Shown here: positions 1 to 33,846 of the stretch, one piece after another
How the letters are laid out: each line of letters begins with the position of its first letter
Numbering within the stretch: the first letter of the stretch is position 1
DNA from: an uncultured Metabacillus sp.
GTDB taxonomy: Bacteria > Bacillota > Bacilli > Bacillales > Bacillaceae
NCBI RefSeq assembly: GCF_947503125.1
Contig: NZ_CANNCR010000045.1
Location: 1 to 33,846, forward strand
DNA: 33,846 nucleotides
Direction: 5' to 3'
Translations under genes and position numbers: made by a program
Notes under the pieces: model-generated
Database searches by the model: none
Seen by the model: the letters and a program-made list of their open reading frames with translations, nothing else
What the model was told of the DNA's origin: nothing

Positions 1-166
1 TGCGGCGGTCAACAAGTTCACTTCGGTGTTAATTAAAACTAAAACGTTGTTTTTTCATAGAACTTTTGACACTACCTCGATTTGTTTATGATTGGCTGTT
101 TTCAACTCTGGTATTTATCTTTTAATCTGTTTATCGTTACATACAACAATCTTTTAGAAAAGCGCC

Positions 167-1096
167 TTATGAGTTGATAATACGAATAAACAGGTCAAAA
201 AACGCCTCTACATTAACGTCAAGACAAACATCGACATTTTCCGGCTTCATGAGCCGATTTTGAAAGTCGCAAACGAACTGTCCATCACAAAGCTCACTGC
301 TTGTTTCGACATCACCATAAACTTTTTCAGTTGTCACAAGCTTTTTTTGGATGGCAACGCCGACAGCTAAAGGATCATGCATGGCACAGCCCCATACACC
401 ATTTCGTTCAAAATATCGCTGCCTGTAATCTGATGTGCTCGTTCTTATATAGTCAGCGAGTGTGTTATTTTCAATCAGTTGAAAATGCTCTTCTGTTAAT
501 AGAGTCTTTCGTGTTACATCTAATCCAACTTGTGTTATCGAATTGAAGCCCGCTTGCAATACAATTTTGGCTGCTTCGGGATCAACATACATGTTATACT
601 CCGAGGTTGGCGTCACATTGCCACTTCCATGGATAACCCCGCCCATAAAAATGACCTCTTTTACATATTGGGTAATTTGCGGGCATTTTTTAATAGCTAG
701 TGCCAAATTTGTTAACGGCCCTGTCATAACTAACGTGATTTCATGCGGGAAATTTAAAATGGAGTTAATCAGAAAGTCAGGGGCAAAGCCCTCTTCAGGC
801 TTCTGGGAAATCTCTACATCCTTTAGGGCGCCACCTAGACCATCTTCTCCATGAATTCGATGTTCAAAAAAGCGATCTCTAAGAATAGGGGCATTCGCCC
901 CTTTAATGACTGAAATGTCTCGTTCCCCTAAAAGATCAAGAATTTTCAATGTATTTTTCGTAGCTGAATCTAGGGATACATTCCCGTTTACGGTTGTAAT
1001 TCCCAATATGTCAAACTGTCGGCTTTTTACAGCAAGAATAATCGCAATTGCATCATCGATTCCTGTATCTACATCGAGAATCAATTTTCTTTTCAT
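167..1096 (-). CDS. Nucleoside hydrolase (IunH/RihA-C family)
   Basis: Hydrolyses the N-glycosidic bond of ribonucleosides to free base and ribose; the protein should be cytoplasmic because no signal peptide is seen. The protein is 309 aa, the usual family length. The N-terminal Ca2+/ribose-binding signature DVDTGIDDA lies at residues 8-16, IHGEDGLGG at 81-89, VMTGPLTN at 123-130, and the conserved His-Asp pair at 240-241 (CAMHDPLAV). I chose the ATG at 1096 because AAGAGGTG lies 6 nt upstream; the GTG nine bases earlier sits inside that ribosome binding site. It follows the solute-binding lipoprotein gene by 18 bp and is probably cotranscribed with it, so the imported substrate may be a nucleoside or a related compound. 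The exact nucleoside specificity cannot be read from sequence. Confidence 0.93.
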   Translation of the reverse strand: MKRKLILDVDTGIDDAIAIILAVKSRQFDILGITTVNGNVSLDSATKNTLKILDLLGERDISVIKGANAPILRDRFFEHRIHGEDGLGGALKDVEISQKPEEGFAPDFLINSILNFPHEITLVMTGPLTNLALAIKKCPQITQYVKEVIFMGGVIHGSGNVTPTSEYNMYVDPEAAKIVLQAGFNSITQVGLDVTRKTLLTEEHFQLIENNTLADYIRTSTSDYRQRYFERNGVWGCAMHDPLAVGVAIQKKLVTTEKVYGDVETSSELCDGQFVCDFQNRLMKPENVDVCLDVNVEAFFDLFIRIINS

Positions 1097-1114
1097 CGCT
1101 AACACCTCTTTTTC

Positions 1115-2164
1115 TTACTGTGCCAGTTCACGGTTCCAACGGTCGATCCATGCTTTTGAGTGTTCATTGACAAACTTCATATCTAAAACTACTAAGCTTT
1201 TTACAACATCTTCACCGTAAGTTAATCCTTCCGCTTCTGCTTCAGATAGTTGAACTTCCGTATTAACCGGAGAATCTATCTTCTCTTTCGCAGACTTTTC
1301 TTGAACTTCCTTACTTAAAAGATAGTTAATAAATTCTTCTGCTAATTCTTTATTGTCAGTTCCTTTTACAACATTGACCGTATTCATGACGGCATATCCG
1401 CCCTCTTTAGGTGCTACAAATTCTGCATTCGGAACAGCCTCCTGCAAATCTGCAAAGTACATTTCCATAATCGGACCTGCCGCAATTTCACCTTGTGCAA
1501 ACATATTAACAAACTCAGATGTTTGGCCATATTCCTTTACAACATTAGGCATAAGCTTTTTCATTTGCTCGAAAGCCTGATCTTCATTAAATTCTTGGCT
1601 TCCGCTAACCTTTGAGGCAGCATCTAAAAACATTGGACCTGATGTTGAAGTAATCCCAGGAACCGTAATGGCACTCTTTAAATCCTCACTCCAAAGATCC
1701 TTCCATGAAGTTATCGGCTGAGCCACCTCATCAGGATTATAAGCAATTCCAAATTGCGCAATCGTATAAGCTGGTCCATACTCTTCACCTAGCGGCGCTT
1801 TTGCTGCATCATAAATGTGATCAATATTAGGAATCTTGCTGCGATTGATGGTTTCAAACAATCCATCATTAATTCCTTGTTGAGCATAGTAGTCCGACAG
1901 GAAAATAACATCGACATCAGCAGTACCTTGACGGACTTTATTTAAACGGTCGGCATTATTTCCAGTATCTAGCACAATTTCAACATTGTGCTCCTCTTCA
2001 AATGGTTTATACACTTCTTCACGGAAGAAGTCTTCAGCGAATCCCCAAGTAGAAATGACTAATTCGACTGGTTCTTGCTTATCATTTGCTGAATCTCCAT
2101 TAGGAGCACATGCAGCTAATAAAAATAAAGATGACACGACAAGACCCTTAATGATTTTTTTCAT
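1115..2164 (-). CDS. ABC transporter solute-binding lipoprotein (PotD-like fold)
   Basis: Extracytoplasmic substrate-binding protein of an ABC importer, anchored as a lipoprotein: a lysine-rich start, a hydrophobic stretch and the lipobox LLAAC with Cys19 are visible. The mature part resembles the PotD/AfuA-like solute-binding class (STWGFAEDFF near the start, a D-V-I-F-L-S hinge region, INYLLSKEVQ near the C-terminus). The length is 349 aa. The ATG at 2164 follows GGAGG at a 9-nt spacing; the open frame continues upstream to 2251, but that part is leader sequence. No permease or ATPase gene lies beside it in this window, so its partners are either before position 1 or elsewhere. It is followed by a nucleoside hydrolase gene, which hints at nucleoside or base uptake; that is inference only. 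A terminator-like hairpin lies 46 nt upstream of the start. Confidence 0.88.
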   Translation of the reverse strand: MKKIIKGLVVSSLFLLAACAPNGDSANDKQEPVELVISTWGFAEDFFREEVYKPFEEEHNVEIVLDTGNNADRLNKVRQGTADVDVIFLSDYYAQQGINDGLFETINRSKIPNIDHIYDAAKAPLGEEYGPAYTIAQFGIAYNPDEVAQPITSWKDLWSEDLKSAITVPGITSTSGPMFLDAASKVSGSQEFNEDQAFEQMKKLMPNVVKEYGQTSEFVNMFAQGEIAAGPIMEMYFADLQEAVPNAEFVAPKEGGYAVMNTVNVVKGTDNKELAEEFINYLLSKEVQEKSAKEKIDSPVNTEVQLSEAEAEGLTYGEDVVKSLVVLDMKFVNEHSKAWIDRWNRELAQ

Positions 2165-2210
2165 TATGTTATACCTCCAGTTTTTATTTTTATTATGTCT
2201 TTTTATATGC

Positions 2211-2260
2211 AAAAAAAAGACAATCTTAAATAGAATAATTATTCTACTCAAGATTGTCTT
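2211..2260 (-). terminator. Intrinsic terminator or attenuator in the lipoprotein-gene leader
   Basis: On the minus strand AAGACAATCTT pairs with AAGATTGTCTT around a loop that itself contains the palindrome TAGAATAATTATTCTA, and the stem is followed by a run of U. It can end transcription of the upstream small gene. Because only 46 nt remain before the lipoprotein start, too little for a good separate promoter, it may instead act as an attenuator for that gene. Confidence 0.75.
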
Positions 2261-2348
2261 TTCTTTGTAAACAAAGATAAAACCGATCTGTCGTTACATT
2301 ATGCCGGCATCCCTCTAAGATGAATCAAAGAAGGTAGTCCATCTATTG

Positions 2349-2702
2349 TTAATTTTCTTCTAACACAATATTCGTAAAAGCAAATTGTGTCGCTGAATCA
2401 TAATCTCTTAGAACAGCTTCAATCTTCCAATCCGTCTGTTCTTCCAGCTTTTGCTTTAGCTTCTTCTTATAAAGGAGCGACATATGAAAATCGACCTCCA
2501 ATTTTAAGTTTGGAGCCTCTCCTTCTAAAGCGGCAGAACGTGGAGCACGGCGATGCTTGGCTTGAAACGTAATCACATTATCCTCAACTTTAATCTTTAA
2601 CAACGTTGTACCGAAGCCAAATAATTCCTTAGATACTTCATTGTACAAATGGGAAAGGAATTTCTTTGTTTCATTCGAATCAGTCGGAAAAATGCGAATC
2701 AC
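2349..2702 (-). CDS. MpsC/DUF2294-like small protein
   Basis: A 117-aa soluble protein without signal peptide or membrane segment. The pattern (helical N-terminus with ELFGFGTTLLKIKVEDNVITF, then RRAPRSAAL and a C-terminal VLRDYDSATQFAFTNIV) resembles the DUF2294 family, now also called MpsC after a component linked to a cation-translocating membrane-potential system in Staphylococcus. No mpsAB-like partners are seen here, so its role in this place is unknown. The only canonical start is the GTG at 2702, which is preceded by GGCA and overlaps AGGTG; the ribosome binding site is poor for that start and the true start may be a rare codon just inside. A promoter lies directly upstream. The family call is from recall of the motif pattern and is moderately sure. 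Confidence 0.6.
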   Translation of the reverse strand: MIRIFPTDSNETKKFLSHLYNEVSKELFGFGTTLLKIKVEDNVITFQAKHRRAPRSAALEGEAPNLKLEVDFHMSLLYKKKLKQKLEEQTDWKIEAVLRDYDSATQFAFTNIVLEEN

Positions 2703-2726
2703 CTGCCAAAATTATCGTTAGTAGTA

Positions 2727-2754
2727 ATTATACACATTTTCGACCCTAAGACAA
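2727..2754 (-). promoter_or_regulatory. Sigma-A promoter of the MpsC-like gene
   Basis: On the minus strand, -35 TTGTCT (2754-2749) and -10 TATAAT (2732-2727) are separated by 16 nt. The predicted transcript starts about 20 nt before the GTG at 2702. Confidence 0.6.
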
Positions 2755-3024
2755 GATAATATACGGTTTTTTAATAAAAAATATCTTAAATATTTTATGA
2801 CAATAATATTTTTGTAGTAATAACCGAACTATTGCGAATGATAGTTATTACTTATTAGCTTGGAGATTTTGTACATGCCCCTTTGAAGGAAACATCTTTA
2901 ATAATTTGAGGATGAATAATATCCTCTTTTTGACCTTTTGAGATTCTAGCCATTCTCGTGCTACTCTAGGTCCAATAGTCTCAAATGGCTTACCTTAAAT
3001 GAAGTAAGCCATTTTCACTTATTA
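2755..3024. other. Intergenic stretch with one inverted repeat and a terminator
   Basis: No plausible gene was seen. An 8-bp inverted repeat GTAATAAC/GTTATTAC lies at 2817-2851, of unknown function. The terminator of the dehydrogenase gene sits at 2983-3013. The rest is A/T-rich sequence without recognisable signals. Confidence 0.5.
2983..3013 (-). terminator. Terminator after the Gfo/Idh/MocA gene
   Basis: An 11-bp perfect stem AAATGGCTTAC/GTAAGCCATTT with a 9-nt loop lies just past the stop of the dehydrogenase gene (3025). The U-tract on the minus strand is weak, so its efficiency is uncertain. Confidence 0.6.
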
Positions 3025-4188
3025 TCAATGTGTTCCTGCAACATCCAAAACAACTTTTGTTACGTTCTCTTTTTGAAAAGTGGAATGGTTTATTTTTTCT
3101 TGCAGCTTTTCATAATATAGATCTGCATCAATAGGTAATTCAACTGGCTCGTTAAGCCAAGAGGATAAGTAAATGGCATTTGAGATTTCCAAGCCTTTTA
3201 TTCCCTCTTCCCCTGGTGCCAATAAAAGTGTGCCTTTAGTGATCGAGTCAATCCAATTTTGAATGATCCCTTGGTGTTCTGTATAAATGCCTTTAATCGG
3301 GATATCGATTGTCCAGCATTCAGGTCTTCCAAAACCGCCAGTATAGGTTGCATTGAAATCACGTTCTGATTGCGTCAAGCGATAAAAGGTCAGTTTATTG
3401 TTCTCAACCACTATTTTCCCGCGATCTCCAGCAATTTCAAAACGGTTCGTTCCAGGTGCTTCACCGGTAGAGGTAATGAATACGCCAGTTGCGCCATTTT
3501 CATATTCTACATAGACTGTGAGATTATCCTCGACTTCAATATCATGATATTTTCCATAGCCGCAAAATGCCTGAACTTTCTTCGGCATAAGTCCTGTTGT
3601 CCATTGCCATAAATCCAACTGATGCGGTGCCTGGTTTAATAAAACCCCTCCGCCTTCTCCTCGCCATGTTGCCCGCCACTCGCTTGAATCATAATAGCTT
3701 TGAGAACGGTACCAGTCCGTGATAATCCAATTGGTTCTTTTAATTTCACCTAGTTCACCAGATTGAATAAGCTCGCGCAGCTTTTGATAAATTGGGTTGG
3801 AACGCTGGTTATACATAATTGCAAAGACTTTTCCGCTTTCCTTTGCTGCGAGATTCATCTCTGCCACATCTATGGTATGGACACCAGCCGGTTTTTCAAT
3901 AAGAACATGCAGCCCTTTTGCGAACGCCTTTATTGCTAGTCTTGGATGATCATAGTGTGGAGTTGAAATAAGGACTGCATCAATACCGGATTTATTCAAA
4001 AATTCATCTTCATCACTAAAAATCTGTACATCTCCTTGAAAATCACTTACTAATGATTCGAGTTGATCTTGAAATGGATCACATATTGCGGTTAGAATGG
4101 CTCCTTTTATTTTGCCTTTACCCAACAGCTGAACATGTGATCTCCCCATATTTCCAATCCCAATAACGCCAACTTTAATTAAACTCAT
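3025..4188 (-). CDS. Gfo/Idh/MocA family NAD(P)-dependent sugar dehydrogenase
   Basis: Cytoplasmic oxidoreductase of 387 aa acting on a sugar or sugar derivative. The Rossmann motif GVIGIGNMG is at residues 7-15, the family hallmark EKP at 98-100 with the catalytic Lys99, and the catalytic His in NQAPHQLDLW at about 189; the C-terminal part is the usual GFO_IDH_MocA alpha/beta domain. The ATG at 4188 has GGAG 8 nt upstream, while the GTG nine bases earlier overlaps that site. The gene follows a sugar isomerase/epimerase-like gene by 31 bp, a common pairing in catabolism of uronates, inositols and oxidised sugars. It is probably part of the carbohydrate locus that ends here. The substrate is not known. 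Confidence 0.9.
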   Translation of the reverse strand: MSLIKVGVIGIGNMGRSHVQLLGKGKIKGAILTAICDPFQDQLESLVSDFQGDVQIFSDEDEFLNKSGIDAVLISTPHYDHPRLAIKAFAKGLHVLIEKPAGVHTIDVAEMNLAAKESGKVFAIMYNQRSNPIYQKLRELIQSGELGEIKRTNWIITDWYRSQSYYDSSEWRATWRGEGGGVLLNQAPHQLDLWQWTTGLMPKKVQAFCGYGKYHDIEVEDNLTVYVEYENGATGVFITSTGEAPGTNRFEIAGDRGKIVVENNKLTFYRLTQSERDFNATYTGGFGRPECWTIDIPIKGIYTEHQGIIQNWIDSITKGTLLLAPGEEGIKGLEISNAIYLSSWLNEPVELPIDADLYYEKLQEKINHSTFQKENVTKVVLDVAGTH

Positions 4189-4219
4189 CTGTCTCACTCC
4201 ATATTATAATGTTCAAAGA

Positions 4220-5011
4220 TTAACGGGTAGTTAAATCTCCTTTACTCGATCTTTCATTTAATTGTTTTGCCAATTGCTTTAAGTTTCTTAAACTTGTTTC
4301 TAAGCATTCCAGTGGTGGACGTTCACAAATGTCCTGCTCAACCGCATACCATTCGATTCCATTTTCTTCACCCCATTGTAAAATCGGGAGAAAATCAATA
4401 ACTCCGGTGCCCACTTCTGCAAAGGTTTGTCGTACATCATTCGTCATATCCTTTAAGTGGATGATCGGCATCCGATTTGCATAAGGAGCGATATATTCTA
4501 ATGGATCCATTCCGGCCTTTTTCAACCAGTACACATCAATTTCTGCTAGAATGTGATTATCTTTCGATGGATCAAGTAAATAACGAAGTGCGTCTTTCCC
4601 GTCTATATCGATGTCAAACTCGAATGCATGATTATGATAGGAAATCCTATATTCTGGGGCATCCTTTGCAATTTGGTTCAACAATTTTTTTATTCCTTTA
4701 TATTCTTCAGGACTCCGCAATTCTGGAGCCAAAAAGGGTAGGATAATATCTTTTGTGCCATACAACTCTGCTTCTTTTAATACACCATTAAGATCATTTT
4801 TTAAACGATTTAATGAAGTATGCATTCCTGCTGCATGCAAGTTATTTTCTTTTAAAGCCAAAGCCACTTCGTTTTGATCATAGTCTTTTGGCAAAGCGGA
4901 AATCTGCACACCTGTCCAGCCCATATCCTTAATGGTTTTGAATAATGGACGTATTCCTTCTTTTAATTCTTCTCGTAATGTATATAATTGGACTGCAAAT
5001 TTATTTTCCAC
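4220..5011 (-). CDS. Sugar phosphate isomerase/epimerase-like TIM barrel (AP-endonuclease 2 family)
   Basis: A 263-aa protein of the xylose isomerase-like TIM-barrel family, which isomerises, epimerises or dehydrates keto-sugars with a divalent metal. Metal- and substrate-binding signatures are visible: HNHAFEF starting at residue 126, EIDVYW at 157-162 and HLKD at 185-188. I chose the GTG at 5011 because AGGAAG lies 8 nt upstream; the GTG at 5020 directly abuts that site. It is 31 bp ahead of the Gfo/Idh/MocA gene and about 280 bp behind the permease gene, so it may belong to the same transcript or have its own promoter. A role in processing the sugar imported by the neighbouring ABC system is likely by context; specificity is unknown. 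Confidence 0.87.
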   Translation of the reverse strand: MENKFAVQLYTLREELKEGIRPLFKTIKDMGWTGVQISALPKDYDQNEVALALKENNLHAAGMHTSLNRLKNDLNGVLKEAELYGTKDIILPFLAPELRSPEEYKGIKKLLNQIAKDAPEYRISYHNHAFEFDIDIDGKDALRYLLDPSKDNHILAEIDVYWLKKAGMDPLEYIAPYANRMPIIHLKDMTNDVRQTFAEVGTGVIDFLPILQWGEENGIEWYAVEQDICERPPLECLETSLRNLKQLAKQLNERSSKGDLTTR

Positions 5012-5301
5012 TAGTAACACTTCCTCTCCCTATTAATAAGAAAGTTTAGAGAGGTCTTTTGGCCGCTATAGTTGGCAAAATGTTTAACGCTCTCAAAACT
5101 ATGTAAACAATAACCTTTTAATCTTCAATTAAGCAGTGTTCTTTCAGGTGTTATGTATTATTATAGTTTAATAATCGTTCGTTTCATGGTCTAATATTGC
5201 CTAGTTATCTCCTAAAATTATCTGAGATTGTTTTATATGTTATTTCTCCATAAAAAAGGACAATCTACTGTACTTAAACAAATAAATTGCCCTCCAACTT
5301 A

Positions 5302-6192
5302 TTATCCTTTTACAGAACCTAATAACATGCCTTTAGCAAAATGCTTTTGGAGGAAAGGGTAGACGATTAAAATCGGTAATGTTGCTACAACAACGACGGC
5401 AAGTTTCAATGATTGCTCTGGTGGTTCAACATATTCTGCTCCCATTGAGGCTGGATCGCTTAACATCGATTGGGAAAGGAGAATGATTTGCTGAAGCAAT
5501 ACTTGAACTGGCCATTTCGTATTGTCATTGATGTATAATAATGCACTAAAGAAATCATTCCAAATCGCGACCGCATAAAAGAGTGCAAAGGTTGCAAGCA
5601 CTGGTTTTGACAGCGGGAGCATAATTCTCCAGAAGATCCCAAACTCCGTACAGCCATCAATTTTAGCTGACTCCTCTAATTCTGCAGGGATATTTTGAAA
5701 GAACGTTTTTACAATAATTAAATTAAATGGATTAATCGCTGCAGGCAAAATCAAGGCCCAATAAGAATCCAATAATCCTAATGATTTCACAACTAGATAA
5801 GTAGGAATCATTCCTCCGCTAAATAACATTGAAAATACAATGAGATTCATTATGGTACTGCGTCCCATTAAATGTTTTCTAGATAGCGGATAAGCCATCG
5901 TAAAGGTAAAAAAGAGACATACAAGTGTTCCGACAACTGTTACACCAATGGATACTAATATGCTTCGGGTAAATGTAGCTGTTGAAAAAATATATTTATA
6001 GGATTCCAGTGAAAATGTTTCTGGAATGATAAAAAAGCTTCTTCTCGTTAACTCTGCTTCTGTAGCAAATGATCCTGCAATCACATATAGGAATGGACAA
6101 ACCATCAGCAACCCGATGATTCCCAAAAAAATAAAGTTGAATACATCAAATACTCGACCTGCTGGAGTATTGTGCATTTTTGGCATTGCCAT
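5302..6192 (-). CDS. Carbohydrate ABC transporter permease, YtcP/LplC type
   Basis: Integral membrane subunit (296 aa, six predicted membrane segments) of a CUT1 carbohydrate importer. The cytoplasmic EAA loop that contacts the ATPase is seen at about residues 171-195 (ELEESAKIDGCTEFGIFWRI), and the C-terminus has the family ending (LPILIVYPFLQKHFAKGMLLGSVKG, described here only in part). The ATG at 6192 follows GGAGG by 9 nt; the TTG at 6198 is too close to it. It starts 15 bp after the LplB-type permease stops, so the two are cotranscribed and form a heterodimer. No ATPase gene is nearby, as is normal for Bacillus CUT1 systems, which share an MsmX-type ATPase. Confidence 0.92.
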   Translation of the reverse strand: MAMPKMHNTPAGRVFDVFNFIFLGIIGLLMVCPFLYVIAGSFATEAELTRRSFFIIPETFSLESYKYIFSTATFTRSILVSIGVTVVGTLVCLFFTFTMAYPLSRKHLMGRSTIMNLIVFSMLFSGGMIPTYLVVKSLGLLDSYWALILPAAINPFNLIIVKTFFQNIPAELEESAKIDGCTEFGIFWRIMLPLSKPVLATFALFYAVAIWNDFFSALLYINDNTKWPVQVLLQQIILLSQSMLSDPASMGAEYVEPPEQSLKLAVVVVATLPILIVYPFLQKHFAKGMLLGSVKG

Positions 6193-6207
6193 TTGCAAAC
6201 ACCTCCT

Positions 6208-7188
6208 CTAAAAGATCCCGTCTTGTCCCATTTTCTTCGCCAGCTTGTTCGCACCTAAAACAAGAATGATGCCGACGACTGATTTAAACAAGCCCACTGC
6301 TGTACTATAACTATATGCACCTTGTGTAATCCCTACAAAGTAGACATAGGTATCAAATACATCTGCCACACTGCGGTTTAATGAATTCGACATTAAGAAA
6401 ATTTGTTGAAAGCCTGTATCCAGGAAGTTTCCAAGCCGCAAAATGAGTAAAACGATAATTGTACTTCTTACAGCTGGCAGCGTAACATGCCACAATCTTC
6501 GGAAACGACCTGCTCCGTCTACAATTGCTGCTTCATACTGTTCTTGATCGACAGTTGCTAGAGCGGCTAAGAAAATAACCGTGCCCCAGCCTGTTTCTTT
6601 CCAAATAATTTGTCCCATTATGAGCGGGCGAAACCACTCAGGTGATGATAAAAAGTTGATTTCCTTTCCATAAAAATAAGAAACAATTTCATTCATCACC
6701 CCACCGCTTGTAGTAAAGAAAATATACGTGATACTTGCAACGATTACCCATGACATGAAATGGGGTACGTATATAAAGGTTTGAATCGTTCTTTTATAGG
6801 AATTAATCCGTAATTCGTTTAAAAGAAGTGAAAGGATGATTGGTGCTGGAAAAAAGAAGACCAGGTCTAATGCCGCTAAAATGAATGTATTTCGTAATAA
6901 TCTAAAAAAATCGGGGTTTTGGAAGAAATTTATGAAATTTTCAAATCCCACCCATTCACTGCCTAGCATTCCCTTAAATGGAGAATAATCTTGAAAGGCA
7001 ATGACCACTCCCCACATAGGTGCATACTTAAAGATGAGAAAATAGAGAATTCCCGGAATTAATAAGAGATAAAGCCAGCGGTCTCTTTTCAATCGCTGCC
7101 GATTGGTAATGGTAGTCGTTTGCCTTTTGCTCAATAAATGCGTCGATTGACGGTATTCTTGATTAACATTTTGTTTTAGTAAAGCCAC
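6208..7188 (-). CDS. Carbohydrate ABC transporter permease, LplB type
   Basis: Membrane subunit of the same importer, 326 aa. A long, basic cytoplasmic N-terminus (about 35 residues) precedes the first membrane segment (WLYLLLIPGILYFLIF). The EAA loop YEAAIVDGAGRFRRLWHVT lies at residues 218-236. The start is GTG at 7188 with GGGAGAG close upstream. It sits between the lipoprotein gene and the YtcP-type permease gene, in the order expected for lplA-lplB-lplC/ytcQ-ytcP systems. Those importers typically take up oligosaccharides made by extracellular polysaccharide lyases or hydrolases, which fits the YetA- and YesU-like genes upstream. Confidence 0.92.
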   Translation of the reverse strand: MALLKQNVNQEYRQSTHLLSKRQTTTITNRQRLKRDRWLYLLLIPGILYFLIFKYAPMWGVVIAFQDYSPFKGMLGSEWVGFENFINFFQNPDFFRLLRNTFILAALDLVFFFPAPIILSLLLNELRINSYKRTIQTFIYVPHFMSWVIVASITYIFFTTSGGVMNEIVSYFYGKEINFLSSPEWFRPLIMGQIIWKETGWGTVIFLAALATVDQEQYEAAIVDGAGRFRRLWHVTLPAVRSTIIVLLILRLGNFLDTGFQQIFLMSNSLNRSVADVFDTYVYFVGITQGAYSYSTAVGLFKSVVGIILVLGANKLAKKMGQDGIF

Positions 7189-7273
7189 TTTCTCTCCCTT
7201 CTTTCCTATGTAATACGATTTTTTGTGAAAAGCCAGGAGATGAGCATTACACCACCTGACTTTACAGATCCAT

Positions 7274-8800
7274 TTATTTTTTTGTTTCTTTGTACAGTTT
7301 ATTTATTTCTTCGATATAATCATCCCCACCCGTACTGCGCCATAATTCAATCGCATCTTTAAAACCGGCTTCATCGATTTGCCCAACGATAAATTTAATG
7401 CGTGCATCATTAATGATATTGTCTAATTGCTGACCTTTTTGTGCGTATACTTCAGAAACGAGTGATTCAGCAGGATTTGGAACAACAATTTCTTCGTTTT
7501 CTTTTTTAACCTGTTCTTCTTTGTCTCTTAAAGGAGTTTGCTTTGGTTTAATAAAACGTTCTTCCGGGATGTATGGCTGAAATTGATTAAAGCCTGTACC
7601 TTCATTAACAAGCGCTTCATTACCTTCCTTTAAATCAACGAATTTACCGTCTTTTATTTCATAATGGCGACCTTCTATACCATTATTTGCCAACCTTTGT
7701 GCTTCCTCGTCATTTAATTTATCAATAAACTCCAATACCTTTTTCAACTCTTCTTCTGTTTTTACACTGGATTTAGGAATGGCAAGCATACCAGCATATC
7801 CAGAAGTAGGAAGGTTATGAAGTCCAGTAGGCCCTTCAACAGCACCGATCACATCGATTGGTTCCTTTAAATCAGGATTTGCCGCGAGCATATCCTCTTC
7901 TGCACGATGGGCATGGTCTACTACATCAACAATCACACCAGCTTGCCCATTCAAAAGCGGATCTACCCATTTTTGCGGATCCATGACAGCAAAATCTTCA
8001 TTGATTAATCCTTCATCATAGAGCTTTTTAAAGAATTCTAATGCATTGAAATATTCCTCTGTCATAAAGTCAGGCTGCAGGTTTCCATCAGCGTCTTCTC
8101 CCCACTTGTTTGGAGCACCGAACCATGTTTGCATAATATCCCATGGACCTGTGTATTTCGATATAACCATTCCGTAAGTATCATCTTTTCCATTTCCATC
8201 TGGATCCTTTTCCGAAAACGCCTTTAACATATTGTAAAAATCATCGATCGTTTTAGGGGTTTGCAACCCGACATTTTGCAACCAATCTTTTCTAAAGGTA
8301 ATTCCATGTCTCCCCAGCGGTCGAGAACGATAGATTCCGTAAATTTTGCCGCCAATTGAGCTATTATTTAAAATAATTTCATTTGCTTGACTCAAATTTG
8401 GATAATCCTTTAAGTATGGCCCAAGTTCCCAAAATGCACCATCCTTTACTGCACTTATGAAACTTGGATCCTTTGATGGAATCATCATAATATCAGGTAA
8501 TTCTCCAGACGCTAACGTAATGTTTAGTTTTTCTTGATAAGAAGCATTAAGCGCCCAGTTTATTTTTATATCTGTTTTTGTATATTCTTCAAGTGCTTTT
8601 AAAATGGGATTGTCCTCACTTGGAGGATCTGACTGAAAAGTTGTTGTCATAATGGTGATCGTGTTATCCGATCCTCCTTTATCAGTATCACTACTTGTTG
8701 TTTTTGAATTGCTGCATGCGACTAATGATGAAGTAAGAAGCATTGTCGAAAGGAATGGAAGAACAATTTTTTTACTTAATTCTTTTTTATCTTTTCTCAT
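7274..8800 (-). CDS. Oligosaccharide-binding lipoprotein of a CUT1 ABC importer (LplA/YtcQ-like)
   Basis: A 508-aa extracytoplasmic solute-binding protein. The N-terminus has basic residues, a hydrophobic core and the lipobox SLVAC with Cys29, followed by a Ser/Thr/Asp/Gly-rich linker. A Ca-binding-like DPDGNGKDDTYG stretch lies around residues 195-206, as in LplA/YtcQ/YesO-type proteins. The length is typical for the long lipoproteins of this family. The ATG at 8800 is preceded by GGGGG at about 11 nt. The two permease genes follow at 85 bp. A putative promoter is seen upstream at 8939-8968, so importer genes may be expressed separately from the enzyme genes. The ligand is inferred to be a pectin-type oligosaccharide from the neighbours only. 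Confidence 0.9.
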   Translation of the reverse strand: MRKDKKELSKKIVLPFLSTMLLTSSLVACSNSKTTSSDTDKGGSDNTITIMTTTFQSDPPSEDNPILKALEEYTKTDIKINWALNASYQEKLNITLASGELPDIMMIPSKDPSFISAVKDGAFWELGPYLKDYPNLSQANEIILNNSSIGGKIYGIYRSRPLGRHGITFRKDWLQNVGLQTPKTIDDFYNMLKAFSEKDPDGNGKDDTYGMVISKYTGPWDIMQTWFGAPNKWGEDADGNLQPDFMTEEYFNALEFFKKLYDEGLINEDFAVMDPQKWVDPLLNGQAGVIVDVVDHAHRAEEDMLAANPDLKEPIDVIGAVEGPTGLHNLPTSGYAGMLAIPKSSVKTEEELKKVLEFIDKLNDEEAQRLANNGIEGRHYEIKDGKFVDLKEGNEALVNEGTGFNQFQPYIPEERFIKPKQTPLRDKEEQVKKENEEIVVPNPAESLVSEVYAQKGQQLDNIINDARIKFIVGQIDEAGFKDAIELWRSTGGDDYIEEINKLYKETKK

Positions 8801-8938
8801 TTAAAATCCAGCCCCCTGTAATGGAAGATTTTTATTTAAAATCAAGCATTCACTGATGTGAACAGGATGATTTCTACCTTTGCATGTACCCCTTCTATTT
8901 TTCTATAAATTTCCATTCATTAACTTATTAATCCTATT

Positions 8939-8968
8939 TGTATACTTAGTATTTAGTATGAATTTCAA
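8939..8968 (-). promoter_or_regulatory. Putative promoter of the lipoprotein-permease operon
   Basis: On the minus strand, -35 TTGAAA (8968-8963) and -10 TATACA (8944-8939) are 18 nt apart. The spacer contains two copies of ATACTAA-like sequence that could be an activator site. The leader would be about 130 nt. No experimental support. Confidence 0.4.
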
Positions 8969-9032
8969 CTTTATTGACTAGGTAATACTTTCTTGTAAAT
9001 TGGATTTTTGATTTGTTATAGGTTATTTCAAT

Positions 9033-9734
9033 TTAGTTGTCAGACAAAAGGGCCTCGTGAACTTGCAAATGTTGATAAGCTGCTTTCATTGGTGCCATTT
9101 GTCGAAAGCCAATTTTTCCACCCTTTAAAATACTCCCATATTTCTTTCCATCATCTTTCCATTCAAGTACAGTTAATTTGTTAATAGAAAATTGGACGAT
9201 CCCTTCATATTTTACAAGCCTCATATGATACGGAGCTATTGCATCCTCAACAGGTGGAAGCGGATCGGCGCCCATCGCTGCTAAATGGAAGCCGTGGCTT
9301 TTTCGAAGATTGCATGTTCGAAAGGCTCGTTCATCCTCGTGTTTATGTCTAAAGTAAGATAGATGGAGAGCATTGATTGCCCCTGAGTGATATTCAGGAT
9401 ACTTTCCATTTCTTTGAGGAAGATTTGCGCTAAACAAATCTTCCCCATTACGTCCTGTTGCAGCAAAAAACATCATACAAAGACCTGGCTCCCTAATCGG
9501 ATAAAAATCCCATTCGATCATAATTTTATCTGGAAAATCAACTGGGCACCAAAATACCCAATGAGCGTTGTCACCATAGATAGCCGGGTCTAATTGATTT
9601 TCTAACTGAAGGCGGTCTTCCTTAAAACGGACCTTTGCTTCTCCTTCAAGAACCCAATCTGCAATATCGTTAGTTGATGACAATGAATTACTGTATAGTC
9701 TTTTGCCTTTATCAAAAAAATAACGTTGTATCAT
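9033..9734 (-). CDS. DUF1961 family protein (YesU-like)
   Basis: A 233-aa protein of the DUF1961 type, the family of Bacillus subtilis YesU, which is encoded in the rhamnogalacturonan utilisation region. The sequence is rich in beta strands and aromatic residues (WVFWCPVDFPDKIMIEWDF, HWVF, GFHLAAMGADPLPP, KIGFRQMAPMKAAYQHLQV), consistent with a concanavalin-like jelly-roll fold; no signal peptide is visible. I chose the ATG at 9734, 8 nt after AGGAGG, rather than the longer frame to 9812. It lies 85 bp behind the YetA/PL26-like gene and is probably in the same operon. The biochemical role of the family is not established to my knowledge; a carbohydrate-active function is inferred from context. 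Confidence 0.82.
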   Translation of the reverse strand: MIQRYFFDKGKRLYSNSLSSTNDIADWVLEGEAKVRFKEDRLQLENQLDPAIYGDNAHWVFWCPVDFPDKIMIEWDFYPIREPGLCMMFFAATGRNGEDLFSANLPQRNGKYPEYHSGAINALHLSYFRHKHEDERAFRTCNLRKSHGFHLAAMGADPLPPVEDAIAPYHMRLVKYEGIVQFSINKLTVLEWKDDGKKYGSILKGGKIGFRQMAPMKAAYQHLQVHEALLSDN

Positions 9735-9819
9735 AAAGCATACCTCCTCATGCACAATAGTTCCTACCTTACAAAAACGGATAGGCTCGTGTCTATTCCC
9801 CTGTTTTTTCAAACGCCGT

Positions 9820-12411
9820 TTAAGTAAGTAGTTTCAACTCATTATTCTTATATAGATTTTCATCAGAGATTAAATAATCTCCGATCAACTCTAAAGCGAT
9901 CATTGTATTTAAACACCATTGTGATGTTGTATTTGTGGTTATCGTAGGAACTTCAGTAATTTTTCTCCATGCTTGAACTTCATTTTCTTCCATAGGCAGC
10001 TTCACCTGACTTATCTCTTCATTTAATAATAGATTCCAGGCTTTTGCTGCTATAGTAGGACTCTGTTTCTTTGCTGCTGCATAGGCAACTATACCTGCCG
10101 CTAACATTCGATTATTAAATAATTTGTTATGCAATTTTCCATTACTTCTTTTCAGCTTTTCTTCTTGACTTAGTTCATAGAATTCACCGAATTCCGCCAG
10201 CATGTCTTCCCATTCTTCGTCTTCTAATAATTGGGCAAGCTCCATCCAGGCCTGCGGACCGCCAAAAGCGATAATCATATGATAGCCTCCCTCATTACCA
10301 TCCCCCATATGATAAAGCTCATTTGTCTCTGGGTTATATCCAAAGGTTGGACCTGAAAGCAATCGTAGTGGCAATTGTTTGAACGTTTCTATTCCTTTTA
10401 CTATTTTATTCCGATAGTCGATATTCCCTGTTCTCTCCCATTCTGATAGCCAATTTGAACAAAACGCTGACCAATCCGGACCTACACGAACATGTGTCTT
10501 ATAGTGATCATCTGGGTAAAATTCTCTCATCGGGTCTAAATTTGAAAGCGCAAGTTCTGCGTCTTTCACTTCGATTAATAAGTCCCTAGTACGTTCATCT
10601 GTTGTGAGAAAATAATAAAATTTATGAAGACCTGCCATGCTAATTCTTGCTTCTTTACAGCCACATCCCCAATGGACGACATTATGTCTTGACCCAAGAC
10701 CTGCGTATTCACCAAAGTGGTAGACATCTACTTCACTTGTATGACGGGTCATCGCCTCAGCCATCTTGAAGATATCTTCCCTGCCGGAACGTAAAAAGGC
10801 ATACCATAGCCAAATATTCGGCACCAGTTCTGTATTTTGCCAAGCAAAGCCCCCCAAATCGTATCTCCATTGATGACGAATCGGATCGTAGGTATGCATG
10901 ACATCTCCATAATTCCAGAAGCCATACCATCTGCGTTGTTCAATTTCACGTTTGTAAAAATCAATCGCCTTATCTAGCTCTGATTCTAATTGCGCTTTTA
11001 TTGGATGGCTTGTATCTGGTAAACTCCAAATACCTAATGCTTTTGTTTCATAATAATAGGCTGGATCACAGACTAATAGAATCGGTGATTGCCATTCTTC
11101 TGTTTTCTCGACTAACTCTTCATGTGATGGTGCATTGATATAGCACTGTAAAAAAATCTCACTAGTGTTTGCAATTCCATATGGCGTTGCTCGCATTTCG
11201 TCAAATCCTTCATAAGCACTCACCACATGAGTATCATTGCTGTAATGTCTTAAATCCATTGCCTCACAGTCAGGAGACCAAAACCAGACCTTTAGTTTTG
11301 TCGTTGTTTTATTTAATCCAGTTACTTCTAAAGTTGAAGGGAACTTCTGCCAAAAGTTTTTAACGCCGATTCCGATCCCGCCATTTTCACCACCAGCATA
11401 AATCAATCCCTTGGATCTTGTGCCATGAGTTGATTCAACCCATGAGTAGCCGCTTTTTGTTCGTTTCGCTATTCGATAATGATCTGCAGAATCCTGGGTT
11501 AGTTTAAAATCGTTCCAAATTGCATTTTGCTTGACGTGGTCAAGTAAGTCCTCATATTTTTGTTCTGAAAGATTGATCATTTCTCCATTAATTTGTTTTT
11601 CATACAGTCCATCGGCATTTCGATGTCGTCTTGTTAACAATAACTGAGCCGGTTCTGAGTAAATGCCTGCATCACCAGCAAAGCGAATATGGCGATTCCA
11701 TGGCTCTCCTTTTAAAGGAATTGAAAATTCCATTCCCAGCCCTTTAATAAAATCAGTTTGAGGATCTCCATCATAGAAAAATGTATGAACCATTTTTATC
11801 GAAGGAGATTCGGCATAAAAATAGATACGTAAATGGAAAGGCAGCCATGATCGTTTATGTTGATTAGAAATAGTTGTATGCTCACCTTCAATTTTAATAA
11901 CACATCTTAATGGGCCGTGCTGTTCAATTTCTGCATGTTTGATCTTGCTTTCTAATGGGATCTCCTGAATCGTCTTTACCTCAGAAGTCTCATCTCTCAC
12001 TTCTTGTATTGAAATTAATCTTCCTTTTTCCCCAAGTATTTTTGAACCGCTTACAATTTTCTCGATAAAATGGATTCCTTGTTTGTTTAGGAACCATTGC
12101 ATTTCTCCGGTATCCACTTTTATCTGATTTTCTGATTCTATTACTTGCAAGGGGATTTCTGGATTTTGAGTTTCACCAACTGTTATTTCATATGAACCAT
12201 CATTTGGTTGAAAAACTGCACTATGGCCGGTCCATTTCACACTTCCATCCGGCCAATAAGCCATCGGCCAGCTTTGAACAGGAGTCTTCTTACCATCTTC
12301 ATCGATTAGAGTTACCGTGTCTTCTCTTTTTAGAATTCCTCTCCCCCACGGGACTCCCCATGAAACACCAGAGGGACTTTTCGGACTATGGTTTAACCAT
12401 TTCAATTTCAA
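9820..12411 (-). CDS. YetA/PcRGLX-like protein, putative rhamnogalacturonan exolyase (PL26-like)
   Basis: A large 863-aa protein without a signal peptide, close to the length of Bacillus subtilis YetA. The N-terminal RIFT-barrel opening (SPSGVSWGVPWGRG, then WPDGSVKWTGHS at about residues 50-60) and the central YGFWNYGDVMHTYD ... WRYDLGGFAWQNTEL region (about 495-530) are characteristic of the YetA/PcRGLX group. Family PL26 enzymes release unsaturated disaccharides from rhamnogalacturonan I. The apparent cytoplasmic location suggests action on imported oligosaccharides. The start is TTG at 12411 with a modest AAAGG upstream; no ATG fits. The gene lies upstream of the DUF1961 gene and the importer. 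I am fairly sure of the family, less of the substrate. Confidence 0.85.
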   Translation of the reverse strand: MKLKWLNHSPKSPSGVSWGVPWGRGILKREDTVTLIDEDGKKTPVQSWPMAYWPDGSVKWTGHSAVFQPNDGSYEITVGETQNPEIPLQVIESENQIKVDTGEMQWFLNKQGIHFIEKIVSGSKILGEKGRLISIQEVRDETSEVKTIQEIPLESKIKHAEIEQHGPLRCVIKIEGEHTTISNQHKRSWLPFHLRIYFYAESPSIKMVHTFFYDGDPQTDFIKGLGMEFSIPLKGEPWNRHIRFAGDAGIYSEPAQLLLTRRHRNADGLYEKQINGEMINLSEQKYEDLLDHVKQNAIWNDFKLTQDSADHYRIAKRTKSGYSWVESTHGTRSKGLIYAGGENGGIGIGVKNFWQKFPSTLEVTGLNKTTTKLKVWFWSPDCEAMDLRHYSNDTHVVSAYEGFDEMRATPYGIANTSEIFLQCYINAPSHEELVEKTEEWQSPILLVCDPAYYYETKALGIWSLPDTSHPIKAQLESELDKAIDFYKREIEQRRWYGFWNYGDVMHTYDPIRHQWRYDLGGFAWQNTELVPNIWLWYAFLRSGREDIFKMAEAMTRHTSEVDVYHFGEYAGLGSRHNVVHWGCGCKEARISMAGLHKFYYFLTTDERTRDLLIEVKDAELALSNLDPMREFYPDDHYKTHVRVGPDWSAFCSNWLSEWERTGNIDYRNKIVKGIETFKQLPLRLLSGPTFGYNPETNELYHMGDGNEGGYHMIIAFGGPQAWMELAQLLEDEEWEDMLAEFGEFYELSQEEKLKRSNGKLHNKLFNNRMLAAGIVAYAAAKKQSPTIAAKAWNLLLNEEISQVKLPMEENEVQAWRKITEVPTITTNTTSQWCLNTMIALELIGDYLISDENLYKNNELKLLT

Positions 12412-12619
12412 AACCTACACAACCTTTCCTCTTATTTTGAAAATGTAAGAATACCTTCAACTCTATTATTCTGCAGATTATTTTTCCCTTCAATCAGACT
12501 ATTTTGATATATAGCACTCAACGTTAGAACTCTAGGTAATGATACTTTTTTGCCATTTAATCTTTTTTTGCAATTGCCTGCTTTATTGCTGTTTTGTTGA
12601 TAATGAAGCTATTGACGTT

Positions 12620-12633
12620 GTTATACGCTTACA
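12620..12633 (-). promoter_or_regulatory. Imperfect cre-like site before the YetA-like gene
   Basis: TGTAAGCGTATAAC on the minus strand matches the cre core TGTAAGCG but departs from consensus at two downstream positions. It is about 210 bp ahead of the YetA-like start and could allow weak CcpA control. Confidence 0.35.
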
Positions 12634-12645
12634 ATTATTGATTTT

Positions 12646-13071
12646 CTATATAATAAGAGAATCTTTTTTCTCTTTAACTTTTTCTTTGATTTCAGCTATC
12701 CCTTTTTGAATTTCCTTCATCTTTTTATCATCAAGTTTATAAAAATTCATGGCAATAATTGATACAATCAACCCAAATGCTGGTAAACCAAACGCTAACA
12801 CTAATGTTGCTGCAAATAATGATGGTGTTAATGCTTCCCCAACCTGCGGAAATGCTGAATGATAACCAATAATCCCATCGAATATACGCGCTGCCATTAA
12901 GAGCGTACTTGTTAGCATAACGGCAAGCCCAACTAGTCCTGTCGCATAATAAGAGACAAATCCTAAAATAAATAGGTGAAGATTTGATGACGTGTTATTT
13001 AAGGTAAAAAAAGCAATTTGCCATATCCTTGCATTGTTATAATCATTTCCATTCATTGTTGTACTTGACAT
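12646..13071 (-). pseudogene. GPH-family sugar:cation symporter with a large internal deletion
   Basis: A 141-aa product that joins the two ends of a glycoside-pentoside-hexuronide symporter (MFS_2, MelB type). Residues about 1-66 are the usual start (RIWQIAFFTLNNTSSNLHLFI, two membrane segments, then AARIFDG), and residues about 68-141 are the usual C-terminus (last membrane segments, then NFYKLDDKKMKEIQ and a charged tail). Roughly 320 residues of the normal 450-480 are missing, so transport is not expected. The frame is kept across the join (about 12870-12885), and the start is intact: ATG at 13071 with AAGGGG 8 nt upstream. It stands between the AraC regulator and the YetA-like gene, where an intact copy would have imported a sugar for this locus. 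Confidence 0.82.
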
Positions 13072-13277
13072 GATTTTGTCCCCTTTTTAAAGAATTAAAT
13101 TCAACCACATGTCTTTTATAAGTTTAAGGTATTCATTTGTTTAAACATTCTAGAGGCGAATTACTGTTTAGACCTCTATATGAGTCTTCTATAAACCAGT
13201 AAGTACTCCCCATAGATTTTGAAGTTGATAGGTGAAGAATTGTATTTCTCCATGAACCGAAAGTAATTCAAAATAAA

Positions 13278-13292
13278 GAATCCGCTTTCAAA
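13278..13292 (-). promoter_or_regulatory. cre site (CcpA) upstream of the GPH symporter remnant
   Basis: TTGAAAGCGGATTCT on the minus strand fits the broad consensus WTGNAANCGNWNNCW at every fixed position. It lies about 210 bp before the symporter start and just past the AraC gene's stop, a reasonable place for carbon catabolite control. Function is not tested. Confidence 0.5.
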
Positions 13293-13317
13293 ATTCCATA
13301 ATAATCAAGTTTTATAT

Positions 13318-14169
13318 TCATCGATTTTGCAGACGCATTTTACGATACTCTCTTGCTGTTACGCCCATTTTCTCATTGAAATAACGGCTAAAGTGGGAGG
13401 CGCTTTCAAAACCGCAATCATAAGCAATCTCATGAATGGCTTTATCCGGCTCCATTTCAAGTAAATATTTTACTTGGGTTAGCCGACATCCCATGACATA
13501 CTCCATAACAGTAAAGCCTGTCATTTCTTTAAATACATGTGACACATAGGATTTACTTAAATTAAGTGCTTCAGCAATCATAACCAGTGTCAATTTATTC
13601 ATATAATTCTCTTGAATATAATTTGCTATATTCTCAGCATGTTCGATTTTGTCGCCTTTTTGATTCGGAATTTTGATCGATACCAACTGTCCTAGTCGAT
13701 ATACACTAATTAACACTTGTATAAATAAAGCTTTCATTTCTGTTTCTGCAAGGTGGTCATGCAATTCAGATTTATTCTTCAACTCAGCCAGTTGAGAAAT
13801 CAATGCTTCTAATCGCTTCGATTCCTTACTTTCATTTGTTCGTATTAAACAATGATGGAGCTTTTGAAAAACTTCAATTAAATACATACTTCCTAGCTCT
13901 TCCAGTAACCCTTTAATCCACTCCGGTGAAAAGTGAAGCAAACTTCGAACATAATCCATATTAGGATCAAAATTTGGTCTGTGCATTGTCAGACCATCCA
14001 TAAGCAAAATATCACCCGGTTCTAAGTCATAAATTTTGTTATGAATTAAATACCGGCACGAACCCTTATGGAAAAAATAAATTTCATATTCCGGATGGGA
14101 ATGGAAGTCAAAAGAGTAGTCATCCTTCCCTTGTATTCTATATTTCACACGCAATATTTCTTCTTTCAA
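13318..14169 (-). CDS. AraC-family transcriptional regulator with cupin sensor domain
   Basis: A 283-aa regulator. The N-terminal half is a cupin sugar-sensing domain (FHSHPEYEIYFFHKGS at about residues 22-37, YDLEPGDILLMDG, then MHRPNF), and the C-terminal ~100 residues are two helix-turn-helix motifs (LTLVMIAEALNLSKSYVSHVFKEMTG, then IHEIAYDCGFESASHFSRYFNEKMG followed by TAREYRKMR). It most likely activates the adjacent carbohydrate genes in response to their sugar. The start is TTG at 14169, 9 nt after GGGGG. It is first in the minus-strand order of this locus and separated from the symporter remnant by 246 bp. Confidence 0.92.
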   Translation of the reverse strand: MKEEILRVKYRIQGKDDYSFDFHSHPEYEIYFFHKGSCRYLIHNKIYDLEPGDILLMDGLTMHRPNFDPNMDYVRSLLHFSPEWIKGLLEELGSMYLIEVFQKLHHCLIRTNESKESKRLEALISQLAELKNKSELHDHLAETEMKALFIQVLISVYRLGQLVSIKIPNQKGDKIEHAENIANYIQENYMNKLTLVMIAEALNLSKSYVSHVFKEMTGFTVMEYVMGCRLTQVKYLLEMEPDKAIHEIAYDCGFESASHFSRYFNEKMGVTAREYRKMRLQNR

Positions 14170-14486
14170 TTTGCCATTCCCCCACGTGAAATTACTATCA
14201 GTTTATACTAAAAATGTCATCATTTCGTTACCTGAAACTGTCTTGATTATAACTGAAATTGACTGAGAGTGTTTTCATTAAAAAGAAAGTCGAGAGATAA
14301 TTGGATGCCTTATATAAAGTTTTTACATAACCGCTCCCATGGATCGTTTGAGTTATTTTCCTTTTCGTTTGTCTCATAAAAATAAAAAACGTCTTAAACC
14401 CAATATTAACAAGGGTTTAAAACGTTCATTTATATTTTTTGTTAGATTGTGATCTTGTTAGCAACAAAAATTGAAGTAAAATATAT
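14170..14486. other. Intergenic region: AraC upstream region and iolH terminator
   Basis: No gene was seen. It holds a cre-like sequence on the minus strand (TGAAAACACTCTCA at 14277-14264, one departure from consensus) about 100 bp before the AraC start, and the iolH terminator at 14381-14427. Confidence 0.45.
14381..14427 (-). terminator. Intrinsic terminator after iolH
   Basis: On the minus strand AACGTTTTAAACCC pairs with GGGTTTAAGACGTT around an 11-nt loop, followed by a long U-rich tract (TTTTTTATTTTTAT with the stem end). It lies 60 bp beyond the iolH stop and would also work weakly in the other direction. Confidence 0.85.
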
Positions 14487-15332
14487 TTATACTGGCTGCA
14501 AGTCAAAATACTTTGACACTACTTTGAGTGTTGTTTCTTTTGCTGTCTTAATCGTTTCTTCAGCATCCATTTGATAATATTCAGGTCGGAATAATTCAAC
14601 AGATACAACGTCAGAGTATCCAATTTCCTTCAATGTTGATAATAAAGTATTTAAATCAATCGCTCCAAGTCCTGGCCATACACGGTCTTCATCTGTAAGG
14701 AAACCGATTGGAAAATCCTCTGTGTCATCGATATGCAAAATAAAGATTTTAGAGCCATCTGCTTTTTTAAGATCCTCTAATTTTGACCCCATCGCATGGA
14801 AGTGAAAACAATCAAAAACTAAGCCGACATTCTCACGATTTACGGTTTCCACAATATCGTAAGCTTGGCCAAAGGTATTGACTGTACATTGCGGATGTCC
14901 CACAAATTCGACGGCAATTTTTACGCCATAAGGTTCTGCGATATCTGAAAGTTCTTTCAATACCTCTACACAACTATTTTTAATATCCTGTTTCAAAATT
15001 TTCTGCTCTGTCACAAGCGGTACTGCTACCACATATTTTACGCCTAGTTTTTTCGCTGCTTTCATCATCTCTTTGAATTCATTGATGATTTCCGTGTAAC
15101 CAGCTTCATCGCGGTTATTGAAAAACACTAAAGCATTAAATGCTAATGGCTTAATATGATGTGTATTAAAAAATTCAACGAGCTCGTCCAGAGACTTTTC
15201 CTTTAAATACTCAGGCAATTTGTCCATCGTTCGAATTTCGATATAGTCATAGCCGTGTTTCTCACAATATTCTAAGTCCTTTGCTAGATTGGAATTTTCC
15301 AACGTTGTAGCCTGATTAAAACAAAGTTTCAT
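14487..15332 (-). CDS. iolH: IolH-like TIM-barrel protein of inositol catabolism
   Basis: A 281-aa sugar phosphate isomerase/epimerase-type protein. I recognise it as IolH: the start MKLCFNQATTLENSNLAKDLEYCEKHGYDYIEIRTMDKLP and later segments such as FVGHPQCTVNTF, HIDDTEDFPIGFLTDEDRVWPG and VVSVELFRPEYY correspond closely to Bacillus IolH (quoted in pieces). The exact reaction of IolH is not firmly settled; it belongs with the myo-inositol pathway. The ATG at 15332 has GGGGG 10 nt upstream; the frame runs a little further but without a better start. It follows iolG by 75 bp and ends the unit with a strong terminator. The other iol catabolic genes (iolBCDE) are not in this window. Confidence 0.9.
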   Translation of the reverse strand: MKLCFNQATTLENSNLAKDLEYCEKHGYDYIEIRTMDKLPEYLKEKSLDELVEFFNTHHIKPLAFNALVFFNNRDEAGYTEIINEFKEMMKAAKKLGVKYVVAVPLVTEQKILKQDIKNSCVEVLKELSDIAEPYGVKIAVEFVGHPQCTVNTFGQAYDIVETVNRENVGLVFDCFHFHAMGSKLEDLKKADGSKIFILHIDDTEDFPIGFLTDEDRVWPGLGAIDLNTLLSTLKEIGYSDVVSVELFRPEYYQMDAEETIKTAKETTLKVVSKYFDLQPV

Positions 15333-15407
15333 AATGTGATTTCCCCCATTCATTTTTTATTATGCCTATTAAAGGCTGCTATTCAAGTGAGGATGTCTCA
15401 ACCAAAT

Positions 15408-16475
<1,068 letters not shown>

Positions 16476-16586
16476 TTATCGAATGTTTGTTTATTGAAAG
16501 GACAAGTCTTATTGTTTAACGTTTACCATGATACTCCATCTAAATCATTTTTCAGCATCACTGCTATCATAATCAGCTAAATGGAT

Positions 16587-16600
16587 AGATAACGCTTACA
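16587..16600 (-). promoter_or_regulatory. cre site (CcpA) upstream of iolG
   Basis: TGTAAGCGTTATCT on the minus strand matches the cre consensus TGWAAGCGYTWNCW at every position, about 140 bp before the iolG start. Carbon catabolite repression by CcpA is the expected role. Confidence 0.8.
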
Positions 16601-16673
16601 AATTCAATAAAGCTATAAAAATTTGTATCTCCACAGAATATCCTTTCTTTAATGGACTAAAATCCTTCGGGTT

Positions 16674-16691
16674 AGGGTTATCGATTACCCT
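16674..16691. promoter_or_regulatory. LacI-type operator upstream of iolG
   Basis: AGGGTTATCGATTACCCT is an 18-bp palindrome with one mismatched pair and a central CG, the form of a LacI-family operator. It is nearly identical to the perfect palindrome before iolT at 20013-20030, and the LacI gene lies between the two controlled genes. Confidence 0.75.
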
Positions 16692-16844
16692 TCAAATTTG
16701 ATTTCATTTTATCCTAAACTTCACGAGATTTCAATATTTTTTTAATGAAATTTGTATTCTGATTCTTATAATGATTGAATATAAGAATCAATCAGAGTTA
16801 TCGATTTCTCACTTTTCATTGTTAAACCCTACTCTTCCCTTACA

Positions 16845-16886
16845 TAAAAAAGACGAGAAATCAAAGTAAAACTAAGATTTCTCGCC
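16845..16886 (-). terminator. Intrinsic terminator after the LacI-family gene
   Basis: On the minus strand GGCGAGAAATC pairs with GATTTCTCGTC (one G-U pair) around a 13-nt loop and is followed by TTTTTT. It lies about 65 bp beyond the stop of the regulator gene. Confidence 0.87.
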
Positions 16887-16952
16887 TTTTATCGTTTTGA
16901 CAAACATGTTTTCATGGGAATCCCTGTATTGATATATTTCATCTACCTTTTA

Positions 16953-17963
16953 TTATTTTTCATTTCGTTTTGCGGTTGACTGACGAATAATAAGTTCTGG
17001 TAAAAGAGAAATGCGTTGCTTCATTTTATTCTTTTTATTAATTTGCTGAGCCAACAGTTCCATCGCCTGTTTACCCATTTCGTTTATCGGTATATTTACG
17101 GATGATAGCTGAGGTTCTACGATCTTACACATAATCGTATTATCAAATCCAATAATAGATAGTTCATCCGGTATCCTGATCCCAAGGCCCTTCGCTGCTA
17201 GCATCGATCCAATTGCCAATATATCATTACAACCAAATATCGCTGTAGGTTTTTGAGCATTGTTAAGCAATTCTTTAGCATGCACCTCTGCACCTTCAAT
17301 GGTTGGTTCATTAATTGTAATAATTAAGTTTTCATCAACCTCTATCCCGGCATTTTCGAGAGCTTTTTTATATCCCTTGATCCGTTCTTCCCCGCTTATG
17401 GTTGCATCCTCGGCAATAATTCCAATTCTTCGGTGACCTAATGACAAAAGATGATCAGTCGCCATGTAACCTCCTAAAAAATCATCGCCGCTTATACTGC
17501 CTACAGGAAGTTCTGGCCGTTGAAAATTAACGAAGACAATCGGCAATTCTTCCTCAATTAACTGTTTTAACACCGGTTCATTTTTAAATATCGAAGCGAT
17601 AATAATCCCGTCCACATGTTTCTGCTTTAATAAGGTAATATGCCTAGCTTCCTTTTCCGGGTCGCTCCCAGTACTGCACATGACAACACTAAATCCCAAC
17701 TCTTGCCCATATTCCTCTATATATTTTAAATATTGGGCATATATTGGATTTGCAGCATCAGGAATTAATAGCGCAATGGTGTAAGTGGATTTTCCTTTCA
17801 TCGCAGAAGCCAGCATATTGGGCTGATAATGAAACTCCTCGATGATTTGCATGATTTTATTTTTTGTTTTCTCGCTTATCCGACCCTTATTATTAATAAC
17901 CTTGGAAACCGTAGTAGCAGAGACTCCCGCTTCCCTCGCAATATCGTAAATGGTTGGTTTCAT
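16953..17963 (-). CDS. LacI-family transcriptional regulator of the inositol module
   Basis: A 336-aa repressor. The N-terminal helix-turn-helix and hinge helix are clear (TIYDIAREAGVSATTVSKVINNKG, residues 4-27), followed by a periplasmic-binding-protein-like effector domain (IALLIPDAANPIYAQY, DGIIIASIF, AIFGCNDILAIGSMLAAKG, LSIIGFDNT). It lies between iolT and iolG, and both have matching ATCGAT-centred palindromes in their upstream regions, so it very likely represses both until an inositol-derived ligand binds. This differs from Bacillus subtilis, where a DeoR-type IolR controls the iol genes. The start is the ATG at 17963 with GGGGAG very close upstream; TTG at 17981 is an alternative. 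Confidence 0.9.
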   Translation of the reverse strand: MKPTIYDIAREAGVSATTVSKVINNKGRISEKTKNKIMQIIEEFHYQPNMLASAMKGKSTYTIALLIPDAANPIYAQYLKYIEEYGQELGFSVVMCSTGSDPEKEARHITLLKQKHVDGIIIASIFKNEPVLKQLIEEELPIVFVNFQRPELPVGSISGDDFLGGYMATDHLLSLGHRRIGIIAEDATISGEERIKGYKKALENAGIEVDENLIITINEPTIEGAEVHAKELLNNAQKPTAIFGCNDILAIGSMLAAKGLGIRIPDELSIIGFDNTIMCKIVEPQLSSVNIPINEMGKQAMELLAQQINKKNKMKQRISLLPELIIRQSTAKRNEK

Positions 17964-18128
17964 TTCTCCCCACTCTTTCAACCGATGTATATCCTTTTCA
18001 CGAAGTGGTATACTCCCGGCTATCGTACTGATTTATTATTTGATCATTATATCACACCCCTTTGAGTTCAGCATATCTTTCTCTTCCTACCAAATTGCAG
18101 AAATGGTAAGGAGGGAATTAATCATAAT

Positions 18129-18173
18129 GAAAAAAAGACTGCAAAGAATTCATAAGAACTCCTTTGCAGTCTT
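18129..18173 (-). terminator. Intrinsic terminator after iolT
   Basis: A 12-bp perfect stem AAGACTGCAAAG/CTTTGCAGTCTT with a 15-nt loop, followed on the minus strand by a run of U. It lies about 60 bp beyond the end of the iolT frame and isolates it from the LacI gene. Confidence 0.9.
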
Positions 18174-18232
18174 TTGATCAATTTCTATACCAATTTATAT
18201 AATCCATTCCAAACAACATTATTGCTCCGTTT

Positions 18233-19654
18233 TTATTTCGCTTGGATATCAACCTGTTCCACGTAGTCTTGGTGATTTCGCCCATCATGATGACGGAATT
18301 TCTGTTCCAACTGTTCAAGTGTCAGTCCCTTTGTTTCCGGTAAGAATTTATTTACAAATCCGATTGCTGCAAGTCCCAAAGCGACGAAAATAAAGAACGT
18401 TGTAGATAAGCCCACTTTATCAAGTAATACCGGAAATGCCTAACCAATAAAACCATTGACAACCCATAAGAAAAGGACTGTAACACCCATACCTATCCCA
18501 CGTAAACGAAGTGGGAATATTTCTGAGAGCATCAACCATGTTACCGGTGAGATCGCTCCTTGTTGAAAGGCAAGAAACGTAACTGTTAAACTAAGTACGA
18601 CATAGGGAAGTGCCGCAGATCCTTCAAGTGTAAGTGAGAATATCCCAATAAGCAAAAGTGACATCGTTGTTCCTAACAAACCAGTTATCAACATTGGACG
18701 GCGGCCAACCATGCCAAGTAGCCAAATACCAACAAAAGTAGCGAGAACTGATATGACACCGTTTGCAATATTACCGATCAGAGCAGCCTCAGTTCCTAAA
18801 CCAGCATCTTTTAGAATTTGAGTGCCGTAGTACATAATTGAATTAACACCTGTTACTTGTTGCACCACAGCAATTCCAATCCCAAGAAATAGAATACGAC
18901 GAATCCAAGATACACTTAAATCTTTATATGTTGCTTGCTTAGCTTCTGCCTCTTTCGCTAGCGTTTCCTCAATTTCATTCAGCTCTGATTGAGCTTGTTT
19001 TTCCTCACGTACCTTAAGAAGGACGCTTAAGGCATCTCTATTTTTCCCTTTCGATACGAGCCAACGCGGGCTTTCCGGTACTTTAAGCATACCAAAGAAT
19101 AAGAATATAGCCGGAAGTGCCGCGATCGCCAGCATGTAGCGCCAAACATGATCATGATGGGACATTGTGCTCCCTAAAATCGCATTAATAACAAAGGCTA
19201 ATAATTGGCCGGTTACGATCATCAATTCGTTCTGAGTAACCATTCTCCCCCGTCTATCTGCTGGTGACATTTCCGCTAAATAAGCTGGAACTGTTACTGA
19301 AGCTCCCCCTACAGCAAGTCCTAAACAGAAACGGGAAATAATCATAACCGTTACGTTCGGAGCAAGTGTACATCCAAGTGTAGATGCAAAGAAAAGCACT
19401 GCAAGATATAAAATGTTGGTACGACGCCCAGTAAGATCTGAAAGCCTGCCGCCAAATAACGCACCAAGTGCTGCTCCAAAAAGTAGAGAACTGGCAACAA
19501 GCCCTTCAGTGAAAGAAGTAAGACCAAGTGCTTCAGACATAAACGGTAAGGCTCCATTAATCACTCCAGTGTCATATCCAAAAAGAAGCCCTCCGAATGT
19601 TGAGACGATGATAATCGTACGTAAAAACGACTTTTGGTTTCCCTGTTTACTCAT
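18233..19654 (-). pseudogene. iolT: Major inositol transporter IolT interrupted by an in-frame amber codon
   Basis: Sugar-porter MFS transporter for inositol:proton symport. The whole frame of 474 codons (473 residues, the size of Bacillus IolT) is preserved except for a TAG at codon 405 (18440-18442). Upstream are the start MSKQGNQ, the first membrane segment with GGLLFGYDTGVINGA, the PESPRWL motif and the QQVTGVNSIMYYG region; downstream, the remaining ~68 residues hold the last membrane segments and the family ending FLPETKGLTLEQLEQKF. Relatives have a hydrophobic residue, often Leu, at this site, so a single change TTG to TAG is likely. The ATG at 19654 has GAGGAG 8 nt upstream. Truncation would remove the last two membrane helices and should inactivate transport; suppression or a sequencing error would restore it. 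Confidence 0.88.
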
Positions 19655-19803
19655 ATGGATTTCTCCTCTCTTCCCCTTTATAAATAGATAAATAGATTTT
19701 CTATTTATTTTTTGAATCAACGAGTGAGATTCTACTAGATGAATTGCATCATATAGATTGTTTACATATCTTAGTCAATTCACTACAACTATCTTAAACA
19801 ACT

Positions 19804-19817
19804 AGGTAACGCTTACA
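19804..19817 (-). promoter_or_regulatory. cre site (CcpA) upstream of iolT
   Basis: TGTAAGCGTTACCT on the minus strand matches the cre consensus TGWAAGCGYTWNCW at every position. It is about 55 bp downstream of the likely -10 box, a position suited to roadblock repression. Confidence 0.82.
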
Positions 19818-19869
19818 TTTCTAAAACCTTTAATCGTCCAAATTGTTTTTCTAACAACCGGTAAGATTA

Positions 19870-19901
19870 ATTATACACCAAATGAGATTTATCGATTACC
19901 T
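19870..19901 (-). promoter_or_regulatory. Likely iolT promoter with overlapping operator half-site
   Basis: A -10 TATAAT lies at 19875-19870 on the minus strand. The matching -35 position is poor and overlaps ATCGATTACC-type sequence at 19891-19900, which equals one half of the palindromes at 16674 and 20013. Repressor occupancy there would block RNA polymerase. Confidence 0.5.
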
Positions 19902-20012
19902 AATTGAGGCAGATAATTTATTCCAAATTAATTAAAAAACCTCCTTTTGTAGTTTTTTTAACAACTTTTTACAAAAAACATACTTTAAAACGTTATCATC
20001 CTCTATAAGTAA

Positions 20013-20030
20013 AGGGTAATCGATTACCCT
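20013..20030. promoter_or_regulatory. Perfect 18-bp LacI-type operator upstream of iolT
   Basis: AGGGTAATCGATTACCCT is a perfect palindrome centred on CG, typical of LacI-family operators. It shares 17 of 18 bases with the site before iolG. It may act as an auxiliary operator with the half-site at 19891-19900, about 120 bp away. Confidence 0.8.
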
Positions 20031-20211
20031 ATTTATGGTTTTATATTATATGATCCATAATCAGATTTCAATACCTTTTTAGAAAAATTGTATAAATTCC
20101 GACATTTCTTTTTTTCATTTTTAATAAAGTTTAGGTTGGGATGAATTTATCGAAATTGGACTAAGTATATAATCTGTTTTTGAATCAGTATAGAAAAATA
20201 AGCTCCTTCCA

Positions 20212-20823
20212 TTAATCAATTATCTGGAACCCAGCTGTTTTTAAAGGACCTATAGAAAATAGTTTTACAGTTTGCTTAGCTAATTGATTAGGAGAATAGT
20301 GTAAATCCTCCTTTAACCACCAACTTACTGTTCCTATTAAAGCAGAAGAAATAAAAGTAGTTAATAATTCCGGTTGAATTGATAGGATTTCTTCATCAAG
20401 TCCATATGTTAAAAACTCTTCATTAAATTTTTCTTTAATAACATCTTGCATCTTAGTATTAAATCCATTAACACCGTTTTCAAATAACATCACTTTAAAA
20501 AACTTTTTATGTTCAGCAATTTTATTAAAAATTGTTTCAATTAATAGTTGGAAATTCGCTATTTTGACCATTTTGTTTTGAACATAGCTGCATGGCTTAA
20601 TTGCGTCTGCTAATTCATTAAATATTTCATTAAGAAGGGTATCTAATAAATCCTGCTTATCTTTATAATGCAAATAAAAAGTAGCGCGATTTACCAATGC
20701 ACAATCGGCAATATTCTGAATTGTGATGGACTCGTACCCTTTCGTTTGAATTAAATCAAGAAATGCTTCTTTAATTAATTTACGCGTACGAACAATTCGC
20801 AAATCAGTTTTTGTTGACATCAT
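20212..20823 (-). CDS. TetR/AcrR-family transcriptional regulator
   Basis: A 203-aa regulator with the N-terminal TetR helix-turn-helix (TRKLIKEAFLDLIQTKGYESITIQNIADCALVNRATFYLHYKDK, seen at about residues 9-52 and quoted in family terms). The C-terminal half resembles the TetR_C_8/DhaS-like type. The ATG at 20823 has AAGGTGG 5 nt upstream, with a second ATG directly after it. It is divergent from the YhgE/Pip-like gene, and the space between them holds an inverted repeat just behind that gene's promoter, so it most likely represses the membrane protein and perhaps itself. The inducer is unknown. Confidence 0.9.
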   Translation of the reverse strand: MMSTKTDLRIVRTRKLIKEAFLDLIQTKGYESITIQNIADCALVNRATFYLHYKDKQDLLDTLLNEIFNELADAIKPCSYVQNKMVKIANFQLLIETIFNKIAEHKKFFKVMLFENGVNGFNTKMQDVIKEKFNEEFLTYGLDEEILSIQPELLTTFISSALIGTVSWWLKEDLHYSPNQLAKQTVKLFSIGPLKTAGFQIID

Positions 20824-20906
20824 TACACCCACCTTAAAAATTTGTTAGTTTCTAGACATATCAGGTTTATTTGTCGTATATCTAATAAATCGAAAGATAT
20901 TGATTA

Positions 20907-20934
20907 TTGAGTATCAAAAATTGGTCATTATAAT
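20907..20934 (+). promoter_or_regulatory. Sigma-A promoter of the YhgE/Pip-like gene
   Basis: -35 TTGAGT (20907-20912) and -10 TATAAT (20929-20934) are 16 nt apart. The start point should fall inside the inverted repeat at 20940-20964. Confidence 0.65.
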
Positions 20935-20939
20935 GAAAT

Positions 20940-20975
20940 TATAAATAACAAATAGTTATTTATACAACATGTTGT
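20940..20975. promoter_or_regulatory. Probable TetR operator: two adjacent inverted repeats
   Basis: An inverted repeat with 10-bp arms TATAAATAAC/GTTATTTATA and a 5-nt spacer occupies 20940-20964. A second, shorter palindrome ACAACATGTTGT follows at 20964-20975. Both lie at the predicted transcription start of the membrane-protein gene, where a repressor would act. Confidence 0.6.
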
Positions 20976-21002
20976 TGATTATTTTTTGAGGAGTTGGTCA
21001 TT

Positions 21003-22187
21003 TTGTGTGTAATGAAGAATTTCTTTTCTCAAAAATTGTTTTGGGGAGGGTTGTTAGCAATCATTGTAGTTGTCAGTATATTCATGGTCGGTTTTATGGG
21101 CTCTATAGTAAACCCTGAACCAAAAGATTTACCAGTAGCTATCGTAGTGGAAGATAAGGGTGTTGAAATGCCTAATCATACATTAAACTTTGGGGAAACA
21201 GTTAAAGAAACTTTAATAACAAATAAGGATATACCTTTTAAATGGAGTGTCTTAAAGGACAAAGACGAAGCAATGAACGGAATGAACAATAGATCTTACT
21301 ACGCAGCAATTATCATTCCGGAAAATACTTCGCAAAATATTGCTGCGTTGCTTCAATCAAGCCCTGGGCAGCCTCAAGTAGAAGTCATTACAAACGAAGG
21401 AATGAATTATACTGCAGCAAATACAATAGGACAAATTGTTAACCAAATGGGTTTGGAAATGAACACTCAAGTTCAAAATATCATGTTTAGTCAATTAGAA
21501 GCACAGTCTGTATCACTTCCAGCTGATAAAATAAAACAAGTAATAAATCCTTTAAAAATTGAAAAACAGGTAATAAATGATGTAGATAGCCATACAGCTA
21601 ATGGAAATACCCCAGTATTATTTACACAAATTCTTTGGCTCTCTGTTTTTATTTGTTCTTTAATACTATTCATCACTTTAAAGAAAACGACAAATTCACA
21701 AATAAGTTTAACTTCTATTGCAAGTCAGGTAATTGGCGGTATTTTATTTCTATTAGTTATTGTTACGTCTATTATGTTATTTGCAGATTACATATTAGAT
21801 GTGAATATTCCTAATAAAGAAATCACCTTCCTTTTCCTGCTTTTGAGCGGCTTTACCTTCTTTTTGTTACAAAATACTTTATTCAATTGGATTGGAGTTA
21901 TTGCAGCACCATTTATTTTACTAATGTTTTTATTTTCAATCCCTGTACTGAACTTACCTGTCGAGTTTTTACCAGACCTAACGAAGGATTGGTTATATTC
22001 GTGGATTCCATTAAAATTTAGTGTCGAAGGTCTAAGAGGGATATTCTTCTTTGATAACCATAATATTGGTGAATCGTTGAATATACTGGTTTATATTGGA
22101 ATAGGCTCTCTAATTCTTATGACACTTTCTATTTTCAAAAAACAAATTAAAAAAGAGAAACAAATTGAAATAACCAATTCAAACTAA
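21003..22187 (+). CDS. YhgE/Pip-like ABC-2-type membrane protein
   Basis: A 394-aa membrane protein. One N-terminal membrane segment (LFWGGLLAIIVVVSIFMVGFMGSIV) is followed by an extracytoplasmic domain of about 180 residues (with LPVAIVVEDKG and YYAAIIIPENTSQNIAALLQ) and then five or so C-terminal membrane segments. This is the layout of the YhgE/Pip and ABC-2 permease group, whose members serve in export or phage infection. No ATPase gene accompanies it. The start is uncertain: TTG at 21003 is 9 nt after GAGGAG, while ATG at 21012 is rather far from it. It is controlled, by position, by the divergent TetR regulator. The precise substrate is unknown. Confidence 0.75.
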   Translation: MCVMKNFFSQKLFWGGLLAIIVVVSIFMVGFMGSIVNPEPKDLPVAIVVEDKGVEMPNHTLNFGETVKETLITNKDIPFKWSVLKDKDEAMNGMNNRSYYAAIIIPENTSQNIAALLQSSPGQPQVEVITNEGMNYTAANTIGQIVNQMGLEMNTQVQNIMFSQLEAQSVSLPADKIKQVINPLKIEKQVINDVDSHTANGNTPVLFTQILWLSVFICSLILFITLKKTTNSQISLTSIASQVIGGILFLLVIVTSIMLFADYILDVNIPNKEITFLFLLLSGFTFFLLQNTLFNWIGVIAAPFILLMFLFSIPVLNLPVEFLPDLTKDWLYSWIPLKFSVEGLRGIFFFDNHNIGESLNILVYIGIGSLILMTLSIFKKQIKKEKQIEITNSN

Positions 22188-22214
22188 TCATTTCAATTTA
22201 ATAGTTGTAAGATC

Positions 22215-22244
22215 AAAAAAACTCTCGTGTACCGAGAGTTTTTT
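22215..22244. terminator. Bidirectional terminator between the YhgE-like gene and the acyl/sulfur operon
   Basis: A 12-bp perfect stem AAAAAACTCTCG/CGAGAGTTTTTT with a 6-nt loop gives a U-tract in both directions. It serves the plus-strand membrane-protein gene and the minus-strand cysteine desulfurase gene, and so marks the end of the seven-gene operon. Confidence 0.9.
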
Positions 22245-22256
22245 CCTTTATAAATA

Positions 22257-23450
22257 TCATCCTATATGAACACGTTCCTCTATTTTAGGAGAATATTTAC
22301 TTGAAATTGTCCTTAATTGAGATACTATTTTTGAAATTAACCTTACAGCCTCAATGATTTCTAATTGAGTTGTAAACTTCCCAAAACTTATTCTAATAGA
22401 GCTTCTAATTTCATCATCAGACTTCCCCATTGCTTTTAAAACATAGGATAATTTCGCTGAAGAGGAGCTACATGCTGATGAAATTGACACACATACACCA
22501 TATTGATTTAAGGCAGCTGCTAACGCTTCTCCTCTAATCCCTGAAAACTGTATATTTAATGTAGTTGGTACTGAAGATTCAAGGCTTCCATTTATGGACC
22601 AGTTAGAGAGATTTTTTAATTCTTCTAAAAAAATATTTCTTAAATCCTGCATTTGTTGATGATTGGAACTTAAATGATCTCTAGCAATTTTTGCTGCAAC
22701 TCCTAATCCAATGATTCCCGCTACATTTTCAGTCCCTGAACGAATCCCCATTTCTTGTGATCCACCGAATATAAGAGGGGATATTTTAATGCCTTCTCTT
22801 ATATACAAGCATCCAACACCTTTAGGACCATATATTTTATGGGCTGAAATAGAAAGACTATCAACAGCTATTTCTTTAACATCAATCTTTACCTTTCCAA
22901 CCCCTTGGACAGCATCACAGTGAAAATGAATTCCGTTTTCCTTGCAGATTCTACTAATTTGTTCAATCGGTTGAATTGAACCTACTTCATTATTAACCAT
23001 CATGATGGTTACAAGGCAGGTTTGTGTGTCAATAGCATTCAATAATTCTTTTATACCAATCACACCATTAGAATCTACTGGAAGCTTTGTAATTCTAAAA
23101 CCATAGTATTCTTGAAGATGCCTGCAAGCTTCTAGAATGGCTGGATGTTCAATAGAGCTTGTAATGATATGTTTTTTATCTAAGTTCTTAAGTGCAATCC
23201 CCATTAATATGGTAGAGTTGGATTCAGAAGCACCACTCGTGAAAATAATTTCGTTTTCTTCAGCATTAATTAGTTCAGCAACATTTCTTCTAGCTTCACT
23301 AATGGCATCTTTAGCCTCTTTACCTAAAAAATATTTACTAGAAGGATTACCGAAAGAATTCATCAAATAAGGAACCATTGCCTGATATACATCATGATCC
23401 AACGGGGTCGTAGCATTGTAATCAAGATAAATAGTCTCCTTATTTATCAC
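22257..23450 (-). CDS. Cysteine desulfurase (IscS/NifS class)
   Basis: PLP enzyme of 397 aa that takes sulfur from L-cysteine as a persulfide and gives alanine. The start YLDYNATTPLD, the PLP-stacking His102 (SSIEHPA), Asp179 (HCDAVQG), the PLP lysine Lys205 (SAHKIYGPKG) and the catalytic Cys327 in SSACSSSSAK are all present, so it should be active. The GTG start at 23450 shares one base with the TAG stop of the scaffold gene, with AAGGTG 7 nt before it. It is last in a seven-gene operon of acyl-activating and carrier genes, which suggests a dedicated sulfur supply, either for an iron-sulfur cluster or for a sulfur-containing product, rather than housekeeping. It ends just before a strong terminator. 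Confidence 0.93.
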   Translation of the reverse strand: MINKETIYLDYNATTPLDHDVYQAMVPYLMNSFGNPSSKYFLGKEAKDAISEARRNVAELINAEENEIIFTSGASESNSTILMGIALKNLDKKHIITSSIEHPAILEACRHLQEYYGFRITKLPVDSNGVIGIKELLNAIDTQTCLVTIMMVNNEVGSIQPIEQISRICKENGIHFHCDAVQGVGKVKIDVKEIAVDSLSISAHKIYGPKGVGCLYIREGIKISPLIFGGSQEMGIRSGTENVAGIIGLGVAAKIARDHLSSNHQQMQDLRNIFLEELKNLSNWSINGSLESSVPTTLNIQFSGIRGEALAAALNQYGVCVSISSACSSSSAKLSYVLKAMGKSDDEIRSSIRISFGKFTTQLEIIEAVRLISKIVSQLRTISSKYSPKIEERVHIG

Positions 23451-23854
23451 TAAAATGCACCTTCGCCTTCTACTAGAAACTCTTTTTTCTCAAGGTTTTT
23501 CTGAATTGGATGTGAACATTGATGGATGATGCTAAGTCCAATGTCAATACAATGATATTGAGCTGGTTCAAGTTCACCTAACCAATCTGAAACTTCATCA
23601 CGAGTGATTGAAGTAAGTTCATCGAATGTTTTTCCTTTAATGACTTCTGAAACGATACTTGCTGTTGCAATGGAGGTTGAACATCCATATGCTAGGTAAG
23701 AAACCTCAGTAATTTGTTGTTCCTCAACTTTCAAAAACATATGAACGGTATCGCCGCATATTGGGTTACCAATTTCCACAACATAATCGTGGTTCTCCAT
23801 TTCACCAATATTTCTTGGATTCATAAAATGCTCGCAAATAATATCATTAAACAT
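23450..23854 (-). CDS. IscU/NifU-type iron-sulfur scaffold protein
   Basis: A 134-aa scaffold that receives persulfide sulfur from a cysteine desulfurase. The three cluster-ligating cysteines of the family are visible: Cys33 in GNPICGD, Cys58 in AYGCSTSIATAS and Cys102 in QYHCIDIG. The usual Asp after the first Cys is present. Extra cysteines occur at 7 and 113. The ATG at 23854 directly follows the TAA of the LuxE-like gene, with GGAGG 7 nt upstream, and its stop overlaps the desulfurase start. Such tight coupling argues that both work with the LuxE-like protein's pathway. It might deliver a cluster or sulfur to a protein in this operon, but none of them is a clear iron-sulfur enzyme. Confidence 0.92.
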   Translation of the reverse strand: MFNDIICEHFMNPRNIGEMENHDYVVEIGNPICGDTVHMFLKVEEQQITEVSYLAYGCSTSIATASIVSEVIKGKTFDELTSITRDEVSDWLGELEPAQYHCIDIGLSIIHQCSHPIQKNLEKKEFLVEGEGAF

Positions 23855-25027
23855 TTACTCGCCTCCCGGCACAGCCATCATTTGCTTTTCTTTTTCTTCA
23901 ATAAACTTTTCTAAGTTAATCGCACAGCAGCCCACCTCTACACCTGGCATACGTGAAATATAAACTAATTTTTGCCCATTTCGTCCACATTCACATGTAG
24001 TATCTTTACGTAAATATCCCACATCTTCTGTCAAGACAAAACCAGGATAGGAAATGCAAGTAGGATCATAAATAGCAATAACGCCACGCTCACCATATTC
24101 TACCTCTTCTAAAACATTCCGAGGATTTCTTAGTGATAAATGAACCCAAGGTGGAACATGCTTTTCTTGTTGGTCACATTCTACTGCTAACATATTTGCT
24201 TCTACTAACCCGTACATATCACGTACATTATTAATTTGCACACCTAGATATTCATGACAAAGGCGGTTAAATTCTTCCCTTGGAATTTCTTCGCCAGTAA
24301 ACTTTTTCCATCCACCTAGTGTGATAATGTAGCTTTTCTTTTCCAAGTTTAACTTTAGGTTATTTTCCATACAGTATTTGATTAGCTTATGAATAAGAAA
24401 AGGCGGTCCAACTAAATGACGAGTATGTTTTCCTTCCCATGAATGAAGTAATTCCACCGCTTTCTCAGGATTGAATGTAACACGTTTTACCACATTTGCT
24501 GCTCCATCAAGTAAACCTGCAAATATATTTAATGCTTTCACCATGCCCATTTCTGGCATCTCTTCAGTTGGAGGAAAAAGAAATAGTCCCATACCGCGGG
24601 AAATTTGGAAAAATTCTCTATAAGTTGATACAACACTTTCAAATGCATTATCAACAGTAATTTTGTCACGTCTAGAAACGCTCGGAATACCACTTGTTCC
24701 CGTACTGCGCATCTCATATTCAACTTCATTTAATTTCGATGTCATTAAAAGGTGTGAATCACATTGTTTAAAAGTCTGTACCGGAATTAGTGGGATTTTC
24801 ACTAAATCTTCGAACCCTTTAACGTCTTCTGGAGTTACTTGTTTTTTATGACAAACATCTCGATAAAACTCATTATTTTCATAATGGTGCTTAAAATTCT
24901 CAGCAATGATACTACCTTTATACTCATTTACAAGGTCGAAAGGCAGTTTATATAAATCATGTGAACTGCCGACTAACGTATTAAGTGGATTAAGTCCTAA
25001 ATCTCTTAATTGTTCAGCTATATTCAT
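23855..25027 (-). CDS. LuxE-like acyl-protein synthetase (adenylate-forming)
   Basis: A 390-aa enzyme of the LuxE/PaaK-like acyl-protein synthetase family. Known LuxE activates a fatty acid as acyl-AMP and passes it to its own cysteine, then to the reductase LuxC. Visible are the ATP-binding RSTGTSGIPS (residues 107-116), LGGWKKFTGEEI (about 237-248), RDMYGLVEANM (269-279), and the C-terminal CECG (345-348) and GCC (366-368), the latter near where LuxE carries its acyl-accepting cysteine. The ATG at 25027 overlaps the ACP stop as ATGA, with GGAGG 7 nt before it. No luxC, luxD or luxAB gene is near, so the acyl acceptor is open; the ACP or the scaffold protein are candidates. Confidence 0.85.
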   Translation of the reverse strand: MNIAEQLRDLGLNPLNTLVGSSHDLYKLPFDLVNEYKGSIIAENFKHHYENNEFYRDVCHKKQVTPEDVKGFEDLVKIPLIPVQTFKQCDSHLLMTSKLNEVEYEMRSTGTSGIPSVSRRDKITVDNAFESVVSTYREFFQISRGMGLFLFPPTEEMPEMGMVKALNIFAGLLDGAANVVKRVTFNPEKAVELLHSWEGKHTRHLVGPPFLIHKLIKYCMENNLKLNLEKKSYIITLGGWKKFTGEEIPREEFNRLCHEYLGVQINNVRDMYGLVEANMLAVECDQQEKHVPPWVHLSLRNPRNVLEEVEYGERGVIAIYDPTCISYPGFVLTEDVGYLRKDTTCECGRNGQKLVYISRMPGVEVGCCAINLEKFIEEKEKQMMAVPGGE

Positions 25028-25284
25028 TGACTTACCTCCTGAGAATTTTGGATATTATTAATTAACGTAATCAAATCATCAATTGTTTTGCACCAGCTAT
25101 AATCATCTTGAGGTATAGAGATGTTAAATTTCTCTTCTAAGTCCAATACCAGTTCAACTCGATCAGCAGAATCCAGAGCTAGGTCTCCTGACATATCACT
25201 ATCAAAATTAATTTTCTCAGCTTTTAATGAAGTAAAAGAAGTAATAGAGTTTTGGATCACTTTCAGCATTTCTTGTTTCTCCAT
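25024..25284 (-). CDS. Acyl carrier protein
   Basis: An 86-aa acidic protein with the phosphopantetheine attachment site in LALDSADRVEL, Ser39. Like other carrier proteins it should hold acyl chains as thioesters on a phosphopantetheine arm after modification. The site reads DSADRVE rather than the DSLDxVE of the fatty-acid ACP, which together with its operon place suggests a specialised carrier. The ATG at 25284 has GGAGG 6 nt upstream. It lies between the flavoprotein gene (15 bp ahead) and the LuxE-like gene (4-bp overlap). The expected donor is the fatty acyl-AMP ligase encoded two genes earlier. Confidence 0.93.
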   Translation of the reverse strand: MEKQEMLKVIQNSITSFTSLKAEKINFDSDMSGDLALDSADRVELVLDLEEKFNISIPQDDYSWCKTIDDLITLINNIQNSQEVSQ

Positions 25285-25299
25285 GTTTATCCTCCAACA

Positions 25300-26346
25300 T
25301 TAATTGGTTTGCAATTTCCCTGCTAAGTATTTGGCATCTTCTCCAACGCCTAATAATAAAGCCGAACCTCTTCGATATTGCCAAGATAATCCTATGAAAA
25401 ATAACCCCGGTTCTTTTGTTACTCCTCTTTCATGAATCGGATTACCCTTTTCATCAAAAATATTTGATATATCTAACCAATCATAATCAGGTTTAAATCC
25501 GGTGGCCCAGATAATATTTTTCGGTTGTATCTCATTACCATTTTCAAATTTAATTTTTTGATCACTAAAACCAGTTGTTCTAGGAAGCATCTTAACTTTC
25601 CCTTCCTTGACTAATGGTATTATTTCCTTACCAATGATAGGATCATTCTTTTTAAGAAATTGGCCCGGTTTTGAATCTACAGTAAGCTTGGATATTCCCA
25701 GTACACTGAACCACCAAAAAATACTTTTGTTAAAAACCTGATATGGCAGGAATTTAGGCTTCTTACCCAATGATAGATATACATCTCTTGTAGAAGACAG
25801 CTCAGCAGCAATTTGCATTCCCGAGTTCCCGCCACCAACCACCAAAGTTGTTCCATCTTTTAGTTGAGAAGGATTTTTATAGTGTGCAGAATGAATTTGA
25901 AAAATATCATTTGGTATTTTGTCACTAAAATCAGGTATAGATGGTTTTTGAAATGGACCTGTAGCGATAATAAGATTTTTTGTTAAAAATTCTTCACCAG
26001 AGTTTGTGATAATATGAAAATTATCTTCCTCTTTAGAGACTTTTGTAATTTTTGTATTTAGTTTTACAGGCAGATTGAATTTTTTGGCGTACTCTTCCAA
26101 GTAATCCGCAACTTCATCTTTTGTTGGATAACCATTCTGGTCACCGGGTAATGACATACCTGGTAATGCACTATGTGAGCGAGGCGTAAACAATCTTAAC
26201 GAATCATAACGTAATCGCCAAGAATCTCCTACTCTAGCATGGCTTTCTATTAGTAAAAATGAATTTGTCATATCTCGGAGATAATACCCCATAGCCAAAC
26301 CAGCTTGCCCTGCCCCAACTATTATTGTGTTATATCGGTTTACCAC
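25300..26346 (-). CDS. Flavin-containing monooxygenase-like NAD(P)/FAD oxidoreductase (CzcO type)
   Basis: A 348-aa flavoprotein. The FAD-binding GAGQAG is at residues 11-16 (after IIV), and the NADPH-binding GGGNSG at 171-176 (VVGGGNSGMQIAAEL). A FQIHSAHYKNP stretch matches the FxxxHSxxY part of the class B monooxygenase fingerprint, and ATGFKPDYDWL is the late conserved motif. Such enzymes oxygenate N or S atoms or insert oxygen beside ketones. I chose the GTG at 26346, 9 nt after AAAGGA; TTG at 26364 is possible but lacks a site. It lies 27 bp after the acyl-AMP ligase and 15 bp before the ACP, so its substrate may be a carrier-bound or sulfur-containing acyl group; that is inference. Confidence 0.88.
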   Translation of the reverse strand: MVNRYNTIIVGAGQAGLAMGYYLRDMTNSFLLIESHARVGDSWRLRYDSLRLFTPRSHSALPGMSLPGDQNGYPTKDEVADYLEEYAKKFNLPVKLNTKITKVSKEEDNFHIITNSGEEFLTKNLIIATGPFQKPSIPDFSDKIPNDIFQIHSAHYKNPSQLKDGTTLVVGGGNSGMQIAAELSSTRDVYLSLGKKPKFLPYQVFNKSIFWWFSVLGISKLTVDSKPGQFLKKNDPIIGKEIIPLVKEGKVKMLPRTTGFSDQKIKFENGNEIQPKNIIWATGFKPDYDWLDISNIFDEKGNPIHERGVTKEPGLFFIGLSWQYRRGSALLLGVGEDAKYLAGKLQTN

Positions 26347-26373
26347 AGAAACATATCCTTTCAAAAATCTTGG

Positions 26374-28134
26374 CTATTCTTTTTTATCGATGTGCCAAAT
26401 GACTAATTCGTTATTTAAAAATTCCTGTTTACAAGCATTTCTTTGAATTTTCCCACTGGAAGTTTTAGGAATGGTGCCTGTTTTTATTAAACAAATACAA
26501 TATGGTTGGATCCCATGTTCTTCCATGACTTTTTGACGAATGCGAGTTAAGACATTATTAGCATCTGACTTTTCATTTTGATGACTTGATTCTCTTGGTC
26601 TATAAGCTCTTTCGACTTCAGCAACAATGACTAGTTTTTCTTCATTCTCTTCAGTTATCGAAAATGAAGCACTGCATCCATTTCGTATTCCTATATGAGC
26701 TTTTTCCGTTGTTAATTCAATATCTTGGGGATAATAATTTTTTCCCCTTAAGATAATGACATCTTTCAATCTTCCGGTAATATATAACTGACCATTATTA
26801 ATAAATCCTAGGTCTCCAGTTTTAAGATATTTATCAGCACTTTCATTAGATATAAGTCCGCTAAAACTTGCATTATCCCCTGTACCGAAATAACCTTTTG
26901 CCACATTTACGCCATTGACCCATATCTCACCTATTTCATTTTCTGAGCAGATATGATATGTATTTGGGTTAACGATTTTGATATCTTGTTCTAGATAGGT
27001 TGTTCCGCAGCTGACTAATGCAGTGGATTTATTGCTTTCACTAGTCTCTTGTACTTTATTGTCTCTTAAAGCTTGTGAATCAAAGTGCTTGATTATTGGC
27101 TTTTTATTACTTTCTCCACCTGAAATAAACAGAGTAGCTTCTGCCATTCCATAGCACGGATAAAAGCTTTCTTCTTTAAATCCACAATTTTTAAAGGCCT
27201 CAGCAAACTTTTTTAAAGTTTCATATCTTACTGGTTCGGCACCATTATAGGCTACTTTCCAAGAGCTTAAATCAATTAGAGTTTTCTGTTCATCAGTTAT
27301 CTTTTTTACACATAACTCATAAGCAAAATTTGGTGCTCCACTTACGGTTGCTTTATACTTCGATATGGCTTGTAACCATCTCAATGGTTTTTGCAAGAAA
27401 TCCATTGGTGACATCAGGATACTCGTTCCGCCTAAAAACAGTGGTTGAAGTACGTTCCCGATTAAACCCATATCATGGTATAAAGGCAGCCAGCCTAATA
27501 CGATTGTGTTTTCATTATTATTAAATGCTTTTTTTATCATTTCTTCGTTGTAAAGAATGTTTTGATGTGTGACCATTACACCTTTTGGTTGTGAAGTAGA
27601 TCCTGATGTGTATTGTAGAAAAGCAATGGATTCTCCGTTAACATTTGGCAGTGTCCATTGATCGGCTTGGGGGAGAATTAACTCATCAATGCAAATCCAT
27701 TTTATATCCATTGAGGCTGTTTCCTCAGAAAAATGTTTGACAATTTTAGAGTGTAGCTGTGAAGTAGTAAAGATTATGTTTGTTGAAGCATCTACTAAAA
27801 TACTTTTAATTCTATCCATGTTTCTACTAAGAGTAGGTGGATAAACAGGTACTGCAATTACACCTGCATAAAGGCATCCTAGAAAAGCTTTAACATATTC
27901 CACCCCTGGAGGATACATAATTAAGGCTTGTTTCCCAGGAAATCCTTTATTTTGCAAATAAGCTGCAATTCTTTTAGAATCCACAACTAATTGCTTATAC
28001 GAAAGGAAAATTTCATCCTCTTCTCCAATTAAGTACTTAAAAGCTATTTTATGTGGATGCTTTTTTGCATTGTTATTCAATAAATCTATTAAAGAGGAGT
28101 GTGTACTATTTTTATTTAAACTGGTTTGCAGCAT
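26374..28134 (-). CDS. Fatty acyl-AMP ligase (FAAL)
   Basis: A 586-aa adenylate-forming enzyme that makes acyl-AMP from a fatty acid and hands it to a carrier protein. FAAL rather than acyl-CoA ligase features are seen: YTSGSTSQPKGVMVTH (from residue 175), WLPLYHDMGLIGNVLQPLFLGG (from 215), WKVAYNGAEPVR, YGMAEATLF (from 328) and GRLKDVIILRGKNYYPQDIE; the catalytic Lys is at about 562 in KTSSGKIQR. I chose the ATG at 28134 because GAGGGG lies 9 nt before it; the ATG at 28161 overlaps the stop of the preceding gene but has a weaker site. With the ACP in the same operon, it likely starts the pathway. Confidence 0.92.
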   Translation of the reverse strand: MLQTSLNKNSTHSSLIDLLNNNAKKHPHKIAFKYLIGEEDEIFLSYKQLVVDSKRIAAYLQNKGFPGKQALIMYPPGVEYVKAFLGCLYAGVIAVPVYPPTLSRNMDRIKSILVDASTNIIFTTSQLHSKIVKHFSEETASMDIKWICIDELILPQADQWTLPNVNGESIAFLQYTSGSTSQPKGVMVTHQNILYNEEMIKKAFNNNENTIVLGWLPLYHDMGLIGNVLQPLFLGGTSILMSPMDFLQKPLRWLQAISKYKATVSGAPNFAYELCVKKITDEQKTLIDLSSWKVAYNGAEPVRYETLKKFAEAFKNCGFKEESFYPCYGMAEATLFISGGESNKKPIIKHFDSQALRDNKVQETSESNKSTALVSCGTTYLEQDIKIVNPNTYHICSENEIGEIWVNGVNVAKGYFGTGDNASFSGLISNESADKYLKTGDLGFINNGQLYITGRLKDVIILRGKNYYPQDIELTTEKAHIGIRNGCSASFSITEENEEKLVIVAEVERAYRPRESSHQNEKSDANNVLTRIRQKVMEEHGIQPYCICLIKTGTIPKTSSGKIQRNACKQEFLNNELVIWHIDKKE

Positions 28135-28160
28135 TTCTTTATTCCCCTCAAAATTTATCA

Positions 28161-28493
28161 TTAATTTCTTTCATAGGCATTGATCGCATTTACACTATGG
28201 CTAATTGCAGCACCTGCTTTAAGAGCAGCTGCAACAGCAATTGCTTCAATTACTTCCTCCATCGTTCCACCTAACTTTTTATATTTGGCTACGTGAGCTT
28301 CAATACAATAAGGGCAACCAGTAGTATGAGCAACAGCAATCGCAATTAACTCTTTTGTCTTAGTTGGAATTTCACCATTCTGAAACACTTCATGTTCAAA
28401 CTGCATAAACTTTTGTGCTACTTGCGGAGACCTTTCTTTTAGTTCCCCCAACTTATTCAAATAAGATAATTTGTACAAAGTATCATCTGCCAT
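28161..28493 (-). CDS. Carboxymuconolactone decarboxylase/AhpD-like CxxC protein
   Basis: A 110-aa all-helical protein of the CMD/AhpD family. The redox pair Cys60-x-x-Cys63 followed by His67 (TGCPYCIEAH) and the upstream Glu of KTKELIAIAVAH are present, as in alkylhydroperoxidase AhpD-like proteins, so a thiol-disulfide or peroxidase role is likelier than decarboxylation. The ATG at 28493 has AGGGG about 10 nt upstream. It is the first gene of the operon behind a long leader. In a pathway that has a flavin oxygenase and sulfur donors it may remove peroxide or keep thiols reduced; this is inference. Confidence 0.9.
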   Translation of the reverse strand: MADDTLYKLSYLNKLGELKERSPQVAQKFMQFEHEVFQNGEIPTKTKELIAIAVAHTTGCPYCIEAHVAKYKKLGGTMEEVIEAIAVAAALKAGAAISHSVNAINAYERN

Positions 28494-29053
28494 TTTAAAA
28501 ATTCCCCTCTCAAATTATAATTTTGACACAAGATTAAGTTTACGAACAATAAAAGGAAATATTACTGCTTTTTTAGCACCACCTCCTATTTAGGATAAAT
28601 TAACTATTTCATCTTAAATTGTTAATGAAAGTAATTATTATCCATTTTCTGCCACATATAAGTTTTACAAATTGGATTCTACTTGATCTGATTTTTGTTG
28701 TCAACAGCATTGTTAGATTATCTTCTCTAGCTTAATATTCTCTTTACAAATATTTTTTGAATTATTTTTATACCAAAATAACTACGTACTAAATTTCTTT
28801 TTCACTTTTTATAATGTTTTTTAATAGAAACTAAATGCAATTTATATTTTAAAAATATTAATTAACTTATTTTAAGAGAAACAACAAAGATAAAATTTAC
28901 AAAAAAATTAAAAATGTGGATTTATTTACAGATAAATAAAATCTGTTGATTTTTCTAGAATCTTCAATGCTATTAATTAAACACTAAGACAAATTGCTCA
29001 CCTTAGAACCAAAGGGGAATTTCACGTAAAGACAAAATTTGGATGTTTTATCA
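28494..29053. other. Long A/T-rich control region of the acyl/sulfur operon
   Basis: No gene was seen. It contains the operon promoter (28676-28704), a leader of about 175 nt with an orphan AGGAGGT at 28587-28581 that has no fitting open frame behind it, and a weak ATTAAC/GTTAAT inverted repeat (28599-28626). The stretch 28705-29053 is very A/T-rich and shows nothing else I can name. Confidence 0.5.
28676..28704 (-). promoter_or_regulatory. Sigma-A promoter of the seven-gene operon
   Basis: On the minus strand, a perfect -35 TTGACA (28704-28699) and -10 TAGAAT (28681-28676, five of six) are separated by exactly 17 nt. The predicted transcript begins about 175 nt before the AhpD-like start. 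This is the best promoter match in the region. Confidence 0.8.
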
Positions 29054-29094
29054 TAAAAAAAGGATACCTACGGCGATAAACCAATAGGTAACCC
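29054..29094 (-). terminator. Intrinsic terminator after the O-methyltransferase gene
   Basis: On the minus strand GGTTACCTA pairs with TAGGTATCC (one mismatched position) around a 14-nt loop, followed by TTTTTTT. It lies about 20 bp beyond the stop and separates this unit from the acyl/sulfur operon. Confidence 0.82.
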
Positions 29095-29114
29095 TTCTTC
29101 TCATCCATCTATTT

Positions 29115-29747
29115 TTATTCCTTTACCCGACCAATTGCGATTCCGTCTCCAATCGGCAGAATAATCGATTCCAATTTAGGATCTTTTGCCAGACGTTCAT
29201 TAAAGGCACGTATGTAATCTGTTTGCGCATCAATATAGGAATTGTCACAAACCCGTCCCCCTCGTAACACATTATCGCCGACAATTAGAGCACCGGGATT
29301 GGCAAGTTTTATTGACCATTCCAGGTAGTTCGGATAATTTTCTTTATCCGCATCAATAAAAATAAAATCAAACCTTTTTTGTTCCTTTTCGAGCTGCTCT
29401 AAACTGTTTAAGGCTTCGCCAGTATAGTAGGTTACCCGGTCGCCAAAACCAGCTTTTTTAACATTTTCATGTGCTAATTGGGCAAAGTTTTCTTTTAACT
29501 CTAGAGAGGTTAAATGTCCCTCTTTTCCTAGACCGCGGATAAGACAAACCCCACTATACCCGCCAAGCGCTCCAATTTCTAGAATCTCTTTGGCGCCGGA
29601 AATTTTCACTAATAGCGTCAGCAGCTTTCCGATTTCCGGCGGTACAGATATATTTCGCATTCCGTTTGCACGAATACTCCACAAGACTTGCTCTAAAACA
29701 GCATCATCCTTCGTAAACAGAGAATGGATATACTCCTCAACTTTCAT
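29115..29747 (-). CDS. SAM-dependent O-methyltransferase (caffeoyl-CoA OMT-like)
   Basis: A 210-aa methyltransferase of the class I type, family 3 (caffeoyl-CoA/catechol O-methyltransferase-like). The SAM-binding motif ILEIGALGGYSG is at residues 55-66, and the metal-binding region FIFIDADKENYPNYLEW follows at about 128-144 with VGDNVLRGG downstream. Family members methylate hydroxyl groups of catechol-like or other phenolic compounds with a divalent metal. The ATG at 29747 has AGGAG 8 nt upstream, so I prefer it to the longer frame. The nitroreductase gene ends 61 bp before; the pair is probably cotranscribed and may serve in detoxification of quinone-like compounds under the MarR regulator. 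Confidence 0.9.
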   Translation of the reverse strand: MKVEEYIHSLFTKDDAVLEQVLWSIRANGMRNISVPPEIGKLLTLLVKISGAKEILEIGALGGYSGVCLIRGLGKEGHLTSLELKENFAQLAHENVKKAGFGDRVTYYTGEALNSLEQLEKEQKRFDFIFIDADKENYPNYLEWSIKLANPGALIVGDNVLRGGRVCDNSYIDAQTDYIRAFNERLAKDPKLESIILPIGDGIAIGRVKE

Positions 29748-29808
29748 CCTTTTTTCTCCTGAATGTAAGGTGGTATTGCTGCGGATAAACAATAGAATCT
29801 ATTTCCTC

Positions 29809-30294
29809 TTACGATAAATGCTTTATTTTTTCTTGAATCGGTGTTCTCTCTTTTGGCTGATTTATTTCTTCTGGATAACCTACACCAAATACTCCAACCA
29901 CATCATATCCCTCAGGCACTCCAAGAATTTCACGGTTTCTCGCAGCTCCTCCCATGGATGACCAGAATGTGCCAACTCCTTCTTCCCAGGCAGCTAAATT
30001 AAAATTCTGCACAAAGCATGCTGTAGCAATGAGGTTTTCTTCTGTTTCGATTTCAGTGGCACCATGCTTAGATAAAATTGCGAGTACTACAGGCGCATTA
30101 AAGAAATTTGTTTTGTGGTTTAATTTTTCTCTTGTTTCCGGACCAACCACATACACTTCCCACGGTTCGGTCATTTTATGATTCGGAGCCATTGCAGCCG
30201 CTTGCAGCCATTTGCTGATTTGCTCCATTTCAACCGGATCTGCTTTGAAATTTTTAATCGTACGTCGTGAATTGATGATATTAAGTATACTCAT
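29809..30294 (-). CDS. Nitroreductase family FMN oxidoreductase
   Basis: A 161-aa protein of the nitroreductase family, at the short end of its size range. The N-terminal SRRTIKNFKADPV motif binds FMN phosphate, NHKMTEPWEVYVVG is the usual second motif, and GVFGVGYPEE is the late glycine-rich segment. Family members reduce nitro groups, quinones or related electrophiles with NAD(P)H. The ATG at 30294 has GGAGG 8 nt upstream. It precedes the O-methyltransferase gene, and an element also found at the MarR promoter lies about 230 bp upstream, which suggests control by that regulator. Confidence 0.9.
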   Translation of the reverse strand: MSILNIINSRRTIKNFKADPVEMEQISKWLQAAAMAPNHKMTEPWEVYVVGPETREKLNHKTNFFNAPVVLAILSKHGATEIETEENLIATACFVQNFNLAAWEEGVGTFWSSMGGAARNREILGVPEGYDVVGVFGVGYPEEINQPKERTPIQEKIKHLS

Positions 30295-30364
30295 GAAAGA
30301 TTCCTCCTTTAGAATGTTTGGAACTTTTTAGCATATTTTTGATCAGGACTTTTACTTTGCTGTG

Positions 30365-30425
30365 TTGTCATTCAAAACCGGGATGACAAACCTTTCCTAC
30401 GCTTCTCCTACCGGTTTTGTCATTC
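30365..30425. repeat. Inverted repeat flanked by direct 9-mers in the nitroreductase leader
   Basis: AAAACCGG (30374-30381) and CCGGTTTT (30411-30418) form an 8-bp stem around a 29-nt loop. A direct repeat TTGTCATTC stands at both outer edges (30365-30373 and 30417-30425). There is no U-tract, so this is not a plain terminator. The function is unknown. Confidence 0.6.
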
Positions 30426-30519
30426 ATTACATATAACGTGCTTAAGCTTAAATTTATGAGGTAAATTAAATCAGTGTATAGAGCTCGTGAACTTAAAGGT
30501 ATAGTCAAATTAGGAACAG

Positions 30520-30548
30520 AAATTATTTTGTATAGCGACCTTAAACAT
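30520..30548. promoter_or_regulatory. Candidate MarR-regulator site upstream of the nitroreductase gene
   Basis: This 29-bp stretch agrees at about 21 positions with 31036-31064 at the MarR gene's own promoter, sharing the core TATAGCGA and a following TAAA. A repeated element at both places suggests one regulator acts on both. It is not an obvious palindrome. Confidence 0.4.
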
Positions 30549-30567
30549 TTAATCGACTATAAAAGAG

Positions 30568-31020
30568 TTATTTCCGTTTAAATCCTTGTGGTTTTAGCTG
30601 ACTTGTCATTTTCGTCATGATCTCAACAAGTGTGGACTGTTCCTCCGGTGTTAGCTGATTAAACGGACCAGAAAGCAGCTCGACTTGGGCATTTTTCATT
30701 TTCGTGATCGTCTCTTTACCAGCCTCTGTTAATTTGACAATTCGTGTTCGCGCATCGTACTTGTCTGGTTCACGATATACCATTCCTGCAAGCTCTAAGC
30801 GATCAATCATTTGTGACATTGAACTCGAACGAACCTCCAGCCGCTCCGCAAGCTGACCGATTGTACAACCATCATGTTTCCACAAAAAGCGAAGAATCAG
30901 CCATTGCGTTTTTGTAATTTCAGTTGCCTTTTGATTACTCCACTGATTACGCTTCATAAACCGGCCAATCGCTTGAAAACAGTCTACAAAATGTTCCAGC
31001 TGTTTATCACGTGCTTCCAT
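30568..31020 (-). CDS. MarR-family transcriptional regulator
   Basis: A 150-aa winged helix regulator. The helix-turn-helix CTIGQLAERLEVRSSSMSQMIDRLELAGMV lies at about residues 54-83 and the wing DKYDARTRIVKLTEAG directly after, which is the MarR signature; helical ends serve dimerisation. No conserved sensing cysteine is obvious except Cys14 and one in the helix-turn-helix region, so the signal is unclear. Two ATGs (31023 and 31020) follow GAGGTG; the second has the better spacing of 8 nt. It lies upstream of the nitroreductase and O-methyltransferase genes on the same strand and probably represses them and itself. Confidence 0.92.
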   Translation of the reverse strand: MEARDKQLEHFVDCFQAIGRFMKRNQWSNQKATEITKTQWLILRFLWKHDGCTIGQLAERLEVRSSSMSQMIDRLELAGMVYREPDKYDARTRIVKLTEAGKETITKMKNAQVELLSGPFNQLTPEEQSTLVEIMTKMTSQLKPQGFKRK

Positions 31021-31042
31021 CATACATTCACCTCACAATTAA

Positions 31043-31072
31043 ATTATATAGCGATCCTAAATAAATTGTCAA
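31043..31072 (-). promoter_or_regulatory. Sigma-A promoter of the MarR gene
   Basis: On the minus strand, a perfect -35 TTGACA (31072-31067) and a perfect -10 TATAAT (31048-31043) are 18 nt apart. The spacer carries the element AGGATCGCTATA shared with 30520-30548, so autoregulation is likely. Confidence 0.75.
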
Positions 31073-31140
31073 TACATGGTTATCTTCTATATAATTTTCC
31101 TAAAAACTTGTTTAGAATCTCTAAATCTATTATTAAAAAC

Positions 31141-31186
31141 TTGCTTACTATTACTTTATCTGGTAAGATAACTGACGAACGTTCGT
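31141..31186 (+). promoter_or_regulatory. Promoter and palindromic operator of the TetR gene
   Basis: -35 TTGCTT (31141-31146) and -10 TAAGAT (31164-31169) are 17 nt apart. The perfect palindrome ACGAACGTTCGT (31175-31186) lies right behind the -10 box, the classic place for an autoregulating TetR repressor. Confidence 0.68.
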
Positions 31187-31206
31187 AAAAATCGAGGTGA
31201 AGTTTA

Positions 31207-31788
31207 TTGAAAAGTAATGAAATTAAAGATGCAGCTCTAAAATATTTTACGATTCATGGATATGAAGGTGCTTCTCTCTCCCAAATTGCAGAAGAGGTTG
31301 GCATGAAAAAGCAATCGATCTACGCCCATTTTAAAGGGAAGGATGATCTCTTTCTGCAAGTTTTACATGATGCAAAAGAGACTGAGCTGTCTTCAAAGCT
31401 CCACTATTTCAGTATGGTAGATGCACAAAACCCAGAAAAAGACCTATATGGATTCCTGCAATTGGTAATTGATCTATTCCAAAAAAATGAACATTTAAAG
31501 TTTTGGCTGCGTATGTCCTTTTTTCCGCCAACCCACCTTGCAAAAGCAATTGAAATGGAAGTTATTGATATTGAGAGTAAGGTGCAGGCGATCCTCGAAA
31601 GTAAATTTCAGGATTGGATGAATGCGAAGGCAATCGTAGAAGATAAGGCAATAACGCCCACGTTCGCGTTCTTAGGTGTAGTCGATTCCATTATGCTTGA
31701 ACTTGTATACGGCAATGATGAGAAACGACTAAAGGACAAATTAGAAGCCTCTTGGAAGGTATTTTGGAGAGGCATTTCACATCAATGA
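31207..31788 (+). CDS. TetR/AcrR-family regulator, probably of the adjacent efflux gene
   Basis: A 193-aa regulator with the N-terminal TetR helix-turn-helix (IKDAALKYFTIHGYEGASLSQIAEEVGMKKQSIYAHFKGKDDLF, residues about 6-49, described in family terms) and a C-terminal ligand-binding helical domain. The start is TTG at 31207, 7 nt after GAGGTG. A palindrome ACGAACGTTCGT lies between its promoter and the start. An MFS efflux gene follows at 26 bp on the same strand, a common arrangement for drug-responsive regulators; since that transporter gene is broken, the regulator may now control only itself. Confidence 0.92.
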   Translation: MKSNEIKDAALKYFTIHGYEGASLSQIAEEVGMKKQSIYAHFKGKDDLFLQVLHDAKETELSSKLHYFSMVDAQNPEKDLYGFLQLVIDLFQKNEHLKFWLRMSFFPPTHLAKAIEMEVIDIESKVQAILESKFQDWMNAKAIVEDKAITPTFAFLGVVDSIMLELVYGNDEKRLKDKLEASWKVFWRGISHQ

Positions 31789-31814
31789 TTCATGACAGAA
31801 AGAGGTGTTGATCC

Positions 31815-32144
31815 ATGAAGAAACCAATAAAAGAACAAAAAGCAGTACTTATTATCCTCCTTAGCAATTTATTTATTGCCTTTCTAGGAATTGGCCTCAT
31901 CATCCCTGTTATGCCATCCTTTATGGATATCATGCATTTATCAGGAAAAACGATGGGCTATCTAGTTGCTGTTTTTGCGGTTTCACAACTACTGATGTCA
32001 CCATTTGCAGGACGTTGGGTGGACCGTTACGGCAGAAAGAACATAATCATAGCCGGACTATTCCTCTTCGGGGTTTCAGAACTTATCTTTGGTTTAGGAA
32101 CAAATGTATCGTTACTCTATTTATCAAGGATCCTGGGAGGGTGA
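31815..32144 (+). pseudogene. MFS drug efflux transporter, 5' fragment
   Basis: The first 109 codons of a DHA1-type multidrug transporter of the NorA/Bmr kind. Three membrane segments are visible (starting IILLSNLFIAFLGIGLIIPVMP, then GYLVAVFAVSQLLMSPFAG, then NIIIAGLFLFGVSELIFGLG), with the loop motif GRWVDRYGRKN between the second and third. The frame ends right after LYLSRILGG at a TGA, where relatives of about 400 aa continue with the fourth helix. The ATG at 31815 is preceded by AGAGGTG. The sequence after the break belongs to another gene, so a deletion has joined two unrelated genes. The product is not expected to transport. Confidence 0.83.
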
Positions 32145-32323
32145 TTTGGTTTAAAGATTTATCTTATTCAATAGGAGATATCGTAAACTCAAAAGTATTT
32201 AGTGCGGAAATGATCACGATATTTTGTGCTGGAATAGGTGTCGCTCTGATTATTCCCATTACCTCGTGGATTACTGCATATTTTTTAGTAAAAACAAAAG
32301 AAAATAGGAAGAAATTTAAATAG
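32141..32323 (+). pseudogene. 3' fragment of a membrane-protein gene (possibly YibE/F family)
   Basis: Right after the break in the MFS gene a different frame encodes about 60 residues from VIWFKDLSYSIGD onwards: a NSKVFSAEMITIFCAGIGVALIIPITSWITAYFLV stretch with one long membrane segment (described in part) and a basic tail KTKENRKKFK. The ending resembles the C-terminus of YibE/F-type membrane proteins, in which a similar 'SAEMI...GIGVALIIPIT' pattern is followed by a last helix; I hold this identification only loosely. No start or ribosome binding site is present, and the 5' part of the gene is absent. It is best read as the tail of a deleted gene. Confidence 0.5.
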
Positions 32324-32359
32324 GCTTTAACATTACCTTTATTAAACAAGCTTGACTTA

Positions 32360-32398
32360 AATAAAGGGCGTGAACTTTAGAGTTCGCGTCTCTTTATT
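32360..32398 (+). terminator. Hairpin terminator after the truncated membrane-protein gene
   Basis: AATAAAG pairs with CTTTATT and, inside, CGTGAACT with AGTTCGCG (one G-U pair) around a TTAG loop. It lies about 37 bp behind the stop at 32323 and has only a short U-tract. Confidence 0.65.
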
Positions 32399-32653
32399 GA
32401 ATATCCTCAATGGATTTAATTAATATTACTCCCCTACTTCATAATCACATGTATCGATACCCTTTTATTAATATTCTAAAGCTATTTAGAAAGATGCCAA
32501 TATTTTATGTGGTCAACTAAGCTTATCTAAAAATTCTTAAATAAAGTAAACTTTATAATCCTTATATTGAAAATAATGATTATTTTATTTAAAATACTTA
32601 TAGAATATATGTTCTATACATTTAATAAAGATCATTTCCATTTCTCTAGGAGG

Positions 32654-33061
32654 ATGACAAATGAAGGCTCCGCTTATTTAGCTGGAATTATAGACGGTGA
32701 AGGCTCAATCACATTAACCAGAATGCATGATAGTGAACATCGTCGACCATGTATTTCAATTGCATCAACTGACAAAGAATTATTAACCTATGTCCAAACC
32801 TTAACAAAAGGAACCATGATTAATAAAAAGAATGATAATCCTGTCAAGCATAAGAATTCTTACACATTATACATAAAGAAAAAAGATGATGTTTTATTAC
32901 TGTTAAATTATATTACTCTATATTTGAGAGTGGACAAGAAGAGAAATCGTGTGTTATGGATACTTAAGCATTACGAAAGAGTGACAATAAGGAATGGAAA
33001 ATACAACTCAGAACAATTAAAGAAGAAATTATTATTTGAGGAGGCGTTTTTTAACATTTAA
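32654..33061 (+). CDS. Free-standing LAGLIDADG homing endonuclease
   Basis: A 135-aa protein with a single LAGLIDADG motif, LAGIIDGEGS at residues 9-18 from the chosen start (with the acidic DGEG end), followed by a basic C-terminal region with LYLRVDKKRNRVLW. Enzymes with one motif work as homodimers and cut long DNA targets. I do not see a host gene, intron or intein around it. The start is odd: AGGAGG (32648-32653) directly abuts the ATG at 32654, leaving no spacer, and the next ATG at 32664 is out of frame. The open frame runs upstream to 32567 and an ATG at 32609 is another option. A terminator follows at 33119-33152. Confidence 0.8.
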   Translation: MTNEGSAYLAGIIDGEGSITLTRMHDSEHRRPCISIASTDKELLTYVQTLTKGTMINKKNDNPVKHKNSYTLYIKKKDDVLLLLNYITLYLRVDKKRNRVLWILKHYERVTIRNGKYNSEQLKKKLLFEEAFFNI

Positions 33062-33118
33062 TGTTTAGAAAAGATGAAGAGAAATGAATAATGGATTATT
33101 ATCCTTAATATAAAACAA

Positions 33119-33152
33119 AAAGAACTGCAGTGTCTTACCTACAGTTCTTTCT
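33119..33152 (+). terminator. Terminator after the homing endonuclease gene
   Basis: AAAGAACTG pairs with CAGTTCTTT, with an outer A/T extension and a loop of 14 nt, followed by a modest U-tract. It lies about 60 bp beyond the stop at 33061. Confidence 0.65.
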
Positions 33153-33210
33153 AATTTATTAATGTAAAACAGCAAATTTATGGTTTAAAGTCACAAAAAA
33201 ATAAAAGTAT

Positions 33211-33391
33211 AACCATAAAGTGGCCAAATGCGGAACCATAAAGTGGCCAACCCTTGATACATCTTTGTTTTATGATTAATATCTCTTCACTTTTATGATC
33301 TTATACCATTTCATTATTAGTAAAAAATAAGCCTATTTTATAGTTTTGGCCACTTTATGGTTCCTAACTTAAGTTTTGGCCACTAAATGAT
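33211..33391. repeat. Facing repeat pairs, possible remnant of an insertion sequence (IS21-like ends)
   Basis: AACCATAAAGTGGCCAA occurs twice in direct order at 33211-33227 and 33234-33250. Its exact inverse TTGGCCACTTTATGGTT lies at 33346-33362 and a diverged inverse copy at 33376-33391. Multiple short repeats at both ends, facing inwards, are a trait of IS21-family elements. The 95 bp between them hold no transposase, so this would be an internally deleted or non-autonomous copy. The family assignment is tentative; the repeats themselves are plainly visible. Confidence 0.5.
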
Positions 33392-33541
33392 AATAACTAT
33401 TTATATTGTTTAAAGAGATTATTTTATTGTATTGTTTAAGCTTAAATAGTATCTTTTTAGAACAAATTAAAATTGGCCGAACACCCTAACTGAAGCAATA
33501 AGTAACATTCGAGCAAAGGTTAAGCTAAAAATTTAGATTAT

Positions 33542-33709
33542 TTATTTCAAACCAAGTTTTTTTAACATTGAATGGTAAGTTTCACGAATAACCGGATTTC
33601 TAAAACTTGCAGGACTCTTCATTTTACTTCTTACAGCCTCTACCGTTGGATATTGTGAGTTATTACATAATCCTTCCATTATTGTTTTAACTTCTTCAAT
33701 TCTAAGCAT
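33542..33709 (-). pseudogene. 3' end of an unidentified gene
   Basis: A frame of 55 codons from an ATG at 33709 (MLRIEEVKTIMEGL, then YPTVEAVRSKMKSP and HSMLKKLGLK) with no ribosome binding site before the ATG; the open frame continues upstream to about 33775 without another start. The composition looks like real protein, with a charged helical pattern and a Tyr-Pro-x-x-x-x-x-Val-Arg turn, and its upstream part was probably lost. I do not recognise the family with certainty. Its place beside transposon-like repeats and a homing endonuclease suggests a remnant of mobile DNA. Confidence 0.4.
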
Positions 33710-33846
33710 AAGATTAATTTCTTTTTGTGTCTTTTTATAATTTAGGTACTTATGAGATATTTTTTTACTATGGATAGGTTACACTTAGCTGGACAAAAAA
33801 ATTAAGGGCTAGCAGACTGATAGAGAAATAAGTATATCAACCCTTA

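Follow-up and report, generated by a model that had tools for sequence, protein, structure and literature searches.

A mobile operon of Bacillus relatives joins acyl-activating genes with a NifS/IscU pair co-inherited with LuxE

The window analyzed here, a stretch of 33,846 nucleotides from an uncultured Metabacillus sp. (contig NZ_CANNCR010000045.1), carries a seven-gene operon (Table 1) that is a real unit: its catalytic residues are conserved, its NifS/IscU pair is co-inherited with LuxE, its LuxE has a Cys-Cys site, and the gene at its head is exchangeable. The gene set is rare and moves horizontally between Bacillus relatives. Our preferred reading, to which we give a probability of roughly 40%, is that of a mobile biosynthetic operon in which a dedicated sulfur relay helps to make a small acyl-derived molecule for export; its reactions, export, and regulation are what we infer. 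The product is probably an exported acyl compound, and it may contain sulfur.

Table 1. Features of the operon and of the two adjoining genes, with positions in the window
Feature	Position	Strand	Basis
Sigma-A type promoter, TTGACA-17-TAGAAT	28676..28704	-	11/12 match; top-scoring in promoter scan
AhpD-like/carboxymuconolactone decarboxylase (CMD) family protein, 110 aa, CPYC..H motif; first gene	28161..28493	-	PF02627, 78 bits
Fatty acyl-AMP ligase (FAAL), 595 aa	26374..28161	-	AMP-binding, 234 bits; FAAL models
Small flavin-dependent NAD(P)H monooxygenase-like protein (FMO), 354 aa	25300..26364	-	Pfam Pyr_redox_3, FMO-like
Stand-alone acyl carrier protein (ACP), 86 aa, LDSAD phosphopantetheine site	25024..25284	-	PF00550, 39 bits
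LuxE-type acyl-protein synthetase, 390 aa	23855..25027	-	PF04443, 169 bits; 7xc6_E LuxE, E=3.5e-39
LuxE C367-C368 codons, extra Cys beside the presumed acyl-accepting Cys	23924..23929	-	Alignment
IscU/NifU-type scaffold, 134 aa, three Cys and Asp kept	23450..23854	-	NifU_N PF01592, 106 bits
NifS/IscS-type cysteine desulfurase, 397 aa, SAHK and SACSS motifs	22257..23450	-	Aminotran_5 PF00266, 289 bits
Intrinsic terminator, AACTCTCG-GTACA-CGAGAGTT and T-run; 8-bp stem, 5-nt loop	22215..22240	-	Read from sequence
YhgE/Pip-type ABC-2 membrane protein, probable exporter (predicted)	20994..22187	+	PF12698, 64 bits; TIGR03061, 101 bits vs cut-off 96
TetR-family regulator, divergent from the Pip gene	20212..20832	-	PF00440, PF14278

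The original prediction of a seven-gene operon on the minus strand was confirmed by the ORF list and by the family profile scores: all seven ORFs are present, from 28493 to 22257, and belong to the families that had been named. In the order of transcription, the intergenic gaps are -1, 9, 15, -4, 0, and -1 nt. The tight packing claimed earlier (-4 to about 27 bp) stands, with the exception of its upper limit, as the largest gap is now 15 nt; the larger value would fit a later start codon for the FMO gene. The claim of a single promoter is favored by the best-scoring site, although the scan as a whole was no richer than shuffled sequences (30 sites against a mean of 33.7 expected). By eye, three of four relatives (L007, L010, and L011, two of which share a genus) have an element like this promoter (TTGACAAC ... 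AATCC or ATTCC ... ATTTGTA) 5' of ahpD, and the fourth, L022, has a different one. One shared terminator, also proposed before, is borne out by a hairpin and T-run 3' of nifS, identified by reading the letters, as 22240-22215 is absent from the list of the scan tool. The window has 34 ORFs of at least 100 aa; the 32 of them other than 543-854 and 30874-31188, together with the 86-aa ACP, gave no match to the NRPS, PKS, or LuxC families, and the earlier statement that no such gene lies nearby holds for the ORFs scanned.

The association of the operon with YhgE/Pip and TetR genes had been overlooked. Both genes are linked with the operon in relatives, and a TetR relative, 59-62% identical, adjoins it in L007, L008, L010, L011, L013, and L022. 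A search for a TetR operator shared by the ahpD promoter and the gap between the Pip and TetR genes found no palindrome present in both. Across the nine genes, dN/dS ranged from 0.01 to 0.26 between two Priestia alleles, with a value of 0.011 for ahpD.

The stretch from the TetR gene to nifS is covered at 100%, with 80-90% identity, in all 14 Priestia plasmid records bearing the operon LuxE, two of which have split genes (FAAL in NZ_CP085443 and LuxE in NZ_CP018876). The same seven-gene order is present on G240 and G259, two chromosome-sized contigs of the same taxonomic order, and in Cytobacillus horneckiae, whose ACP was placed through alignment. The core FMO-ACP-LuxE-IscU-NifS retains its order despite changed neighbors in Halalkalibacter urbisdiaboli (L012), G856 (L030), and Mesobacillus zeae (L025). 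The exchangeable neighbors of this core are AhpD and FAAL (variant A, as in the window), a UGA-encoded PrdB-like selenoprotein, two U32-type genes or, in a reordered form, a PKS cluster. In variants B and C, NifS/IscU accompany LuxE and the ACP without a FAAL or AhpD nearby, and LuxE may therefore simply be the ACP-loading enzyme. The order of G886, which groups LuxE, IscU, NifS, ACP, FAAL, a KS-containing PKS, FMO, AhpD, and a phosphopantetheinyl transferase, is different. Conserved gene order is thus seen for the seven genes in variant A and for the five core genes in variants B and C, but not in G886, and the co-occurrence of all seven families, also looked for, holds in variant A; because FAAL and AhpD are missing from variants B and C, the seven families are not a fixed set. 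An accident of proximity is ruled out by the kept gene order together with the co-occurrence of IscU and LuxE. The earlier interpretation is partly supported, and the conditions that it named for its own refutation turn out mostly in its favor.

The description of NifS/IscU as a dedicated sulfur-donor pair agrees with its distribution. The operon IscU clade is found in 5 of the 397 genomes of the order, exactly the five carrying the operon LuxE, with 57-69% identity over almost the whole protein (E <= 9e-50); among the remaining 302 genomes that gave a match, no best E-value falls below 6.8e-20. Besides this pair, the host genome encodes a further NifU_N protein and four more desulfurase-like genes, and the case raised earlier, of a NifS/NifU pair that is the only one in its genome, does not apply. 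Because of this restriction to LuxE genomes and of the other host genes, a housekeeping role does not suit the operon pair. The catalytic Lys and the loop Cys of NifS are kept in 7/7 rows, and the three Cys and Asp of IscU in all seven full-length rows, the eighth (G886) being shortened by a frame break. NifS does not reach the equivalog cut-offs for NifS or IscS and, among the matches listed, both proteins stay under the NCBIfam curated cut-offs, with the exception of NifS in the PRK02948 subfamily (305 vs 304 bits). Anti-phage defense was rejected, as a PADLOC scan of 10 proteins matched NifS alone (SspA, DndA), as it would any desulfurase.

The same distribution bears on the idea of a plain sulfur-free lipid or polyketide-like product; in this case, LuxE would act as a hydrolase or transferase off the ACP, and NifS/IscU would cover a general demand for sulfur when the operon is induced. 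FAAL and ACP pairs are known lipid-polyketide starters, according to a review (PMC11837247), and the G886 relative has its KS-containing PKS; a distinct IscU clade strictly accompanying LuxE, and missing from the rest of the 397 genomes, misfits a general supply, and we consider this explanation unlikely.

Among the remaining genes, the FAAL is matched by FAAL models over almost its whole length, yet under the curated cut-offs (e.g., PRK05850, 474 vs 775 bits), and its closest PDB entries are 7r7e and 3kxw. The free-standing ACP lies in the same operon about 1.1 kb away, with the FMO gene in between, and its DS(A/P/T) motif is present in 7/7 aligned sequences. The FMO has two GxGxxG motifs in the alignment, with 4usr, 4usq, 4c5o, and 4a9w as closest PDB entries. 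The CPYC of AhpD is kept in five of five aligned homologs; that of G886 has two domains, and only the first carries the motif. As TIGR04169, the best NCBIfam model for AhpD, is arsenosugar-associated and ArsO ranks second for the FMO (both under their cut-offs), and as the Cytobacillus copies adjoin ORFs that by eye resemble metal-transport genes, the operon could serve the detoxification or uptake of an organic acid, a thiol compound, or a metalloid instead of biosynthesis. This is very unlikely, since no arsenic or metal family was matched in the nine genes, and the private ACP and FAAL suggest synthesis.

In LuxE, C368 aligns with a Cys of 7xc6_E (profile positions 22-370), and this C-terminal Cys is what we take to be the acyl-accepting site. 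The adjacent C367 is present in 10/10 rows of the operon LuxE family and in 0/11 outgroup rows (10 genes), counting those that align without gaps at the site. C257 was dropped as a family-specific residue, as some outgroup rows share it. Also invariant in the family are C284, H290, C345, and C347. The AlphaFold model of LuxE (four sequences) had a mean pLDDT of 42.5, too poor for placing either C367 or the C/H/C/C set.

These residues bear on the main rival, in which NifS/IscU would be a private Fe-S cluster factory maturing a cluster or metal site of an operon enzyme, with a sulfur-free product. Its targets would be the U32 proteins in variant B and, in the window, perhaps the LuxE C284/H290/C345/C347 site, whose invariance favors it. 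The C/H/C/C set is also present, however, in LuxE without the operon neighborhood (L026/L072) and in other lineages (L073, L074, L076, and L077), and this motif is a zinc site in PaaK relatives. Speaking against our preferred reading, IscU, with the complete Fe-S ligand set, may build clusters instead of passing on sulfur, and the U32-type proteins may need such clusters. Two genes of this type lie directly 3' of nifS in variant B; the second, with no Pfam or NCBIfam match, has a CX12CX3C motif, the cluster spacing reported for UbiV (PMC6747719). The first was rejected as UbiU, with an NCBIfam score of 52 bits vs a cut-off of 440 and a Cys spacing unlike the CX6CX16CX38C of UbiU. The M. zeae contig stops after nifS, and U32 genes could lie beyond its end. 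Among the architectures seen, these recognized Fe-S candidates occur in one only, whereas IscU/NifS occur in all, and variant A has no recognized Fe-S protein, yet the pair is in every copy seen. An Fe-S role of the pair is quite possible, though not probable.

The gene at the operon head is AhpD with CPYC in the window versus a PrdB-like gene with UGEC in Sec-decoding relatives. All three PrdB-like genes (variants B and C) have an in-frame UGA followed by a conserved UxxC continuation, and SelA scored above cut-off in 2/2 tested PrdB-like genomes (M. zeae left out) vs 0/4 others. With UGA read as Sec, they reach 148, 144, and 141 bits against D-proline reductase PrdB (TIGR04483), whose curated cut-off is 300, and are relatives of PrdB instead of PrdB itself.

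In the preferred reading of a biosynthetic operon with a sulfur relay, FAAL would adenylate an acyl acid, fatty or other, and load it onto the operon's own ACP, and the FMO would oxidize the ACP-bound acyl group or its sulfur. NifS would draw sulfane sulfur from cysteine, and IscU would relay it to the LuxE site, where the acyl group held on C368 would be attacked by a persulfide on C367 or on IscU, yielding an acyl persulfide or thiocarboxylate. The dithiol AhpD-like protein, for which we infer an action on the sulfur-sulfur bond, or in relatives the selenothiol UxxC PrdB-like protein, would reduce this bond and free the thio-product, with YhgE/Pip serving in export and TetR in regulation. 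A more specific and doubtful proposal treats LuxE as a synthase of a new type, turning a carboxylate into a thiocarboxylate (or an acyl persulfide) at a vicinal Cys-Cys active site, with sulfur from an ISC-type scaffold instead of a ThiS-like carrier. Its thio-product would be freed by either of two interchangeable reductases, a dithiol one (AhpD) or a selenothiol one (PrdB-like), according to whether the host decodes selenocysteine. If the preferred reading is right, the operon would represent an undescribed bacterial route for the sulfuration of acyl compounds, in which secondary metabolism employs a scaffold of the Fe-S type. The swap of Cys-based and Sec-based redox genes at its head is a natural experiment on the worth of selenium. 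The plasmid copies make the product directly testable in Priestia megaterium, a species developed for biotechnology (PMC8390425).

No cluster with a gene set like that of the operon was found in the open-licence PMC literature, which is weak as evidence of absence; within searches of that literature, the earlier statement that no characterized cluster has this set holds. The LuxE of the LuxCDE fatty-acid reductase (PDB 7xc6) shares with the operon LuxE its family, the presumed acyl-accepting Cys (C368), and H290; the operon LuxE differs in having no LuxC or LuxD beside it and in the extra C367 (Gly in 7xc6_E), and its C284, C345, and C347 are missing from 7xc6_E in the alignment. Stand-alone FAAL and ACP starter modules (JamA and others) resemble the operon in having a FAAL with a private ACP and a tailoring oxidase in the same operon, while the window operon is without PKS, NRPS, or desaturase and adds LuxE and NifS/IscU; the words "LuxE," "desulfurase," and "sulfur" are absent from the main text of the review of these modules (PMC11837247). 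The proposed logic, in which a carboxylate is activated and sulfur transfer is coupled to this activation, is like that of the thioplatensimycin-type thiocarboxylic acid cassettes (PtmA3/PtmU4), for which PMC6006322 describes activation of the carboxylate with CoA and sulfur transfer by PtmU4, and names sulfur-carrier proteins. The operon instead uses ACP, LuxE, and NifS/IscU, and family profiles gave no match to CoA-transferase or sulfur-carrier families among its seven genes. With the Fe-S assembly systems ISC and NIF (IscS-IscU and NifS-NifU) the operon shares the same enzyme pair, catalytic residues included, but its pair is not the genome's only one and, in the sample of the order, was found only together with LuxE. 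LarE, in turn, is of a different family, serves in cofactor synthesis, and acts without an ACP or LuxE. This [4Fe-4S] sulfur insertase is fed by IscS (PMC9283937); there, too, a cysteine desulfurase supplies the sulfur with which an enzyme thiolates a substrate bearing a carboxylate.

The seven ORFs from ahpD to nifS lie on one strand, and Pfam and NCBIfam assigned them, in order of transcription, to CMD/AhpD, FAAL-type AMP ligase, small FMO-like flavoprotein, ACP, LuxE, NifU_N (IscU), and Aminotran_5/NifS. Together with gaps of only −4 to 15 nt (−1, 9, 15, −4, 0, and −1 in order), these assignments bear out the seven closely packed minus-strand genes of the original prediction. Because most NCBIfam scores fell under the curated cut-offs (LuxE, 170 vs. 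550 bits; NifU_clost, 112 vs. 188; NifS, 462 vs. 531), the proteins are diverged family members. The Pfam scan took in 32 of the 34 window ORFs of at least 100 aa; none matched NRPS, PKS, or LuxC, also as predicted, and those outside the operon were mostly sugar-utilization, transport, and regulator genes. One, of the PcRGLX family, has solute-binding and permease genes nearby, resembling an ordinary plant-sugar utilization cluster.

The unit is larger than first proposed: relatives of the neighboring Pip and TetR genes (50–54% and 59–62% identical, respectively, in the loci compared by BLAST) adjoin the operon in all seven other intact loci of the window type (variant A) that were read: the Priestia plasmids L007, L008, L013, and L094, the chromosome-sized contigs L010 and L011, and Cytobacillus horneckiae L022. 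Their placement differs, being upstream of ahpD in those seven and downstream of nifS in the window. By eye, the Cytobacillus kochii locus L023 is a natural broken copy, in which ahpD and the FAAL 5′ end are displaced by an ORF resembling a Tn3-family transposase; the available stretch yielded no relative of Pip or TetR. This locus also has a second FMO, 45% identical, beside an ORF reading like a metal-transporting ATPase.

Coordinates of the operon, its neighbors, and features of related loci
Feature	Sequence	Position	Strand	Remarks
Promoter	Window	28704-28676	-	From scan; similar counterpart upstream of ahpD in 3/4 relatives, by eye
ahpD to nifS, 7 ORFs	Window	28493-22257	-	
Terminator hairpin	Window	22240-22215	-	Found in sequence
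YhgE/Pip-type ABC-2 membrane gene	Window	20994-22187	+	Just past nifS, divergent
TetR gene	Window	20212-20832	-	Just past nifS
PcRGLX-family protein	Window	9820-12411		863 aa
PrdB/GrdB-like selenoprotein	L012	12868-12086	-	UGA-encoded, UGEC motif; heads related operon
PrdB/GrdB-like selenoprotein	L030	7500-8300	+	As for L012
PrdB/GrdB-like selenoprotein	L025	7885-8664	+	As for L012
Two U32-type genes	L012	8032-6135	-	Adjoin FMO gene
Two U32-type genes	L030	12349-14225	+	Adjoin FMO gene
Operon flanks	L030	3740-5134, 16034-16450		
Transposase-like ORF	L023	4062-7134		998 aa
Second FMO	L023	2845-3894		

The operon is real, rare, and mobile. With the window LuxE as query, matches were found in two of 80 genomes of its own family (E ≤ 1e-20), namely its own and a 26–29% relative in G055, whose neighbor reads by eye like LuxC. 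At E ≤ 1e-30, the order sample gave five of 397 genomes, the phylum sample two of 398 (its own and a 33% relative inside an unrelated cluster), and the families of G434, G259, and G240 gave 2/41, 2/43, and 2/16, centre genomes included. Scanning GTDB-220 with LuxE alignment A1 returned four loci. In the plasmid collection, LuxE occurred in 14 records, all Priestia, at 80–90% identity, and the whole TetR-to-nifS stretch was covered in every one (93–100% DNA identity to L007), with split genes in two (FAAL in NZ_CP085443, LuxE in NZ_CP018876). G434 and Halalkalibacter urbisdiaboli (L024) are the same record, as are the G411 copy and NZ_CP085443. This patchy distribution and the plasmid copies indicate probable horizontal transfer. 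No description of the gene set was found in the open-licence PMC literature searched.

The host genome encodes one further NifU_N protein (C3:30415), adjoining a SufS-like gene (C3:29229; the Suf naming is suggested by position and similarity), and three more NifS-like genes, of which one is interrupted by an internal stop. In the order sample, the operon IscU had some match in 307 of 397 genomes. The best E was at most 9e-50 in the host (G000), G411, G240, G259, and G434 (57–69% identity in the four relatives), which are exactly the LuxE genomes, and at least 6.8e-20 in the remaining 302; the weaker matches, among those listed, were 31–40% identical and confined to residues 2–106. Plasmid matches comprised 14 records at 60–80%, all Priestia, and four others (E ≤ 1e-20) at 36–44%, three annotated NifU. 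NifS was less selective, with 161 plasmid records at E ≤ 1e-60, of which the 14 best were the same Priestia records (59–60%; next best, 46%). With other such genes in the host and, in the order sample, close IscU relatives only where LuxE occurs, the refuting check set in the original prediction leaves the proposed dedicated sulfur pair standing.

The core FMO-ACP-LuxE-IscU-NifS keeps its order in three architectures. Variant A (window, Priestia, G240, G259, C. horneckiae) has AhpD and FAAL ahead and TetR/Pip alongside; variant B (H. urbisdiaboli L012, G856 L030) has a PrdB-like gene ahead and two U32-type genes and one Pip-like gene behind; variant C (Mesobacillus zeae L025) has a methyltransferase and a PrdB-like gene ahead, and its contig ends past nifS. 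In variant D (G886 L031; LuxE 53%) the order differs, and the locus holds a phosphopantetheinyl transferase, a two-domain AhpD, MFS-like ORFs, LuxE, IscU, NifS, ACP, FAAL, an ACP-KS-AT polyketide synthase, and FMO. Because frame breaks occur at several points in this assembly, its domain states were left uninterpreted. The strongest rival to a sulfur relay is that NifS and IscU form a private Fe-S supply. Recognized Fe-S candidates, the U32 genes, occur only in variant B (in variant C they could lie past the contig end) and IscU/NifS in all variants. This argues for, but does not prove, participation of the pair in the core chemistry.

The second U32-type gene in both variant B loci has the UbiV-type CX12CX3C cysteine spacing; beside the FMO gene, the two may be the O2-independent equivalent of an oxygenase. 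By eye, the G856 operon flanks hold a MATE-like transporter gene, an integrase-like fragment, and a MATE 3′-end repeat, as if an integrating island carried it.

Sec-decoding hosts have a UxxC selenoprotein gene at the head of the operon, where the window has a gene for a CxxC AhpD-like protein. The PrdB-like gene of Halalkalibacter, G856, and Mesobacillus contains an in-frame TGA (codon 169, 176, or 170), at which ordinary ORF calling truncates it; the roughly 90 conserved codons that follow begin with UGECHNVL and end near the FMO start. Reading TGA as Sec raised the TIGR04483 score from 99 to 148 bits (L025) and from 94 to 144 (L012) and carried the match to position 213–220 of 238 across the three genes, whose scores all stayed under the 300-bit cut-off. 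SelA scored above cut-off in two (G434 and G856) of six genomes scanned, the other four being G000, G240, G259, and G886. A SECIS-like hairpin appeared in two of three folds: with a UGUAU loop, it begins 18 nt past the UGA in L012 and L030, and that of L025, with one mismatch, is seen in the 60-nt fold and absent from the 50-nt fold. The PrdB-like and AhpD-like proteins belong to different families and may share a role. In PMC13188914, D-proline reductase and GrdB are listed as UxxC selenoproteins.

Of the seven proteins, LuxE and AhpD show the highest conservation (84% and 86% identity between window and L007; the other five, 53–67%), with dN/dS between two Priestia alleles of 0.035 and 0.011, respectively (all nine genes, 0.01–0.26). 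In the alignment, LuxE C368 falls opposite the C-terminal Cys of the LuxE structure 7xc6_E, the residue known to accept the acyl group in LuxE. An extra Cys immediately precedes it (GCCA) in 10/10 family rows, of which those of C. horneckiae and C. kochii appear to be the same. The 11 outgroup rows aligning gap-free at C367-C368 (10 genes: L026/L072, one gene, L027, L009, L073, L074, L076, L077, L078, L079, L082) have KGC or RGC. Thirteen more (L080, L081, L083–L093; neither our own L075 nor L082) were left uncounted, their alignment being unreliable in this stretch; as printed, it contains no CC at the site. All family members have C284, H290, C345, and C347, a set that is not special because L072, L073, L074, L076, and L077 have the same residues. 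Elsewhere in the Bacillota, LuxE-family proteins L085, L088, L089, L091, and L092 have at least one CST-type motif at the C-terminal end, as though each had multiple cysteines able to accept an acyl group.

What the analysis established is anatomy, conservation, and co-inheritance; beyond these, our best reading is acyl loading, sulfur relay, reductive release, and export. FAAL would load an acyl group on the private ACP and the FMO would oxidize; NifS would draw sulfur from cysteine, and IscU would hand it on to LuxE at its Cys-Cys acyl site; reductive release of the product would fall to the head protein, with its dithiol (or selenothiol), and export to Pip. This chemistry is sharply testable. 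Its logic has precedents built from different parts, in thiocarboxylate cassettes (PMC6006322) and in LarE fed by IscS (PMC9283937).
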